Assembly (NCBI GenBank): GCA_026989055.1
Contig: JALSKC010000052.1
Coordinates: forward strand, 62,001-126,000
Reading direction: 5' to 3'
From: Paracoccaceae bacterium
GTDB lineage: Bacteria; Pseudomonadota; Alphaproteobacteria; Rhodobacterales; Rhodobacteraceae
Length of the DNA: 64,000 nt
The translations under genes and the position numbers were made by a program. Position 1 is the stretch's first letter. Every line of letters begins with the position of its first letter. A model generated the notes under the pieces. The model saw nothing but the letters and a program-made list of their open reading frames with translations. It was not told the DNA's origin and ran no database searches. Shown here piece after piece: positions 1 to 64,000 of this stretch.

Positions 1-2794
1 GGCCGAGCGTCGGCGAATAGGCAGCGCTTGTCACATGGCCCTGAAGCGCCTCGTGCCGGGGCGCATCGCCATCGGCAAACAGGCCGGCCCCGGCGCTCAG
101 GGTCCGCACCGCGCCCACCGGGCGCAGCCCCACCAGCTGCGCGCGTCCGCTTTCCGAAAGCCCCTCCCGACAGGCCATGCGCCGGCCGATGAACTCCTTG
201 TCTGCGGCCAGCATGTGCCCGAGGCCCAGATCGTCGGCCGTGGTCCGCCCGTTGATCTCGGCATGGGCCGGAAAGCCCTTCTCGATCCGCATCACGTTGA
301 GCGCCTCCATTCCGAAGGCCCCCCCGCCCAGGGTCTCGGCCTGGGCCAGGGCCAGCCGGAACAGGCTGTCTCCATAACGGGCCGGCACCGCCAGTTCGAA
401 GCCGAATTCTCCGCTGAAGGAAACCCGGAACAGCCGCGTCGGAACGCCGCCGAGAGCAACCCGCCGCCAGGTCATGAACGGGATTTCCGCCGGTTCGATC
501 CGCCGGTCGAGCAGAGAGTTGACGACCGCCAGCGCGTGCGGCCCGGCGATCGCCAGTTGCGCCCACTGCTCGGTAACCGGCAGGATCCGCAGATCCTGCT
601 CCGGGCACAGGACCTGGGCGGCGAATTCCAGATGCGCCAGAACCTGTTCCGCGCCGGCGGTGGTGGTGGTGAGCAGGAAGCGGTCGCGCCCGAGGCGGGC
701 ACAGATGCCGTCATCCAGCACGAAACCGTCCTCGCGCAGCATCAGCCCGTAGCGCAGCCGCCCGACCTTCAGGCCGGACATCCGGTTCGCATGGACGAAA
801 TCGAGAAAGCGCGCCGCGTCGCGACCGAAAACCTCGATCTTCCCCAGGGGCGAGAGATCACAGATGCCGACCCGCGTGCGCACCATCGTCACCTCGCGGT
901 CGCAGGACTGGCGCCAGGCGGTTTCGCCGGGGCGCGGAAAATACAGCGGGCGGAACCACAGCCCGGCCTCGGCCATCGGCGCCCCCCGCTCCTGCGCCGC
1001 GCCATGCGCCGGCGAAAACCGCTCGGGGGCAAACCCCCGCCCCCGGCCATGCGCCCCCATCGCGGCTATGGAAACCGGTGAACAGGGCGGGCGGAAGGTG
1101 GTGGTTCCGGTTTCCGCAATACCGCGCCCGCTCACCCGGGCCAGAACGGCGATCGCCGTCACGTTCGAGCTCTTGCCCTGATCGGGGGCCATGCCCTGGG
1201 TGGTGTAGCGCTTCATGTGCTCGACCGCGCCGTAGCCCTCTCTCGCCGCCAGCCCCAGATCCTTCACCGTGACATCGTTCTGAAGGTCCAGCCAGGCCCG
1301 CCCCGGCCCGGGAACATGCCAGAGCGGCACCACGGACGGGCGGGTGTCATCCGCATCCGGAAGCCGGAAGGAGGGCGCCTTCATCCCCAGCCGCTCGAGC
1401 GCCAGCTTCGCCCGATAGGCACCCGATTTCAGCGCTCCCCTGGTAGAGAAGATGCCGGCGGCGGCTCCGGCCACCTCCATTCCCTCCAGCGCGCCCGGGC
1501 ACGGCACGAAGGCGGCGATCCGCTCGTTCCAGAGCGGGTGCGCCCCGGCATGGCAGCTCAGATCCAGCGCCGGATTCCAGCCGCCGGAAACGGCCAGCGT
1601 GTCCGCCTCCAGCCACCTGTCGAGCCCCGGCCCGCGCAGGCGGATCCGGCGCAGGGCATGCCGCCCCCGGGTCTCGCAGACCACCGCCCCGGCAAAGACC
1701 GGGAAATCGCCCCCCGCCCGGTGCCGGTCGGCGGAATCGGCGCGGCTGTCGATCAGAGCGGCCACCTCGATTCCCGCCGCCTGCAGGTCGCGCGCAGTGC
1801 GCCACCCGTCGTCGCTGTTGGCGAAGATCGCCACCCGCCGCCCTGCCGCCACCCCGTAACGATGCAGATAGGCGCGCACCGCCCCGGCCAGCATCACTCC
1901 GGGGCGGTCGTTCCCGGCAAAGGCCACGGAACGCTCTAGCGCCCCGGCGCAGAGCACCGCGCCACGGGCCACGATGCGCCAGAAACATTCCAGCGGCACC
2001 CCGCCCGGCTCGGCCAGATGCAGCCCCGAGCGTTCGAGCGCGGCAAAGACCCCCTGATCGAAGGCCCCGGTCACCGTGGTGCGGCGCAGGATGCGCACAT
2101 TGGCGAGCGCGCTCAGCTCCGCCTCGACCGCACGCACCCACTCCAGGGCCGGCGCGCCGCCGATCTCTTCCTCCTCGTCCAGCAACCTGCCGCCGAGCCG
2201 GGGGTTCTCGTCGGCCAGGATCACGTCGGCTCCGGCGCGCGCCGCCGTCAGCGCCGCCGCCAGCCCGGCCGCCCCGGCGCCGATCACCAGCAGGTCACAA
2301 TGGGCCCAGGCGGTGTCATACACACCTTCGGCCGGCGCGCCCGAAAGCCTTCCCAACCCGGCGGCGCGCCGGATCAGAGGTTCGTACAACCGCTCCCAGA
2401 AGCCGCGCGGCCACATGAATGTCTTGTAGTAGAAGCCGGCGGCAAGAAACGGCGCGAGAAGATCGTTGAACGCCAGCAGATCGTGCTTCAGCGAAGGCCA
2501 GCGATTCTGGCTGCGCAGATCGAGACCCTCGTATATCTCCTGCACGGTAGCGCGGACATTCGGTGTCTGCGCCCCACCCCGGCCGACCGTCAGCAGCGCG
2601 TTCGGTTCTTCCGGGCCGGCGGCGAACAGGCCGCGCGGGCGGTGATACTTGAACGAACGGCCCACGAGGCGAATGCCGTTCGCCAGCAGCGCCGAAGCTG
2701 CGGTATCGCCGGCGAATCCGCTCAGCCAGCGCCCGTCGAAACGAAACCGCAGCGGGCGGCTGCGCTCCACGAGCCCCTTGCCAGCCACCCTCAC
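1..2794 (-). CDS. soxA: Sarcosine oxidase alpha subunit (3' end outside window)
   Basis: Large subunit of heterotetrameric sarcosine oxidase, which oxidatively demethylates sarcosine to glycine and passes the one-carbon unit to tetrahydrofolate. The start is a GTG at 2794 overlapping the soxD stop (GTGA); translation opens MRVAGKGLVERSRPLRF, typical of SoxA. A dinucleotide-binding motif IGAGAAGL lies at about residues 171-178. The last visible residues (HVTSAAYSPTLG) belong to the C-terminal GcvT-like folate-binding domain. About 931 codons are inside the window; the family is near 1000 residues, so roughly the last 70 residues lie beyond base 1. soxG, which usually follows soxA, is not in view. 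The operon order soxB-soxD-soxA supports the call. No frameshift was noticed in the parts translated. Confidence 0.95.
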   Translation of the reverse strand, partial: MRVAGKGLVERSRPLRFRFDGRWLSGFAGDTAASALLANGIRLVGRSFKYHRPRGLFAAGPEEPNALLTVGRGGAQTPNVRATVQEIYEGLDLRSQNRWPSLKHDLLAFNDLLAPFLAAGFYYKTFMWPRGFWERLYEPLIRRAAGLGRLSGAPAEGVYDTAWAHCDLLVIGAGAAGLAAALTAARAGADVILADENPRLGGRLLDEEEEIGGAPALEWVRAVEAELSALANVRILRRTTVTGAFDQGVFAALERSGLHLAEPGGVPLECFWRIVARGAVLCAGALERSVAFAGNDRPGVMLAGAVRAYLHRYGVAAGRRVAIFANSDDGWRTARDLQAAGIEVAALIDSRADSADRHRAGGDFPVFAGAVVCETRGRHALRRIRLRGPGLDRWLEADTLAVSGGWNPALDLSCHAGAHPLWNERIAAFVPCPGALEGMEVAGAAAGIFSTRGALKSGAYRAKLALERLGMKAPSFRLPDADDTRPSVVPLWHVPGPGRAWLDLQNDVTVKDLGLAAREGYGAVEHMKRYTTQGMAPDQGKSSNVTAIAVLARVSGRGIAETGTTTFRPPCSPVSIAAMGAHGRGRGFAPERFSPAHGAAQERGAPMAEAGLWFRPLYFPRPGETAWRQSCDREVTMVRTRVGICDLSPLGKIEVFGRDAARFLDFVHANRMSGLKVGRLRYGLMLREDGFVLDDGICARLGRDRFLLTTTTAGAEQVLAHLEFAAQVLCPEQDLRILPVTEQWAQLAIAGPHALAVVNSLLDRRIEPAEIPFMTWRRVALGGVPTRLFRVSFSGEFGFELAVPARYGDSLFRLALAQAETLGGGAFGMEALNVMRIEKGFPAHAEINGRTTADDLGLGHMLAADKEFIGRRMACREGLSESGRAQLVGLRPVGAVRTLSAGAGLFADGDAPRHEALQGHVTSAAYSPTLG

Positions 2795-3060
2795 GGGCGC
2801 CCCCCCCGCCGGTGCCCGGAAGCAGGCCGACACCCCGCCACCGCATGGCTGAGCGTGTCGCGGCTGACGACCAGCCAGGCCCGGCATCCCCCCGTGTGCT
2901 GCCAGTATTCGCGGCTCGGACCTGCCGGGTTGTCGCGCAGGTGCAGATAGGCATCCCAGGCGGCTTCGCCGGCCCCGGGCGCCGGGCGCTCCACCGCCGC
3001 GCCGCGGCAGGTGAATTCCCTCAGGTCGCGTTCCCCGCAAAAAGGACAGGTGATGCGCAT
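2791..3060 (-). CDS. soxD: Sarcosine oxidase delta subunit
   Basis: Small zinc-binding subunit of heterotetrameric sarcosine oxidase, 89 residues. The expected zinc ligands are visible: C5 and C8 in the N-terminal TCPFCG, then H55 and C59 in QHTGGC. The ATG at 3060 lies 7 bases past the soxB stop, and the stop codon overlaps the GTG start of soxA, so soxB, soxD and soxA are very probably translated from one message. Length and motif order match the SoxD family. The protein has a structural role in the cytoplasmic complex. Confidence 0.95.
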   Translation of the reverse strand: MRITCPFCGERDLREFTCRGAAVERPAPGAGEAAWDAYLHLRDNPAGPSREYWQHTGGCRAWLVVSRDTLSHAVAGCRPASGHRRGGRP

Positions 3061-3067
3061 CGTTTCC

Positions 3068-4321
3068 TCAGTGCAGATTGTGCTGGCTGCCGGTGCCTTC
3101 CTCGTCGATCAGCCTGCCGAAACGGAATCGGTCGAGCCGGAAGCGGCCGGCCACCGGATGCGGCCGGCCGGTGGCAAGCAGGTGGGCGAAGGCCTCGCCC
3201 CCTGCGGGAACCGCCTTGAAGCCGCCATAGCACCAGCCGGCACTCAGATAGAGCCCCTCGACCGGTGTCGCATCGATGATCGGCGAGCCGTCCGGTGTCA
3301 TGTCCATGATGCCCCCCCAGCTGCGCAGCACCCGGGCCTTGCCGATCATCGGCATCAGCGTCATCGCCGCTTCCATAACCTGCTCCTGGCGGGGCAGGCT
3401 GCCGCGCCGGGCGTAGGAAGGATAGAAGTCCAGATCGCCGCCGAAGACCAGCCCGCCCCGGTCGGACTGGCTGATGTAGAAATGCCCCATGCCGAAGCTG
3501 ATCACGGTGTCGATCACCGGCTTCAGCCCCTCGGTGACGAAAGCCTGCAGCACGTGGCTTTCGATCGGCAGGCGCAGCCCCGCCAGCGCCGCGACCCGGC
3601 TCGAATGCCCGGCAACCGCGATTCCGACCTTCCCGGCACGGATCGGCCCGTGCGTGGTCCGCACCCCATGCACGCGGCCGCGACGGATGTCGAAGCCCGT
3701 CACCTCGCAGTTCTGGATCAGGTCCACGCCGCGCGAATCGGCGCTTCGGGCATAGCCCCAGGCCACCGCATCGTGGCGCGCGGTGCCGCCGCGCGGATGC
3801 CAGAGCGCGCCGTGGATCGGAAAACGGGCATTGTCGAAATCCAGATACGGCAGGTGGCGGCGCAGCGCGGCGCGCCCCAGCAACCGCGCATCGTCGCCGC
3901 GCGCCAGCATGGCATTGCCACGGCGCGCGAACTCGTCGCGCTGGCCGTCGGAATGGAACAGTCGCCAGGTGCCGCGGCGCGAATGCATCACGTTGAGGTT
4001 CAGCTCCCGCGACAGCCCCTCCCACAGCCGGAGCGAATGCGAATAGAACTCCGAGTTTCCGGGCAGCGAATAGTCGGCGCGCACGATGGTGGTGTTGCGC
4101 CCGATGTTGCCGCTGCCCAGCCAGCCCCTTTCCAGCACCGCCACATTCGTCAGCCCGTGGTTGCGGGCCAGGTAATGGGCGGTCGCCAGACCGTGACCGC
4201 CGCCGCCGATGATCACGATGTCATAGGCTGGCTTCGGGTCGGGCTGTCGCCAGACGGGCTTCCAGCCCCGGTTTCCCGTCAGCCCCTGCCAAAGAACCTG
4301 CAACGCGGAATAGCGCATCAT
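3068..4321 (-). CDS. soxB: Sarcosine oxidase beta subunit
   Basis: Flavoprotein subunit of heterotetrameric sarcosine oxidase. It belongs to the DAO family and carries the sarcosine oxidation site with its flavin. The 417-residue product has the FAD-binding motif IIGGGGHGLATAHYLA at residues 37-52. The C-terminal WCYGGFKAVPAGG is typical of SoxB. Two tandem ATG codons (4321 and 4318) could both serve as start. It is the first gene of the visible sox run, with soxD 7 bases downstream. In this family sarcosine arises from choline, glycine betaine or creatine breakdown, so the operon indicates use of methylated amines. The 157 bases between this gene and the upstream glutamate dehydrogenase stop should hold its promoter, but no clear -10/-35 was recognised. 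Confidence 0.95.
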   Translation of the reverse strand: MMRYSALQVLWQGLTGNRGWKPVWRQPDPKPAYDIVIIGGGGHGLATAHYLARNHGLTNVAVLERGWLGSGNIGRNTTIVRADYSLPGNSEFYSHSLRLWEGLSRELNLNVMHSRRGTWRLFHSDGQRDEFARRGNAMLARGDDARLLGRAALRRHLPYLDFDNARFPIHGALWHPRGGTARHDAVAWGYARSADSRGVDLIQNCEVTGFDIRRGRVHGVRTTHGPIRAGKVGIAVAGHSSRVAALAGLRLPIESHVLQAFVTEGLKPVIDTVISFGMGHFYISQSDRGGLVFGGDLDFYPSYARRGSLPRQEQVMEAAMTLMPMIGKARVLRSWGGIMDMTPDGSPIIDATPVEGLYLSAGWCYGGFKAVPAGGEAFAHLLATGRPHPVAGRFRLDRFRFGRLIDEEGTGSQHNLH

Positions 4322-4478
4322 GCCTCCCCTGCCGGCCCGGGAGCTGCGCGTGCCCGCTGCCGTCCGTGCGGATTTTCACCGACCGGGCGGAAAATTCAAT
4401 CCGGCATCGGGCGGACTGGCAGATCGCGGCCGACACGCCGGCACGGGAAAGGCGCACCCGCCCGGCGGCGCGACGGCC

Positions 4479-5909
4479 CTACAGCCCCTTGGCCCGATAG
4501 GAACGGGCAACCCGCTCGATCGCCACCAGATATCCGGCGATGCGCAGGTCCGGCACATCCTCGCGCCCGTTCCAGACCTCGTGCATGGACTGGTAGGCCG
4601 CGCGCATCGTGTCATCCAGCCCCGAACGCACCAGCTCCAGCTCATCCGCCCCGCGCAGATATTTCTCCTTGAAGTCCGGCGATATCGACCAGGCATCGCC
4701 AAGATACCGATCCAGCCTCTCCAGCTCGTTCACCACGAGCTGGTGACGCGCCTCTTCCTGGCGGCGCTGCATGCGGCCGAAGCGGATGTGGCTCAGGTTC
4801 TTGACCCATTCGAAATAGGAGACGGTGACCCCCCCGGCATTGGCATAGAGGTCCGGAATGATCACCGTTCCCCTTTCGCGCAGCACCTCGTCGGCCCCGG
4901 CCGTGACCGGGCCGTTGGCCGCCTCGATGATGAGCGGCGCGCGTATCCTTTTCGCATTGCCCAGGTTGATCACCCCTTCCACCGCCGCCGGAATCAGGAT
5001 GTCGCACTCATGCTCCAGCACCGCGGAACCATCGGCCACGTGGCGGGCGTCGGGATAACCCGCCAGCCCGCCATGTTTCACGATCCACTGATGCACCGCC
5101 TCCACATCTATTCCGGCCTCGTCCAGCAGCGCCCCGTCGCGTTCGATGATGCCGATGATCTTCGCCCCGTCCTCCTCCGACAGGAACCGGACCGCATGGT
5201 AGCCGACATTGCCGAGGCCCTGGACGATCACCCGCTTGCCCTCGAGATCGCCGGAAAGCCCGGCCTTCTTCACATCCTCGGGGTGGCGGAAGAATTCGCG
5301 CAGGGCATACTGGATGCCCCGCCCCGTCGCCTCGACCCGCCCGGCGATGCCGCCGGCTCCGATCGGCTTGCCGGTGACGCAGGCGCGGGCGTTGATGTCG
5401 GTGGTGTTCATGCGCGCATACTGGTCGGCGATCCAGGCCATTTCGCGCTCTGAGGTGCCCATGTCCGGGGCGGGCACGTTCTGCGACGGGTTGATCAGGT
5501 CGCGCTTGGCCAGTTCGTAGGCGAAACGGCGGGTGATCATTTCCAGTTCGTATTCGTCATATTCGCGCGGGTCGATGCACAAGCCCCCCTTGGACCCGCC
5601 GAAGGGCGCTTCGACCAGGGCGCATTTGTATGTCATCAGCGCCGCCAGCGCCTCCACCTCGTCCTGGTTGACACCCTGCGAGTAGCGGATCCCTCCCTTG
5701 ACCGGCTCCATGTGCTCGGAATGCACCGCGCGGTAGCCGACGAAGGTCTGGATCCGGCCGCGCAGCCGCACCCCGAAGCGGACGGTATAGGTGGCATTGC
5801 AGACGCGGATCTTTTCCTCCAGCCCGGGGGGAAGGTCCATCAGCGCGACGGCGCGGTTGAACATCAGATCGACGGACTGGCGGAAGCTCGGCTCGTTTCT
5901 GGGCGACAT
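4479..5909 (-). CDS. gdhA: Glu/Leu/Phe/Val dehydrogenase (glutamate dehydrogenase)
   Basis: Catalyses reversible oxidative deamination of glutamate to 2-oxoglutarate and ammonia. I chose the ATG at 5909 (MSPRNEPSFRQSVDL), giving 476 residues, because the conserved family sequence starts there and GGGAAAGAG sits just upstream; the frame stays open to 6281 but that extension looks non-coding. Substrate-site lysines are seen in EPVKGGIRY (K71), MTYKCALVE (K95) and GGSKGG (K107), and the catalytic aspartate in VPAPDMGT (D149). The coenzyme motif GLGNVG is at 231-236. It lies upstream of and in the same direction as the sox genes, consistent with amino-acid nitrogen metabolism. NAD versus NADP preference cannot be read with confidence. 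Confidence 0.93.
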   Translation of the reverse strand: MSPRNEPSFRQSVDLMFNRAVALMDLPPGLEEKIRVCNATYTVRFGVRLRGRIQTFVGYRAVHSEHMEPVKGGIRYSQGVNQDEVEALAALMTYKCALVEAPFGGSKGGLCIDPREYDEYELEMITRRFAYELAKRDLINPSQNVPAPDMGTSEREMAWIADQYARMNTTDINARACVTGKPIGAGGIAGRVEATGRGIQYALREFFRHPEDVKKAGLSGDLEGKRVIVQGLGNVGYHAVRFLSEEDGAKIIGIIERDGALLDEAGIDVEAVHQWIVKHGGLAGYPDARHVADGSAVLEHECDILIPAAVEGVINLGNAKRIRAPLIIEAANGPVTAGADEVLRERGTVIIPDLYANAGGVTVSYFEWVKNLSHIRFGRMQRRQEEARHQLVVNELERLDRYLGDAWSISPDFKEKYLRGADELELVRSGLDDTMRAAYQSMHEVWNGREDVPDLRIAGYLVAIERVARSYRAKGL

Positions 5910-6290
5910 GTGCTCTTTCCCGATGGATATGCTTTTCTGGATATGCTCTTTACCGATGGATGCGTTCATTCTCGATGGGTGCGCCTTTCCTGCCGGCAGA
6001 AGCGAATCATCTCCGCATGCGAAGAAGAAACCAGAAAACCGGTTAATCAAACCCCAAGCCGACGAATTGTCCTCGAAATGCCGCTCGGAGCGGCAGCCGG
6101 GCCCGCGCAACTGTTTCGAGAGCCGAAACGGAACGCGGCTTCGCCCTCCATTTTCCGGCAATGTCGCCGGTTCCAAATTTGGCGCGGGAATCGCCCAATT
6201 TTTGCCACAGTCGGTGGAAAAGACTGAAGCCCGGTATTTGAGCCGCACTGACCGGCGTTTCGGCGTTTCCGGCCAATTCACAGGTGTGAC
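5910..6290. other. Divergent intergenic region between gdhA and the Tad-like cluster
   Basis: 381 bases, noticeably richer in A and T than the flanking genes, separating divergently transcribed gdhA and the TadG-like gene. It must hold both promoters. Apart from the 18-bp direct repeat close to gdhA, no operator, RNA gene or confident -35/-10 pair was found. The minus-strand frame stays open across most of it but resembles no family. Confidence 0.6.
5911..5961. repeat. Imperfect 18-bp direct repeat in the gdhA leader
   Basis: TGCTCTTTCCCGATGGAT (5911-5928) recurs at 5944-5961 with one base change (C to A), a 33-base period. On the minus strand each copy carries a purine-rich AAAGAGCA next to an ATG or near-ATG, so the duplication also duplicates the ribosome-binding region of gdhA. 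If the upstream ATG near 5968 were used, the product would gain SIGKEH twice with an 11-residue period. Confidence 0.8.
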
Positions 6291-8093
6291 ATGTCTGCAC
6301 GTTCACAATTCTTTTCCCGCAGCACCCGGGCGGCACGCGCCTTCGCCGGAGAACCGTTTCGCCATGCCCGCCGCGCATGGGACGGCTTCAGCGCCCGCTG
6401 CCGCCGCTACCGGCGCGACGAAAGCGGCTCGCTGCTGATCTTTTCGCTATTCCTTCTGGTGATGATCCTGATGATCGCCGGCCTGGCTGTCGATCTGATG
6501 CGCGCCGAAACTCACCGCGCCCGGCTGCAGGCAACGCTCGACCGCGCGGTGCTGGCCGGCGCCAGCCTCGACCAGACGCTGAACGCGATCGACGTGGTGC
6601 AGGACTATTTCGACAAGGCCGGGCTGGGCCAGTTCGTGACCTCGATCAACGTCACCGAAACGCCGACTTCGAAAGAGGTCAACGCCACCGCCCAGATGGT
6701 GGTGAATTCCTATTTCATGAACATGCTGGGCATCGACACGGTGATCGCCCCGGCCGCCGGGCAGGCCGAGGAAAGCCTGACCGACATCGAGATCTCGCTG
6801 ATCGTGGACGTTTCCGGCTCGATGGGCGCTTCGGCCGCTTCGGGCGGCACCAAGATCGACGTGCTCAAGACCGCGGCCAAGGAGTTCGTCTATCTCATGC
6901 AGTGCGACCCGGACGCCGAATCCCCGTTCGACGGCAACTGCGTTGTCGAGCCGAACACCGTTTCGATCAACCTCGTCCCCTACAACCAGCAGGTCATGCT
7001 GGGCGAGGATCTCATCGAGCAGTTCAATGTCACCATGGAACACACCAATTCCAGCTGCGTGGCGATGGATCCGGCGGATTACTCCACGATCCCGGTTGCG
7101 CTCAACCCGCAGGTGATCGACCCGGCCGCCCCCCCCGACCCGACACCGGACGTCAAACGCGCGACCCAGCTCGACTTCTGGTCCGGCTACGGCGGCTACT
7201 GGGGGAAGGAAGCACGCGACCGGTGGCGTGAATGCGCCCCGAACAACGGGCAGGACCCCTGGGGGCGCGACTATGCCGACCGTCAGGTGGCGGTGTACCA
7301 GAATGACTACAATGCCCTCTGGACGAGGATCGACGGGCTCTTCAGCGGCGGCAACACCTCGATCGACCTGGCGATGAAATGGGGCGCCGCCCTGCTCGCC
7401 CCCGAATTCCGCCCCGCCGTGACCAACCTGGCAAACAACTACGGGCTGATCGACACGGCCTTCATCGGCCGCCCCTTCGACTACAGCCGCCCGCGCAGCC
7501 GCAAGGTGGTGGTGCTGATGACCGACGGCATGAACACCTCCAAGGTCTGGGTCGAAGACAGGTATCGCAGCGGTCTGTCGCCCTTCTTCGTGGTACGCAG
7601 CAACCACAGCGCCATTCCTCCTGGTGGCGAGAACCCCGCCAGCGACCACATCAGCGTCTACAGCCAGGCGCGCGACGATGCCGGGCTGCCCCCCTACCGG
7701 AGGATCGAACACGGCGACTGGTCCTGGACGCCCGACGGCGGCACCGGCAATGCGCAGCGGCTGGAGTGGCCCGAGGTCTGGGAACGCTACCATGTCATCA
7801 CCGTGGCCGATGCGATGGACGATGCCGGCTATTCGGACGACCGCTGGTGGGAATTCGTCGATTACGACTACACCTCGATCAAGGATGCCCGGCTGCAGAC
7901 GATCTGCGACGAGGCCAAGGCAGCGGGCATGGTGATCTTCACCATCGGCTTCGAGACCAGCGTGGCCTCGAACCAGGTGCTGGCCAACTGCGCCTCCTCG
8001 CCGTCGCATCACTACGACGTGCAGGGCATCGACCTGACGGCCGCCTTCAACTCGATCGCCCGCGAGATCCATCAGCTGAGGTTGACGAACTGA
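6291..8093 (+). CDS. TadG-like pilus-assembly protein with von Willebrand A domain
   Basis: 600 residues. After a basic N-terminus, a single hydrophobic segment at residues 47-68 (GSLLIFSLFLLVMILMIAGL) follows an EsG-type start as in TadE/TadG pseudopilins. The rest is a von Willebrand A-type domain with MIDAS motif DVSGSMGAS (D173, S175, S177) and a later TDGMN loop. TadG-type proteins are membrane-anchored factors of Flp/Tad pilus or tight-adherence secretion; the large extracytoplasmic vWA part may bind metal or a partner. Its stop overlaps the next start (ATGA). No tadA, tadB, tadC, rcpA or flp gene is present, so this cluster is away from any main tad locus. The exact role is inferred from the fold only. 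Confidence 0.85.
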   Translation: MSARSQFFSRSTRAARAFAGEPFRHARRAWDGFSARCRRYRRDESGSLLIFSLFLLVMILMIAGLAVDLMRAETHRARLQATLDRAVLAGASLDQTLNAIDVVQDYFDKAGLGQFVTSINVTETPTSKEVNATAQMVVNSYFMNMLGIDTVIAPAAGQAEESLTDIEISLIVDVSGSMGASAASGGTKIDVLKTAAKEFVYLMQCDPDAESPFDGNCVVEPNTVSINLVPYNQQVMLGEDLIEQFNVTMEHTNSSCVAMDPADYSTIPVALNPQVIDPAAPPDPTPDVKRATQLDFWSGYGGYWGKEARDRWRECAPNNGQDPWGRDYADRQVAVYQNDYNALWTRIDGLFSGGNTSIDLAMKWGAALLAPEFRPAVTNLANNYGLIDTAFIGRPFDYSRPRSRKVVVLMTDGMNTSKVWVEDRYRSGLSPFFVVRSNHSAIPPGGENPASDHISVYSQARDDAGLPPYRRIEHGDWSWTPDGGTGNAQRLEWPEVWERYHVITVADAMDDAGYSDDRWWEFVDYDYTSIKDARLQTICDEAKAAGMVIFTIGFETSVASNQVLANCASSPSHHYDVQGIDLTAAFNSIAREIHQLRLTN

Positions 8094-8611
8094 TGCGACG
8101 GCTTTTGCAGACCCTGCGCCGCAGCGAGGACGGCAACGCGACGGTCGAGTTCGTGCTGCTGTTCCCCGCCCTGATCACGCTGTTCCTCATGGTCGTGGAG
8201 ACCGGCGTGCTGATGACCCGCGGCGTGATGCTCGACCGCGCGGTGGACATCGCCATGCGCCAGCTCCGCCTGGGCACCCTGGATCCGATGACCCCGGCCG
8301 GGCTGAAATCGGCGATCTGCAGCAATGCCGTGATCATCCCCGACTGCACCAATGTCCTCACCGTGGAGCTGCGGCCGATCTCCACCGACACCTGGACTCC
8401 TCTGGGCGGCAGCGCCACCTGCATCAACAGGAACGAAAACATAGACCCGGTGCTGGAGTTCACCCCCGGCATCACCAACGAGATGATGCTGGTGCGCGTC
8501 TGTGCCAAGTTCGATCCGTTCTTCCCCTCGGGGCAGCTGGCCGCGCAGATCGCGACCGAGGACGGAGGCTATGCGCTTGTGGCCATGTCGGCCTATGTCA
8601 ACGAGCCGTAG
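8093..8611 (+). CDS. TadE-like pseudopilin
   Basis: 172 residues, starting at an ATG that overlaps the stop of the vWA protein. The N-terminus carries SEDGNATVEFVLLFPALI, the pilin-like glycine/glutamate plus hydrophobic helix that defines TadE-family proteins, at about residues 12-40. The remainder is predicted to be outside the membrane and has several cysteines. TadE/TadF pseudopilins act in Flp/Tad pilus assembly and are processed by a prepilin peptidase; no peptidase gene is in this window. Translational coupling with both neighbours points to one complex. Confidence 0.85.
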   Translation: MRRLLQTLRRSEDGNATVEFVLLFPALITLFLMVVETGVLMTRGVMLDRAVDIAMRQLRLGTLDPMTPAGLKSAICSNAVIIPDCTNVLTVELRPISTDTWTPLGGSATCINRNENIDPVLEFTPGITNEMMLVRVCAKFDPFFPSGQLAAQIATEDGGYALVAMSAYVNEP

Positions 8612-8621
8612 GAGAGAACCC

Positions 8622-9239
8622 GTGAAGATCCTCACGACCCCTTTCCGCGCCTTTTGCGCCGACCAGAAAGGCAGCCTGTCGGTCGAGGCCGTGTTCGCCT
8701 TCCCGATGCTGTTCTGGGCGGCCACGGCAATGTTCACCTTCTTCGATGCCTACAAGGTCCAGAACACTTCCTACCGGGCGAACTACACGATCAGCGACAT
8801 GATCTCGCGCGAGACCGAGCCGCTCGATCAGGCCTATCTGGACGGGCTGCACAAGGTGTTCCGCTACATGACCCACACCGGAAGCGAGGATTCCTGGATC
8901 CGGGTGAGCGTCGTCAGGTGCAGGAGCAACTGCGCCGACGAAAACCTGCGCGACCTGGAATGGGTCTGGTCCAGGGGGGTGAACGGCGCGCGCAGCCTGA
9001 CCGCGGCCGACCTGGCATTCTACCGCGACAAGATCCCGCTGATGGCGATCGGCGATCCGCTGGTCCTGGTCGAGACATCGCGCCACTACAACCCGCCCTT
9101 CGCCAGCGCGCTGGTCAGCTTCGCCGAACGCGATCTGGTCTCCCATGTGGTGACCCGGCCGCGCTTTGCCAATCAGGTCTGCTGGGAAAGCTGCGTGGTC
9201 GGCAACGGGGACGGCGGCGGCGACGCCGGCAACATCTGA
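8622..9239 (+). CDS. TadE/TadF-like pseudopilin
   Basis: 205 residues from the GTG at 8622, chosen because TAGGAGAGAACCC precedes it and the sequence then runs into DQKGSLSVEAVFAFPMLF, the TadE-type helix. Starting further upstream would overlap the previous gene by more than 100 bases. The body is extracytoplasmic with several cysteines (VVRCRSNC; a late CWESC), and the end is glycine/aspartate-rich. It is the third member of the vWA-TadE-TadE cluster, with 10 bases separating it from the gene before. It is probably a minor pseudopilin; the function is assigned by family resemblance. Confidence 0.82.
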   Translation: MKILTTPFRAFCADQKGSLSVEAVFAFPMLFWAATAMFTFFDAYKVQNTSYRANYTISDMISRETEPLDQAYLDGLHKVFRYMTHTGSEDSWIRVSVVRCRSNCADENLRDLEWVWSRGVNGARSLTAADLAFYRDKIPLMAIGDPLVLVETSRHYNPPFASALVSFAERDLVSHVVTRPRFANQVCWESCVVGNGDGGGDAGNI

Positions 9240-9272
9240 CCCTGCCGCGCCGCGCGTCCGGCGGGCAGGCCG

Positions 9273-9300
9273 CGCATGCCACGCCACGCATGCCACGCCG
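9273..9300. repeat. Two tandem copies of a 14-bp unit
   Basis: CGCATGCCACGCC plus one base occurs twice head to tail (9273-9286 and 9287-9300) in the short region between two convergent genes. No coding or hairpin role is evident. Confidence 0.75.
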
Positions 9301-9317
9301 ATCCTGCCTCTCCCGGT

Positions 9318-9842
9318 TCAGCCCCGCTCCTGATCCCCTCCCCCCGGATCTCTCCCGGCCGGGGCGGCCTGGCGGCGCCGGTGCAGATGCAGGGCGATCA
9401 TCTCGGCCATGAACTTCCCCTGCCCGGCCGGAGTCGTGCCGCCGATGCCGATGTAGCGCCCGAGGCGCCACCACAGCCCCGGCGCCCAGCCGCGCGGCCC
9501 GGCCGGCCGGCGGGTGCGGATGAGAAAGCCCTGCGACGGCTTGAACGCGAAGGCGCCGCGCTCGATGCGCTCGATGTCCTCCAGCCGGCAGAGCTCGCGC
9601 CCGGAACTGTCGACCAGGCGCTGCCCGTCAAGAAGGATCGACAGCGCCGTCGCCCGGCGCAGCCGTTCGGCCAGCCAGAGCATCGCGGCCCCGAAGCCGA
9701 TCAGGACCAGCTGCCAGAACAGCCCCCCGCCGGCCATGGCAAGGCCGAGATAGACCAGCATCGCCCCCAGCGCCGCCAGCACCAGAAACGAGACCAGGCG
9801 GCGCGCCGGGCTGGGAGTGATCGTGGCGATCGGTTCGCGCAT
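9318..9842 (-). CDS. Hypothetical two-helix membrane protein
   Basis: 174 residues starting at the ATG at 9842. Two predicted membrane helices occupy about residues 15-37 and 42-60 (LVSFLVLAALGAMLVYLGL, then FWQLVLIGFGAAMLWLAE). A cytoplasmic, PH-like stretch follows with LLDGQRLVDSSGRELCRLEDIERIE, a pattern common in small proteobacterial membrane proteins of unknown function. It is convergent with the Tad-like cluster and lies 24 bases downstream of the TetR gene, so it may be co-transcribed with it. No specific function is assigned. Confidence 0.75.
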   Translation of the reverse strand: MREPIATITPSPARRLVSFLVLAALGAMLVYLGLAMAGGGLFWQLVLIGFGAAMLWLAERLRRATALSILLDGQRLVDSSGRELCRLEDIERIERGAFAFKPSQGFLIRTRRPAGPRGWAPGLWWRLGRYIGIGGTTPAGQGKFMAEMIALHLHRRRQAAPAGRDPGGGDQERG

Positions 9843-9866
9843 CTTCCGCTCCGGATCCGGGCAGCT

Positions 9867-10454
9867 TCAGGAGGCCACCGCGCGGCGCACCATGTCCCAG
9901 TAGATCCCGGTCACCGCCTCGCGGCTCAGCCGCCCGCCTTCCTGATACCAGGTATTCACCCCTGTCAACATGGCGATGATCGCCATCGTCGCCAGACGCA
10001 GGTCGGGCACCCGGAACAACCCGGCCTTCTGACCCTCCTCCAGAATCTCCTCGAGCGCGCGTTCGTAACGCCGCCGAAGCGCCTCGATCGCGGCAAAGTT
10101 CTCCGGTTCCAGGTTGCGCAGCTCCATGTAGGCGATGAACACGTGATCCGGCCGCTCCAGATGATAGCGGATATGAAACCGGCAGAAGGTCTCGAGCCGC
10201 CGGAACGCGCCTGCGGGTTTGGGCTCCGCCTCCCAGCTGGCCAGCAGATCCTCCAGATGAGCGCGCATGAGATCGAACAGGAGCGTCTGCTTGTCGGGGG
10301 TGTAGAGATACAGCGCCCCGGCCTGCACCCCGACCTCGGCCGCGATCCGGCGCATCGAAACCGCCGCATAGCCGTGACGCGCGAACAGCCTGACCGCCGC
10401 CTGACGCACGAGCGGGCCGGTGATGTTGGCATGTGAGCCGGTCTTGCGAGCCAT
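9867..10454 (-). CDS. TetR-family transcriptional regulator
   Basis: 195 residues from the ATG at 10454 (MARKTGSHANITGP). The frame is open further upstream, but that part would cover the operator-like palindrome and lacks family similarity. The N-terminal helix-turn-helix is clear: AAVRLFARHGYAAVSMRRIA followed by EVGVQAGALYLYTPDKQ. The C-terminal half is helical and should form the ligand-binding and dimer domain; the ligand is unknown. A perfect TGAACG/CGTTCA inverted repeat lies 15 bases upstream of the start codon, which suggests autoregulation and possibly control of the divergent lipoprotein-hom operon. Confidence 0.9.
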   Translation of the reverse strand: MARKTGSHANITGPLVRQAAVRLFARHGYAAVSMRRIAAEVGVQAGALYLYTPDKQTLLFDLMRAHLEDLLASWEAEPKPAGAFRRLETFCRFHIRYHLERPDHVFIAYMELRNLEPENFAAIEALRRRYERALEEILEEGQKAGLFRVPDLRLATMAIIAMLTGVNTWYQEGGRLSREAVTGIYWDMVRRAVAS

Positions 10455-10468
10455 GGCGCAACAATATA

Positions 10469-10482
10469 TGAACGCCCGTTCA
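10469..10482. promoter_or_regulatory. Probable TetR-type operator
   Basis: TGAACGCCCGTTCA: perfect 6-base half-sites TGAACG and CGTTCA around a 2-base spacer, with A/T-rich flanks. It sits between the divergent TetR gene and the lipoprotein gene, 15 bases before the regulator start codon. Its size and position suit binding by the adjacent regulator. Confidence 0.7.
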
Positions 10483-10552
10483 ATTGGTAGCACCCGCTTG
10501 CATGCGCCGCCACCGAGCCCGTAAGACACGGGCAGTGATGTCCGAGGGCCAC

Positions 10553-10942
10553 ATGCCGCACGCGTTCAGACTGCTGCCGTTTCTCCTGCCGGCACTGGCG
10601 GCATGCGCCGGAATGCCCGCGCTGGACGGGCCGGATTCTCCGTTCCCGGACGCGCCGGGCGCGGGCTGGCCGGAGCTGATCGAACTTGATCCGATGCTGC
10701 TGGAGGCGCGGCAGATACCGACCGCCGAAACTGCCGAAATCGCCCGGCTGGCCCGGCGGGCGGCACGGCTGCGGCGCCGCGCCCGGGCGCTGGAACGTCC
10801 GGTGATCGAGCCGGCCGCCCGGCTCCGGATGCAGGCGGCGCTGGCCCGGCACATGCTGCAACGCCCCGGGGCGTTGCAGCAGGGTGGCGAAGCCGCTACA
10901 GACGCCGGAGCGGAATCCAGCAGGACGGAGAAACAGCCATGA
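10553..10942 (+). CDS. Small putative lipoprotein upstream of hom
   Basis: About 129 residues from the ATG at 10553 (MPHAFRLLPFLLP), preceded by GAGGG; an in-frame ATG at 10538 is an alternative. The signal peptide ends with a lipobox, PALAACAG, predicting lipidation on the cysteine. The mature part is rich in alanine and arginine with a helical stretch (RLARRAARLRRRARALE). The stop overlaps the hom start (ATGA), so the two are translationally coupled. No domain was recognised. The pairing of an envelope lipoprotein with a biosynthetic operon has no obvious explanation. Confidence 0.7.
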   Translation: MPHAFRLLPFLLPALAACAGMPALDGPDSPFPDAPGAGWPELIELDPMLLEARQIPTAETAEIARLARRAARLRRRARALERPVIEPAARLRMQAALARHMLQRPGALQQGGEAATDAGAESSRTEKQP

Positions 10943-12225
10943 CCGATCGCTTGCGCCTCGCCATTGCCGGGCTGGGCACCGTCGGATGCGGCGTGGTCCG
11001 CATCCTCCAGCGCCACGCGGAAATGCTGGCGCAACGTGCCGGGCGCCCGATCGAGATCGTGGCGGTCTCCGCCCGCAACCGCGACAAGGACCGCGGGATC
11101 CGCCTGAACGCCTATGACTGGGAAGACGACCCGGTCGCCCTGGCCAGGCGCGAGGACGTGGACCTGTTCATCGAGCTGATCGGCGGCACCGACGGCCCGG
11201 CCAGGGCCGCCACGGAGGCGGCCATCGCCGCCGGCAAGGACGTGGTCACGGCGAACAAGGCCCTGCTGGCGCTGCACGGGCACGAGTTGGCACTGGCGGC
11301 GGAAACCCGCGGCCGGGTCATCCGCTTCGAAGCTGCCGTGGCCGGGGGCATCCCCGTCATCAAGGCGCTGACCGAAGGGCTTGCAGGCAACGAGATCACC
11401 CGGGTGATGGGGGTGATGAACGGCACCTGCAACTACATCCTCACCCGGATGCAGGACAGCGGGCGCAGCTATGATGACGTCTTCGCCGAGGCCCGCGACC
11501 TGGGCTATCTGGAAGCCGACCCGACACTGGACGTGGGCGGCATCGATGCCGGCCACAAGCTGGCACTGCTGGCCGCGATCGCCTTCGGCACCCGGGTGGA
11601 CTTTGCCGGCGTCAGGCTGGAAGGGATCGAGAGGGTCTCCATCGAGGACATCCGCCAGGCGGCCGACATGGGCTTCAGGATCAAGCTGCTGGGCGTGGCG
11701 CAGATGACCGGGCGCGGGCTGGAACAGCGCATGTCGCCCTGCCTCGTGCCCGCCGCCAGCCCGCTGGGCCAGCTCGAGAACGCCGCCAACATGGTGGTGC
11801 TCGAAGGCGACAGCGTGGGCCAGATCGTGCTGCGCGGCGCCGGCGCCGGCGAAGGCCCGACCGCCAGCGCGGTACTGAGCGACGTGATCGACATCGCCCG
11901 CGGAACCCGCCTGTCCACCTTCGGCCAGCCCGCCGCCTCGCTGCGCCAGGCTGGACCGGCCGCCGCCGCCGCCCCCGCACCCTACTACCTGCGCCTCAAG
12001 CTGCACGACAGACCCGGCGCCCTGGCCAGGATCGCCACCGTGCTGGGAGAGGCCGGAATCTCCATCGACCGGATGCGCCAGTACGGCCACGAGGCTCCGG
12101 CGGCTCCGGTGCTGATCGTCACCCACAAGACCTCTCGCGATGCCCTGGATGCTGCGATCGAAGCCATGCCCGCCACCGGAGTCCTGGCCGAGGCGCCGGT
12201 GGCGATCCGGATCGAGCAGGTCTGA
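10939..12225 (+). CDS. hom: Homoserine dehydrogenase
   Basis: Reduces aspartate semialdehyde to homoserine with NAD(P)H, the branch point to threonine and methionine. 428 residues. The N-terminal Rossmann motif is AGLGTVGCGV (residues 10-19). Central motifs include TANKALLA, the catalytic-domain MNGTCNYILTRM, and GYLEADPTLDVGGIDAGHK with the catalytic aspartate and lysine. The C-terminal ACT domain begins near residue 350 (YYLRLKLHDRPGALARI) and probably mediates threonine feedback. It overlaps the upstream lipoprotein stop and is followed by glpX and recJ, a gene order familiar in Rhodobacterales. Confidence 0.97.
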   Translation: MTDRLRLAIAGLGTVGCGVVRILQRHAEMLAQRAGRPIEIVAVSARNRDKDRGIRLNAYDWEDDPVALARREDVDLFIELIGGTDGPARAATEAAIAAGKDVVTANKALLALHGHELALAAETRGRVIRFEAAVAGGIPVIKALTEGLAGNEITRVMGVMNGTCNYILTRMQDSGRSYDDVFAEARDLGYLEADPTLDVGGIDAGHKLALLAAIAFGTRVDFAGVRLEGIERVSIEDIRQAADMGFRIKLLGVAQMTGRGLEQRMSPCLVPAASPLGQLENAANMVVLEGDSVGQIVLRGAGAGEGPTASAVLSDVIDIARGTRLSTFGQPAASLRQAGPAAAAAPAPYYLRLKLHDRPGALARIATVLGEAGISIDRMRQYGHEAPAAPVLIVTHKTSRDALDAAIEAMPATGVLAEAPVAIRIEQV

Positions 12226-12254
12226 CCGAGCAGGTCTGACCGAGCAGGTCCGGG
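12214..12254. repeat. 14-bp tandem repeat across the hom stop codon
   Basis: GAGCAGGTCTGACC is present twice exactly (12214-12227, 12228-12241), followed by a third partial copy (GAGCAGGTCCGGG, from 12242). The first copy encodes the last residues and stop codon of hom, so the next copy repeats the stop in another reading frame. Confidence 0.85.
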
Positions 12255-12361
12255 CGGGGCGCTCCGGAGGCCGGCTTTTTCCCGCAGGGACCGCCATCGG
12301 CCTTGGCCTGCCCGGCGAGATCGGGTTAGAGGGGAACAACGGCAATTCACGGGATGAAGAG

Positions 12362-13333
12362 ATGGCAACCAGGGAACAGTTTCAGGACCGGATGCTCAGC
12401 CTCGGCCTGGCGCGGGTATCGGAAGCGGCGGCGATGGCCTCGGCCCGGCTGATCGGGCGCGGCGACGAAAAGGCCGCCGATCAGGCCGCCGTCAACGCCA
12501 TGCGCGATCAGCTGAACCTGCTCGACATCCGGGGAACCGTGGTGATCGGCGAAGGCGAACGCGACGAGGCGCCGATGCTGTTCATCGGCGAGGAGGTCGG
12601 CTCGGGCACGGGCCCCGAGGTGGACATCGCGCTGGACCCGCTGGAGGGCACCACGCTCACCGCCAAGGACATGCCCAACGCGCTGACGGTGATCGCCATG
12701 GCCCCGCGCCACACGCTGCTGCACGCCCCCGATGTCTACATGGACAAGCTGGCGATCGGGCCCGGCTATCCGCAGGACGTGGTGTCGCTGGACATGGCCC
12801 CGGCCGAGCGCGTCAGGGCGCTGGCCAAGGCGCGCGGCTGCACCCCCGAGGACATCACCGTGTGCATTCTCGAACGCCCCCGCCACGAGGACCTGATCGC
12901 CGAAGTGCGCGAAACCGGCGCCGCGATCCGGCTGATCACCGATGGCGACGTGGCCGGGGTGATCCACTGCGCCGAGGCCGAAAAGACCGGGATCGACATG
13001 TACATGGGATCGGGCGGCGCGCCCGAAGGGGTGCTGGCGGCGGCGGCGCTCAAATGCATGGGCGGGCAGATGTGGGGCCGGCTGCTGTTTCGCAACGACG
13101 ACGAACGCGCCCGCGCCCGCAAGGCCGGGATCGAGGACCTGAACCGCATCTATGCGCGCGACGAGATGGTGACCGCGGACGTGATCTTTGCCGCCACCGG
13201 CGTCACCGACGGCTCGATCCTGCACGGCATCCGGCGCGAGCCGGGGTTCCTGGAAACCGAAACCATCCTGATGCGCTCGAAAACCGGCTCGGTCCGGCGC
13301 ATGACCTACCGCAACCCCGTCCGACAGGGATGA
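12362..13333 (+). CDS. glpX: Fructose-1,6-bisphosphatase class II
   Basis: Hydrolyses fructose 1,6-bisphosphate to fructose 6-phosphate in gluconeogenesis and the Calvin cycle. 323 residues from the ATG at 12362. Metal- and substrate-binding motifs of the GlpX family are present: VIGEGERDEAPML, ALDPLEGTT (DPLEGT metal site), LITDGDVAG and MGSGGAPEGVLAA. The length is usual for the family. It lies 136 bases downstream of hom and 190 bases upstream of recJ, in the same direction. Confidence 0.97.
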   Translation: MATREQFQDRMLSLGLARVSEAAAMASARLIGRGDEKAADQAAVNAMRDQLNLLDIRGTVVIGEGERDEAPMLFIGEEVGSGTGPEVDIALDPLEGTTLTAKDMPNALTVIAMAPRHTLLHAPDVYMDKLAIGPGYPQDVVSLDMAPAERVRALAKARGCTPEDITVCILERPRHEDLIAEVRETGAAIRLITDGDVAGVIHCAEAEKTGIDMYMGSGGAPEGVLAAAALKCMGGQMWGRLLFRNDDERARARKAGIEDLNRIYARDEMVTADVIFAATGVTDGSILHGIRREPGFLETETILMRSKTGSVRRMTYRNPVRQG

Positions 13334-13523
13334 GCCCAGCCGCCCCACGGCCGTCGGCCGGCGCGGCCGCCACGACCGCGCCGCCCGCCGGGCCGGCTTC
13401 CGCCCGCCCGGGCCGCCGCCTGCCCGGCCTGCCTCCGCGCCGACTGCCCCCCCCGGCACCACCGGGGGCAGCGGACCTCATGCGCGTTCTTTCCGCCTCC
13501 TTCCTTCCCCCCGGGTCCGCCCG

Positions 13524-15281
13524 ATGAACGCCTTTCTCGGAGTAGAACGCTCGCTTGCCGCCCGGCGCTGGCGCGGCCCGCCGGAAGGCATGCTCCGCAT
13601 GGCCGAGGCCATGGCCCGGCAGAGCGGGCTGGCACTCCCCCTCTGCCGGGTGCTGGCCAGGCTGGGAGTCGCTCCCGAGCACGCCGGGCGCTACCTGGAG
13701 CCCACCCTGCGCGAGCTGCTGCCCGACCCGCTGGAACTGCGCGATGCGGACCGCGCCGCCCGGCGCCTTGTCGCCGCCCTGAACCGGCGCGAAAGGGTCG
13801 CCGTCTTCGCCGATTACGATGTGGACGGCGCCGCCTCGGCGGCGCTGGTGCTCGACTGGCTGCGCCTCCAGGGGCAGCGGGCGACGCTTTACGTTCCCGA
13901 CCGGATCGACGAGGGCTACGGCCCGAACCCCGAGGCGATGGCGGCACTGGCGCGCAACCACGAGCTTATCGTGACCGTCGATTGCGGCACGCTTTCCCAC
14001 GAGGCCATCGCCGCCGCCGAGGGGACCGAGGTGATCGTGCTCGACCACCACCTGGGCGGCGCAACCCTGCCGCCGGCGCTGGCGGTGGTAAACCCCAACC
14101 GACGCGACGAAAGCGGCGCACTCGGCCATCTCTGCGCCGCCGCGGTGGTCTTTCTGATTCTCGTCCGGGCCAACCGCCTGCTGCGCGAGGACGGGCACCG
14201 CCCCCCCGACCTGATGGAGATGCTGGATCTCGTGGCCCTGGCGACGGTGGCCGACGTGGCCCCGCTGACAGGCGTCAACCGGGCCTTCGTGCGCCAGGGG
14301 CTGAAGGTAATGGCACGCCGCGCCCGCCCGGGGCTGGCGGCCCTGAGCGATGTCGCCCGGCTGAACGCCCCCCCCGATGCACAGCAGCTGGGATATGCCC
14401 TCGGCCCGCGGATCAACGCCGGCGGAAGGGTCGGGCGGGCCGATCTGGGAGCACGGCTCCTGGCCACCCGCGACCGCGACGAGGCGCAGGCCCTGGCCGA
14501 GCGGCTGGAGCAGCTGAATGCCGAGCGCCGCGCCGTCGAGGCCCGGGTCCAGGAGGCCGCCCTCGCCCAGGCCGAAACGCGCGGGCTGGGGGCTCCGCTC
14601 GTCTGGGCCGCCGGCGAGGGCTGGCATCCGGGCGTTGTCGGCATCGTCGCCGCGCGGCTGAAGGCGCAGACCAGCCGACCGGCCGTCGTCATCGGGCTGG
14701 AGGGAAACGAAGGCAAGGGCTCGGGGCGCTCGGTGAGCGGCATCGACCTCGGAGCCGCGGTCCAGCGGCTGGCCGACGAGGGGCTGCTGCTGAAGGGCGG
14801 CGGGCACAGGATGGCCGCCGGCCTGACCGTCGCCCGCGACCGGCTGGAAGCGGCGATGGCGCGGCTGTCGGAACTGCTGGAAAGGCAGGGGGCCGGGGCG
14901 GCGGGGCCGGAGGAACTCCGCCTGGACGGGCTGCTGGCCACCGGAGCGGCAACCCGCACGCTGGTGGAGGAGCTGGAGCGCGCGGGCCCCTTCGGCGCCG
15001 GCGCCCCGGCCCCGCGCTTCGCCTTCGCCGATCAGCAGATCCTCCACGCGCGCCGGGTGGGCACGGGGCATCTGAAGCTGCGCTTCTCCGACGGCAGCGG
15101 CCCGGCGCTCGAGGCGATCGCCTTCGGCGCCTTCGACAGCCCCCTCGGCGCGGCGCTGGAAAACCACGGCGGCGGGCGTTTCCATCTTGCCGGACGGCTT
15201 GAGCTCAACCACTGGAACGGCCGTCTGCGCGTCCAGCTGCGCCTGGAAGACGCCGCCCCGGCCGGGCCAGGGCGGCGCTGA
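13524..15281 (+). CDS. recJ: Single-stranded-DNA-specific exonuclease RecJ
   Basis: 5'-3' single-strand exonuclease of recombination and mismatch repair. 585 residues. The DHH-family catalytic motifs are intact: FADYDVDGAAS (residues 95-105), IVTVDCGT (149-156) and VLDHHLGG (172-179). The DHHA1 motif GGGHRMAAGL and a C-terminal OB-like part (FHLAGRLELNHWNGRLRVQL) follow. It is last in the lipoprotein-hom-glpX-recJ run. The 190-base region before it is very GC-rich with no gene or hairpin recognised. A tRNA gene follows about 200 bases later. Confidence 0.96.
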   Translation: MNAFLGVERSLAARRWRGPPEGMLRMAEAMARQSGLALPLCRVLARLGVAPEHAGRYLEPTLRELLPDPLELRDADRAARRLVAALNRRERVAVFADYDVDGAASAALVLDWLRLQGQRATLYVPDRIDEGYGPNPEAMAALARNHELIVTVDCGTLSHEAIAAAEGTEVIVLDHHLGGATLPPALAVVNPNRRDESGALGHLCAAAVVFLILVRANRLLREDGHRPPDLMEMLDLVALATVADVAPLTGVNRAFVRQGLKVMARRARPGLAALSDVARLNAPPDAQQLGYALGPRINAGGRVGRADLGARLLATRDRDEAQALAERLEQLNAERRAVEARVQEAALAQAETRGLGAPLVWAAGEGWHPGVVGIVAARLKAQTSRPAVVIGLEGNEGKGSGRSVSGIDLGAAVQRLADEGLLLKGGGHRMAAGLTVARDRLEAAMARLSELLERQGAGAAGPEELRLDGLLATGAATRTLVEELERAGPFGAGAPAPRFAFADQQILHARRVGTGHLKLRFSDGSGPALEAIAFGAFDSPLGAALENHGGGRFHLAGRLELNHWNGRLRVQLRLEDAAPAGPGRR

Positions 15282-15436
15282 CACACGGGCCGGGCACAAC
15301 GGGCCGGACGCAGCCTGCAAGCCGGCCGGAATGCGGCCCTGCCACATCTGATCCGGCAGGCGGCAGGCAGCACGGCAGGAGCGCAGACGGGGCCGCCCCG
15401 CAGCGGCGGAAATGACCTTCCCGACAAAAAATATGC

Positions 15437-15465
15437 TTGCCCTTCGCCCCCAGTTTGCCTAGATA
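15437..15465 (+). promoter_or_regulatory. Predicted promoter of tRNA-Glu
   Basis: TTGCCC (15437-15442), 17-base spacer, TAGATA (15460-15465). The predicted transcription start near 15472 lies about 12 bases before the mature tRNA, a usual spacing for tRNA promoters. Confidence 0.6.
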
Positions 15466-15483
15466 ACGGCGCACGCCAAGCGC

Positions 15484-15558
15484 GGCCCGTTCGTCTATCG
15501 GTTAGGACGCCAGGTTTTCAACCTGGAAAGAGGGGTTCGATTCCCCTACGGGCTGCCA
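15484..15558 (+). tRNA. tRNA-Glu (anticodon TTC)
   Basis: 75 bases including an encoded CCA. The cloverleaf reads: acceptor GGCCCGT paired with ACGGGCT (first pair G-T), a D arm with ATCGGTTAGG, anticodon stem CCAGG/CCTGG around loop TTTTCAA (anticodon TTC), a 5-base variable region, and a T arm AGGGG-TTCGATT-CCCCT. All helices close as expected. The roughly 190 bases after it hold nothing recognised before the convergent regulator gene. Confidence 0.97.
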
Positions 15559-15751
15559 CTTCTTCCGCTTTCTCCTCGTCCCCTGCCGCATTTCTGCAGG
15601 AGCTTCCGGCATCTGCACCGGGCTGACCGCCTCCCGAGGCCCCGGTTTCCTTCCGCGCGGTTCCGACCGGAGGCCCCCTGCGGCACGCAACGCTCGCCCT
15701 CCGGCGGCGATCGCCGCCAGCGACGGTCGCGCATGGCGCTGGAGGCTGCCG

Positions 15752-16450
15752 CTAGAGGTTCGGGTCATCGATCAGCGGCGTCGGCCGGGCAAAGGCGCTG
15801 AGCCGGGCCTGGTCGGTGATTTCCACCGTCATTCCGTTGACCGAGACCCCCTCCTCGCGCAGCGCCCTGATCGCCCGCGACAGGTTTTCCGGCGTCATCC
15901 CCAGGCGCGCGGCCAGGCGGCGCTTTTCCAGCCCGAGTTCGAAACGCGCCCCCCCGCCGTGGGCCTTCTGCCAGCGCAGCAGGTAATTGGCCAGCCGCTC
16001 GGTCGAACTGCGCAGCTTCAGGTTCTTGGCATCCTTCAGAACCCCGCGGTAGCACCGGGCCAGCTCCGATACCACGGCGCGGGCGAACACGTTGTCGATC
16101 GCGAACACCTTGCGCACATCCTCCGAGGGCAGCAGCACGATGCGCGACTTTTCGAGCGTCCGGCCCGACATCAGCCAGGGCGCGTCCTGGATCGTCGCGG
16201 CGAGGATGAAGGTGGAAACGGGGCGGGCAACCGACATGGTCGTCTCGCGTCCGTTCCAGGTGGCAAACAGCTCCACGCTGCCCTCGATCACCACATGCAG
16301 GAAGTCGCTGCGGTCCCCTTCGCGCAGCAGCTCGACCTGGGGGGGAAAGGTCTGCACATAGGCCGCACGCATGAGGCGGGAGAAGTTCTCCTGCGTCATG
16401 CCGGAAAAGAGCGGCAGCTGGCGCACTTCGTGCTGATCTTCCTGACGCAT
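15752..16450 (-). CDS. narR: Crp/Fnr-family regulator, NarR-like
   Basis: 232 residues from the ATG at 16450. A cyclic-nucleotide-binding-like sensor domain (about residues 10-130, LPLFSGMTQENF...LLREGDRSDFLHVVIEGSV) precedes a dimer helix and a C-terminal winged helix-turn-helix. The recognition helix TPENLSRAIRAL has the E-x-x-S-R pattern (E188, S191, R192) that in FNR-type proteins reads TTGAT half-sites. The N-terminal cysteine cluster of oxygen-sensing FNR is absent, so this is a DNR/NarR-type protein. It is divergent from narK1, the arrangement known in Paracoccus, where NarR activates nar genes in response to nitrate or nitrite. Two FNR-like boxes lie in the shared promoter region. Confidence 0.85.
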   Translation of the reverse strand: MRQEDQHEVRQLPLFSGMTQENFSRLMRAAYVQTFPPQVELLREGDRSDFLHVVIEGSVELFATWNGRETTMSVARPVSTFILAATIQDAPWLMSGRTLEKSRIVLLPSEDVRKVFAIDNVFARAVVSELARCYRGVLKDAKNLKLRSSTERLANYLLRWQKAHGGGARFELGLEKRRLAARLGMTPENLSRAIRALREEGVSVNGMTVEITDQARLSAFARPTPLIDDPNL

Positions 16451-16478
16451 GATCCGAGTCGCCCCGCCAAACCGCTGT

Positions 16479-16492
16479 TTGACATTTATCAA
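16479..16492. promoter_or_regulatory. FNR-type box next to narR
   Basis: TTGACATTTATCAA: half-sites TTGAC and ATCAA with a 4-base spacer, one base from the TTGAT-N4-ATCAA consensus. Its centre is about 36 bases upstream of the narR start codon, close enough for autoregulation by NarR or FNR. Confidence 0.7.
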
Positions 16493-16613
16493 GCGGCGGC
16501 GGAAACTTGTCAATCGAAAGCGGGAAACAGTTTCCGCCGCCACCCGTATTCGATTTCGGATCCTCCCGAAATATTTCTCCAACATATTATTTTCAAACGA
16601 TTTTCGCCCAATC

Positions 16614-16627
16614 TTGACCTGAATCAA
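16614..16627. promoter_or_regulatory. FNR-type box upstream of narK1
   Basis: TTGACCTGAATCAA: one base from TTGAT-N4-ATCAA, centred about 93 bases before the narK1 start. This leaves room for an activator-dependent promoter whose start would fall near 16660-16670. It is the best candidate for anaerobic or nitrate-dependent activation of the nar operon. Confidence 0.8.
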
Positions 16628-16713
16628 GACCCCTCCCCGGCTCGAAAGCGACACTGAGCATACGCAGACCTGCGGGCAGAACGATCTGTCAGGACAAGCA
16701 TGGAGGAGATGTC

Positions 16714-18048
16714 ATGCACGATCTGGAAGGGGTAACGAAGCCGGTCCAGTACCGGGCGCTGGGGCTGAGCACCCTGGCATTCACCGTGTGCTTCGCGGTC
16801 TGGACGATCTTTTCGATCATCGGGGTCAGGATCAAGCAGGAGCTGGGGCTGAACGAGACCCAGTTCGGCCTGCTGGTCGCAACACCGGTGCTGACCGGAT
16901 CGATCAGCCGGATCTTCCTCGGGGTCTGGACCGACCAGTTCGGCGGCCGCCTCATGCTGCCGCTGCAGATGCTGATCACGGCGGTATCCGTCTGGCTGCT
17001 GGCCTCGGTCAAGACCTATGCGGTCTTCCTGATGGCCGCGCTGGGGCTGGGGCTGGCCGGCGGCTCGTTCATCATCGGCATCGCCTATGTGTCGCGCTTC
17101 TTCGAGGCCGAGCGCCAGGGCACGGCGCTGGGAATCTTCGGCGCCGGCAACGTGGGGGCCGCGGTGACGAACTTCGCCGCCCCGTTCCTGGTTCTGGCCT
17201 ATGGCTGGGAGAACACCGCGCGCATCTATGCCGTGGCACTGGTGGCGATGGCCATCGCCTTCTACATCTTCGCCCCCGAGGATCCGGTGCGCAGGCGCCA
17301 GAAGCTGACCGGCGAAAAGCCCCCCTCGGCCGCACAGCAGCTGGAACCGCTGAAGAACATCCAGGTCTGGCGCTTCGCCACCTACTACTTCTTCGTCTTC
17401 GGCGCCTTCGTGGCCTTCGCCTCCTTCCTGCCGCGCTACTACGTGGGCGCCTACGGGGTGAGCCTGGCCGCCGCCGGGGTCTATGCCGGCATGTATTCGC
17501 TGCCCGGCTCGATCTTCCGGGCGCTGGGCGGCTGGATGAGCGACGTCTGGGGCGCGCGCTTCGTGATGTATCTGACCTTCATCGTCTCTCTGATCGTGCT
17601 GTTCATCATGAGCTACCCCGAGACGACATATATCGTCGAGGCGATCCCGAACCCCGACGGCAGCCCGCGCTATATCGAGTTCAGCTTCGGCATTCCGCTC
17701 TACGTGTTCGTGTTCCTGAGCGTGATCCTGGGCTTCGTGATGAGCCTGGGCAAGGCCGCGGTCTACAAGCACATTCCGGTCTATTTCCCGCATAACGTCG
17801 GCGCCGTCGGCGGGCTTGTCGGGATGATCGGGGGGCTTGGCGGCTTCGTGCTGCCGATCGCCTTCGGGATCCTGCTCGACATCACCCACGTCTGGTCGGT
17901 GGTGTTCATGCTGATGTTCGCCATCGTCGCGATCAGCCTGATCTGGATGCATGTGGCGATCCGCCGGATGGAACGGGCGAAATACCCGGAAATCACCCGC
18001 GACACGCATCTGTCCGACGTGCCGCAGGAGCCGGTCGGGCGCAGCTGA
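16714..18048 (+). CDS. narK1: NarK1-type nitrate transporter (MFS)
   Basis: 444-residue major facilitator with twelve predicted helices and the family motifs FGAGNVGAAVTNF (nitrate signature, first half) and GMIGGLGGFVLP (second half). NarK1-type proteins are thought to import nitrate with protons. It is the first gene of the operon, downstream of an FNR-type box. The closest relationships are recognised from the motif order; NarK1 versus NarK2 assignment rests on this shorter length and its first position. It is followed after 76 bases by a second, longer NarK gene. Confidence 0.92.
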   Translation: MHDLEGVTKPVQYRALGLSTLAFTVCFAVWTIFSIIGVRIKQELGLNETQFGLLVATPVLTGSISRIFLGVWTDQFGGRLMLPLQMLITAVSVWLLASVKTYAVFLMAALGLGLAGGSFIIGIAYVSRFFEAERQGTALGIFGAGNVGAAVTNFAAPFLVLAYGWENTARIYAVALVAMAIAFYIFAPEDPVRRRQKLTGEKPPSAAQQLEPLKNIQVWRFATYYFFVFGAFVAFASFLPRYYVGAYGVSLAAAGVYAGMYSLPGSIFRALGGWMSDVWGARFVMYLTFIVSLIVLFIMSYPETTYIVEAIPNPDGSPRYIEFSFGIPLYVFVFLSVILGFVMSLGKAAVYKHIPVYFPHNVGAVGGLVGMIGGLGGFVLPIAFGILLDITHVWSVVFMLMFAIVAISLIWMHVAIRRMERAKYPEITRDTHLSDVPQEPVGRS

Positions 18049-18124
18049 GCGCAGGCCATGCGGCAGGCCGCGCCAGGCCCGCCATCCACGGAACCCTCCA
18101 CAGAAACCTCGGAAGGAGAAAACC

Positions 18125-19741
18125 TTGGGACAGGATCTGAGAAACTGGAATGTCGAGGACGAAGCGTTCTGGAATTCCACCGGCAGGAAGATCGCCACCC
18201 GCAACCTGTGGATCTCGATCCCCGCCCTCTTGTGCGGATTCGCCGTCTGGCTGTACTGGGGGATCATCACCGTGCAGATGATCAATCTCGGTTATCCGTT
18301 CGAGCAATCGCAATTGTTCACCCTGGCGGCCATTGCCGGGCTGACCGGCGCGACGCTGCGCATTCCCTCGACCTTCTTCATCCGCATCGCCGGCGGGCGC
18401 AACACGATCTTCTGGACCACCGCGCTCCTGATGATCCCGGCGGCGGGCACCGGCCTGGCGCTGCAAAACCCGGATACGCCGCTCTGGGTGTTTCAGGTTC
18501 TCGCCTTCCTCAGCGGCATCGGTGGTGGCAACTTTGCTTCCTCGATGTCCAATATCAGCTTCTTCTTTCCCAAGAAGGTGCAGGGCTATGCGCTGGGAAT
18601 GAACGCGGGCCTGGGCAATTTCGGCGTGACGACCATGCAGGTGGTGATCCCGGCGGTGATGACTGTTGCCATGTTCGGCGGGCCGGGACGGGCGCTGATC
18701 AAGACCTCCGGAACGCTGATCGGCAAGATCCCCGAAGGCACCCTGACCTATATCCAGAATGCCGGTTTCATCTGGCTGGTGCCGCTGATTCCGCTGGCAT
18801 TCCTGACCTGGTTCGGGATGAACAACATCCGCGACGAGCATGTGTCGCCCGACATCCCCAACCCGATCGGCGCCTTCGCCATCATCACCGGCATGCTGCT
18901 TCTGGGCCTCGTTGCGGCCTATATCGGCGTCTGGCTGATGCTGCCGACGGTGGAGGGCGGGCTGCGCACCTCGGGAATCGAGCTGTCCAAGTGGATCACC
19001 CTGCCGATCGTCATCGTGCTGACGGTGCTGTTTCTCAAGATGATTCCGGGCGCGGTCGGGCGCAACCTGACGCGACAGTACCGGATCTTCGGCAACAAGC
19101 ACACCTGGGCGATGACCATCATCTACATCATGACCTTCGGCAGCTTCATCGGCTATGCGGCCACCTTCGCCCTGGCGATCAAGGTGGTGTTCGGCTTCCA
19201 GCACATCATGGTGGACGGGGTGATGACCCATACCACCCCCAACCCCGACGGGCCGTCGGCGCTGATGTATGCCTGGATGGGGCCGTTCATCGGCGCGCTC
19301 ATCCGCCCCGTCGGCGGCAGGATCTCCGACAGCATGGGCGGCGCGAAGGTGACCCAGATCATCTCGGTGATCATGGTGGCCTCGGCGCTCGGCGTGGCCT
19401 GGTTCCTGCAGAAGGCCTATGCCTCGGCCACGCCGCAGGACTATTTCCTGCCGTTCATGGTGCTGTTCCTGATCCTGTTCGCGGCCACCGGAATCGGTAA
19501 CGGATCCACCTTCAGAACCATCGCCGTCGTGTTCGACAAGGAACAGGCCGGCCCGGTGCTGGGCTGGACCTCGGCAGTGGCCGCCTATGGCGCCTTCATC
19601 ATCCCCAAGGTGTTCGGCGAGCAGATCAAGGCCACAACGCCCGAATACGCGCTCTACGGCTTCGCGGCGTTCTACGTGGTCTGCATCGTCATCAACTGGT
19701 GGTTCTACCTGCGGCCGCACGCCTACGTGAAGAACCCCTGA
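18125..19741 (+). CDS. narK2: NarK2-type nitrate/nitrite antiporter (MFS)
   Basis: 538 residues from a TTG at 18125. This start is preferred because AAGGAGAAAACC lies directly upstream, the product then begins GQDLRNWNVEDEAFW as in NarK2 proteins, and an earlier start would run into narK1. Family motifs are GMNAGLGNFGVTTMQ (nitrate signature) and IGNGSTFRTIAVVF. Twelve or more helices are predicted. NarK2 types exchange external nitrate for internal nitrite, avoiding nitrite build-up during respiration. In Paracoccus the two NarK parts are one fused protein; here they are separate genes. Confidence 0.92.
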   Translation: MGQDLRNWNVEDEAFWNSTGRKIATRNLWISIPALLCGFAVWLYWGIITVQMINLGYPFEQSQLFTLAAIAGLTGATLRIPSTFFIRIAGGRNTIFWTTALLMIPAAGTGLALQNPDTPLWVFQVLAFLSGIGGGNFASSMSNISFFFPKKVQGYALGMNAGLGNFGVTTMQVVIPAVMTVAMFGGPGRALIKTSGTLIGKIPEGTLTYIQNAGFIWLVPLIPLAFLTWFGMNNIRDEHVSPDIPNPIGAFAIITGMLLLGLVAAYIGVWLMLPTVEGGLRTSGIELSKWITLPIVIVLTVLFLKMIPGAVGRNLTRQYRIFGNKHTWAMTIIYIMTFGSFIGYAATFALAIKVVFGFQHIMVDGVMTHTTPNPDGPSALMYAWMGPFIGALIRPVGGRISDSMGGAKVTQIISVIMVASALGVAWFLQKAYASATPQDYFLPFMVLFLILFAATGIGNGSTFRTIAVVFDKEQAGPVLGWTSAVAAYGAFIIPKVFGEQIKATTPEYALYGFAAFYVVCIVINWWFYLRPHAYVKNP

Positions 19742-19809
19742 TCGAGATCTCCCCCTGCCCCGGGGCACCCCCGGGGCAGGAGAACCACACAGCACCAGGA
19801 GAGAGACCA

Positions 19810-22800
19810 ATGAGCCAGCTGCTCGACCGCCTGAACTTCTTCCAGCCCAGGGAGCTGGACAGATTCGCCGATGGCCACGGCCGGACAACGAACGAGAACC
19901 GCGACTGGGAAGACACCTACCGCAACCGCTGGCGCCACGACAAGGTGGTGCGCTCGACCCACGGGGTGAACTGCACCGGCTCGTGTTCGTGGAAGATCTA
20001 CGTGAAAAGCGGCATCGTCACCTGGGAAACCCAGCAGACGGACTATCCGCGCACCCGGCCCGACCTGCCCGACCACGAACCGCGCGGCTGCGCGCGCGGC
20101 GCCAGCTACAGCTGGTATCTCTACAGCGCCAACCGGGTGAAGACCCCGCTCGTGCGCGGCCGGCTGCTGAAGGCCTGGCGGCGGATGCGCGCCACCATGA
20201 GCCCGGTCGCCGCCTGGAAGGCGCTGCAGGAAGACCCGGTGCTGCGCGAAAGCTACGTGAAAACCCGCGGCAAGGGCGGTTTCGTGCGCGCCGGCTGGGA
20301 CGAGGTGACGGAAATCATCGCCGCCGCCAACGCCTATACGGTCAAGACCTGGGGCCCCGACCGGGTGTTCGGATTTTCGCCGATCCCGGCGATGTCGATG
20401 GTCTCCTACGCGGCCGGCTCGCGCTACCTTTCGCTGCTCGGCGGGGTCTGCATGAGCTTCTACGACTGGTATTGCGACCTGCCGCCTTCCTCGCCCATGA
20501 CCTGGGGCGAACAGACCGACGTGCCCGAAAGCGCCGACTGGTACAACGCGGGCTTTTTGCTGCTCTGGGGCTCGAACGTGCCGCAGACGCGCACGCCGGA
20601 TGCGCATTTCTACACCGAGGCGCGCTATCGCGGCACCAAGTCGGCGGTGATCAGCCCCGACTATTCCGAGGCCGCCAAGTTCGCCGACATCTGGCTGAAT
20701 CCGAAACAGGGCACCGACAGCGCGCTGGCACTGGCCATGGGGCATGTGATCCTGCGCGAATTCCACCTCGACCGGCAGGTGCCCTATTTCGAGGACTACA
20801 CGCGCAAGTATTCCGACTTTCCCATGCTGGTGAAGCTGGAGGAAAGGGACGGACGCCTGATCCCGGGCCGCTTCCTGCGCGCCGATGATCTGAGCGGCAA
20901 GCTTGGCGAAAAGAACAACGCGCAGTGGAAAACCGTTGCCTGGGACAGCGCCTCGAACGGGCTTGTCGCGCCCAACGGCTCGATCGGCTACCGCTGGGGC
21001 GAGGGCGGCGAATGGAACCTCGAGGAACGCGCCAGGGGCAGGGACACCGAGCTGAAGATCTCCTTCATCCTCGAAGAGGACCACGACGACGTGGTGGGCG
21101 TGGACTTCCCCTATTTCGGCGGTCAGGCCACCGGGAATTTCGTGAAATGCGACCACCCCGACGTGCTGACGAAGAACGTCCCCGTCAAGAAGATCAGGGT
21201 CGGGCGCAGGGAAATCCTGGTCGCCACCGTATTTGACCTGCTCTGCGCCAACTACGGGCTGGATCGCGGCCTTGGCGGCGACTGGGTGGCCAGCGATTAC
21301 GGCCAGGACATCCCCTTCACCCCCGCCTGGGCCGAAAAGATCACCGGGGTTTCGGCCGAAAGGATCGCCACCGTGGCGCGCGAATTCGCGCTGAACGCGG
21401 AAAAGACCGAGGGGCGCTCGATGGTGATCCTCGGGGCCGGCCTGAACCACTGGTATCACATGGACATGAACTATCGCGGCATCATCAACATGCTGGTGAT
21501 GTGCGGCTGCGTCGGCAAGTCGGGCGGCGGCTGGAGCCATTATGTGGGCCAGGAAAAGCTGCGTCCGCAGACCGGCTGGCAGCCGCTGGCCTTTGCGCTG
21601 GACTGGAACCGCCCGCCGCGGCACATGAACTCGACCTCGGCCTGGTATGCGCACACCGACCAGTGGCGCTACGAACAGGTGAGCGCGGGCGAAATCCTGT
21701 CGCCCACCGCGCCCGAAGGCGACTGGGACGCAAGCCTGATCGACTACAACATCCGGGCCGAGCGCATGGGCTGGCTGCCCAGCGCGCCGCAGTTGAAAAC
21801 CAACCCGCTGGAGGTGGCGAAGGCGGCGAAAAAGGCGGGCAAGGACATCCCCGAATATGTGGCCGAGCAGTTGAAGTCCGGCGAACTGGAAATGTCCTGC
21901 GAAGACCCGGACGCGCCGGAAAACTGGCCGAGGAACCTGTTCGTGTGGCGTTCCAACCTGCTCGGGTCTTCCGGCAAGGGCCACGAGTATTTCCTGAAAC
22001 ACCTGCTGGGCACCGATCACGGCGTGATGGGCAAGGATCTCGGCGAGGAAGGCGGGCAGATGCCCAAAGAGGCGAAATGGCACGACGAGGCGCCGCGCGG
22101 CAAGCTGGACCTGCTGGTGACCATCGACTTCCGCATGTCCACCACCGCCGTCTATTCCGATATCGTGCTGCCGACGGCAAGCTGGTATGAAAAGGACGAC
22201 CTGAACACCTCCGACATGCACCCGTTCATCCACCCGCTGCAGGCGGCGGTGGACCCGGCCTACGAAAGCAGGTCGGACTGGGAAATCTTCAAGGCGATTG
22301 CCAGGAAGTTTTCCGAGGTCGCGCCGGAAATCCTGGGCGTGGAAACCGACATCGTGCAGCTTCCGCTCTTGCACGACACCCCGATGGAGGTGGCGCAGGA
22401 CACGGTCAGGGACTGGAAGAAGGGCGAATGCGAGCTGATCCCCGGCAAGACCGCGCCCAACTACATCGCGGTCGAACGGGATTATCCGAACCTCTACAAG
22501 AAGTTCACCTCGGTCGGGCCGCTGCTCGACAAGCTCGGCAACGGCGGCAAGGGCATCAACTGGAACACCGAGGCCGAGGTGGAGCACCTGCGCGCACTCA
22601 ACGGCGCGGTGCGCGACGAAGGCCTGGCCCAGGGGCGCCCGAAGCTGGAAACGGCGATCGACGCCGCGGAAATGATCCTGATGCTGGCGCCCGAAACCAA
22701 CGGCGAGGTGGCGGTGAAGGCCTGGAAGGAACTGGAAAAGGCCACCGGGCGCGAACACGCCCACCTTGCGGCGGTCAAGGAAGACGAAAAGATCCGCTTC

Positions 22801-23529
22801 CGCGACATCGCCGCGCAGCCGCGCAAGATCATCTCGTCGCCCACATGGTCGGGGATCGAAAGCGAAAAGGTCTGCTACAACGCCGGCTACACCAACGTGC
22901 ACGAGCTGATCCCCTGGCGCACCCTGACCGGGCGGCAACAGCTGTATCAGGACCATTTGTGGATGCGCGCCTTCGGCGAGGGGTTCTGCACCTGGCGCCC
23001 GCCGGTGGACCTCAAGACCATCGAGGGCAAGGTCAGCGAAAGCGGCCCGCATGTGGTGCTGAACTTCATCACCCCGCACCAGAAATGGGGCATCCATTCG
23101 ACCTATTCGGACAACCTGCTGATGCTGACGCTCAACCGCGGCGGCCCGGTGGTCTGGCTGAGCGAGGACGACGCGAAAACCGCCGGCATCGTCGATAACG
23201 ACTGGGTCGAGGTCTACAATTCCAACGGGGCGCTTACCGCGCGCGCGGTGGTCAGCCAGCGGATGAAGCCGGGCACGCTCTACATGTATCACGCGCAGGA
23301 AAAGATCGTGAACACGCCGGGGTCGGAAAAGACCGGGCTGCGCGGCGGCATCCACAATTCGGTGACCCGCGCCACGCTCAAACCAACCCACATGATCGGC
23401 GGCTACGCCCAGCAGTCTTACGGTTTCAACTACTACGGAACCGTCGGCAGCAACCGGGACGAGTTCGTGATCCTGCGCAAGATGAACAAGGTGGACTGGC
23501 TCGACCAGCCCGCGAAGACGGAGGCCTGA
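19810..23529 (+). CDS. narG: Respiratory nitrate reductase alpha subunit
   Basis: Molybdenum bis-MGD catalytic subunit that reduces nitrate to nitrite on the cytoplasmic side of the membrane. 1239 residues, the usual NarG length. The N-terminal FS0 cluster ligands are visible as H51 (STHGVNC), C55, C59 and C94, the unusual His-Cys3 set of NarG. The conserved YDWYCDLPPSSPMTWGEQ segment carries the molybdenum-site region. No Tat signal peptide cleavage site is seen, as expected for a cytoplasm-facing NarG. It starts 69 bases after narK2 and is followed by narH after 3 bases. Confidence 0.98.
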   Translation: MSQLLDRLNFFQPRELDRFADGHGRTTNENRDWEDTYRNRWRHDKVVRSTHGVNCTGSCSWKIYVKSGIVTWETQQTDYPRTRPDLPDHEPRGCARGASYSWYLYSANRVKTPLVRGRLLKAWRRMRATMSPVAAWKALQEDPVLRESYVKTRGKGGFVRAGWDEVTEIIAAANAYTVKTWGPDRVFGFSPIPAMSMVSYAAGSRYLSLLGGVCMSFYDWYCDLPPSSPMTWGEQTDVPESADWYNAGFLLLWGSNVPQTRTPDAHFYTEARYRGTKSAVISPDYSEAAKFADIWLNPKQGTDSALALAMGHVILREFHLDRQVPYFEDYTRKYSDFPMLVKLEERDGRLIPGRFLRADDLSGKLGEKNNAQWKTVAWDSASNGLVAPNGSIGYRWGEGGEWNLEERARGRDTELKISFILEEDHDDVVGVDFPYFGGQATGNFVKCDHPDVLTKNVPVKKIRVGRREILVATVFDLLCANYGLDRGLGGDWVASDYGQDIPFTPAWAEKITGVSAERIATVAREFALNAEKTEGRSMVILGAGLNHWYHMDMNYRGIINMLVMCGCVGKSGGGWSHYVGQEKLRPQTGWQPLAFALDWNRPPRHMNSTSAWYAHTDQWRYEQVSAGEILSPTAPEGDWDASLIDYNIRAERMGWLPSAPQLKTNPLEVAKAAKKAGKDIPEYVAEQLKSGELEMSCEDPDAPENWPRNLFVWRSNLLGSSGKGHEYFLKHLLGTDHGVMGKDLGEEGGQMPKEAKWHDEAPRGKLDLLVTIDFRMSTTAVYSDIVLPTASWYEKDDLNTSDMHPFIHPLQAAVDPAYESRSDWEIFKAIARKFSEVAPEILGVETDIVQLPLLHDTPMEVAQDTVRDWKKGECELIPGKTAPNYIAVERDYPNLYKKFTSVGPLLDKLGNGGKGINWNTEAEVEHLRALNGAVRDEGLAQGRPKLETAIDAAEMILMLAPETNGEVAVKAWKELEKATGREHAHLAAVKEDEKIRFRDIAAQPRKIISSPTWSGIESEKVCYNAGYTNVHELIPWRTLTGRQQLYQDHLWMRAFGEGFCTWRPPVDLKTIEGKVSESGPHVVLNFITPHQKWGIHSTYSDNLLMLTLNRGGPVVWLSEDDAKTAGIVDNDWVEVYNSNGALTARAVVSQRMKPGTLYMYHAQEKIVNTPGSEKTGLRGGIHNSVTRATLKPTHMIGGYAQQSYGFNYYGTVGSNRDEFVILRKMNKVDWLDQPAKTEA

Positions 23530-23532
23530 GAC

Positions 23533-25052
<1,520 letters not shown>

Positions 25053-25056
<4 letters not shown>

Positions 25057-25787
25057 TCATGCATATCACCCTGAAAGCCATCTCGGCCCTGCTGAGCTAC
25101 CCGAGCGAAGAACTGCAGCAGGCCGTCGGCGAAATCGCCGGGGCCCTGGCCGACGACGCCCGCCTGCCTGCGGCCTCTATCGAGGCCCTCGGCCCACTGT
25201 TGGAAGAGCTTTCCAAGTTGGACATATACGACCTGCAGGAACGCTATGTCGGGCTTTTCGACCGCTCGCGCTCGCTCTCGCTCAACCTTTTCGAACATGT
25301 CCACGGCGAAAGCCGGGAGCGGGGCGGGGCCATGGTGGAACTGCTGGAAACCTACCGGGCGGCCGGCTTCGAGCCGGCCACATCGGAACTGCCCGACCAC
25401 CTGCCGGTGCTGCTGGAGTTCCTCGCGATGCGTCCATTGAGCGAGGCGCAGGAGGTGCTCGAGGATGCCGCCCATATTCTGGAAGCCCTTCGGGTGCGGC
25501 TGGAAAGGCGCGCAAGCCCCTATGGCGCGGTCTTCGCGGCGCTGCTGGACTTCGCCGGGGCCGGGGCCGATGACGCCGCGGTTGCCGAACTTCTGGCCCG
25601 CGAGGAAGACGACCCGGACGACCTCGACGCGCTGGACGCGGTCTGGGAGGAAAGCGAAGTCACCTTCGGCCCCGATCCCAACGCCGGCTGCCCGCAGCTG
25701 CGCGACATGCTCGCCGCCATGGATACCCCGATCAACCCCGCCCCGGACACCGCACCGGGCACCGCCGCCCCGGCCGCGGCCGAGTGA
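25053..25787 (+). CDS. narJ: Nitrate reductase assembly chaperone NarJ
   Basis: System-specific chaperone of the NarJ/TorD family needed for cofactor insertion into NarG and membrane attachment; it is not part of the final enzyme. 244 residues, mostly helical. The start overlaps the narH stop, with a second ATG two codons later at 25059. Family features include ALLSYPSEELQ near the N-terminus and YVGLFDRSRSLSLNLFEHVHG, which matches the conserved NarJ core. The C-terminal tail is low-complexity, rich in proline and alanine. narI follows after 12 bases. Confidence 0.95.
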
Positions 25788-25799
25788 CAGGAGGCTCAG

Positions 25800-26498
25800 A
25801 TGAACGAATTCTTCTTTGGAACCTACCCCTATATCGCGCTCGCGGTGCTGGCCGTCGGCTCGATCGCGCGCTACGAACGCGACCCCTTCACCTGGAAATC
25901 CTCGTCGTCGCAACTTCTGCGCCGCAGGCAGCTGATCGTCGGATCGGTGCTGTTCCATCTCGGGGTGCTGGTGATCTTCTTCGGCCACCTGTTCGGCCTG
26001 CTGATCCCGCTCCGGATCTACGAGGCCATCGGAATCACCCCCGAGGTCAAGACGGTCATGGCCGCCAGCGCGGGCGGCGTCGCGGGCATCATCGCCATCG
26101 TCGGCGCGCTGATGCTGGCGCACCGCCGCCTGGTCGATCCGCGGGTGCGCGCCACCTCGTCCTTCTGGGACACGGCGATCCTGCTGCTGCTGATCGCCCA
26201 GCTCGCACTCGGGCTGATCTCGGTGCCGGTGTCGCTGGCCTCGATCGACGAAGGCGAAGTGGTCAAGTTCATGGCCTGGGCCTTCGGCATCTTCACCCTC
26301 GACCCGAAGGCCGCCAGCTACCTGGAACACGTGCCGCTGATCTTCAAGCTGCACATCTTCCTCGGGCTCACGATCTTCCTGATCTTCCCGTTCACCCGTC
26401 TTGTGCACATGCTCTCGGCGCCGGTGCGTTTCCTCTGGCGCCCCGGCTGGCAGATCGTGCGCACGCGGCGCAAGAAAGGGGCCAGGCAGACGTCATGA
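25800..26498 (+). CDS. narI: Respiratory nitrate reductase gamma subunit (cytochrome b)
   Basis: Membrane subunit that takes electrons from quinol through two b-type hemes. 232 residues with five predicted membrane helices. The four heme-ligand histidines are at the expected places: H53 and H63 in the second helix (LFHLGVLVIFFGHL) and H185 and H203 in the last (LHIFLGL; RLVHMLS). The stop overlaps the start of the following parvulin gene. Confidence 0.97.
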   Translation: MNEFFFGTYPYIALAVLAVGSIARYERDPFTWKSSSSQLLRRRQLIVGSVLFHLGVLVIFFGHLFGLLIPLRIYEAIGITPEVKTVMAASAGGVAGIIAIVGALMLAHRRLVDPRVRATSSFWDTAILLLLIAQLALGLISVPVSLASIDEGEVVKFMAWAFGIFTLDPKAASYLEHVPLIFKLHIFLGLTIFLIFPFTRLVHMLSAPVRFLWRPGWQIVRTRRKKGARQTS

Positions 26499-27298
26499 AC
26501 AGGCCGCTGTTCCCCGAGATCTCCGTCAACGGCCGGGTGATTCCGGCCGCCGAGATCGCCGCCGAGGCGCAGAACCACGCCGCCCCCGCCGGCAAGCCCG
26601 GCATCGCCTGGCGCAAGGCGGCGCGCGCGCTGGTGATCCGCGCGCTGCTGCTGCAGGAAGCCGCACGGCTGGGCCTGAAACCCGAGCCGCAGCAAACCGC
26701 CCCGGGGCGGCGCGAAACCGACGACGAGGCGCTGATCCGCGCCGTGACGGAGGCGAGGATCACCCCTGCCCCCGTCAGCGAACAGGATGCGCGCGCCCAT
26801 TACCTGGCGCACCGCGACCGCTTTCGCTCGCCCACGCTCTGCGAGGTGGCGCATATCCTGTTCGCCGCCCCTCCCGACGATGCGCAGGCCCGCGCGCAGG
26901 CCCGGGCGCGGGCAGAAAACGCGCTTGCCCGGCTGGTCGAACGCCCCGAGGGTTTCACCGCCCTCGCCCGCGACCTCAGCGACTGCCCGTCGCGCGAGTC
27001 CGACGGCCGGCTGGGCCAGGTCGGCGCGGGCGATACCGTGCCGGAATTCGAGGCGGCGCTTGAAACGCTGGAGCCGGGAGAGATCACTTCAACGCCGGTG
27101 GAAACCCGCTTCGGCTTCCACATTATCCGCGTTCTGGCCCGCGCCGAGGGCGCCCCGCTCCCCTTCGAAGCCGCCGCCCCGGCGATCCGGGCCGCCCTGG
27201 AACGGGCAGCCTGGCTGCGCGCGGCGCGGGAGCATCTCACAGCCCTGGTCGAAAGCGCGGACATCACCGGGATCGACATGCGCGCGCCCCTGCCCTGA
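26495..27298 (+). CDS. Parvulin-type peptidyl-prolyl isomerase of the nar operon
   Basis: 267 residues from an ATG overlapping the narI stop. The parvulin (PpiC/rotamase) domain spans about residues 115-225: EVAHILFAAPPDDAQ, FTALARDLSDCPS, DGRLGQVGAGDTVPEFE and ETRFGFHIIRVLAR. No signal peptide is seen, so it should act in the cytoplasm, in the style of NifM-like isomerases. Its coupling to narI suggests help in folding or maturation of nitrate reductase. The 194 bases after it hold a GC-rich inverted repeat around 27325-27342 without a T-tract. Confidence 0.88.
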   Translation: MNRPLFPEISVNGRVIPAAEIAAEAQNHAAPAGKPGIAWRKAARALVIRALLLQEAARLGLKPEPQQTAPGRRETDDEALIRAVTEARITPAPVSEQDARAHYLAHRDRFRSPTLCEVAHILFAAPPDDAQARAQARARAENALARLVERPEGFTALARDLSDCPSRESDGRLGQVGAGDTVPEFEAALETLEPGEITSTPVETRFGFHIIRVLARAEGAPLPFEAAAPAIRAALERAAWLRAAREHLTALVESADITGIDMRAPLP

Positions 27299-27492
27299 AC
27301 CGCCCGCAAGCCACCCGCAGGCCGTCCGCCCCGGGCGGGCGGAAGCCGCGCCGCTGGAAGGGGCGGAATCGTTCCGCCCGCCGCCCTGTCGTCGGGGTGC
27401 GGTTCGACAGCCTCGCCGGAAAATGCGCGCGCCTGGGGACAAACACCGCCGCGGAGCACGGAATCGCCCCGGGAATCCCGCCGGAGCGCCGC

Positions 27493-28569
27493 TCAGGCCT
27501 CGGGGCCAGGCGCGCCGGAACGCCCCTGTCGGGGCGGACGCATCCTGCCGGGGGGCGCAGCCGTTTCCAGAAGCTCCCGGGTCACCATCGTGGCCCGGGC
27601 CCGTCCCCGGCCCTTCGACTCGTAGAGCGCCAGATCTACATCGGACAGCATCCGGTCCAGATCCGGCCTGTCATAGAAACAGGATGTGGTAAACCCGATA
27701 CTGCCCGAGATCCGACAGAGCTGGCCCGCGTAATCTATCGGTTCTCCCAGCCGCGCCACGATGCGCTCGGCGATCGCCGACAGCTTTTCCGGATCGACCA
27801 GATCCTCGAAGATCAGCACGAATTCGTCGCCGCCGACCCGGGCCACCGTATCGCCCTTGCGGGTTTCGGACCGCAGGATCCCGGCCGTCACCTGCAGCAC
27901 GTGATCGCCGGCCGCATGTCCCAGCGTGTCATTCACCGCCTTGAAATGGTCCAGATCCAGATGCATCAGCCCGAACCTTTTTCCGCGCGCCACCAGATCG
28001 GCAAGCACCGCGTCCATGGCGCGCCGGTTGTGCAGCCCGGTCAGGGGGTCGCGCAGCGCCTGCTCCTCGGCTCGGCTGCGGGCCTGCTGAAGGCGGGCGC
28101 TGAGGCCGCGGAACTCCTCCATCACGGCGGTGTTCGCCTCGACCAGATACAGCATCTCTATCACCAGATCGGTGGGAGCGAAATCATCGTTTGACAGGCC
28201 GAACCGCCGCACCGCCTTGATGATCGACAGCCCGAAGGACAGGTTGATCAGCGTGCACTCGGCCCCGTCGAGCGCCACCATGACCCCCTTCAGGCGCAGA
28301 TCCGGGAAGGCCCGCAGGCGCAGCTGCAGGCGTGCCTCCCGCAGGGCGCGCAGATCGGAAAAGGTGCATATCCCGTGATGCTGGCGCCCCATTTCGAACA
28401 CTTCCAGAAAGCGCCTGCCGACAAGCTCCTCTTCCGGAAAGAGCCTGCTCAGGGTCGGCCCGGCATGCGTGATATGGCCGGAGGGGCGCACCAGCAGATT
28501 CATGGGCATGAGCCGGTCCAGCACGCGGCGCTCCAACGCCACGGCATCGCCATCCTTGCGCGCGGCCAT
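27493..28569 (-). CDS. Diguanylate cyclase with HNOBA-like sensor domain
   Basis: 358 residues. The C-terminal GGDEF domain is intact (RVGGDEFVLIF) with an inhibitory I-site RKGD five residues before it, so it should make c-di-GMP from two GTP under product inhibition. The N-terminal 150 residues (LMPMNLLVRPSGHITHAG, then VGRRFLEVFEMGR) resemble the PAS-like HNOBA domain that accompanies heme-NO-binding proteins in guanylate cyclases. A coiled coil (FRGLSARLQQARSRAEEQAL) joins the two. The start lies 1 base after the stop of the H-NOX-like gene, so the pair forms one operon and probably a signalling complex. It is convergent with the nar operon. Confidence 0.9.
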   Translation of the reverse strand: MAARKDGDAVALERRVLDRLMPMNLLVRPSGHITHAGPTLSRLFPEEELVGRRFLEVFEMGRQHHGICTFSDLRALREARLQLRLRAFPDLRLKGVMVALDGAECTLINLSFGLSIIKAVRRFGLSNDDFAPTDLVIEMLYLVEANTAVMEEFRGLSARLQQARSRAEEQALRDPLTGLHNRRAMDAVLADLVARGKRFGLMHLDLDHFKAVNDTLGHAAGDHVLQVTAGILRSETRKGDTVARVGGDEFVLIFEDLVDPEKLSAIAERIVARLGEPIDYAGQLCRISGSIGFTTSCFYDRPDLDRMLSDVDLALYESKGRGRARATMVTRELLETAAPPGRMRPPRQGRSGAPGPEA

Positions 28570-28570
28570 G

Positions 28571-29158
28571 TCAGAGCCGATCCGGCGTCAGCGAGAAACT
28601 GCGCCCGCGGGCGAAATCGGCATCGAGCAGCAGTGCCGAAACGACCTCTTCTCCGTTGCCCGCCCCCTTGTGTTCGAGCAGCGCCAGCGTGCCGTAGTCA
28701 TCGGCCATCGCCTGCAGGATGCCGACCAGAACATGGCCGAACCCCGGGCAGGCCCCGAAGCAGCGCAGCGTCAGCGCGCCGGGGGAGTGCTCGCGCACCT
28801 CGATCTGGGGCAGCCGGAGGTCGGGCACCGCCAGGCGCACCCGATCGGGCAGCTCGTCGAGCGAATGGAGGAATTCATGGAAGCTGTCGCCTCCGAAACG
28901 CAGGATCCGGCGCACCGGCTCCAGGTTCTCATGCGACACGAGATAGGTGCCCAGATCTTCCAGCAGGACATCGCGCGGCTTGTTCAGCAGGGTGCAGGCC
29001 GAATCCAGCGCGCGGAACGTCAGCTCGTCCGGGTAGCATATCATCGCCTCGAAGTCGCGCAGGCCGAGCCCGGCATGGCTGGCCACTTCTTCCCAGACGG
29101 CTTCACCATAAGTGTCACGCATGAAGCATTGCAGCGCGCGATTGATCAGACCGTGCAT
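28571..29158 (-). CDS. H-NOX-like protein lacking heme-binding residues
   Basis: 195 residues from the ATG at 29158 (MHGLINRALQCF), with AAGGGGAT upstream. The fold signature of heme-NO/oxygen-binding proteins is clear over the full length. However, the proximal heme histidine position (LDxLH in soluble guanylate cyclase and bacterial H-NOX) is proline here (LDELPDRV, P104), and the Y-x-S-x-R heme-propionate motif reads C133-F-G135-A-C137. The spacing to the following LPQIE motif agrees with ordinary H-NOX, so this is not an alignment slip. Heme binding in the usual mode is unlikely; another ligand, a metal bound through cysteines, or a purely structural role is possible. It is the first gene of the pair with the diguanylate cyclase. 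Confidence 0.88.
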   Translation of the reverse strand: MHGLINRALQCFMRDTYGEAVWEEVASHAGLGLRDFEAMICYPDELTFRALDSACTLLNKPRDVLLEDLGTYLVSHENLEPVRRILRFGGDSFHEFLHSLDELPDRVRLAVPDLRLPQIEVREHSPGALTLRCFGACPGFGHVLVGILQAMADDYGTLALLEHKGAGNGEEVVSALLLDADFARGRSFSLTPDRL

Positions 29159-29203
29159 CGACCATCCCCTTGCAAGTGCCCCCCGGAGCATAAGGGAGAG
29201 GGT

Positions 29204-29232
29204 TTAACAAAGCGCCAAGAATACCGGTGCAA
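29204..29232 (-). promoter_or_regulatory. Predicted promoter of the H-NOX-like/diguanylate cyclase operon
   Basis: On the minus strand TTGCAC (29232-29227), 17-base spacer, TGTTAA (29209-29204). The predicted start near 29197 leaves a leader of about 40 bases before the ATG at 29158. No FNR-type box was found here. Confidence 0.45.
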
Positions 29233-29319
29233 TTCAAGCGGACGGCACGGGGCCACGCGCCGCCCGCGCCTGCCGTCGCGTCCCGCCACCCGGCGCGGCG
29301 CCGGGCCCGTGAGCGTGTT

Positions 29320-30012
29320 TCAGTACCAGCTCGCCTCGTCCGGGCCGCGGGGGCGCAGCAACTCCTCGACATTGGCCTCCAGCAGCCTGTAGCCGACATT
29401 TCCGTAGAGGATCTGCCGACCGTCGTTCATGTAGAAGGTCGGGCTTCCGCTGATCCCGGCCTTCTGCGCCGCCACGATGTCGCGGTCCAGAGCCGCCGCC
29501 GCGGCACCGGAGCGCAGCTGCTCCTGCAGGGCCCCGGCATCGAATCCGACCGCTCCGGCAACGTCGAACAGAACGTCCCAGCAGGAGATGTCGCGCCCCT
29601 GCTCGAAAAAGGCCCGGCGCAGTGCCCAGGAAAACCGCCGGGCGCTTCCCGCGGCCGGTGCGCCGCCGGCGCGTTCTTCCAGCTCGGCCGCCTTGATCAT
29701 GATGTGCGGCGCGCTCGAGCTGACCGGCCGGGTAACGCTCCAGACATCGGGGCTGACGGTGACGTGATCGAACTGCCCGACCACCTTTTGCACATGAGCG
29801 CCATAGGCGGCGAAACCGCCGCGCTCTTCCCAGGCGGCGCCGATCTTGCCGACGGCATCCGGAAAGACGGAACAGCAGCGCAGCTCGAAATCGACCCGCC
29901 CCCGGTAGCGCTCGATCAGCCTTTCCAGCCGGATATTGGCCACATAGGCCCAGACACACAGTACATCCGAATAATGCTGCACCACCGGCCTGCCTTCGGG
30001 GGTATCGCTCAT
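29320..30012 (-). CDS. DsbA-family thioredoxin-like protein
   Basis: 230 residues with the fold of the DsbA/FrnE/2-hydroxychromene-2-carboxylate isomerase group. The N-terminal strand and loop read VVQHYSDVLCVWAYVANIRL. The active-site position has one cysteine (CVWA) rather than CxxC, so disulfide exchange of the classical sort is not expected. The C-terminal ISGSPTFYMNDGRQILYGNVGY carries the usual cis-proline (SPT). No signal peptide is seen, so it is cytoplasmic. It is downstream of, and in the same direction as, the HAD phosphatase (112-base gap). It may act as a glutathione-dependent isomerase or transferase; the substrate is unknown. Confidence 0.8.
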   Translation of the reverse strand: MSDTPEGRPVVQHYSDVLCVWAYVANIRLERLIERYRGRVDFELRCCSVFPDAVGKIGAAWEERGGFAAYGAHVQKVVGQFDHVTVSPDVWSVTRPVSSSAPHIMIKAAELEERAGGAPAAGSARRFSWALRRAFFEQGRDISCWDVLFDVAGAVGFDAGALQEQLRSGAAAAALDRDIVAAQKAGISGSPTFYMNDGRQILYGNVGYRLLEANVEELLRPRGPDEASWY

Positions 30013-30124
30013 GCGGGGCCTCCTTTCATCTTTTCGTCTCCTCGCGTTCTCGCTGCCGCTCCTGCCGATGCCCGCCTGCCGCGGCATTCTCGCCGACCTC
30101 ACGCACCGGCCGCGCCGCCACCGC

Positions 30125-30865
30125 CTATCCGGGCGCACCGCCGCCCGCCGGAGCCGCCGCGCCGGGCAGTCCGGCCTGCCCGGACAACCAGTCGGGCAGG
30201 CTGCCGATATCCGGCAGCACCGCATCGGCATGCGGCGCCAGCACCTCCGCTCCGGCCGGTCCGCTGAGCACCGCCACCGTCCGCATCCCGGCTGCCCGCC
30301 CGGCGCGCATGTCATGCGGGCTGTCGCCCACCATCGCGATGCTTTCCGGCGTCAGCCCGAGCCGCGCGGCAAAGGCCAGGCACATGCCGGGGCCGGGCTT
30401 GCTGCCGAATCCGCTGTCATGGCCGGCGATGAAGTCGAAACGCCCCGCGACCCCGGCCCGCGCCAGCTGCGCGCGCGCCACCTTCTCGCTGTCGTTCGTC
30501 GCGACTCCGCAGCGCACCCCGCTCCGCGCGAGCCGGTCGAGAAGCCCGGCCAGCGGCAGCTGCTCCACCGCAGCGACCCCGGCTGCGGTCTCCTCCAGCA
30601 GTGCGATCAGCGCCGCCTTGCGCATCGGGGCCAGCAGCGGCAGCGCCGCCGCCGCCACCTGCGGCACATCGCCGGCGACGATGATGCTGCCGGCCCTGAT
30701 GCGCTTCCGGGCCCGGTCGAACCCCCAGGCCTCGGCCAGAGCCCCGGCCAGCGCGGCATCGCCGGCCGAAAGCCGGTCGATCATCCCCGCCACCCAGGGC
30801 GCCCAGCTGCGCTGGAAGTCGAACAGCGTGCCATCCTTGTCGAACAGTATCGCCCGTATCAGCAT
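30125..30865 (-). CDS. HAD-superfamily hydrolase, phosphoglycolate-phosphatase-like
   Basis: 246 residues from the ATG at 30865. All four HAD motifs are present: I, LFDKDGTLFDF (nucleophile D9, D11); II, VATNDS; III, the lysine in GSKPGPG; IV, VGDSPHDMRAG. A helical cap follows motif I. The sequence fits phosphatases acting on small phosphorylated metabolites (Gph-like) rather than haloacid dehalogenases. It is divergent from the reductive dehalogenase gene with only 90 bases between the start codons, so the two could share control. The substrate is not assignable from sequence. Confidence 0.88.
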   Translation of the reverse strand: MLIRAILFDKDGTLFDFQRSWAPWVAGMIDRLSAGDAALAGALAEAWGFDRARKRIRAGSIIVAGDVPQVAAAALPLLAPMRKAALIALLEETAAGVAAVEQLPLAGLLDRLARSGVRCGVATNDSEKVARAQLARAGVAGRFDFIAGHDSGFGSKPGPGMCLAFAARLGLTPESIAMVGDSPHDMRAGRAAGMRTVAVLSGPAGAEVLAPHADAVLPDIGSLPDWLSGQAGLPGAAAPAGGGAPG

Positions 30866-30920
30866 GCCGCCTCGCCCGCCCTGCCGTTTCCGCCTGCCGT
30901 TCTCGCACAATCCGACGGCG

Positions 30921-30949
30921 TTGACATCCCCTTCCCGCCGTGCCCTGCT
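30921..30949 (+). promoter_or_regulatory. Possible rdhA promoter
   Basis: A perfect -35 hexamer TTGACA (30921-30926) in the 90-base divergent region, with a weak -10 candidate (CCTGCT, 30944-30949) 17 bases on. If used, the transcript would begin almost at the chosen rdhA start codon. Confidence 0.3.
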
Positions 30950-30955
30950 GGTTTC

Positions 30956-33900
30956 ATGGCGCGCCTGTTATCCCACGCCAGAAGACCGTTTCATCTGGGC
31001 CCGTTTCCGCTTGAGCGGTTGAAGCGGCGCGCGCAGATGCCCGATCTTGCAGCGCTGGCGCCGGTGCCGGCGCTGTCGTTCCGCCGCCCCGAGGATCCGT
31101 GCTCGATCGTCAACGCCATGCGCGACTACCAGGCGATGCTGGACGCCACCCGCGAGGGGCGCGTCAAGCCCGAGCGCGCCATCATCCCCGACGACCCCGG
31201 GGAACGCGCGCGCCACCTGAAATCCTTCGGTTACTACTGCGACGCCAGCATGGTCGGCATCTGCGCCATCCCCGCGCAGGCCTGGCGCGACCGGCCGCTG
31301 GACAACCCCGACGTGGCGCGGCTGGCCGACAAGATCAACAGCATGCAACCGAAAACCCTGGCCGCCGGGATCGACGTGATCATGGCCGGGCTGCGCGAGG
31401 CGCTGGCCGATGCGCCGGCCGACTGCCGCCACCACAGCCACGCGCTGGTGTTCCTGTATGACCACCCGCGCGCGCCGCGCCCCGAAGAGCCGGGCACCGA
31501 CTGGATCCGGGACGCGCTGGCCCATCGTGCCTGCCTGCGCGGGGCCGAAACCGCGGTGGTGCTGGCCAGCTACATCCGTTCGCTGGGACATGAGGCGCGC
31601 GCCCACACGGCCGCCGCCAGCGACGTGCACCTGGAGCGGCTGGCGGTGGCGGCGGGTCTGGCGACCATTCGCGACGGCGCCGCGCACAACCCTTTCGTGG
31701 GGACCGCCTTCGGCCTGGCGGTGGTGACCACCACGCTGGAAATGGCCGCCGACCGCCCGCTGGCCGACCATGCCCGCCCGCCGGCAAGCTGGCGCACCGG
31801 GCTGGGCCGGCACGCGAAGACCGCGCGCAACCGCGACCCCTTCGCGCGGCGCGACTTCGCCCTCGGCCCGCATCCGTTCGAAAAGCTCAGGCGCGTGGAC
31901 GCGCCGACCACCTACATCGACGCGGCCAACGTGGCCCGCGTGCCCAAGCGCGCCAACATGTTCGCCCGCGCCCTGTTCGGAGACCTCGGGCCCAGGGTGC
32001 AGGAGGCCTCGAAGAACGGCAATTACGTGCGCAAGTCCGCCGCCGCCTTTGCCTTTCGCCCGACGCTGGGCGCCTTCGTCCTGCTGCAGGACGGCGATGC
32101 CGCCCCCGCGCCGCATCCCTCGACGCTTGATCCGGCGCGCAACGCCGCCAACATCAAGGCCGCCGCCTATTTCCTGGGCTGCGACGCGGTGGGGCTGAGC
32201 GCCTGCCCCGACTGGGCCTATTACAGCCATGACGCCGCCGGCCAACCCATTGACCCCTATCACGAAAACGCCATCTCCATCATCATCGACCAGGGCCACG
32301 AGACGATGGAGGGCGCCTCTGGCGACGACTGGATCGCCTGTGCGCAGTCGATGCGCGCCTACCTGCGGTTCTCGCTGCTGGGGGGCGTGCTGGGCGAGCA
32401 TATCCGGCGGCTCGGCCATTCGGCGCGGGTGCATTCGGTGATGGATGACGAGGTGCTCAACCCGCCGCTCCTGCTGCTGTCGGGGCTCGGCGAGGTCAGC
32501 CGCATCGGCGAGGTGATCCTGAACCCGTTCCTGGGCCCGCGGCTGAAAAGCGGGGTGATCACCACCGACATGCCGATGACCCACGACCGGCCGATCGACT
32601 TCGGCCTGCAGCGGTTCTGCGAATCCTGCAACAAATGCGCCCGCGAATGCCCCTCGGGTGCGATCACCGCCGGGCCGAAGCGGATGTTCAACGGCTACGA
32701 GATCTGGAAATCCGACAGCCAGAAATGCACCGCCTACCGGGTCTCCCAGCAGGGCGGCGCCATGTGCGGGCGCTGCATGAAGACCTGCCCCTGGAACCTC
32801 GAGGGGCTGTTCGCCGAGGCGCCGTTCCGCTGGGCCGCCTCGAACCTGCCCTTCGCCGCCCGGGCCCTGGCAAGGCTGGACGACCTGGCCGGGCGCGGCG
32901 AAATCAACCCGCGCAAGAAATGGTGGTGGGATATCGAGATGGTCGATGACGGCCCCTATGCCCCGGCCCGCGCCCCGGTCAACGCGCGCGCGCTGCAAAA
33001 GCGGCTGAAGCTGCGCCACGAGGACCAGACGCTGGCGGTCTACCCGGCGCCGCTGGCCCCGCCGCCCTGGCCCTGGCCGTTTCCCATGGACCGCGAGGCC
33101 GGGATCGAGGCCTACAAGGCGATGATCAGCGCCGGGGAACACCGCGCCCGGCGCGCCCGCGGCCTGCCGCCCGAGCATCGCTATACCGCCGACAAGGCCG
33201 CCGCGCCGGTGCTGGCGGTGGTGGTGACAAAGGCCGAAGCGATGACCGACCGGGTGACGAAATACGAATTTTCCCGGCCCGACGGCGCGCCGCTGCCCCC
33301 CTTCGAGCCCGGCGCCCATATCGACGTGGTGGTGGCGCCGGAATTCTTCCGCCAGTATTCGCTGTCGGGCGACCCGGCGGACCGGTCGAAATACCAGATC
33401 GCGGTGCTGCGCGAAGATGACGGGCGCGGCGGCTCGAAACTGATGCACCGCATCTTCACGCCCGGGCGCCGGGTGTTCGTCTCCTGCCCGATCAACCACT
33501 TCCCGCTGGTCGAGGACGCGGCATTCAGCTACCTGATGGGCGGCGGCATCGGCGTCACCCCGATGATCGCCATGGCCCACCGGCTGCACGCGCTGGGGCG
33601 CGATTTCGCGCTGCATTACTCGGCCTCGAAACAGGCCGAGGCCGCGTTTCTGGACGATCTCTCCGGTTTCGGATGGGCGGACCGGGTGCAGCTGCATTTC
33701 TCCGACCGGGGCAGCCGGGCGGACCTGCCCGCGCTGCTGGAATACCGCCCCGGCGCCCATGTCTATACCTGCGGACCCGACCGCTACATGCAGGCGGTGA
33801 TTGCGGCGGCCGAGGCCAACGGCTTTCCCCAAGAGGCGCGGCACCTGGAATATTTCTCGGTCCCCGAGACGCCGGAATACGAAAACCACCCCTTCACGCT

Positions 33901-34153
33901 GCGGCTCGCGCGCTCGGGGCGCGACATCGCGGTGCCCGCCGATCGGGCCGCCACCGAGGCGCTGCTGGCCGCCGGCGTGCATGTGGACGTGAAATGTTCC
34001 GACGGGCTGTGCGGGGTGTGCAGATGCGCGGTGCTGTCGGGCGCGGTCGAGCACCGCGATTTCGTGCTGTCCAGGGCCGAGCGCAGCGGCCACATGATCC
34101 TGTGCCGCTCGCGCGCGGCAGAGCCGCAAGGCGTGATCGAGATCGACCTCTGA
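30956..34153 (+). CDS. rdhA: Self-sufficient reductive dehalogenase (RdhA fused to flavin/2Fe-2S reductase)
   Basis: 1065 residues. Residues 1 to about 540 form a cobalamin-binding reductive dehalogenase core; its first half is a degenerate repeat of the second (HLGPFPLERLKR near residue 15 matches ALGPHPFEKLRR near 305). Two ferredoxin-type [4Fe-4S] motifs follow: C555, C558, C561, C565 and C591, C604, C607, C611. From about residue 740 comes a ferredoxin-reductase-like part with a flavin motif (RQYSLSGDP) and a nucleotide motif (GGGIGVTPM), then a C-terminal [2Fe-2S] domain (C1014, C1019, C1022, C1050). Y422/Y423 (WAYYSH) fall where NpRdhA of Nitratireductor has its proton-donor tyrosine, judged by numbering. 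There is no Tat signal and no rdhB anchor gene, so it is soluble and NAD(P)H-driven, like NpRdhA and BhbA, which remove halogen from halogenated phenolics. The start at 30956 is chosen because it includes the repeated N-terminal motif; its ribosome site is weak and an ATG at 31037 is possible. Confidence 0.92.
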   Translation: MARLLSHARRPFHLGPFPLERLKRRAQMPDLAALAPVPALSFRRPEDPCSIVNAMRDYQAMLDATREGRVKPERAIIPDDPGERARHLKSFGYYCDASMVGICAIPAQAWRDRPLDNPDVARLADKINSMQPKTLAAGIDVIMAGLREALADAPADCRHHSHALVFLYDHPRAPRPEEPGTDWIRDALAHRACLRGAETAVVLASYIRSLGHEARAHTAAASDVHLERLAVAAGLATIRDGAAHNPFVGTAFGLAVVTTTLEMAADRPLADHARPPASWRTGLGRHAKTARNRDPFARRDFALGPHPFEKLRRVDAPTTYIDAANVARVPKRANMFARALFGDLGPRVQEASKNGNYVRKSAAAFAFRPTLGAFVLLQDGDAAPAPHPSTLDPARNAANIKAAAYFLGCDAVGLSACPDWAYYSHDAAGQPIDPYHENAISIIIDQGHETMEGASGDDWIACAQSMRAYLRFSLLGGVLGEHIRRLGHSARVHSVMDDEVLNPPLLLLSGLGEVSRIGEVILNPFLGPRLKSGVITTDMPMTHDRPIDFGLQRFCESCNKCARECPSGAITAGPKRMFNGYEIWKSDSQKCTAYRVSQQGGAMCGRCMKTCPWNLEGLFAEAPFRWAASNLPFAARALARLDDLAGRGEINPRKKWWWDIEMVDDGPYAPARAPVNARALQKRLKLRHEDQTLAVYPAPLAPPPWPWPFPMDREAGIEAYKAMISAGEHRARRARGLPPEHRYTADKAAAPVLAVVVTKAEAMTDRVTKYEFSRPDGAPLPPFEPGAHIDVVVAPEFFRQYSLSGDPADRSKYQIAVLREDDGRGGSKLMHRIFTPGRRVFVSCPINHFPLVEDAAFSYLMGGGIGVTPMIAMAHRLHALGRDFALHYSASKQAEAAFLDDLSGFGWADRVQLHFSDRGSRADLPALLEYRPGAHVYTCGPDRYMQAVIAAAEANGFPQEARHLEYFSVPETPEYENHPFTLRLARSGRDIAVPADRAATEALLAAGVHVDVKCSDGLCGVCRCAVLSGAVEHRDFVLSRAERSGHMILCRSRAAEPQGVIEIDL

Positions 34154-34214
34154 ACCGCTTCGGCCCCGCCCCTCCGCCCGGCCCGGGCCGTAGCGGCGCA
34201 TCTGCCTTGCCGGC

Positions 34215-34508
34215 TCAGGTCCAGTTGACCTGCTCTCCGCCCGGCAGCCGCCCGCGGGCCTGCATCGGGGCCTCGCAAGCCAGCCCCCTGGCGGCACAGA
34301 AGCGGCGCACCCGGGCCTCCTCCATCAGCAGGAAATCGAGGACCGCGGCCAGGAACTCGGGCTCCTGCGCCCGGGCGGGGACATCCTGCAGCGCGGCCCC
34401 GCTCGCCCCCAGAAAGGCCCCCAGAAGCTCTTCCTCCGCCAGCCAGCCCAGCGCCTGCAGGGCGATCGTTTCGGCCGTTTCCTGCCGCATCCCTCCCGCA
34501 CCGATCAT
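34215..34508 (-). CDS. DUF3572 family protein
   Basis: 97 residues, helical and acidic, with the family pattern ALGWLAEEELLGAFLGASG and EPEFLAAVLDFLLMEEARV. DUF3572 proteins are small alphaproteobacterial proteins of unknown function commonly found beside divK-pleD genes; here it is divergent from a PleD-like gene, with 77 bases between the starts. An ATG at 34490 is an alternative start. It is convergent with rdhA, whose stop is 61 bases away across a GC-rich region. Confidence 0.82.
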   Translation of the reverse strand: MIGAGGMRQETAETIALQALGWLAEEELLGAFLGASGAALQDVPARAQEPEFLAAVLDFLLMEEARVRRFCAARGLACEAPMQARGRLPGGEQVNWT

Positions 34509-34585
34509 CCTGAAACCAAATATTAACCTCTCTCAACGAATAGTCACCGAAACAGGCGCAATGCAATTCAAAACCGAGAGGACAG

Positions 34586-35977
<1,392 letters not shown>

Positions 35978-36105
35978 GGCCGCCCCTCTCCGCGCCCCTC
36001 TCCGAGATTGCCCGCGCGCCGCGGCCTGTCCCCCACGCCAGCTGCGGCCCGGGGCGCGCCGGCACGCCGGGCGGGGCGGATCACCCTTTCGGCCCGATCC
36101 GCCCT

Positions 36106-36690
36106 TCAGCCCCCACCGGGCCTTCCGCCCGGCGTGGCACCACCGGAACGGCCGCGCAGCAGCTGCTCCAGCCTCCGGGCATAGGCGGCCCGTGCCTGCG
36201 GGTCCATCGTTTCGACATGCTCCAGCAGAAGGCGGCGGGCGGTGCGATGACGTTCGCTCACGAGCGCATCCACCCCGGCCAGGGCCTCGCGCAGGCGCCC
36301 CATGTCGAAGGGCTCGTCCCGCAGAGCGGCCAGCACTTCCCGAAGCTGCCCGCGCAACGCCCGGCGGTTGGCCGCCAGCTCCTGCCTCCGCTGTTCGGCC
36401 GCCCGTGCCAGCCGGCGCTGGTCGGGCGGCGGCAGGGCGCGCGCGAAAAGGCCGTAGCCGAACTCGCGCAGCGGCATCTCCCGCACCGCTTCGGCCGCCC
36501 TTCCCGGAGCCGCTTCTCCGGCCGCGCCCCCGGAAGAAAGCTGGCGCAGGAAGATGCCGGCCACGATCCCCGCCACCAGGAGATTCGCCGCCAGCGAAAC
36601 CGCCAGCAGGGCCCGGATCCTCCCTCCTCCGTGCCCCGGGGACGGCCCTGCGCCCGGGGGCGGGCCTGCGGAAGATTCCCTCTGCGTCAT
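36106..36690 (-). CDS. CpxP/periplasmic metal-sensor-like membrane-anchored protein
   Basis: 194 residues from the ATG at 36690. One N-terminal helix (RALLAVSLAANLLVAGIVAG, residues 26-45) anchors a long helical extracytoplasmic domain with LPPPDQRRLARAAEQRRQEL and RRLLLEHVETMDPQARAAY, the pattern of the periplasmic heavy-metal sensor/CpxP-like group. It is the last gene of the ECF sigma cluster, 2 bases after the putative anti-sigma gene. It probably senses or buffers an envelope signal for the sigma/anti-sigma pair; which metal or stress is involved cannot be told. Confidence 0.75.
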   Translation of the reverse strand: MTQRESSAGPPPGAGPSPGHGGGRIRALLAVSLAANLLVAGIVAGIFLRQLSSGGAAGEAAPGRAAEAVREMPLREFGYGLFARALPPPDQRRLARAAEQRRQELAANRRALRGQLREVLAALRDEPFDMGRLREALAGVDALVSERHRTARRLLLEHVETMDPQARAAYARRLEQLLRGRSGGATPGGRPGGG

Positions 36691-36692
36691 GG

Positions 36693-37109
36693 CTACCCCT
36701 CTTCGCGCCCTTCCTCCAGAATGCCCTCGAAGACGCCCTCGAATGACAGCATGAATTCTCCCGGATCGAAACCGCCTTCGTTCCCGGGCCGGGCGCCGGC
36801 CAGCCGCTCCACGGCCTGCGGCGGCGCGTAGCCGAGCCACAAGCCGACCAGAGCCGCCGCCGACAGCCCGGCCAGCGCCGGCCAGCCGCCAAGCGCGGTC
36901 AGCCAGCCGGCGCAGGCGGCCAGCCTCCGGGGCCGTGCCGCAGGAGCCGGAGCGGGCGCAGGCCGGCCACCGGCCGCGGCATCGGCAAGAGCTCCGGCAT
37001 CGGCCAGGACCCGCTCCAGAAGCCCCTCCGGCAGGGGCGGGGGATGGCGCGCCGCCTCCGCCAGCAGCTTTTCGAGTTCCTCGTCGTTCAGACGCCTGCT
37101 GTCAGCCAT
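36693..37109 (-). CDS. Putative anti-sigma factor (single-pass membrane protein)
   Basis: 138 residues from the ATG at 37109 (MADSRRLNDEELEKLL); an ATG at 37115 is also possible. It overlaps the end of the ECF sigma gene by 8 bases. The N-terminal acidic helical segment could bind the sigma factor. A proline/alanine linker and one membrane helix (LAGLSAAALVGLWLGY) follow, then a short acidic tail. No zinc-binding anti-sigma motif (HxxxCxxC) is present. The role is inferred from position and topology. Confidence 0.65.
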   Translation of the reverse strand: MADSRRLNDEELEKLLAEAARHPPPLPEGLLERVLADAGALADAAAGGRPAPAPAPAARPRRLAACAGWLTALGGWPALAGLSAAALVGLWLGYAPPQAVERLAGARPGNEGGFDPGEFMLSFEGVFEGILEEGREEG

Positions 37110-37686
37110 CACCATACCCCAGTTCTTCCCGCCGGCCGGCGAGAGCCTTCGCCAGCGCCCGCTTCCCCCGCGCGTTGAGGCTTTCCACCGCCTCCACGCT
37201 GACTTCCATCACCGCCGCGATCTCGGGGTTGGAAAGCCCCTCCACATGTCGCAGCACGACCGCCTGGCGCTGGCGCGCGGGCAGGCGCATCAGCGCCTCC
37301 TGCAACGCCGCCACCCGCTGGGCCCGCACCAGGCCATCCTCGGCGCTGGCCGCATCATCGGCCGGTTCCGCGATACTGTCGAGCCCGACCCCGCGCCGGC
37401 GGCGCAGCCGGTCGGTGCACAAGTTGGCAACCACCCGATACAGCCAGGTGCTCACCTTCGCCTCGCCCTGCCGCCACGCGGGTGCGATCTTCCAGAGCCG
37501 CAGCATCGCCTCCTGCGCCACGTCCTCCGCCTCGGCCCGGTCGTTCAGCATCCGCATGGCATGGCCGTAAAGACGCGGCAGGAAGCGCTCCGCCAGGATG
37601 CGCGCCGCCACCCGCTCACCGCGTCCATAGGCCGCAAGCAACGCATCGTCGGGCTGATCCGCAAGGGAATCGAGAGGCATCGGCAT
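37102..37686 (-). CDS. ECF-subfamily RNA polymerase sigma factor
   Basis: 194 residues. Region 2 is evident in GHAMRMLNDRAEAEDVAQEA and MLRLWKIAPAWR, ending with STWLYRVVANLCTDRLRRRR. Region 4 is RLPARQRQAVVLRHVEGLSN followed by a helix-turn-helix (IAAVMEVSVEAVESL). It directs RNA polymerase to a small regulon, presumably including its own cluster. In-frame ATGs at 37686 and 37680 are both plausible starts. It is flanked by an EF-hand protein gene upstream and the putative anti-sigma and CpxP-like genes downstream, all in one direction. Confidence 0.92.
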   Translation of the reverse strand: MPMPLDSLADQPDDALLAAYGRGERVAARILAERFLPRLYGHAMRMLNDRAEAEDVAQEAMLRLWKIAPAWRQGEAKVSTWLYRVVANLCTDRLRRRRGVGLDSIAEPADDAASAEDGLVRAQRVAALQEALMRLPARQRQAVVLRHVEGLSNPEIAAVMEVSVEAVESLNARGKRALAKALAGRREELGYGDG

Positions 37687-37807
37687 GACCCGACGGGCTA
37701 TCGGAAAACCGCAACGCGGGCAAATTCCCCCACCCTCGCCAGGCCCGGGAGCGGCGCCTTTCCGTCATCGCCCGCCCGGCGGGAATCGGCACCCCGGCTT
37801 CCGGCAC

Positions 37808-38488
37808 TCACCCCTCCCCTCCCTCCGGCTTCACCCGTGGCGCGTCGGCACCGGGCCGGCGGGACCGCCGCACGGCGCCCCCGCCCCCGTCGAACGCGCT
37901 CCGGGCCCGCCAGGCCCGGCGGAACTCCTCGCGGGACAGGCTGCCGTTTCCGTCGGAATCGATTCGCGCGAACAGGCTGTCGGCGCGGCGCCCGGCGGCG
38001 ACGGCGCGCGCCAGCTCCTCCCGCGACAGCATTCCATCGCCATCGGCATCATGCCGGCGCAGCAGGCGGCGATAACCCGCCCGGGCTCTCCCGGCCGCCA
38101 GACATGCCTCTGCCCGCACCATCTCGTCGATGCTGATCCTGCCGTCACCGTCACCGTCCAGCATCGAAAGACGGCGGGCGGCACCGCCGGCGCCAGCAGA
38201 GGGACGGGCGGAAGGCGCCGCACCGGCCTCCCCGCAGGCGGCCTGCCACGGTCCCGGCTGCCCTTCCGGCAACTGATCCTGCGCCGCCACCCCGCCCGGC
38301 GCGGCACCGGCAAAGGCACCGGCGATCGCGAGCGCCGGGGCAATCCGCCCCCGGACACCGGCGCGCAGCGTTCCGGCATGGCCCTTGCCCCGGTCCCCCT
38401 GGCCTCGGCCCTCCGTTCCGGCCCCGGCCCCCTCCCCCGGCCGTACGCAGGAAACCCTTTTCCACATGGTCCGTCCCTTTTTCCACAT
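37808..38488 (-). CDS. EF-hand calcium-binding protein
   Basis: 226 residues. Three EF-hand loops are intact: DGDGDGRISIDE (111-122), DADGDGMLSREE (147-158) and DSDGNGSLSREE (177-188). A hydrophobic, alanine-rich segment at 49-70 looks like a late signal peptide, which would place the EF-hands in the periplasm. The 48 residues before it are unusually long and glycine/arginine-rich, so the true start may be elsewhere. The ATG at 38488 has GGAGGGACG upstream; an ATG at 38467 lies in a 21-base near-duplication. It is the first gene of the ECF sigma cluster, 121 bases before the sigma gene. Confidence 0.8.
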   Translation of the reverse strand: MWKKGRTMWKRVSCVRPGEGAGAGTEGRGQGDRGKGHAGTLRAGVRGRIAPALAIAGAFAGAAPGGVAAQDQLPEGQPGPWQAACGEAGAAPSARPSAGAGGAARRLSMLDGDGDGRISIDEMVRAEACLAAGRARAGYRRLLRRHDADGDGMLSREELARAVAAGRRADSLFARIDSDGNGSLSREEFRRAWRARSAFDGGGGAVRRSRRPGADAPRVKPEGGEG

Positions 38489-38665
38489 GCTTCGTCCCTC
38501 CGCATGGTTGCCCCAATGAGCGCCCGCCGACTGCGGGCAGATCCGCCGCCTGCGGTATCTGCGCCCTCTTCAACGGGCGGGCGGAAAGATTCCGTCGCCA
38601 CCGGAAAAGGCTTTGCGACACGCCGCCGCAACGACAAGCGCGCAGCTTTCGCGCAGGATGGGGCC

Positions 38666-39100
38666 ATGCCGACCGCCTGTGCTTCCTCCACCGCGCCGAA
38701 TCATCCGATGCCGGAAAACACGCCACCAGACGCCGACCGCCCCCTGCGCACGGCTCTCCTGCGCGGCTGGCGCCGGCGCTGTCCGAACTGCGGCTCCGGC
38801 CCGCTTCTGAAGGGCTACCTCCAGGTGCGCGACCAGTGTCCGGTCTGCGGTGAAGAGCTGTTCCACCACCGTGCCGATGACGGCCCCGCCTATCTGACCA
38901 TCCTGATCGTCGGGCATGTCGTGGCCCCGGCGCTGATGTTCGCTTTCGTGAAGTTCCGGCCGGACCCGCTGATTCTGGCAACGCTTTTCGCCATTGGCTG
39001 TGTCGTGCTGTCGCTTTATCTGTTGCCCCGCATGAAGGGCATGATCGTGGGGATCCAGTGGGCCAAACGGATGCATGGTTTCGGCAGGGACGCCGCCTGA
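38666..39100 (+). CDS. DUF983 family membrane protein
   Basis: 144 residues from the ATG at 38666 (AGGATGGGG precedes); an ATG at 38708 is an alternative. A zinc-ribbon-like start (CPNCGSGPLLKGYLQVRDQCPVCG is split over two CxxC pairs) is followed by HHRADDGPAYLTILIVGH and two membrane helices, as in the DUF983 family. Function is unknown. The end overlaps the NUDIX gene by 26 bases, so the two are co-expressed. Confidence 0.88.
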   Translation: MPTACASSTAPNHPMPENTPPDADRPLRTALLRGWRRRCPNCGSGPLLKGYLQVRDQCPVCGEELFHHRADDGPAYLTILIVGHVVAPALMFAFVKFRPDPLILATLFAIGCVVLSLYLLPRMKGMIVGIQWAKRMHGFGRDAA

Positions 39101-39824
39101 GGCAGGCGCGGCGGCGCGGCGGTTGAGCGCCCCGCCGATCCGCGACGCGGCAACGCTGATCCTGCTGCGCGATGTCGCCACCCGGCCGCGGGTGCTGATG
39201 GGGCAGCGCGGGACGGCGGCCGCCTTCATGCCCGACAAGTTCGTCTTTCCCGGGGGCGCGCTGGATGCACAGGACGCGCAGGTTTCGCTGGCCGTCGGCA
39301 TGGGCGCACCATGCGCCCGGCGGCTGCGGCAGGCGCCGCGCCCCGAAAGCCCGGCACCGGAGCCGGATGCGCTGGCCGCCGCAGCAATCCGCGAGCTGTG
39401 GGAGGAAGCCGGCCTGATCCTCGGCATGCCCGGCCGCTGGTCCGGCCCCGTCCCGCCCGGCTGGCGCAGTTTCGCTGCAACCGGGCACCGCCCCTCGGCC
39501 GCCGGAATGCGCTTCGTGTTCCGGGCGATCACGCCCCCGGGGCGGTCGCGTCGATTCGACGCCCGCTTCTTCCTGGCCGACGCCTCGATGCTGGCCGGAG
39601 ACCCGGATGATTTCTCGCGCGCCACCGACGAGCTTTCGCATCTGCAATGGATCCCGCTCGCGGATGCCCGCAACTTCGACCTGCCCTTCATCACCGAGGT
39701 CGTGCTGGCCGAGGTGGCCGCCCGCCTGCCGGATCTCTCGCCCCCCGAGACGGTGCCCTTCTTCAACAATTCCGACGAGCGGAGCCTGTTCGAGCGCCTC
39801 GGCGGCAGAAGCCCGCTGGGGTGA
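39075..39824 (+). CDS. NUDIX hydrolase
   Basis: 249 residues, starting inside the end of the DUF983 gene. The Nudix helix is present as IRELWEEAGLIL, preceded by FVFPGGALDAQD. A 35-residue insertion separates the GG and REL parts, as in NUDT19-like and CoA-type Nudix proteins. It probably cleaves a nucleoside-diphosphate-linked compound; the substrate is unknown. The C-terminal SPPETVPFFNNSDERSLFER is typical of this alphaproteobacterial group. Confidence 0.88.
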   Translation: MVSAGTPPEAGAAARRLSAPPIRDAATLILLRDVATRPRVLMGQRGTAAAFMPDKFVFPGGALDAQDAQVSLAVGMGAPCARRLRQAPRPESPAPEPDALAAAAIRELWEEAGLILGMPGRWSGPVPPGWRSFAATGHRPSAAGMRFVFRAITPPGRSRRFDARFFLADASMLAGDPDDFSRATDELSHLQWIPLADARNFDLPFITEVVLAEVAARLPDLSPPETVPFFNNSDERSLFERLGGRSPLG

Positions 39825-39874
39825 GCACCCCAGGGCGGCAGACGGGCAGCTTCCGCCTGCGGCCACCGCGCCTC

Positions 39875-40918
39875 TCAGAAGGGCATCGGATGCGCCCTGT
39901 GGACGGCAGCGATGTCATCGAGAAGCTCGCGATCCAGCTTCAGCTCGGCCGCTGCCAGGGCCGTTTCCACATGCGCCACCCGGGTCGCCCCGAAGATGAC
40001 CGAGCCCATGAAGGGCCGCGCCATTGCCCAGGCCAGCGCCATCTGCGGCAGTTCCAGCCCGTGTCGGAGGGCCAGCGCGCGATAAGCGTCGATCGCGCCC
40101 CAGACCCGCGGGGTGATCCGCCCGTTGAGGTTGCCCGAAATGCTCCGGCGGCTGCCCGCAGGTGTCACGTCGGGGGCATATTTGCCGCTCAGGAGGCCGG
40201 CAGCCAGCGGCGTGTAGGCCAGCAGGGAAACCTGCTCGTTATGTGCCAGCTCGGCCAGATCGGTATCGAACAGCCGGCACAGCAGCGAATATTCGTTCTG
40301 GATCGTCTGCACCCGCGGCAGGCCGTGACGGCGGGCCAGTTCCAGCCATTTCGCCGTGCCCCAGGCGCTTTCGTTGGACAGCCCGAACCAGCGCACCCGG
40401 CCGGCCTCGATCTGGCGCTGCATCTCCTGCAGCACATCGAGCATGTGCGCCTCGGTCTGCGCCCGGTCCTGCCCGGAAGGGTCATAGGCCCAGTTCTGGC
40501 GGAAATGGTAGGAGCCGCGGTTGGGCCAGTGCAGCTGGTAGAGGTCGATCACCTCGCAGCGCAGCCGCTTCAGCGAGCCCTCGACGGCGGTTCTTATGGT
40601 TTCGGCGCTGACCGGCGCGCCCTCGCGCACCGCCTTCTGCCCGGCCCCGGTCACCTTGGTGGCGATCACCACGTCGCCGCGCCGCCCGCTGCGGGCAAGC
40701 CAGTTGCCGATGATCTCCTCGGTGCGGCCCACGGTTTCGGCCCGCACCGGATATGTGGGGTAGAGTTCGGCCGTGTCGATGAAATTGATCCCCCCGGCAA
40801 GGGCGGCATCGATCTGGGCATGCGCCTCGGCCTCGTCGTTCTGCGCACCCCAGGTCATCGACCCGAGGCACAGTGCCGAAACTTCCAGATCGCTCTGCCC
40901 GAGCCTGCGATATTCCAT
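39875..40918 (-). CDS. Aldo/keto reductase (Tas-like)
   Basis: 347 residues, TIM-barrel NADPH-dependent oxidoreductase. Features include LGQSDLEVSALCLGSMTWG at the N-terminus, the catalytic aspartate and tyrosine in FIDTAELYP, a lysine in IATKVTG, histidine in LYQLHWPN, and the cofactor-binding C-terminal VIFGATRVAHVETAL. It resembles the Tas subgroup of aldo/keto reductases. It is convergent with the NUDIX gene. The substrate cannot be assigned. Confidence 0.92.
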   Translation of the reverse strand: MEYRRLGQSDLEVSALCLGSMTWGAQNDEAEAHAQIDAALAGGINFIDTAELYPTYPVRAETVGRTEEIIGNWLARSGRRGDVVIATKVTGAGQKAVREGAPVSAETIRTAVEGSLKRLRCEVIDLYQLHWPNRGSYHFRQNWAYDPSGQDRAQTEAHMLDVLQEMQRQIEAGRVRWFGLSNESAWGTAKWLELARRHGLPRVQTIQNEYSLLCRLFDTDLAELAHNEQVSLLAYTPLAAGLLSGKYAPDVTPAGSRRSISGNLNGRITPRVWGAIDAYRALALRHGLELPQMALAWAMARPFMGSVIFGATRVAHVETALAAAELKLDRELLDDIAAVHRAHPMPF

Positions 40919-41020
40919 GCCGATTCACTCCCTGCGCCTGTTTCCCTGCGCCCCTCGCGACCCTCGCGGCCCCGCCTCCCGGGCATCCGGACGGCGGCAC
41001 TCATCTGTCGGGGAATCCCC

Positions 41021-41458
41021 TCAGGGACGGATATAGGCCCAGCCCTGTTCCTGCAACTCGACCAGGCGGACCACGCCGGAAGGCACGATTGTGGCTTCGT
41101 CCAGCAACACCACCTCCTTGCCGGTCTTCTTCTTCATGTTGTTCATGGTGTTGGCACAGGCGGCGAAGGTAACGTTATCCATCTCCAGCCCCATGACGGC
41201 GATCCTCTCGGCCACCGGGCTCTTGCCCTCGATCAGCATGTTGAGGCCCGGGCCGTAGGTGACCACCTCGATATACACCGGGATGCCCTGCGCCTCGTAA
41301 TAGGCGGTGACGTTCCTGACGTTGTTGAGGGTCAGGTTCATCAGCTTGGGGTCGTTTTCATCCACATGAAATGCCACATGCTTTCCTTCCCCGTCGGCAA
41401 GGGCCGCCAGCGGAAACAGGGCCAGCAGGGCTGCAAGGACAAGTGCGCGTTTCTTCAT
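41021..41458 (-). CDS. Periplasmic DsrE-family protein
   Basis: 145 residues from the ATG at 41458. A clear signal peptide (MKKRALVLAALLALFPLAALA) precedes a DsrE/DsrF-like domain (HVAFHVDENDPKLMNLTLNN, then VVTYGPGLNMLIEGKSP). One cysteine in FAACANTMNNM sits at the place where DsrE-type proteins carry sulfur. Upstream of the start, a GTGAAATCAC palindrome (41497-41506) was noticed but not assigned. The protein may be a periplasmic sulfur carrier; there are no other sulfur-oxidation genes nearby. Confidence 0.85.
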   Translation of the reverse strand: MKKRALVLAALLALFPLAALADGEGKHVAFHVDENDPKLMNLTLNNVRNVTAYYEAQGIPVYIEVVTYGPGLNMLIEGKSPVAERIAVMGLEMDNVTFAACANTMNNMKKKTGKEVVLLDEATIVPSGVVRLVELQEQGWAYIRP

Positions 41459-41665
41459 CCGTTCCTCCCGTTGGACATACGCGTTTTCGCGTTCTTGTGA
41501 AATCACCATAATCGGATACGTGCATTTTCAAAACTTTTTCTTCCCGCGGGTGCTGGCGCATCCTCCTGAACGGCAGCATGAATTCATCCGCCTCCCGAGG
41601 CACACCGCTGGCCCTTGCCCCCGCCATGGGCTAAAGAGCGGCGGAAACAGGACCGGACGGAACAG

Positions 41666-43384
41666 ATGGCGCGGATTCTCATCACCTCGGCGATTCCCTA
41701 CATCAACGGCATCAAGCACCTGGGCAACCTGGTGGGCAGCCAGTTGCCGGCCGATCTCTACGCCCGCTACATGCGCGCGCGCGGCCATGAGGTGATGTTC
41801 ATCTGCGCCACCGACGAACACGGCACCCCGGCCGAACTGGCCGCCGCCAAGGCCGGCATGCCGGTGGCTGAATACTGCGCGAAAATGTGGGCGGTGCAAA
41901 AGGAACTGGCCGACGGGTTCGGCCTGTCCTTCGATCACTTCGGCCGCTCGTCGAGCGAACAGAACCGCATCCTGACCCAGCATTTCGCGCGCAGGCTGGG
42001 CGAAAACGGGCTGATCGAGGTGGTCACCGAGAAGCAGATCTATTCGGTGGCCGACGGCCGCTTCCTGCCCGATCGCTATATCGAGGGCACCTGCCCCAAC
42101 TGCGGCTATGAAAAGGCGCGCGGCGATCAGTGCGAGAACTGCACCAAGCAGCTGGAGCCCACCGACCTGATCGAGCCGCGCAGCGCCATTTCCGGCTCGA
42201 CCGAGCTGGAGGTGCGCGAAACCAGGCATCTGTATCTGCGCCAGTCCAGGCTCAGGGACAGGCTGGAAACCTGGATTGACTCGAAAACCGACTGGCCGGT
42301 GCTGACCACCTCGATCGCCAGGAAGTGGCTGCACGACGGCGACGGGCTGCAGGACCGCGGCATCACCCGCGATCTCGACTGGGGCGTGCCGGCCCAGTTC
42401 GAAGGCGCCCCCTGGGAGGGGATGGAAGGCAAGGTCTTCTATGTCTGGTTCGACGCGCCGATCGAATACATCGCCGCCACATGGGAATGGGCGGATGCGC
42501 AGGGATTGTCGGATAATGACTGGAAACGCTGGTGGCGCAGCGACAAGGGCGCCGAAGATGTTCGATATGTGCAATTCATGGGCAAGGACAACGTGCCGTT
42601 CCACACCCTTTCCTTCCCCGCCACGATCATGGGATCGGGCGAGCCGTGGAAGCTGGTGGATTACATCAAGAGCTTCAACTACCTCAACTACGATGGCGGC
42701 CAGTTCTCCACCAGCCAGGGCCGCGGGGTGTTCATGGACCAGGCGCTGTCCATCCTGCCCGCCGACTACTGGCGCTGGTGGCTGCTCAGCCACGCGCCGG
42801 AAAACTCCGACAGCGAATTCACCTGGGAAAACTTCCAGGTCTCGGTCAACAAGGACCTGGCCGACGTGCTGGGCAATTTCGTCTCCCGCGTCACCAAGTT
42901 CTGCCGGTCGAAATTCGGCGAAGCGGTGCCCGCGGGCGGCGCGTGGGGCGAACAGGAAAAGGCGCTGATACGCGATCTCGGGCAACGCATCCGGACCTAT
43001 GAACAGCACATGGATGCGATGGAAATCCGCAAGGCTTCGGGCGCGCTGCGCGCGATCTGGGGTGCCGGCAACGAATACCTGCAATCGGCCGCGCCCTGGG
43101 CTGCCTTCAAGACGGACCCCGAGCGCGCCGCCGCGATCATCCGTCTGTCGCTCAACCTGATCCGCCTTTACGCGGTGGTGTCGGCCCCCTTCATCCCCGA
43201 TGCCTCGGCGAAGATGCTCGAAGCCATGCACAGCGATGACGACAGCTGGCCGGAAGATCCGGGCAGTGCGCTGACTACCCTGCCGGCGGGCCATGGCTTC
43301 ACCGTGCCGGAGATGCTGTTTCGCAAGATCACCGACGAAGAACGCGCGGAATGGCAGCAGCGGTTTGCCGGCCGCCGCGACTGA
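41666..43384 (+). CDS. metG: Methionyl-tRNA synthetase
   Basis: Charges tRNA-Met. 572 residues. The class I HIGH motif appears as HLGN in [12 protein letters not shown], and the KMSKS-equivalent loop as FSTSQGRG, the form common in alphaproteobacteria. A zinc knuckle CPNCG...CENC lies near residues 144-161. The catalytic core motif [11 protein letters not shown] is present. The short form lacks a C-terminal EMAP-like dimerisation domain. The gene is divergent from the DsrE-family gene. Confidence 0.96.
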
Positions 43385-43444
43385 GGCGGTTGCCCCGCGG
43401 CGCATCATCGTTCAGGCTGCGCCGATCAACCCCGGAGGCGGAAC

Positions 43445-44053
43445 ATGGCCGACACGATCGAAACCCTGCTCGAACGGATCAGGGAACTCCAGAAAGAGAT
43501 CGAGGAGCGGATCGAGGCGCGCCGGCAGCGCTTCCGCTACCGGCTGGAACACGGCCGGGTGGTGTTCGACAGGGAAATCCGCCACCGCCACCGGGCGCTC
43601 AAGATCAGCCTCTGGCCCTATGTCAGCCGCGCCCGGCTGCTGACCGTTCTCACCGCTCCGGTCATCTATTCGCTGATCGTCCCGCTGGTGCTGCTGGATG
43701 TTTTCGTGGCCATCTACCAGGCCGTCTGCTTTCCCGCCTACGGCATCCCGAAGGTGCCGAGGCGCGATTACATCGCCATCGACCGCCACCGCCTGCAGTA
43801 TCTCAACGCGCTGGAAAAGCTCAACTGCGTCTATTGCGGCTATGCCAACGGGCTGCTGGCGCTGGTGAGCGAGATCGCTTCGCGCACCGAGGCCTACTGG
43901 TGCCCGATCAAGCACGCCCGCAAGTTGCGCGGAACCCACGCCCGCTACCCGTCCTTTGCCGATTACGGCGACGGCGAAAGCTACCGCACCCGGCTGGCGC
44001 AGCTGCGCGCGGAACTGGAGCGGATGGAGCGGGAAGCCGGGTCGGCCGGCTGA
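43445..44053 (+). CDS. Conserved hypothetical membrane protein with C-x2-C...C-x3-H site
   Basis: 202 residues, preceded by GGAGGCGGAAC. The N-terminus is a charged coiled coil (residues 4-36) and is followed by one or two membrane helices (ARLLTVLTAPVIYSLIVPLV, residues 63-82). After these come LNCVYCGYANG (C128, C131) and YWCPIKHARK (C153, H157), a possible metal site. A second charged coiled coil closes the protein. It lies 60 bases downstream of metG. I recognise the CVYCGYANG pattern from uncharacterised proteins but know no function. Confidence 0.75.
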   Translation: MADTIETLLERIRELQKEIEERIEARRQRFRYRLEHGRVVFDREIRHRHRALKISLWPYVSRARLLTVLTAPVIYSLIVPLVLLDVFVAIYQAVCFPAYGIPKVPRRDYIAIDRHRLQYLNALEKLNCVYCGYANGLLALVSEIASRTEAYWCPIKHARKLRGTHARYPSFADYGDGESYRTRLAQLRAELERMEREAGSAG

Positions 44054-44188
44054 AGCCGAGGGCTTCCGCACCCACCTGCCCCTTGCCCCCGGGCGCCATC
44101 GGGCGCACAATCGGGTCGGATCGGCGCGGCCCGTCCGAGCCGGCCGTGCCGCTGCAAAGGCGCATCGATCACAACACAGGAGTCACCC

Positions 44189-44743
44189 ATGGCTGCCATT
44201 CCCCCGGTCTGCGATTTCGGCTGGAAAGCCCCGGACTTCACCCTGCCGGCCACAGACGGCAAGAGCTACAGCCTCGCCGACATCCGCGGCCCCCGGGGCA
44301 CGCTGATCATGTTCATCTGCAACCACTGCCCCTATGTTCTGGCGGTGATGGACCGGATCGTGCGCGATGCCCGCGACCTGCAGGAACTGGGAATAGGCGT
44401 TGCCGCGATCAGCGCCAACGATGCCGAAGCCTACCCCGAGGACAGCTTCGACAGGATGAAGGAAATGGCGCAGCAGCGCGGCTTTTCCTTCCCCTATCTC
44501 TATGACGAATCCCAGCAGGTGGCCCGCGCCTACGATGCCGTCTGCACCCCGGACTTCTTCGGCTTCAACGCCGCCGACGAGCTGCAGTATCGCGGCCGGC
44601 TGGACGAAAGCCGCAAGGAGGCAGCCCCGCCCGATGTGCGGCGCGACCTGTTCGAGGCGATGAAGCAGGTCGCAGAAACCGGCCGGGGACCGCGCGAACA
44701 GACCCCCTCCATGGGCTGCTCGATCAAGTGGAAGGCCGCCTGA
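44189..44743 (+). CDS. Thioredoxin-fold AhpC/TSA-family protein
   Basis: 184 residues, preceded by ACAGGAGTCACCC. It is a peroxiredoxin-like thioredoxin fold: APDFTLPATDGKSYSLADIRG, then FICNHCPYVLAVMD with a CxxC pair (C44, C47) and a cis-proline region (VCTPDFFGF). No signal peptide is present, so it is cytoplasmic. The NHCPY group is a widespread uncharacterised branch annotated as thioredoxin family; a disulfide reductase role is likely. A hairpin with a T-rich tail follows. Confidence 0.87.
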   Translation: MAAIPPVCDFGWKAPDFTLPATDGKSYSLADIRGPRGTLIMFICNHCPYVLAVMDRIVRDARDLQELGIGVAAISANDAEAYPEDSFDRMKEMAQQRGFSFPYLYDESQQVARAYDAVCTPDFFGFNAADELQYRGRLDESRKEAAPPDVRRDLFEAMKQVAETGRGPREQTPSMGCSIKWKAA

Positions 44744-44792
44744 GCCACCCGCCGCACCGGCAGGCGGCCGGAGCGGGGGCGGAGGCGGCTGC

Positions 44793-44815
44793 CCCGGCGC
44801 GCGGGAGAAGCCGGG
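44793..44815 (+). terminator. Possible rho-independent terminator
   Basis: Stem CCCGGC (44793-44798) and GCCGGG (44810-44815) with an 11-base loop, followed by CTCTTTCCTTCTT. It lies 50 bases after the thioredoxin-family gene. Confidence 0.4.
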
Positions 44816-44851
44816 CTCTTTCCTTCTTGCGGTCACCTTCCGGTCATCTTG

Positions 44852-44876
44852 TTCGCCTAGCCTTCGGCCAGGCGAA
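44852..44876. other. Inverted repeat upstream of the subtilisin-like gene
   Basis: TTCGCCT (44852-44858) pairs with AGGCGAA (44870-44876), with an inner GCC/GGC after one mismatch and a TTC loop. It ends 19 bases before the start codon of the S8 protease gene, so in RNA it could fold in the leader close to the ribosome site; as DNA it could be an operator. Confidence 0.55.
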
Positions 44877-44895
44877 CGGCAGAACGGCAGACGGC

Positions 44896-47019
44896 ATGGA
44901 TTTCCCCACCGGATCCGCAAGAAGGGCCGTGCTGATCGCACTGGCGCTGGGGCTGGCGGGTTGCCAGCAGAATTCGCAGGGGGGCTTCACCCCCCCGCTG
45001 CTGTCGCCGGATGTGTTCTCTGCCGCCTATGTGACCGACTGGTCGGTTCACGAAAGCGCCGCCGCCTGGCTGCGGGGGCTGCCCGAATACGCGGTGCAGA
45101 ACTTCTCCACCAGCCTGGCGCCGGTGCCGCATTTCTCGATCGTCAACGCGCGGGCGGAATACGCCCATGCCGCCGGGCTGAGCGGAGCCGGGCAGATCAT
45201 CTCCATCGTCGACGACGGCTTCCTGGCAAGTCACGTGGAATTCAGCGGCAAATCCATCCGGACTCCGGGCAACGCTCCCCTGCCGGTGGAGGATCACGGC
45301 ACCATGGTCGCCTCGATCGCCGCCGGCGCCGCCGGAAGCGGCCGGATGATCGGCATCGCCCCCGGGGCCGACCTGCAGCTGGGCGACTTCTCCAGCTTCA
45401 CCACCGCGGCCTCCGCCACCCGGCAGGCCGAAAGCCTGGGCGCCGTGGTGCAGAACAATTCCTGGGGCTTTCCGTGGGAAGTCTCCCGGGCCAACTATGA
45501 CAGCCTTTTCGGAGCCGGCAGCGGCGCGGATTATCTGGGCGCTCTCAGGTCCTTCGGACGGAACGCGGTGATCGTCTTTGCCGCCTCCAACGACACGACC
45601 TTGGCGAAAGCGGACATCATGGCGGCGCTGCCGCTGCTGGAGCCCGCGCTGGAAGATTCCTGGATCACCGTCGTCAACGCCACCCCGACCCGTTCCGAGC
45701 CCGACTATTCGAGCAACACCATCGTCTCGGCGACACTGCTTTCCTCGCGCTGCCTGGAGGCCGCCCGCTGGTGCATGGTGGCCGACGGCACCATCTACGC
45801 GGCAACCGCCGCCGGCCCCGACGCATATGACTACGGAACCGGAACCTCCTTCGCCGCGCCCCAGGTGGCCGGCGCCATCGCGCTGCTGGCCCAGGCCTTC
45901 CCGGAGCTGGGCCCGAAGGAGCTGCGTGCCCGCCTGCTGGCCTCGGCCGACAACGGATTCTATCCTCACACCGGCTATGTCGAGTTCGCCCCCGGAATCC
46001 GCCACGGTTACGACACGACCTTCGGCCACGGCTTCCTGAATCTCAAGGCGGCGCTGGCGCCGATCGGCGGCAGCTACCTGGCGCGCAGCAACGGACAGCG
46101 CCTGCCCTTCCAGGCGCCGATACTGCTCAGCGGCGGTCCGAGCGGCGATTCCCTGAGCCGCGCCCTGAGCGGGCGGGCGCTGATCCTGTCGGACGGGCTG
46201 GGGGCGGCGTTCCGCCAGCCCGCAACCATCCTCGGCGCCCGGGCGATGCCACGCCCCGACCCGCAGCAGGGCCTGCAGTCCCTGCGCGCGGTCACGCTGG
46301 ACAGCCCCGGATCCGGCCCCTTCCGCGCCCGGCGGGCCTTTCCTGTCTTCAGCCCCGGGCAGGAGCTGGACTTCGAGGCCGGCGCCACCCGGGTTTCCGT
46401 GCTGGCCCCGGCCGGCGGCAGCGGCAACTGGGGGCTGGCGCTGTCGCGCGGCTTCGGGTTCGGCACGGGGCGGCTGCGGCTCGGGATCGCGGCACTGCAC
46501 GAGGCCGACGGCTTTGCCGGTCTGCGCAGCCTGCTCCCGGAAGAACCGCTGGGGGGGCGCCACGCCATCGCCAGCCTGCAATGGTCGGTGCCGCTGGGAA
46601 GGGCGCAGAGCTTCGGCCTTTCGGGCCGAATCGGACGGGCCTTTCCCGAGGGGCGCCCGAACGGCATCGAGCTGGAAACCGTCATCCATGACGCGCTGGC
46701 GCTCGACTACGACCGGCGCGACCTGTTTCGCCGCGGCGACAGGCTGGCGCTCGGCATCAGCCTGCCGCAGGCGGTGCGTTCGGGCACGGCGCGGCTCGCG
46801 CTTCCGGTCGCGCTCCGCAGCGACGGCACTCCCGCATTCGCCGCAGTCGACATCCCGCTCGCTCCGCGGCAGCGCCAGGTCGATCTGTCGCTCGCCTACG
46901 GGATGCCGCTGGCGCGGGGCGGCGATTTCCTGTTCAGCCTCACCCGGCAGCTGAACGGGGGCAACATCGCCGGCAATGATTCCACCGAAACCGCCTTCAT
47001 GTTCCGTTTCCGCTTCTGA
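44896..47019 (+). CDS. Lipoprotein subtilisin (S8) with C-terminal barrel-like domain
   Basis: 707 residues. The signal peptide ends in a lipobox (LALGLAGC, C23). The subtilisin domain spans about residues 85-395 with the catalytic triad intact: D106 (IVDDGF), H134 (EDHGTMVAS) and S318 (GTGTSFAAP). After a linker, the C-terminal 210 residues alternate polar and hydrophobic residues and end in FRFRF, a terminal phenylalanine typical of outer-membrane beta barrels. This matches the layout of the autotransporter lipoprotease NalP of Neisseria, although the barrel is not certain. Its likely site is the outer-membrane surface, with processing of other surface proteins as the likely role. A strong hairpin follows the stop codon. 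Confidence 0.88.
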   Translation: MDFPTGSARRAVLIALALGLAGCQQNSQGGFTPPLLSPDVFSAAYVTDWSVHESAAAWLRGLPEYAVQNFSTSLAPVPHFSIVNARAEYAHAAGLSGAGQIISIVDDGFLASHVEFSGKSIRTPGNAPLPVEDHGTMVASIAAGAAGSGRMIGIAPGADLQLGDFSSFTTAASATRQAESLGAVVQNNSWGFPWEVSRANYDSLFGAGSGADYLGALRSFGRNAVIVFAASNDTTLAKADIMAALPLLEPALEDSWITVVNATPTRSEPDYSSNTIVSATLLSSRCLEAARWCMVADGTIYAATAAGPDAYDYGTGTSFAAPQVAGAIALLAQAFPELGPKELRARLLASADNGFYPHTGYVEFAPGIRHGYDTTFGHGFLNLKAALAPIGGSYLARSNGQRLPFQAPILLSGGPSGDSLSRALSGRALILSDGLGAAFRQPATILGARAMPRPDPQQGLQSLRAVTLDSPGSGPFRARRAFPVFSPGQELDFEAGATRVSVLAPAGGSGNWGLALSRGFGFGTGRLRLGIAALHEADGFAGLRSLLPEEPLGGRHAIASLQWSVPLGRAQSFGLSGRIGRAFPEGRPNGIELETVIHDALALDYDRRDLFRRGDRLALGISLPQAVRSGTARLALPVALRSDGTPAFAAVDIPLAPRQRQVDLSLAYGMPLARGGDFLFSLTRQLNGGNIAGNDSTETAFMFRFRF

Positions 47020-47032
47020 CGAGACGCAGGAA

Positions 47033-47054
47033 GCCCGCGCGTTCCGGCGCGGGC
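47033..47054 (+). terminator. Hairpin after the subtilisin gene
   Basis: Perfect 8-base stem GCCCGCGC (47033-47040) and GCGCGGGC (47047-47054) with a GTTCCG loop, 13 bases past the stop codon. No T-tract follows, so termination may be imperfect or need Rho. Confidence 0.5.
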
Positions 47055-47176
47055 AGGGGCGGCGGAGGAGGCAGCGGAGCGCCCGCCCCGCGCGGCGCGG
47101 CGCGGGGAAACTTCCCTGTTTCCTTTCCCCCGTTCTGCCCTAGACTGGCACGGGAACGCGACCGGGAGGCAGGAGC

Positions 47177-48019
47177 ATGGAAGGTTTCGACATCGGCAGC
47201 CTGATCTGGATCTTCTTCATCCTGTCGGCACTGCAGCCGATGTTCCAGCGCCGGATGCTGGAATCGATGCGCATGCGCCAGATCAGGCGGCTGGAAAGAT
47301 CCCGCGGCAGCCGGGTCATCCTTCTGGTGCACCGGCAGGAGACCATGAGCTTCCTCGGCTTCCCGCTGATGCGCTACATCGACATCAACGACAGCGAGGC
47401 GGTGCTGCGCGCGGTGCACACCACCGACAACACCCGCCCGCTCGACATCATCCTGCACACGCCCGGCGGCATGGTGATCGCCGCCACCCAGATCGCACGC
47501 GCGGTCAAGGCGCACCCCGGGAAGGTCACGGTGTTCGTGCCGCATTTCGCCATGTCCGGCGGCACGCTGATCGCGCTGGCGGCCGACGAAATCGTGATGA
47601 GCCCGCATGCCACGCTGGGCCCGATCGACCCGCAGCTGGGCAACCAGCCGGCGGCTTCGCTGGTGAAGGTCCTGGAACAGAAGCCGGTGCAGAAAATCGA
47701 GGATCAGACCCTGATCAATGCCGACATGGGAGCCAAGGCCATCGATCAGGTGCAGAAGACCGCCCGCCGCCTGCTCGAAGGCACACTGCCGGCAGAACGC
47801 GCCGAGGAAGTGGCCCGCATCCTGAGCGAAGGCCGCTGGACGCATGACTATCCGATCTTCTGCGACGAAGCCCGGGAACTCGGCCTGCCGGTGAGCACTG
47901 CCATGCCGACCGAGATCCTGGACATGATGATGCTCTATCCGCAGGCGATCCAGCGCAGCCCCAGTGTCGAATACAACCCGGAATCGGGGCGCCGCCGCCC
48001 GATGCTGCCCGGATCCTGA
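47177..48019 (+). CDS. Membrane-anchored Clp-fold serine protease (SDH family)
   Basis: 280 residues, preceded by GGGAGGCAGGAGC. One N-terminal membrane helix (GSLIWIFFILSALQPMF) is followed by a ClpP/SppA-like crotonase fold. Conserved parts are DIILHTPGGMVIAATQIARA (oxyanion strand), FVPHFAMSGGTLIALAADEI with the nucleophile serine in MSGGT, and PHATLGPIDPQLG. This is the Ser-Asp-His group of periplasmic ClpP-class proteases (DUF114-like), found in many bacteria and archaea. It probably cleaves membrane or signal-peptide-like substrates; no partner gene identifies them. Confidence 0.87.
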   Translation: MEGFDIGSLIWIFFILSALQPMFQRRMLESMRMRQIRRLERSRGSRVILLVHRQETMSFLGFPLMRYIDINDSEAVLRAVHTTDNTRPLDIILHTPGGMVIAATQIARAVKAHPGKVTVFVPHFAMSGGTLIALAADEIVMSPHATLGPIDPQLGNQPAASLVKVLEQKPVQKIEDQTLINADMGAKAIDQVQKTARRLLEGTLPAERAEEVARILSEGRWTHDYPIFCDEARELGLPVSTAMPTEILDMMMLYPQAIQRSPSVEYNPESGRRRPMLPGS

Positions 48020-48213
48020 GCCACCGGCCCCGCGGGGGCGAACCGGCCGCCACCGGCCCCGTGGTGGTGCACGGCCTCGCCCCTTGTGCCGACGGCGCAT
48101 CGCGGCAGGAGCCGGCACCTCCGCTCCGCGAAGGCCCCGCCCGCGCCGGGCGAAGAACCCGTTCGCCGCCGTCCTGTCTCGCCACCGCCCGGCCCGGGAA
48201 CCCGGAGCAGGAC

Positions 48214-49566
48214 TTAGACCACGGCCTCGATTTCCGCCACAAGCTCGCCGACCACCTCGGCCAGCAGCGTCTCGTCCTCGGATTCGGCCATTACCCGGAC
48301 CAGCGGCTCGGTGCCCGACTTGCGGATCAGCAGCCGACCGTTGCCCTGCAACCGCTGCTCGGCGGCGGCGATGGCCCTGCGCACCGCAGCCGCTTCCAGC
48401 GGCTGCTGCCCGTCCCGGTAGCGAACGTTCTTCAGCAGCTGGGGCACGGTCTCGAAGCATCTGGTCAGCTCCGAAGCCCTGCGCCCGCTGTCCACCATCG
48501 CCGACAGGAACTGCAGCCCCGCCAGCAGCCCGTCGCCGGTGGTGGCATAGTCGGTCATCACGATATGGCCCGACTGCTCGCCGCCGAGGTTGAATCCGCC
48601 CGCGCGCATCCGCTCGACAACGTAGCGGTCGCCCACCCGGGTGCGCTCCAGCCGCAGGCCCAGCCCCTCCAGGTGGCGCTCCAGCCCGAGGTTGCTCATC
48701 ACGGTGGCCACCAGCGCCCCGCCTTTCAGCCGCCCCTGACGGGCCATGCGCGCGGCGAACAGCGCCATGATCTGATCGCCGTCGGCCACGTGGCCGCTCT
48801 CGTCGATGATCATCACCCGGTCGGCATCGCCATCGAGGCAGATCCCCACATCGGCGCCGTGCGCGACCACGGTCTCGGCGGCGAGTGTCGTGTCGGTCGA
48901 TCCGCATTTCTGGTTGATGTTGAACCCGTCGGGCGACACACCCACCGGGATCACCTCGGCCCCAAGCTCCCACAGGACTTCGGGCGCGGTGCGATGCGCA
49001 GCCCCGTTGGCGCAATCGATCACGACCTTCAGCCCGGCCAGCGTCTGCCCCGCCGGCAGGGTCGCCTTCAGCCGCTCGCCATAGCGGAAGCGCCCGTCAT
49101 CGATCCGCCTGGCGCGGCCGATGTTCTCCGCCCGCACCGGCTCCACCCCCTCGCGCACCAGGCGCCCGATCTCGGCCTCCGCCTCATCCGACAGCTTGAA
49201 GCCGTCGGGGCCGAAGAACTTGATCCCGTTGTCGTGATGCGGGTTGTGGCTGGCCGAGATCATCACCCCCACATCAGCCCGCATCGAGATGGTCAGCATC
49301 CCCACCGCCGGCGTCGGCACCGGCCCCAGCAGCAGCACGTTCATGCCGGTCGAGGCGAAACCCGCCGTCAGCGCGTTCTCGAACATGTAACCCGACAGCC
49401 GGGTATCCTTGCCGATCACCACCCGGTGCCCGCTGGCGCCGTCGCGGCGAAAGAACCGCCCCGCTGCCGCCCCCAGCCGCAGCGCCATTTCCGCCGTCAT
49501 CGGGTGCTTGTTGGCGGTGCCGCGCACCCCGTCGGTGCCGAAAAGCCCTTCTTCCGCTGCTGCCAT
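48214..49566 (-). CDS. glmM: Phosphoglucosamine mutase
   Basis: Converts glucosamine 6-phosphate to glucosamine 1-phosphate for UDP-GlcNAc and cell-wall synthesis. 450 residues from the ATG at 49566; a GTG three codons upstream is possible. Motifs are [13 protein letters not shown] at the N-terminus, the phosphoserine loop [14 protein letters not shown] (S106), the metal loop DGDADR and the sugar loop GEQSGH. A C-terminal phosphate-binding loop [13 protein letters not shown] is present. It is last in the folB-folP-glmM run, 28 bases after folP. Confidence 0.97.
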
Positions 49567-49594
49567 GAATGCCACCCCGCTGCCCCTCGCCTCG

Positions 49595-50659
49595 TTACCG
49601 CCCCTCGTTACCGCCCCGCGGCCGCTGCCCGCCGGCGGCGCTGCCGGCTGCCGGCGCTCCGCCCGTCACCGCCTGCCAGAGAGTCACCGCCGCCCGGGTT
49701 TCCGCCACATCGTGAACGCGGACAATCTGCACCCCTTTGGCGATCGCCGCAAGCGCCACGGCCAGCGAGCCGGGAAGGCGACGCGCAGGCAGGGGTTCAC
49801 CGCTCAGACTGCCGATGAAACGCTTGCGCGAGGCACCGAGCAGGATCGGACAGCCCAGCGTGTGAAACAGCGCAATCCCGCGCAGCAGCGCCAGGTTGTG
49901 CTCCAGCGTCTTGCCGAAGCCGATCCCGGGGTCCACGATCAGCCGCGCCCGTTCGATTCCGGCCGCCTCGGCCGCGGCGATGCGTGCGGCCAGCGCGTCA
50001 TGGACATCAAGCAGGACATCCTCGTAGCGCGGATCCTCCTGCATGGTTTCCGGCCTGCCCCGGGCATGCATCAGGCAGACGGGCACCCCGCTGCGCGCCA
50101 CGACCCCGGGCAGCTGCCGGTCGAAACCCAGGGCGGAAACATCGTTCACCATTCCCGCTCCTGCCGCCAGCGCCGCCCGCGCCACCGCCGCCTTGCGGGT
50201 ATCGATCGAGATCGGCACCGGGCAGCACGCCGCCAGCGCCCGGACAACCGGCTCGATGCGCGAGATCTCCTCCCCGGGGGGCACCGCGCGCGCCCCGGGG
50301 CGGGTGGATTCGCCGCCGATGTCGATGATGTCGGCCCCGGCCGCAACCATCGCCTTCCCGTGAGCAAGCGCCGCCTCGATTCCGGCATGGCGCCCGCCAT
50401 CGGAAAAGCTGTCGGGGGTGACGTTCAGGATCCCCATGACCCGCGGCCTGTCCAGCGTCAGCCCGGCCAGCGCCGGGCGCGGAGCGCAGAGCGCCTCCAG
50501 CACGGACGCGGGCAGCTCCCGCGCCGGCATGACCTCTGCGGGACGGCCGCGTTCCAGCCGCTCGACCTGCGCGAACCAGCCCCAGCCCCCGGCCAGCAGA
50601 TGCGCATCGCGCGGGCGGGAGGGATCCGTCTGGACCAGCGGGCGGAAATACAGGCTCAT
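49595..50659 (-). CDS. folP: Dihydropteroate synthase
   Basis: Joins 4-aminobenzoate to 6-hydroxymethyl-dihydropterin diphosphate in folate synthesis. 354 residues from the ATG at 50659 ([16 protein letters not shown]). The synthase core begins near residue 90 with [14 protein letters not shown], then [20 protein letters not shown] and [14 protein letters not shown], all intact. The N-terminal 90 residues are an extension seen in Rhodobacterales FolP. It sits 43 bases after folB and 28 before glmM. Confidence 0.96.
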
Positions 50660-50702
50660 GCGCAGGCTATCGGCCAATTCCGCCCGGCAGGCAAGAGCCG
50701 GC

Positions 50703-51629
50703 TCACCGCCCGAACAGGGCCGGCGCATCCGCCGCCAGCCCGCGGGCCGGAATCGACAGCCCCGGTGGCGGCGCGATGCCGAGGGAAACCAGCGCGCTGG
50801 CGCCGATCAGCGCCGCGAACCACGGCACGAGCGCCGCCGGGTCCACCGCCGGCCGGTCGCGTGCATCGAGCACCAGCCGGGCCGGCGCCCAGACGGAAAT
50901 CTGGCCATGGCGCAGGCCCCAGTCCAGCTCGGTGCGGCTGTCCACCACCACGCAGCGCCGATCGCGCCCGGCCAGCACCCAGGCATTCTGTTCGATCGCC
51001 AGCAGGTCGATGCGCCGCTGCGCCGCCCGCGACCGGCTGCGCGGGCGCGGCAGATCCCCCGGCCCGACCATCAGGATGGCCGGCTGCGCACGCTCCTGGA
51101 GCTGATCGAGCCAGCCCGGCAGCCGCTCCGAGGCGATCGCCGGGTTGGACAGGAACAGAAGCAGCGGGCGTGGCGGCTGCGCCGCGGCGGGCGGCGGCGC
51201 CAGCTCCGGGCGCGGCACGCTGCGGACGATCTCGACCCCGAGCGCGCCGGGGCCGCGGTCGAGCTTCTGGATGCGAACATAGACACGCTCGGCCCGGGGC
51301 TGCTGCAGGATGCCCGCCGCAACCCGCTCGGCCAGGGTTTCCAGCAGGTTGGGCCGCTCGGCGGCGAGCGCGGCCGCAATCGCATCGGCGATGCTGTCAT
51401 AGGACAGGATCCGGTCCACATCGTCATGCAGCGGGGCACGGGGCGGGGCGACCTCGACAACCACGTCGAAGCGCACCCGCTGGGCGATGCCGCGCTCCTG
51501 CTGGAAGGCTCCGATCTCCACCTCGACCACATGATCGCGCAGCGAGATCCGGTCGCGCGGCTCAGCGCCGGCTTCGGCGCGCGCGCGGGCCTGGAGGCTG
51601 TCGAAGGCAAGGGATATGTCGGAACTCAT
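50703..51629 (-). CDS. folB: Dihydroneopterin aldolase with C-terminal extension
   Basis: The N-terminal 150 residues are FolB: catalytic glutamate in IGAFQQERG, tyrosine in LSYDSIADA, and lysine in VRIQKLDRGPGA. It converts dihydroneopterin to 6-hydroxymethyl-dihydropterin plus glycolaldehyde. The total length is 308 residues, against about 120 for stand-alone FolB. The C-terminal part (from about residue 155) has strands such as PRPLLLFLSNPAI and RRCVVVDSRTELD and resembles no domain I can name. It is first in the folB-folP-glmM run. Confidence 0.93.
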   Translation of the reverse strand: MSSDISLAFDSLQARARAEAGAEPRDRISLRDHVVEVEIGAFQQERGIAQRVRFDVVVEVAPPRAPLHDDVDRILSYDSIADAIAAALAAERPNLLETLAERVAAGILQQPRAERVYVRIQKLDRGPGALGVEIVRSVPRPELAPPPAAAQPPRPLLLFLSNPAIASERLPGWLDQLQERAQPAILMVGPGDLPRPRSRSRAAQRRIDLLAIEQNAWVLAGRDRRCVVVDSRTELDWGLRHGQISVWAPARLVLDARDRPAVDPAALVPWFAALIGASALVSLGIAPPPGLSIPARGLAADAPALFGR

Positions 51630-51773
51630 GTCTGCCCCTCCGGATGCGCCGGGCCGGATTGCACGGAATCGCCTGCCCCGGATAGCCGATCACGCCGCGC
51701 ACCGCCAGCACGCCGACGACCGCCCGGCCGGCGGATGCGTCTTCATCTTCATGCGGACTGCCTCGTGCGGGCT

Positions 51774-52469
51774 TCAGTGACGCGCCGCCGTCCGCAGCGC
51801 CGGCCGGTAGAAGTAATGCGCCCCGATCGCCGCGGTGCGGGTGAACTTGCGCGACCAGCGGGGGCGCACGGCGCGGGTATGGTAATAGGTCGCCCCGCCG
51901 GTCAGCCCCCGCGGGTGGCCATCGAGCATGAGCCGGGCCACCTTGCCCACTTCGATCCAGGCGGCCCGGTCGTCGATGAACTCGCGCCGCCCGTCGCAGG
52001 TATAGGTGAACTGGCAGCGGAACAGCCGGCCCGTTCCCTGGTTGACCACGGCGCAGACCGTATCCGGGAAATCGGGGCTGTCCACCCGGTTGAGGATCAC
52101 CTCGGCCACGGCGAACTGCCCGCGCACGCTTTCGCCGCGGGCCTCGAAATACAGCGCCTCGCTGAGGCATTCCCACTGCGCGTCGCCGTCGGCGGGGGGC
52201 AGCCCGGCAAGAAACTCCCGGCTGTAGGAGAGCTCCGCTTTCCGGCTGGCGGAAAACGGCCAGCGCAGCCTTTTCCCCAGCCGGACGAGCCGCTTGCCGT
52301 CAAGCCTTCCGAGCGCCGCGTTCTCGCTGGCCAGAAGCGAGGATATCTGCGCATCCAGCACGCTTGCCGGCGCGTTGGATTCGCTCAGGGTCACATCGGC
52401 GCCAGCCCTTCCGGCAAGGGCCAGAAACGCGACGAGACACAGCACAGATGCCAGCCAGGGCCGGGACAT
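51774..52469 (-). CDS. Cell wall hydrolase (SleB family)
   Basis: 231 residues with a signal peptide (MSRPWLASVLCLVAFLALAG) and a SleB-type hydrolase domain: ECLSEALYFEARGESVRGQF, AVAEVILNRVDSPDFPDTVC, CQFTYTCDG and GATYYHT. The glutamate in SEALYFEARGE is the presumed catalytic residue. SleB-family enzymes in Gram-negative bacteria cut peptidoglycan glycan strands during envelope remodelling. The 287 bases upstream, between this gene and the PPDK stop, are A/T-enriched in part and contain one FNR-like box. Confidence 0.9.
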   Translation of the reverse strand: MSRPWLASVLCLVAFLALAGRAGADVTLSESNAPASVLDAQISSLLASENAALGRLDGKRLVRLGKRLRWPFSASRKAELSYSREFLAGLPPADGDAQWECLSEALYFEARGESVRGQFAVAEVILNRVDSPDFPDTVCAVVNQGTGRLFRCQFTYTCDGRREFIDDRAAWIEVGKVARLMLDGHPRGLTGGATYYHTRAVRPRWSRKFTRTAAIGAHYFYRPALRTAARH

Positions 52470-52599
52470 CCCCCCACTCCAGTTCGCGGGCCGCCCATTC
52501 AGAGACCCGCTCCGCTTCGAAGCCGCCCCGCACCACGGCGCAGCGACGGAGGCGCAGCGACGGACGGCAGCCGGCACGCGACAGCGCGCACCGGAACCG

Positions 52600-52613
52600 T
52601 TGAGATAGGTCAA
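52600..52613. promoter_or_regulatory. FNR-like palindrome upstream of the SleB-family gene
   Basis: TTGAGATAGGTCAA: TTGA and TCAA half-sites with a 6-base centre, keeping 8 of the 10 FNR consensus bases. It lies about 130 bases before the start codon. It could instead provide a -35 (TTGACC on the minus strand). Confidence 0.35.
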
Positions 52614-52756
52614 AATGCGCCTTTCGTCCAGAGCGCTGCCGCCAGCGCGCACCGCGAACCCGGCCCGCCAGTCGCCGATTCTGCCCCGCATTTTCGCCTT
52701 GAATCGCATCCAGGTCATGGAAAGGGAAGCAATATCAGGGCAGTGTCTGTTTTCGC

Positions 52757-55303
52757 TCAGGAAACGCGCTGTTTCAGGGCAAGCTGCGCCGCAGCCAGCC
52801 TCGCGACCGGCACGCGATAGGGGGAACAGGACACATAGTCAAGCCCGGCAGCCCGGCAGAAGGCGATCGATTCCGGATTGCCGCCGTGCTCCCCGCACAT
52901 CGCCAGGGTGATCTCCGGGCGCGCCTCGCGGCCGCGGCGGGCCCCGATGCGCAGCAGCTCGCCCACCCCCTCGGCGTCGAGTATGTGGAAAGGATCCTCG
53001 GCAAAGACTCCCTGGGCGACATAATCGTTCATGAAGCGCCCGGCATCGTCGCGCGACAGGCCATAGGTCATCTGCGTCAGGTCGTTGGTGCCGAAGGACA
53101 GGAACGCCGCATGCTGGGCGATGTCATGGGCCCGCAGCGCCGCACGCGGCGTTTCCACCATCACGCCCAGGCGGAAGTCGAAGCCGACGCCGCGCTCGTT
53201 GCGCACGGCCGCGGCCACGGCATCGATCCGCGACTTGACCAGCGCCACCTCCTTCTGCGCCGAAACCAGCGGAATCATGATTTCCGGCACCACCGGCGCG
53301 CCGGCCCCGCTGGCCTCGATCGTCGCCTCGAAGATCGCGCGGGCCTGCATGTCGTAGATTTCCGGCACCGTGATGCCCAGCCGCACCCCCCGCAACCCCA
53401 GCATCGGGTTGACTTCGGCCAGTGTCTCGACCCGGCGGACGACATCGGACAGCGGCAGCCCCATCGCCTCGGCCAGGGCGCGCAGCCCGCTGCGCCCGGA
53501 AGGAAGGAATTCGTGCAACGGCAGGTCGAACAGGCGGATGCAGACGGGCTGGCCCTGCATGATCGAGAACAGCTCGACGAAATCGGCCCGCTGCATCGGC
53601 AGCAGCCGTTCCAGCGCGGCGGCACGGTCGGCGGGGTCATCGGTGAAGACGATCTCGCGCATCACCGTCAGCCGCTCCGGCTCGAAGAACATGTGCTCGG
53701 TCCGGCACAGCCCGATCCCCTGCGCCCGGAACCTCCGCGCCACCCTGGCCTCGGCCGGCGTGTCGGCATTGGCCCGGATGCCGATGTCGCAAAGCCCGTC
53801 GGCCCATTCCATCAGGCTGTCGAAAGCCGCACCCGGCCCCGGCTCCTGCATCGGCGCCGCCCCGGCCAGCGCCTGCCCGGCGGTGCCGTCGATGGTGATC
53901 GTGTCGCCCTCGCGAAAGATCCGCCCGTCGGGCACCCGCAGCGTTCCGGCCTTCGCGTCGAGCACCATGTCGCCGGCACCGACGACACAGGGCACCCCCA
54001 TGCCGCGCGCGATCACCGCGGCGTGGCTGGTGACCCCGCCGCGCTCGGTCAGCACCCCGGCGGCAGCCTGCATGCCGCGGATGTCTTCGGGCGTGGTCTC
54101 GCGCCGCACAAGGATGCAGGGCTGCTCGCGTGCCTGGCAGGCCTGAGCCGCCGCGGCGGTGAACACGATACACCCGACCGCCGCACCGGGGCTGGCTCCG
54201 ATGCCGCGCAGCACCACATCGCGTTCGCCCGCGGGGTCCAGCTGCGGGTGCAGAAGCTCCGACAGGGCCCGCGGTTCGATCCGGGCCACCGCCTCCTCGC
54301 GCGAGATCACCCCGTCGCGGGCCAGCGCCACGGCAATCTCGACCGCAGCGCGGGCGCTGCGCGGCACCCGCACCGCATCCAGCACATGCAGGGTGCCGTT
54401 TTCCACCGTGAACTCGATCTGCATCTCCTCGCGCAGCCGCTGCCGACACAGCGCGCCGTATTCCTTCAGCTGCGTGAACAGGGCGGGCTGCTGCACCTCG
54501 AGCGACCCGCCGCGCCCGTCGCGGGCAAGATACTGCGCCCCGGTGCTGGCACGCAGCGCATCGCGCCCCTGGCTCTGGCCCAGATAGCGCCCGGTGATCT
54601 GCGGCCTGCCGGTTTCGGAGCTGACGAACTGGATCACCCCGGCCCCGCTCTCTCCCGGGCCCACGCCGAGCACCATCTGCTGCACCACGAGCCCCAACCC
54701 GGCATCGGCCGGTGCGCCGCGGGCCTGGCGCAGGAGCCGTGCCGAGGTCCCCTCCCATGCCCGCGCCATCGAGCGCAGCACCTCGGCCAGCTGCACCGCC
54801 GGGTCCTGGGGGAAGTATTCGTCGGTCTCGGCCTGGTAGGCATCCAGCGCTGCCTGCAGCGCGTCGCGGCCCAGGCCATTGCCGGTTTCGAACATGTCCG
54901 GGTCGAGCCGGGCGATGTTCACGGCAAAGGATTGCACGAATCGAAGATAAAGCGCATTCGCCGCTTCCTCGCCGTGGCTTTCGGCTAGCGTCGCGTGCAT
55001 GGCGTCGTTCATCCCGATGTTGAGCAGGGCGCCGGGCCCGCCCCAGTCGGCAAGCTGGGCGCTCGGGCGGACGCTCACCAGCGGGCGGGCGCCGAACACG
55101 GCAAGCAGTGCCTCCATGTCGGGCAGCTCGCCGGCGGCGATCCGGTGCACCGCCTCGAAGGACAGTGCAACCGTTTCCGGAACCGGCAGGCCGAGCCGGA
55201 TCAGCCGCTGCAGGCATTTCGCCCGCCCGCCGTGGGTGTCGGCCGAAATCGGAGCCACCCGGCGGATCAGGGTAAAGCCCGTCCTGTCGGTCTGTTTCTG
55301 CAC
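52757..55303 (-). CDS. ppdK: Divergent pyruvate, phosphate dikinase-like protein
   Basis: 848 residues from the GTG at 55303 (AGAGGTG precedes); earlier starts would add a basic stretch without similarity. The phosphohistidine domain (GGVTSHAAVIARGMGVPCV) and the C-terminal PEP/pyruvate barrel (CRTEHMFF, LSFGTNDLTQM, CGEHGGNP) are PPDK-like. The N-terminal nucleotide-binding part is shortened and changed: where PPDK has SVRSGARVSMPGMMDT, this has SVRPSAQLADWGGPGA. It may be a PPDK paralogue with altered nucleotide use, converting PEP, AMP and diphosphate to pyruvate, ATP and phosphate or a related phosphotransfer. It lies downstream of glyS in the same direction. Confidence 0.85.
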   Translation of the reverse strand: MQKQTDRTGFTLIRRVAPISADTHGGRAKCLQRLIRLGLPVPETVALSFEAVHRIAAGELPDMEALLAVFGARPLVSVRPSAQLADWGGPGALLNIGMNDAMHATLAESHGEEAANALYLRFVQSFAVNIARLDPDMFETGNGLGRDALQAALDAYQAETDEYFPQDPAVQLAEVLRSMARAWEGTSARLLRQARGAPADAGLGLVVQQMVLGVGPGESGAGVIQFVSSETGRPQITGRYLGQSQGRDALRASTGAQYLARDGRGGSLEVQQPALFTQLKEYGALCRQRLREEMQIEFTVENGTLHVLDAVRVPRSARAAVEIAVALARDGVISREEAVARIEPRALSELLHPQLDPAGERDVVLRGIGASPGAAVGCIVFTAAAAQACQAREQPCILVRRETTPEDIRGMQAAAGVLTERGGVTSHAAVIARGMGVPCVVGAGDMVLDAKAGTLRVPDGRIFREGDTITIDGTAGQALAGAAPMQEPGPGAAFDSLMEWADGLCDIGIRANADTPAEARVARRFRAQGIGLCRTEHMFFEPERLTVMREIVFTDDPADRAAALERLLPMQRADFVELFSIMQGQPVCIRLFDLPLHEFLPSGRSGLRALAEAMGLPLSDVVRRVETLAEVNPMLGLRGVRLGITVPEIYDMQARAIFEATIEASGAGAPVVPEIMIPLVSAQKEVALVKSRIDAVAAAVRNERGVGFDFRLGVMVETPRAALRAHDIAQHAAFLSFGTNDLTQMTYGLSRDDAGRFMNDYVAQGVFAEDPFHILDAEGVGELLRIGARRGREARPEITLAMCGEHGGNPESIAFCRAAGLDYVSCSPYRVPVARLAAAQLALKQRVS

Positions 55304-55420
55304 TGCGGCACCTCTCGATCGCGTTCGCAGCATAACGCGCATGCGCCATCGCGCAAGCATTGCCCGCGGGCGCCGCGCCGTTCTGCATGCGCACCCGGCG
55401 GCGGCGGCCGGCGCGCCGGT

Positions 55421-57643
55421 TCAGCCCTCGATCCGGCGCAGGTCGGCCACCGACAGGCACAGGCTCCGGATGTCCGACAGCAGGTTCAGCCGGTTGCGGC
55501 GCAGGATCGGGCTGTCGGCATTGACCTGCACCGCCTCGAAGAAAGCGTCGATCGGCGTGCGCAGGGCCGCCAGCGCAACCATCGCCGTGGCGAATTCCTC
55601 GTCCGCAACCGCCTGACGAATCCGCTCTCCGGCCTCCGAGAGCGCCTGGAACAGCGCCCTTTCCTCCTCCGCTTCGGCAAATCCGATGTCGCCGCCGAAG
55701 GAATATTCCACCCCATCCTTCCGCTCGGCCTGTTCGAGGATGTTGTTGGCGCGCCGAAACCCTCGGAGCAGGTTCTCGCCGTCTTCCGTCCCCAGGAAAT
55801 CCTGCAGCGCCTCGGCCCGGCGCACCAGCAGCGGCAGGTCGTCATTGCCCGGCATCGCGATGCAGGCATCGATCACGTCGTGGCGGATACCGCCTGCCCG
55901 CAGATGCACCTTGAGCCGGTCGTGAAAGAAGCCGAGCAGGTCGGCCGCGGTTTCGGGCAGCCGTTCGGAAACCTCTTCCAGATGCTGCGGCAGGCTGCCC
56001 CGGCAACGCTCCTTCAGCGCCTTCCAGGCTATGCCGAAAACCCCGTGCCGGGCGATTTCGCCGAGCAGGTCCTCGAGCAGCGCGCGCTCTTCGCCTTCCC
56101 CCCTGCCGGCAATCTCGTGGCGCAGGATCTGGCGTTCGACGAGCGGGGCGAGCTTCATCCTGATCCGGTTTTCCAGCAGCAGCCGGATCACCCCGAGCGC
56201 GGCCCGGCGCAGCGCGAAGGGATCCTTCGAGCCGGTGGGCTTTTCGCCGATCGTCCAGAAACCGGCGAGGGTATCGAGCTTGTCGGCCAGCGCCACCGCC
56301 ACCGAAACCGGCGCTTCGGGCACCGAATCCGACGGGCCGAGCGGCGCGTAATGCTCTTCGGCCGCCCGCGCGATCTCGGGCGGGAGCCCCGCCTCGGCCA
56401 GATAGTAGCGCCCCATGACCCCCTGAAGTTCCGGGAATTCGTAGACCATCTCGCTGGCCAGATCGGCCTTTGCGAAACGCGCCGCCTGCCCCGCCGCTTC
56501 CGGCGCGGCGCCCACGGGGCCGGCCAACTCGCGCGCCAGGGCCTCGATCCGGGCGATACGCGCCCCCTGGCTGCCCAGCCGGCGGTGGAAGGTCACCCTG
56601 TCGAGGCTGTCGAGCCAGCTGCCAAGCCCGGCGCGCGCCACCCGCAGGTCGTTTTCCCAGAAGAAGCGGGCATCGGCCAGCCGCGCGGCCAGCACCCTGG
56701 CGTTTCCGGCCAGGATCGCGGCGCCACCATCGCCGGTTTCGCGGTCGGCCACGGTGGCGAAGCCCTCGATCTGCCCGGTTTGCGGATTGCGCAGGGAAAA
56801 GAACTTCTGGTGTTCGCGCATCGAGGTCCGAAGCACCTCGCCCGGAAGCTCCAGGAATTCGGCGCCGATCTCGCCCGTCAGCACCACCGGCCATTCCACG
56901 AGCCCGGCCACTTCTGCCAGCAGCCCCCTGTCTTCAACGATTTCCAGGCCCCGGGCAAAGGCGGAGGCGGTGGCCTCGTGCCAGATGTGGTCGGCGCGTT
57001 CGGCGCTGTCCAGCAGCACATGCGCGCGTTTCAGCCGGGCGCGATAGTCATCGAAGGAGGTCACCGAAAACGAATCCGGCGCCATGAAACGATGGCCGCG
57101 GGTCGTGTCGCCGGCGCAGATGCCGTCGATTTCCAGCGGCACCACCTGCGCATCTTCCCCATCCGACAGGATGCACAGGATCGACTGCAGCGGGCGCACC
57201 CATTTCAGCCGGCCCGCCCCCCAGCGCATGGATTTCGGCCAGGGAAAGCCGCGGATCGCCGCTTCCAGCACCGCGGCGACGATTTCCGCGACCGGGCGGG
57301 CGGGGTGCTCGATCACCGCAAACAGCACCGGCCCCCTGGCCGTCTCGCGGGTTTCCAGCTGATCTCTCGTCAACCCGGTTGCGCGCAGGAACCCCTGAAT
57401 TGCCCTGTCGGGGGCATCGGCACGCGGGCCCTTGCGTTCTTCGCGCGTTGCCGGGCTTTCGGCCGGCAGCCCCTCGACCGAGAGGACCAGCCGGCGCGGG
57501 CTCGCGAAGGCGGCGGCGGCGGCATGGCTCAGCCCGGCCCCGGCCAGCCCCTCGACCACCAGGCGTTTCAGATCATCGGCGGCGCGCGTCTGCATCCGCG
57601 CCGGAATCTCCTCGGACAGGAGTTCGATCAGCAGATCGGGCAT
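55421..57643 (-). CDS. glyS: Glycyl-tRNA synthetase beta subunit
   Basis: 740 residues. It forms the alpha2-beta2 glycyl-tRNA synthetase with GlyQ; the beta chain binds tRNA-Gly. The N-terminus MPDLLIELLSEEIPARM is diagnostic, and HD-like and anticodon-binding parts follow (LADKLDTLAGFWTIGEKPTG near the centre). The ATG shares one base with the stop of the DUF6446 gene, so glyQ, DUF6446 and glyS are translationally coupled. Confidence 0.97.
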   Translation of the reverse strand: MPDLLIELLSEEIPARMQTRAADDLKRLVVEGLAGAGLSHAAAAAFASPRRLVLSVEGLPAESPATREERKGPRADAPDRAIQGFLRATGLTRDQLETRETARGPVLFAVIEHPARPVAEIVAAVLEAAIRGFPWPKSMRWGAGRLKWVRPLQSILCILSDGEDAQVVPLEIDGICAGDTTRGHRFMAPDSFSVTSFDDYRARLKRAHVLLDSAERADHIWHEATASAFARGLEIVEDRGLLAEVAGLVEWPVVLTGEIGAEFLELPGEVLRTSMREHQKFFSLRNPQTGQIEGFATVADRETGDGGAAILAGNARVLAARLADARFFWENDLRVARAGLGSWLDSLDRVTFHRRLGSQGARIARIEALARELAGPVGAAPEAAGQAARFAKADLASEMVYEFPELQGVMGRYYLAEAGLPPEIARAAEEHYAPLGPSDSVPEAPVSVAVALADKLDTLAGFWTIGEKPTGSKDPFALRRAALGVIRLLLENRIRMKLAPLVERQILRHEIAGRGEGEERALLEDLLGEIARHGVFGIAWKALKERCRGSLPQHLEEVSERLPETAADLLGFFHDRLKVHLRAGGIRHDVIDACIAMPGNDDLPLLVRRAEALQDFLGTEDGENLLRGFRRANNILEQAERKDGVEYSFGGDIGFAEAEEERALFQALSEAGERIRQAVADEEFATAMVALAALRTPIDAFFEAVQVNADSPILRRNRLNLLSDIRSLCLSVADLRRIEG

Positions 57644-58188
57644 CAGCGTTCCCCTTCCGGCGGCGGCGGGCAGCCCTCGGGAGCCGGCTCGCCGTTGAAG
57701 ACCCTTTCGCCGCAGCTGTTGATCTGGTGCCAGGCATAGGCCCGCCCCGCCTCGTCGACGGCGATCACCCGGTCGATCCCGTATCTGATGTTCGCCTCGC
57801 CCAGGAAGGCCTGCGCGCGGCCCTCTTCCAGGGCGGCGCCGATGGCCCGGGCATCGAAGCAGTCGAACCAGCCCGGCGCGACGAGCGGCACCGGATCCTC
57901 GTAGGGCAGGTAGGTTTCACGCAGCTCCTCCGGCGGCAGCAGGATCTCGAAACAGGCGCGAAAGCGCAGCGGCGAGCTTGCCGCGTCGATCCCCCGGAAG
58001 CTGCCCACAGGAACCGGCTCGGCCCGGCCGCCCTTGCGCGGGCTCATCAGGATCCGGGTTTCGCCCGGCCCCGAGGGCTCCTGCGCAAGCGTCACCGGCT
58101 CGTAGAAGGCATAGACCTGCAGGTAATAGACCGCGCCGCCGACGACAACGGCCGCAGCCAGGGTGAACAGCGCCAGGAACTTCCCCAT
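57643..58188 (-). CDS. DUF6446 family membrane protein
   Basis: 181 residues with one N-terminal membrane helix (FLALFTLAAAVVVGGAVYYL) and an extracytoplasmic domain with four cysteines (RACFEIL, WFDCFDAR, NSCGERV, PEGCPPP). It overlaps both glyQ and glyS by one base, a gene order I recognise from Rhodobacterales genomes. Function is unknown; its place inside a tRNA-synthetase operon says nothing direct about it, as it appears to be exported. Confidence 0.85.
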   Translation of the reverse strand: MGKFLALFTLAAAVVVGGAVYYLQVYAFYEPVTLAQEPSGPGETRILMSPRKGGRAEPVPVGSFRGIDAASSPLRFRACFEILLPPEELRETYLPYEDPVPLVAPGWFDCFDARAIGAALEEGRAQAFLGEANIRYGIDRVIAVDEAGRAYAWHQINSCGERVFNGEPAPEGCPPPPEGER

Positions 58189-59117
58189 CAGAGCGCCCCC
58201 CCGCCGGCCTCGGTTTCAAGAAACGCATCGGCGCAGGCCTTCGCCAGCGCCCGCACCCGGCCGATATAGGCCTGCCGTTCGGTCACCGAGATCACGCCGC
58301 GGGCGTCGAGCAGGTTGAAGATGTGGCTGGCCCTGATGCACTGATCATAGGCCGGGTGCGCCATGACGATGCGCCTGCCGGTCTTCGGGTCCTGCGCCGG
58401 CTGTTCGAGGATGCGCCGGCATTCGGCCTCGGCATCCTCGAAATGGCGCAGCAACATGGCGGTATCGGCCACATCGAAGTTCCAGCGCGAATATTCCTCC
58501 TCCGTCTGGCGGAAGATGTCGCCGTATTTCAGCGGGGTCGGCGCGTCCGGGTCGTTGAACGGCATGTCCATCACGTGGTCGATTCCCAGCACGTACATCG
58601 CCAGCCGCTCCAGCCCGTAGGTCAGCTCTCCCGAAACCGGGTGGCAGTCATGCCCACCCACCTGCTGGAAATAGGTGAACTGGGAAATTTCCATGCCGTC
58701 GCACCACACCTCCCAGCCCAGCCCCCAGGCACCCAGCGTCGGGCTTTCCCAGTCGTCCTCGACGAATCGGATGTCATGCAGGGACATGTCGATGCCGATC
58801 GCCTCCAGGCTGCCGAGATACTGCTCCTGGAAGTCCGGCGGGCTGGGCTTGAGCAGCACCTGGAACTGGTAGTAGTGCTGCAGGCGGTTCGGGTTTTCGC
58901 CGTAGCGCCCGTCGGTGGGCCGGCGGCAGGGCTGCACATAGGCCACCGCCCAGGGCCGCGGGCCGAGCGCGCGCAGGGTCGTGGCCGGGTGGAAAGTGCC
59001 GGCGCCCACCTCCATGTCGTAGGGTTGCAGCACGGCGCAGCCCCGCATGCTCCAGTAGCTCTGCAGGCGCTGGATGATTTCCTGGAAAGAGCGCGGCGGC
59101 GCCGGGGTCTTCGGCAT
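58188..59117 (-). CDS. glyQ: Glycyl-tRNA synthetase alpha subunit
   Basis: 309 residues from the ATG at 59117 ([18 protein letters not shown]). This class II catalytic chain activates glycine with ATP. Motifs [50 protein letters not shown] and [20 protein letters not shown] are intact. The stop shares a base with the DUF6446 start. The 248 bases upstream, divergent from the SPOR-domain gene, hold no recognised site. Confidence 0.97.
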
Positions 59118-59365
59118 GTCTCGGGCCTTTGTTCGGATCGCGCATTCAATAGGCAGCGAGGCGGGCAGGGTCAATCGGACTTTGCCGACAACCAGTCGCG
59201 GCCCCGCGCGCCTTGCCGCCGGCATGCCCCCGCGCTTGCGCCGGCGGCAGGGGCAGGCCGCGGCGCACGGGCCGGACGGGGTGCAATCGGACCTGCCAGC
59301 GGTTAACTTCCCGGCGGGGAATCAGGGCCGGCGAAGCGGGCGGAAGGGGAAAGGGAGGCGCGGCA

Positions 59366-61210
59366 ATGCACAGGGGAGAGACGGGCGGGATCCTCATCGC
59401 CGGCGTTCTTGCCTTCGCCGCGCTCTTCGCGCTGCTTGCGGCCGCGCCGCTGCGGGCGCAGCAGGCGGTCTGGGTGCAGATCGCGGCCAGGAACGATCTG
59501 GCCGAAGCGCAGGCGTTCGTCCGCCAGCATCTGGGCAGGCTGCGCCCGCTCAACGGCTTTGCCCTGCCGAACGGATGGTATGCGGTCGCGCTGGGCCCCT
59601 TCGGGCCCGCCGAAGCGCGCGAGGTGCTGCAGCAGCTGCGCGCCACCCGGCAGATCCCTTCCGACAGCTACATCACCGACGGGCGGCGCTTCAAGGCCCG
59701 CTTCTGGCCACCGGCAGAAGCCCTCGCCCCCGCCGGAGCAGGCACGGCGGAGGGGGCACCCCCCCGGCAGAGCCGCCCGCAGGCAGAGGCAGCCGCAAGC
59801 GCCGGCGCCGCGGGAGCCGCCGCGGGCCCCTCCCCCGCCGCATCGGCTCGACCCCTTGCCGACGAGCCCCCGCCCCTTGCAGCCGACGAGACCCTGCAGG
59901 AGGCCCGCGCCTCCGAGCGCTCCCTGGACCGCCGGCAGCGCGAGCTGCTCCAGCGGGCGCTGCAATGGGAAGGCCATTATGACGCCGCCATAGACGGCGC
60001 CTTCGGCCCCGCGACCCGGCACGCCATGGCTGCCTGGCAGCGCGCCGAGGGCGTCGAGGCGACCGGCGTTCTCACAACGGCCCAGCGCCGGAAGCTCGTT
60101 TCCCGATACGAGGCGGCGCTGGCCAGCCTGGGGCTGGAACGGCTGCGCGACGACAGGGCCGGCATCGAGATCGAGCTGCCGCTGGCACTGGTCGCCTTCG
60201 ACCGGCACGAGCCGCCCCTGGCCCTCTGGCAGGAGCGCAACGGAAGTGGCGTGCGGGTGATGCTGATCTCGCAGGCCGGCGATGCGCTCGCGCTGCGCGG
60301 ACTTTACGACATCCTGCAGGGGCTCGAGATCATGCCTCCGGAAGGCGCCCGCAGCCTGTCGCCCCGCAGCTTCACGCTGAGCGGGCAGGACGAGCGGCTT
60401 GCGAGCCACGCCTTTGCCCGCCTCGCCGGTGGCGAGATCAAGGGCTTCGTGCTGGTCTGGCCCTCCGGAGACGAAAACCGCCGCCGCCTGGCGCTGGAAG
60501 CGATGCGCAGGAGCTTCACCCCGCTGCCCGGGACTGTCCTGCCCGCCCCGGAGGCGCTGGCCGACCCGCAGGAATTCGCCCATCTGAGCGGGCTGGCCAT
60601 CCGCCGGCCGGCCCTTGTGCGCAGCGGGGTGCGCGTCAGCCGCGAGGGCGCGGTGCTGACCGCGGCCGCCGGGATCGAGAACTGCGCCCGGATCACCCTG
60701 GACGATACGACAGCGGCGGTTCTGGAAGCCACCGACCCGCAGAGCGGGCTGGCCCTGCTGCGCCCCGAGCGGCCGCAGGCGGCGCCCGGCGTGGCGCAGC
60801 TGTCCGGCACGCCGCCCCGTCCCGGCGCCGAAATCGCCGTTGCCGGCTTTTCCTTCGGCGGGATCCTCGGCGCCCCGACGCTCACCTTCGGCCGGCTCCG
60901 CGACCCGCGCGGCCCCGACGGCGAGCCGTTTCTGGACCTTCTGTCGCTGAAGGCCGCCGGGCCGGACATCGGCGGGCCGGTGCTCGATGCGACCGGCAGC
61001 CTTGTCGGGCTGCTTCTCCCCCCGCCCGCGGACAGCCGCAGGCTGCTGCCCCCCGCGGTGCATCCCGCCGCCGATTCGGAAGCGATCCTGCGCTTTCTGG
61101 ACTCCCGGAAGATCGGAGCGGTTCGCGCCGATCCGGGCCCGGAAATGGCCCCCGAGGACCTTGCCGCCGCGGCCGCGGACATGACCGCCCTGATCGGCTG
61201 CTGGCGGTAG
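59366..61210 (+). CDS. SPOR and peptidoglycan-binding protein with inactive trypsin-like domain
   Basis: 614 residues. A signal peptide (residues 1-32) is followed by a SPOR-like repeat (VWVQIAARNDLAEAQAF to about 105), a low-complexity Ala/Pro linker, and a PG_binding_1 domain (LQRALQWEGHYDAAIDGAFG, to about 245). A trypsin/HtrA-like domain occupies about 400-590. In that domain the catalytic positions are lost: the histidine is A435 (VLTAAAG), the aspartate G461 (SGLALLR) and the serine I535 (DIGGPVLD). It should bind septal or denuded peptidoglycan and act as a scaffold rather than a protease. GGGAGGCGCGGC precedes the ATG. Confidence 0.87.
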   Translation: MHRGETGGILIAGVLAFAALFALLAAAPLRAQQAVWVQIAARNDLAEAQAFVRQHLGRLRPLNGFALPNGWYAVALGPFGPAEAREVLQQLRATRQIPSDSYITDGRRFKARFWPPAEALAPAGAGTAEGAPPRQSRPQAEAAASAGAAGAAAGPSPAASARPLADEPPPLAADETLQEARASERSLDRRQRELLQRALQWEGHYDAAIDGAFGPATRHAMAAWQRAEGVEATGVLTTAQRRKLVSRYEAALASLGLERLRDDRAGIEIELPLALVAFDRHEPPLALWQERNGSGVRVMLISQAGDALALRGLYDILQGLEIMPPEGARSLSPRSFTLSGQDERLASHAFARLAGGEIKGFVLVWPSGDENRRRLALEAMRRSFTPLPGTVLPAPEALADPQEFAHLSGLAIRRPALVRSGVRVSREGAVLTAAAGIENCARITLDDTTAAVLEATDPQSGLALLRPERPQAAPGVAQLSGTPPRPGAEIAVAGFSFGGILGAPTLTFGRLRDPRGPDGEPFLDLLSLKAAGPDIGGPVLDATGSLVGLLLPPPADSRRLLPPAVHPAADSEAILRFLDSRKIGAVRADPGPEMAPEDLAAAAADMTALIGCWR

Positions 61211-61245
61211 CTGCGCAACGGCCGCCGGAACCGGCGCGGCGCTTC

Positions 61246-62694
61246 TCACCCCTTCCAGAAACTGCGGGTGAAGAGCACATAGACCGCCAGCAGCTCCAGC
61301 CGCCCGATCAGCATCGCCGCGATCAGGATCCACTTGGCCGTATCGCCGAGCGGGGCGAAATTGCCGGCCGGGCCGATGATCGGGCCGAGCCCGGGGCCGA
61401 TGTTGGCAATCGTCGCAGCCGCCCCGGAAACGGCGGTCACCATGTCCAGCCCCGTCAGCGCCAGAAGCACCGAGATCACCCCGAGCGACACGACGAACAG
61501 CACGAAGAAGGCCATTACCGAGGACAGCACGCCCTCATCCACCCGTCGCCCGCCGAAACGGGCGGTGAACACCCCGTGCGGCGCGTGGATGCGGGCGATC
61601 TGCACCCTGATTGCCGAGATCAGAAGCTGGTATCGGAAGATCTTGACCGAACAGGCGGTGGAACCGGCGCAGCCTCCGATCAGGCCGAGAAAGAAGAACA
61701 CCGCCACCGGAAAGGCCCCCCAGAGCGAATAGTCGGCGCTCGAATAGCCGGTGCCGGTCAGAATCGAGGTCACGTTGAACAGCACTTCGCGGAAATTCGC
61801 CTCGAACCGGCCGGGCGCGAAGGCCGCCTGCCAGGCGGAAAGCACCACCACGACACCGCCCAGAACCAGCAGGAAGCCCCGCACCTGCGGATCGGCGAAC
61901 AACGGGCGGGCGCTGCCGGCCAGAAGCTGGACGAAACGCACGAAAGGCAGCGCCGCCAGGATCATGAACACCACCGCCGCGTAGTGCAGTGCCGGCGAGA
62001 ACGCGTTGAACGATGCGTCGTAATTGGCGAAACCGCCGGTGGAAACCGTGGTCATCGCGTGGCTGACCGCATCATAGGGCGACATGCCCAGCGCCAAGAA
62101 GACAAACGCGCAAAGCAGCGTCAGCCCGCAGTAGACAACCGAGATCCGGGCCGCGATCTCGGCCGCGCGGGGCAGGATCTTGCCCATGGTGTCGAAGGCC
62201 TCGGAGCGGAATATCTGCATCCCGCCGACTCGCAGCTCGGGCAGGAATACCATCGCCACGATGATGATCCCGATACCGCCGAACCACTGCAGCATGGCGC
62301 GCCAGAACAGCAGCCCCCGGGGCATCTCGTCAAGCCCGGTCAGGACCGTGGCGCCGGTGGTGGTCAGCCCCGACATCGCCTCGAACACCGCGTCGGTCAC
62401 CGAGGCATGGGCTCCGCCGATGATGAAGGGCAGCGCCCCGAACAGCGGCAGCGCCACCCACACGCCGGTGGTCAGCAGGAAGGTCTGCTGGATCGACAGC
62501 CGCTCGCGCGCGCTGTTGGCGCAGGCCAGCGCGATCAGCACCCCGGCCACGACGGTGAGAAGCCCCGCTTCCAGGAATTCCGGCCACAGGCTGCTGCCCG
62601 AGGCGTAGTCGATCAGGAGCGGAAAGAGCATCGTCACCCCGAGCGCGGCGACGAGCAGTCCGATCACATATCCCACCGGGCGCAGGTCAAGCAT
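61246..62694 (-). CDS. trkH: Trk-type potassium uptake protein
   Basis: 482 residues, with about ten predicted membrane helices in the four-fold M1-P-M2 arrangement. The selectivity-filter loops are all visible: SGLTTTGATVL, TTVSTGGFANY, ILTGTGYSSAD and IANIGPGLGP. TrkH imports potassium with the cytoplasmic regulator TrkA, which is not in this window. It is convergent with the SPOR-domain gene. Confidence 0.95.
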   Translation of the reverse strand: MLDLRPVGYVIGLLVAALGVTMLFPLLIDYASGSSLWPEFLEAGLLTVVAGVLIALACANSARERLSIQQTFLLTTGVWVALPLFGALPFIIGGAHASVTDAVFEAMSGLTTTGATVLTGLDEMPRGLLFWRAMLQWFGGIGIIIVAMVFLPELRVGGMQIFRSEAFDTMGKILPRAAEIAARISVVYCGLTLLCAFVFLALGMSPYDAVSHAMTTVSTGGFANYDASFNAFSPALHYAAVVFMILAALPFVRFVQLLAGSARPLFADPQVRGFLLVLGGVVVVLSAWQAAFAPGRFEANFREVLFNVTSILTGTGYSSADYSLWGAFPVAVFFFLGLIGGCAGSTACSVKIFRYQLLISAIRVQIARIHAPHGVFTARFGGRRVDEGVLSSVMAFFVLFVVSLGVISVLLALTGLDMVTAVSGAAATIANIGPGLGPIIGPAGNFAPLGDTAKWILIAAMLIGRLELLAVYVLFTRSFWKG

Positions 62695-62798
62695 GGGGGC
62701 AAGGCTTGGCCGCCGCAGCCGCCGCTGTCAAGCGCACCCCGCCCCGCCGGTGGCGCGCCCGGAGCCGCACCGGAAACGCACGGGCGGGAGCGCGCGCT

Positions 62799-63902
62799 TC
62801 AGCCGACGTGGTAAAGCGTGTCGAACAGTCTCGGGTCGAAGCTTTCGGCCTCGAAGGTTTCCCCCTCGATCAGGATCGACACCGCATCGTGGCTGTGCAG
62901 GCTTTCCTGGTGGCTGGCGATGATGCGGAAATCGCCGATGCGTTCGTCGTTCTGCAGTTGCTGCGAGAACAGCCGCGCGGCGTCTTCCACGAAGATCGGA
63001 TTGGCGGCGTTCAGCTCGGCGAAGGCCTGCTCGTCCTCGCGTTTCACCATCACCTGGGTTTCGGTGGGAACCGCGGCGCGGCAATGGTCGATCAGATCCT
63101 CGAACCACAGGCAGGGCCCGTCGCAGTTCATCACCACCGAGATGCGCGCCACCGAGCGCTGCGAATGCGGCGTGGCAAGCTGGCCGCGCTGCTGGCGGGC
63201 GTGCTCGCTGAGCTCCAGCGAGCACGGGCAGGTCGAGGAATAGACGTAATCGAGATGGATGATCTTCTTGCGCACGCCCAGGGTCTCCACCAGTTCCAGC
63301 GCGATGTCGTAATACTGGAACCCCGACAGGCCCGAACGCAGGCTGCTGACCTTCATCGGAAAGGAAAGGCGCATCTGGATGCGGGCATCGAAACTGTCAA
63401 GGTCGCTCTTGTAGGCGTCAAGGGCGGTCTCGATCACGTCGAAAGAAAAGGTCCGCTCCGCATAGCGGTAGAAGCTGCGCATGATCCGCGACATGTTGAT
63501 GCCCTTCTTGCCGGCATCGAGGCTGACCGTGCCGGTAACCGAGGTTTCCAGCGTCAGGTCGCCGCCGTCGCGGGTATGAAAGCTGATCGGCAGGCGGAAA
63601 TTGGAAATGCCCACATGCTCGATATGGCGCTTCGCCCCCTTGATCAGGCTTTCCGGGCCGTTCTGCAGATCGGGGAGCGAGGCGCGATAGGCCTCGTCCA
63701 CCTCGAATTCCTCGGGGTAGGCGCGGATCAGCGCCGGGTAGTTGCCCAGATCGTGGCCCGGCAGCAGGCGGGCGACCGACGGGTGCAGATCGGCGATTTC
63801 GGCGGGGGTCGCGCGCGCCGCCCAGCTTCGCAGCGTTTCGAGCGCGGCTTCGGCGTCGCGCCGCCCGGGCGCCCCGGCTCCCTTTCCGGCCTGGATGTTC
63901 AT
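62799..63902 (-). CDS. folE2: GTP cyclohydrolase FolE2 (type IB)
   Basis: Converts GTP to 7,8-dihydroneopterin triphosphate for folate and modified-nucleoside synthesis; FolE2 enzymes can use metals other than zinc. 367 residues from the ATG at 63902 (MNIQAGKG). Motifs include KRHIEHVGISNFRLP, KGINMSRIMRSFY and the metal-binding cysteine region SSTCPCSLELSEHA. It may feed the same pathway as folB and folP at 49.6-51.6 kb. The last 98 bases of the window are its upstream region; no zinc-responsive site was recognised. Confidence 0.95.
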   Translation of the reverse strand: MNIQAGKGAGAPGRRDAEAALETLRSWAARATPAEIADLHPSVARLLPGHDLGNYPALIRAYPEEFEVDEAYRASLPDLQNGPESLIKGAKRHIEHVGISNFRLPISFHTRDGGDLTLETSVTGTVSLDAGKKGINMSRIMRSFYRYAERTFSFDVIETALDAYKSDLDSFDARIQMRLSFPMKVSSLRSGLSGFQYYDIALELVETLGVRKKIIHLDYVYSSTCPCSLELSEHARQQRGQLATPHSQRSVARISVVMNCDGPCLWFEDLIDHCRAAVPTETQVMVKREDEQAFAELNAANPIFVEDAARLFSQQLQNDERIGDFRIIASHQESLHSHDAVSILIEGETFEAESFDPRLFDTLYHVG

Positions 63903-64000
63903 CAGGTCTCCCCTCTCTGTTCGCAGCCCCAGCTTAAGGGGTGCAGGCGACGATTCCAAACCCCGGTTGCGGAAAGGCGCCGGAGCCGCCGCTCCGCACG

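Follow-up and report, generated by a model that had tools for sequence, protein, structure and literature searches.

H-NOX proteins of the ordinary kind respond to nitric oxide (NO) by loss of the Fe-His bond, after which the heme relaxes and its two subdomains rotate about a glycine hinge (PMC7108781). Kumar and Spiro (2017) described the absence of the axial histidine from the H-NOX proteins of Paracoccus denitrificans and Rhodobacter sphaeroides (PMC5588039). A large Group 5 was later defined around the P. denitrificans protein by Lee-Lopez and Yukl (2022), in which fewer than 10% of members carry the histidine, most carry proline, cysteine is not conserved and the hinge glycines are kept; these authors posed the question of how Group 5 proteins sense anything (PMC8738867). 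An hnoX mutant of P. denitrificans forms less biofilm, and the authors of that study inferred inhibition of the cyclase DgcA; NO still stimulates biofilm formation in hnoX mutants (PMC5588039). The H-NOX of Dinoroseobacter shibae (Dshi_2815) is reported to be a heme/NO sensor whose NO-bound form inhibits the cyclase Dgc1 (PMC7232146, PMC8846402).

The locus analyzed here lies in a stretch of 64,000 nucleotides from a Paracoccaceae bacterium (the window), and its coordinates and reading frame were confirmed. Its features are as follows.

28571 to 29158, minus strand: H-NOX-like (HNOB) gene, 195 amino acids, beginning MHGLIN and ending RL.
28847 to 28849, minus strand: codon CCC for Pro104, one base from the His codon CAC.
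Within the H-NOX protein, placed by alignment: P104; C133, G135 and C137; the hinge glycines Gly70 and Gly146; Pro117.
27493 to 28569, minus strand: partner diguanylate cyclase gene, with an HNOBA-like N-terminal region and a GGDEF domain.

One base separates the H-NOX stop from the start of the cyclase gene. The methionine at 29158 was favored over an upstream ATG at 29191 because relatives begin with MHGLIN and the sequence AAGGGG lies a few bases upstream; the alternative start, if used, would add at most 11 residues. The H-NOX is the single HNOB protein of the 2.77 Mb genome. On the plus strand, narH, a narJ-like gene, narI and a gene for a PpiC-type isomerase (23533–27298) converge on the pair, and upstream of the pair in the window is a HAD-like open reading frame (30125–30910, minus strand). 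Two relatives (L032, 1278–3910; L157, 480–1548) likewise have a gene for a HAD-type hydrolase immediately upstream of the pair, with DUF3572 ahead of it, and one of them also has a trimethylamine methyltransferase. HAD and MTTB are among the neighbor families in a published figure of H-NOX neighborhoods.

Residues 2–157 matched the Pfam HNOB profile (PF07700) with a score of 87.1 bits (cut-off 25.5; 1.6e-24). A sequence search of the PDB aligned residues 1–157 with the Nostoc H-NOX, the only gap being one residue long and lying early in the protein, before the ligand site. Nostoc H105 corresponds to P104, Y134, S136 and R138 correspond to C133, G135 and C137, and P118 corresponds to P117. All 11 canonical controls that cover these columns have the proximal histidine together with the Tyr, Ser and Arg of the YxSxR motif, which confirms the substitutions read in the initial annotation; the 13-residue spacing it gave from the ligand site to the LP motif holds as well. 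The protein therefore has the HNOB fold-family signature without the proximal histidine or YxSxR, in support of the earlier view that the standard heme site is not usable. Two hinge glycines and the proximal proline, whose roles in H-NOX have been described (PMC7108781), are retained, with equivalence assigned by alignment. An AlphaFold model (pLDDT 89.4, built from 50 family sequences) matched soluble guanylate cyclase (sGC) beta with a Z of 21.5 and the Nostoc H-NOX with a Z of 20.9 in VIA-align, both end to end, and the Foldseek comparison of the model with Nostoc H-NOX gave a TM of 0.81.

The closest systems share these features to different degrees. Pden_3719, encoded next to the GGDEF cyclase gene dgcA (Pden_3720) and the type example of Group 5, likewise has the proline and the glycine hinges, is about 37% identical to the window protein over 98% of its length (tblastn) and falls in the same family by alignment and tree. 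The near-unique C133/C137 pair belongs to the window protein, unlike the P. denitrificans H-NOX. The D. shibae protein is of the same subfamily and gene order as the window protein and also lacks the Tyr and Ser of YxSxR, but its proximal histidine has been kept or regained and Arg ends its motif, which reads C-I-W-H-R. The pseudo-H-NOX of sGC alpha similarly has the H-NOX fold without heme as part of a signaling enzyme; there, however, an N-terminal extension fills the cavity (PMC8196705), whereas in the window protein the fold starts with residue 1 and no such extension is present.

Relatives were widespread among the Rhodobacteraceae. HNOB proteins were found in 297 of 395 sampled genomes of the family, nearly all of different genera, and fell into two classes, a canonical one with MKG or MYG starts and an MHGLIN class that includes the window protein. 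A scan of named genomes recovered at least 581 relatives, and the 80 that were kept were from Rhodobacterales, bar one record labeled just Alphaproteobacteria. Searching 289 genomes across the class gave strong matches only in the family of the window genome, other alphaproteobacterial matches being far weaker, and no relatives were found in the viral contigs searched.

Conservation was surveyed in 289 non-identical, near-full-length subfamily sequences. Proline is the majority state at column 104 (209 members, 72%), and P104 is therefore not an isolated sequencing error. Histidine is present in 20 (7%), and the other 60 carry mainly Ser (12), Gln (10), Arg (10), Ala (7), Glu (7), Asn (6) or Gly (3), with Thr, Asp, Lys and Tyr in one or two cases each. 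A single base change in a proline codon is enough to give any of the most frequent replacements (His, Ser, Gln, Arg and Ala). Column 104 ranks only 100th of 193 in conservation. The invariant columns are W22, G70, R87, G90, P117 and G146 (G70, P117 and G146 each in 289/289), H2 is present in 267 members, and conservation reaches about 90% or higher in 45 of the 193 columns. These values agree independently with the published description of Group 5 (7% His, 72% Pro, hinge Gly in 100%). On sequence grounds, the window protein is a Group 5 H-NOX of the Rhodobacteraceae and not a curiosity of one genome. The novelty that the initial annotation implied for the change from histidine to proline does not stand, as it has been published for the whole group (PMC8738867, PMC5588039). 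What is new here is the census, the count of partners, the lability of the site and the placement of the His-bearing D. shibae sensor inside Group 5.

The same alignment bears on the cysteines, which had been put forward as candidates for thiol or metal chemistry. C133 is common (183/289, 63%), a qualification of the statement that Group 5 has no conserved cysteine, and heme-free redox sensing through a Cys-zinc site is known in the Vibrio cholerae H-NOX, which signals without heme in vitro (PMC7108781). The C137 column, however, ranks 185th of 193, and the residue occurs in just one other member. The window protein has cysteines only at positions 11, 41, 55, 133 and 137 and none beyond, so that the three Cys ligands for zinc of the V. 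cholerae type, which come from helix G and from the C-terminal strands, have no counterpart, and the Group 5 report describes no conserved cysteine (PMC8738867). A sensor built on C133 and C137 is highly improbable.

The coupling to an HNOBA-GGDEF cyclase claimed in the initial annotation was supported. The HNOBA match of the partner in the window is weak (24.6 bits), and its GGDEF motif and RxxD I-site are intact. Across the subfamily, a GGDEF gene lies directly downstream on the same strand in 287 of 288 members, and the exception is found where a contig ends. Regardless of residue 104, 286 partners retain the GGDEF motif and 283 retain the RxxD inhibitory site. As read from these gene orders and motifs, selection acts on the H-NOX/cyclase pair, not on the heme ligand. 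The H-NOX could instead be a decaying remnant beside a cyclase that acts alone, since the ligand site is labile and a few relatives have in-frame stops. Such decay is very unlikely given the practically universal pairing, the many conserved columns and the phenotype of the P. denitrificans deletion (PMC5588039).

Lability at column 104 was also evident on a tree made without the columns in question (about 187 columns, many weak branches), which required a minimum of 46 Pro/non-Pro switches and a minimum of 16 His/non-His switches. The earliest subfamily branches carry Asn or Pro, not His, and the direction of the Pro/His changes is uncertain on this poorly resolved tree. The window protein (Pro) groups with a protein of the same genus (Gln) and one from Marinosulfonomonas (Asp) with a support of 93, while the D. 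shibae protein (His) clusters with Arg and Pro proteins with a support of 90. A pair test on supported branches yielded four pairs only and had no power. Where residue 104 is His, position 135 is often Trp or His and position 137 often His, both in the former YxSxR motif. In a column scan without correction, the co-variation of His104 with Trp135 and His137 ranked highest (p = 2.4e-5 and 6e-4). This link was not retained, as disjoint tree pairs gave just 5:1 and 3:0, which is not significant. Trp or His at 135 with His at 137 may possibly represent a rebuilt heme site.

The window protein might still be a heme/NO sensor in which the same cavity holds heme through another residue or hydrophobic contacts and NO moves the hinge. 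We regard this as somewhat unlikely, though not implausible. The fold is predicted to be intact, H2 is almost invariant, NO sensing is the role usually given to the P. denitrificans H-NOX, and the window pair adjoins a nar operon. Against these points, the YxSxR propionate motif has been lost along with the histidine, and no convincing replacement ligand emerged when the non-His members were scanned for enriched His, Cys, Met, Tyr, Lys or Trp. H94 and H98, named in the initial annotation as possible replacement ligands, gained no support from that scan; H94 is not conserved (Val is commonest at its column) and H98 is present in 176 of 289.

The denitrification context also weighs on this question. 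A profile search found no NirS or NirK in the window genome despite the nar operon beside the pair, so that no dedicated enzyme would turn nitrite into NO there. Among the sampled carrier genomes, 150 of 218 lack both nirS and nirK, with NirS called at a score threshold of about 460 bits set for this analysis. The pair is thus not tied to denitrification, and the absence of both genes from roughly two thirds of the carriers, the window genome among them, stands against NO sensing. NO-producing genomes are nevertheless not rare among carriers of the proline form (49/155). A link between His-bearing members and denitrification was rejected, with nirS or nirK in 8 of 17 His-bearing versus 60 of 201 other carriers (p = 0.17, not significant).

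We favor, with a probability of about 0.5, a reading in which the window protein is a Group 5 partner that regulates the adjacent cyclase without a His-ligated heme, most likely as an NO-independent brake. With no histidine, there is no Fe-His bond for NO to break. By extension from the canonical H-NOX mechanism, the resting shape of the window H-NOX would resemble the NO-activated, Fe-His-broken state of an ordinary H-NOX, and the cyclase would be held under a constitutive brake that NO no longer controls. Output would then depend on expression level, or on a different ligand or protein that works through the glycine hinge. A new signal, as proposed in the initial annotation, may be involved. 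Counted in favor of a brake were the labile column 104 set against invariant G70, G146 and P117, the pairing with a cyclase whatever residue 104 is, the proline of the P. denitrificans homologue with its hnoX biofilm phenotypes, the reported inhibition of Dgc1 by NO-bound H-NOX in D. shibae and the lack of nirS and nirK in the window genome. Counted against it were the chance that heme is held by another residue, for which H2, present in 267 of 289 members, is a candidate, and the NO producers among carriers of the proline form.

A different small molecule, likely hydrophobic and possibly also acidic, could alternatively bind in the emptied heme cavity and work the same hinge. The best structural matches of the model outside H-NOX were Bet3/TRAPP subunits (Z about 9), one with bound palmitate, which hints at a shared hydrophobic-cavity fold in the predicted structure. 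Heme-mimetic drugs occupy the H-NOX cavity, and the conservation of H2 and the hinge would suit such a ligand as well. The Z to Bet3 is modest, however, and similarity of fold is not evidence of function; this alternative is improbable by our estimate. More broadly, Group 5 proteins may be heme-free hinge regulators for another ligand that control c-di-GMP in hundreds of Rhodobacteraceae, with heme/NO sensing regained repeatedly, for example in D. shibae, through return of the His (and Trp or His in the former YxSxR motif). This wider scheme is speculative and, on balance, doubtful.

The Rhodobacteraceae are a large family of ecological importance. Most of their genomes carry an H-NOX annotated as a nitric oxide sensor, and because the heme anchor is absent in most cases, the automatic annotation is misleading. 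Models of NO signaling through such proteins, including that of P. denitrificans biofilms, rest on an assumption. Since Pro and His members are close kin with the same partner, the group provides a natural experiment on the role of heme in H-NOX signaling.

Two further observations concern regulation and neighboring genes. The D. shibae hnox gene is reported to be under CtrA control. Within 250 bases upstream of the subfamily H-NOX genes, the CtrA motif TTAA-N7-TTAA was exact in 2 of 262 and present with one mismatch in 44 more, a weak signal (46/262 at up to one mismatch, versus 3% of shuffled sequences). Lastly, in the Marinosulfonomonas relative with Asp104, the pair is adjoined by a ferrochelatase gene, which encodes the last step of heme synthesis (L072, 1921–2910, minus strand).
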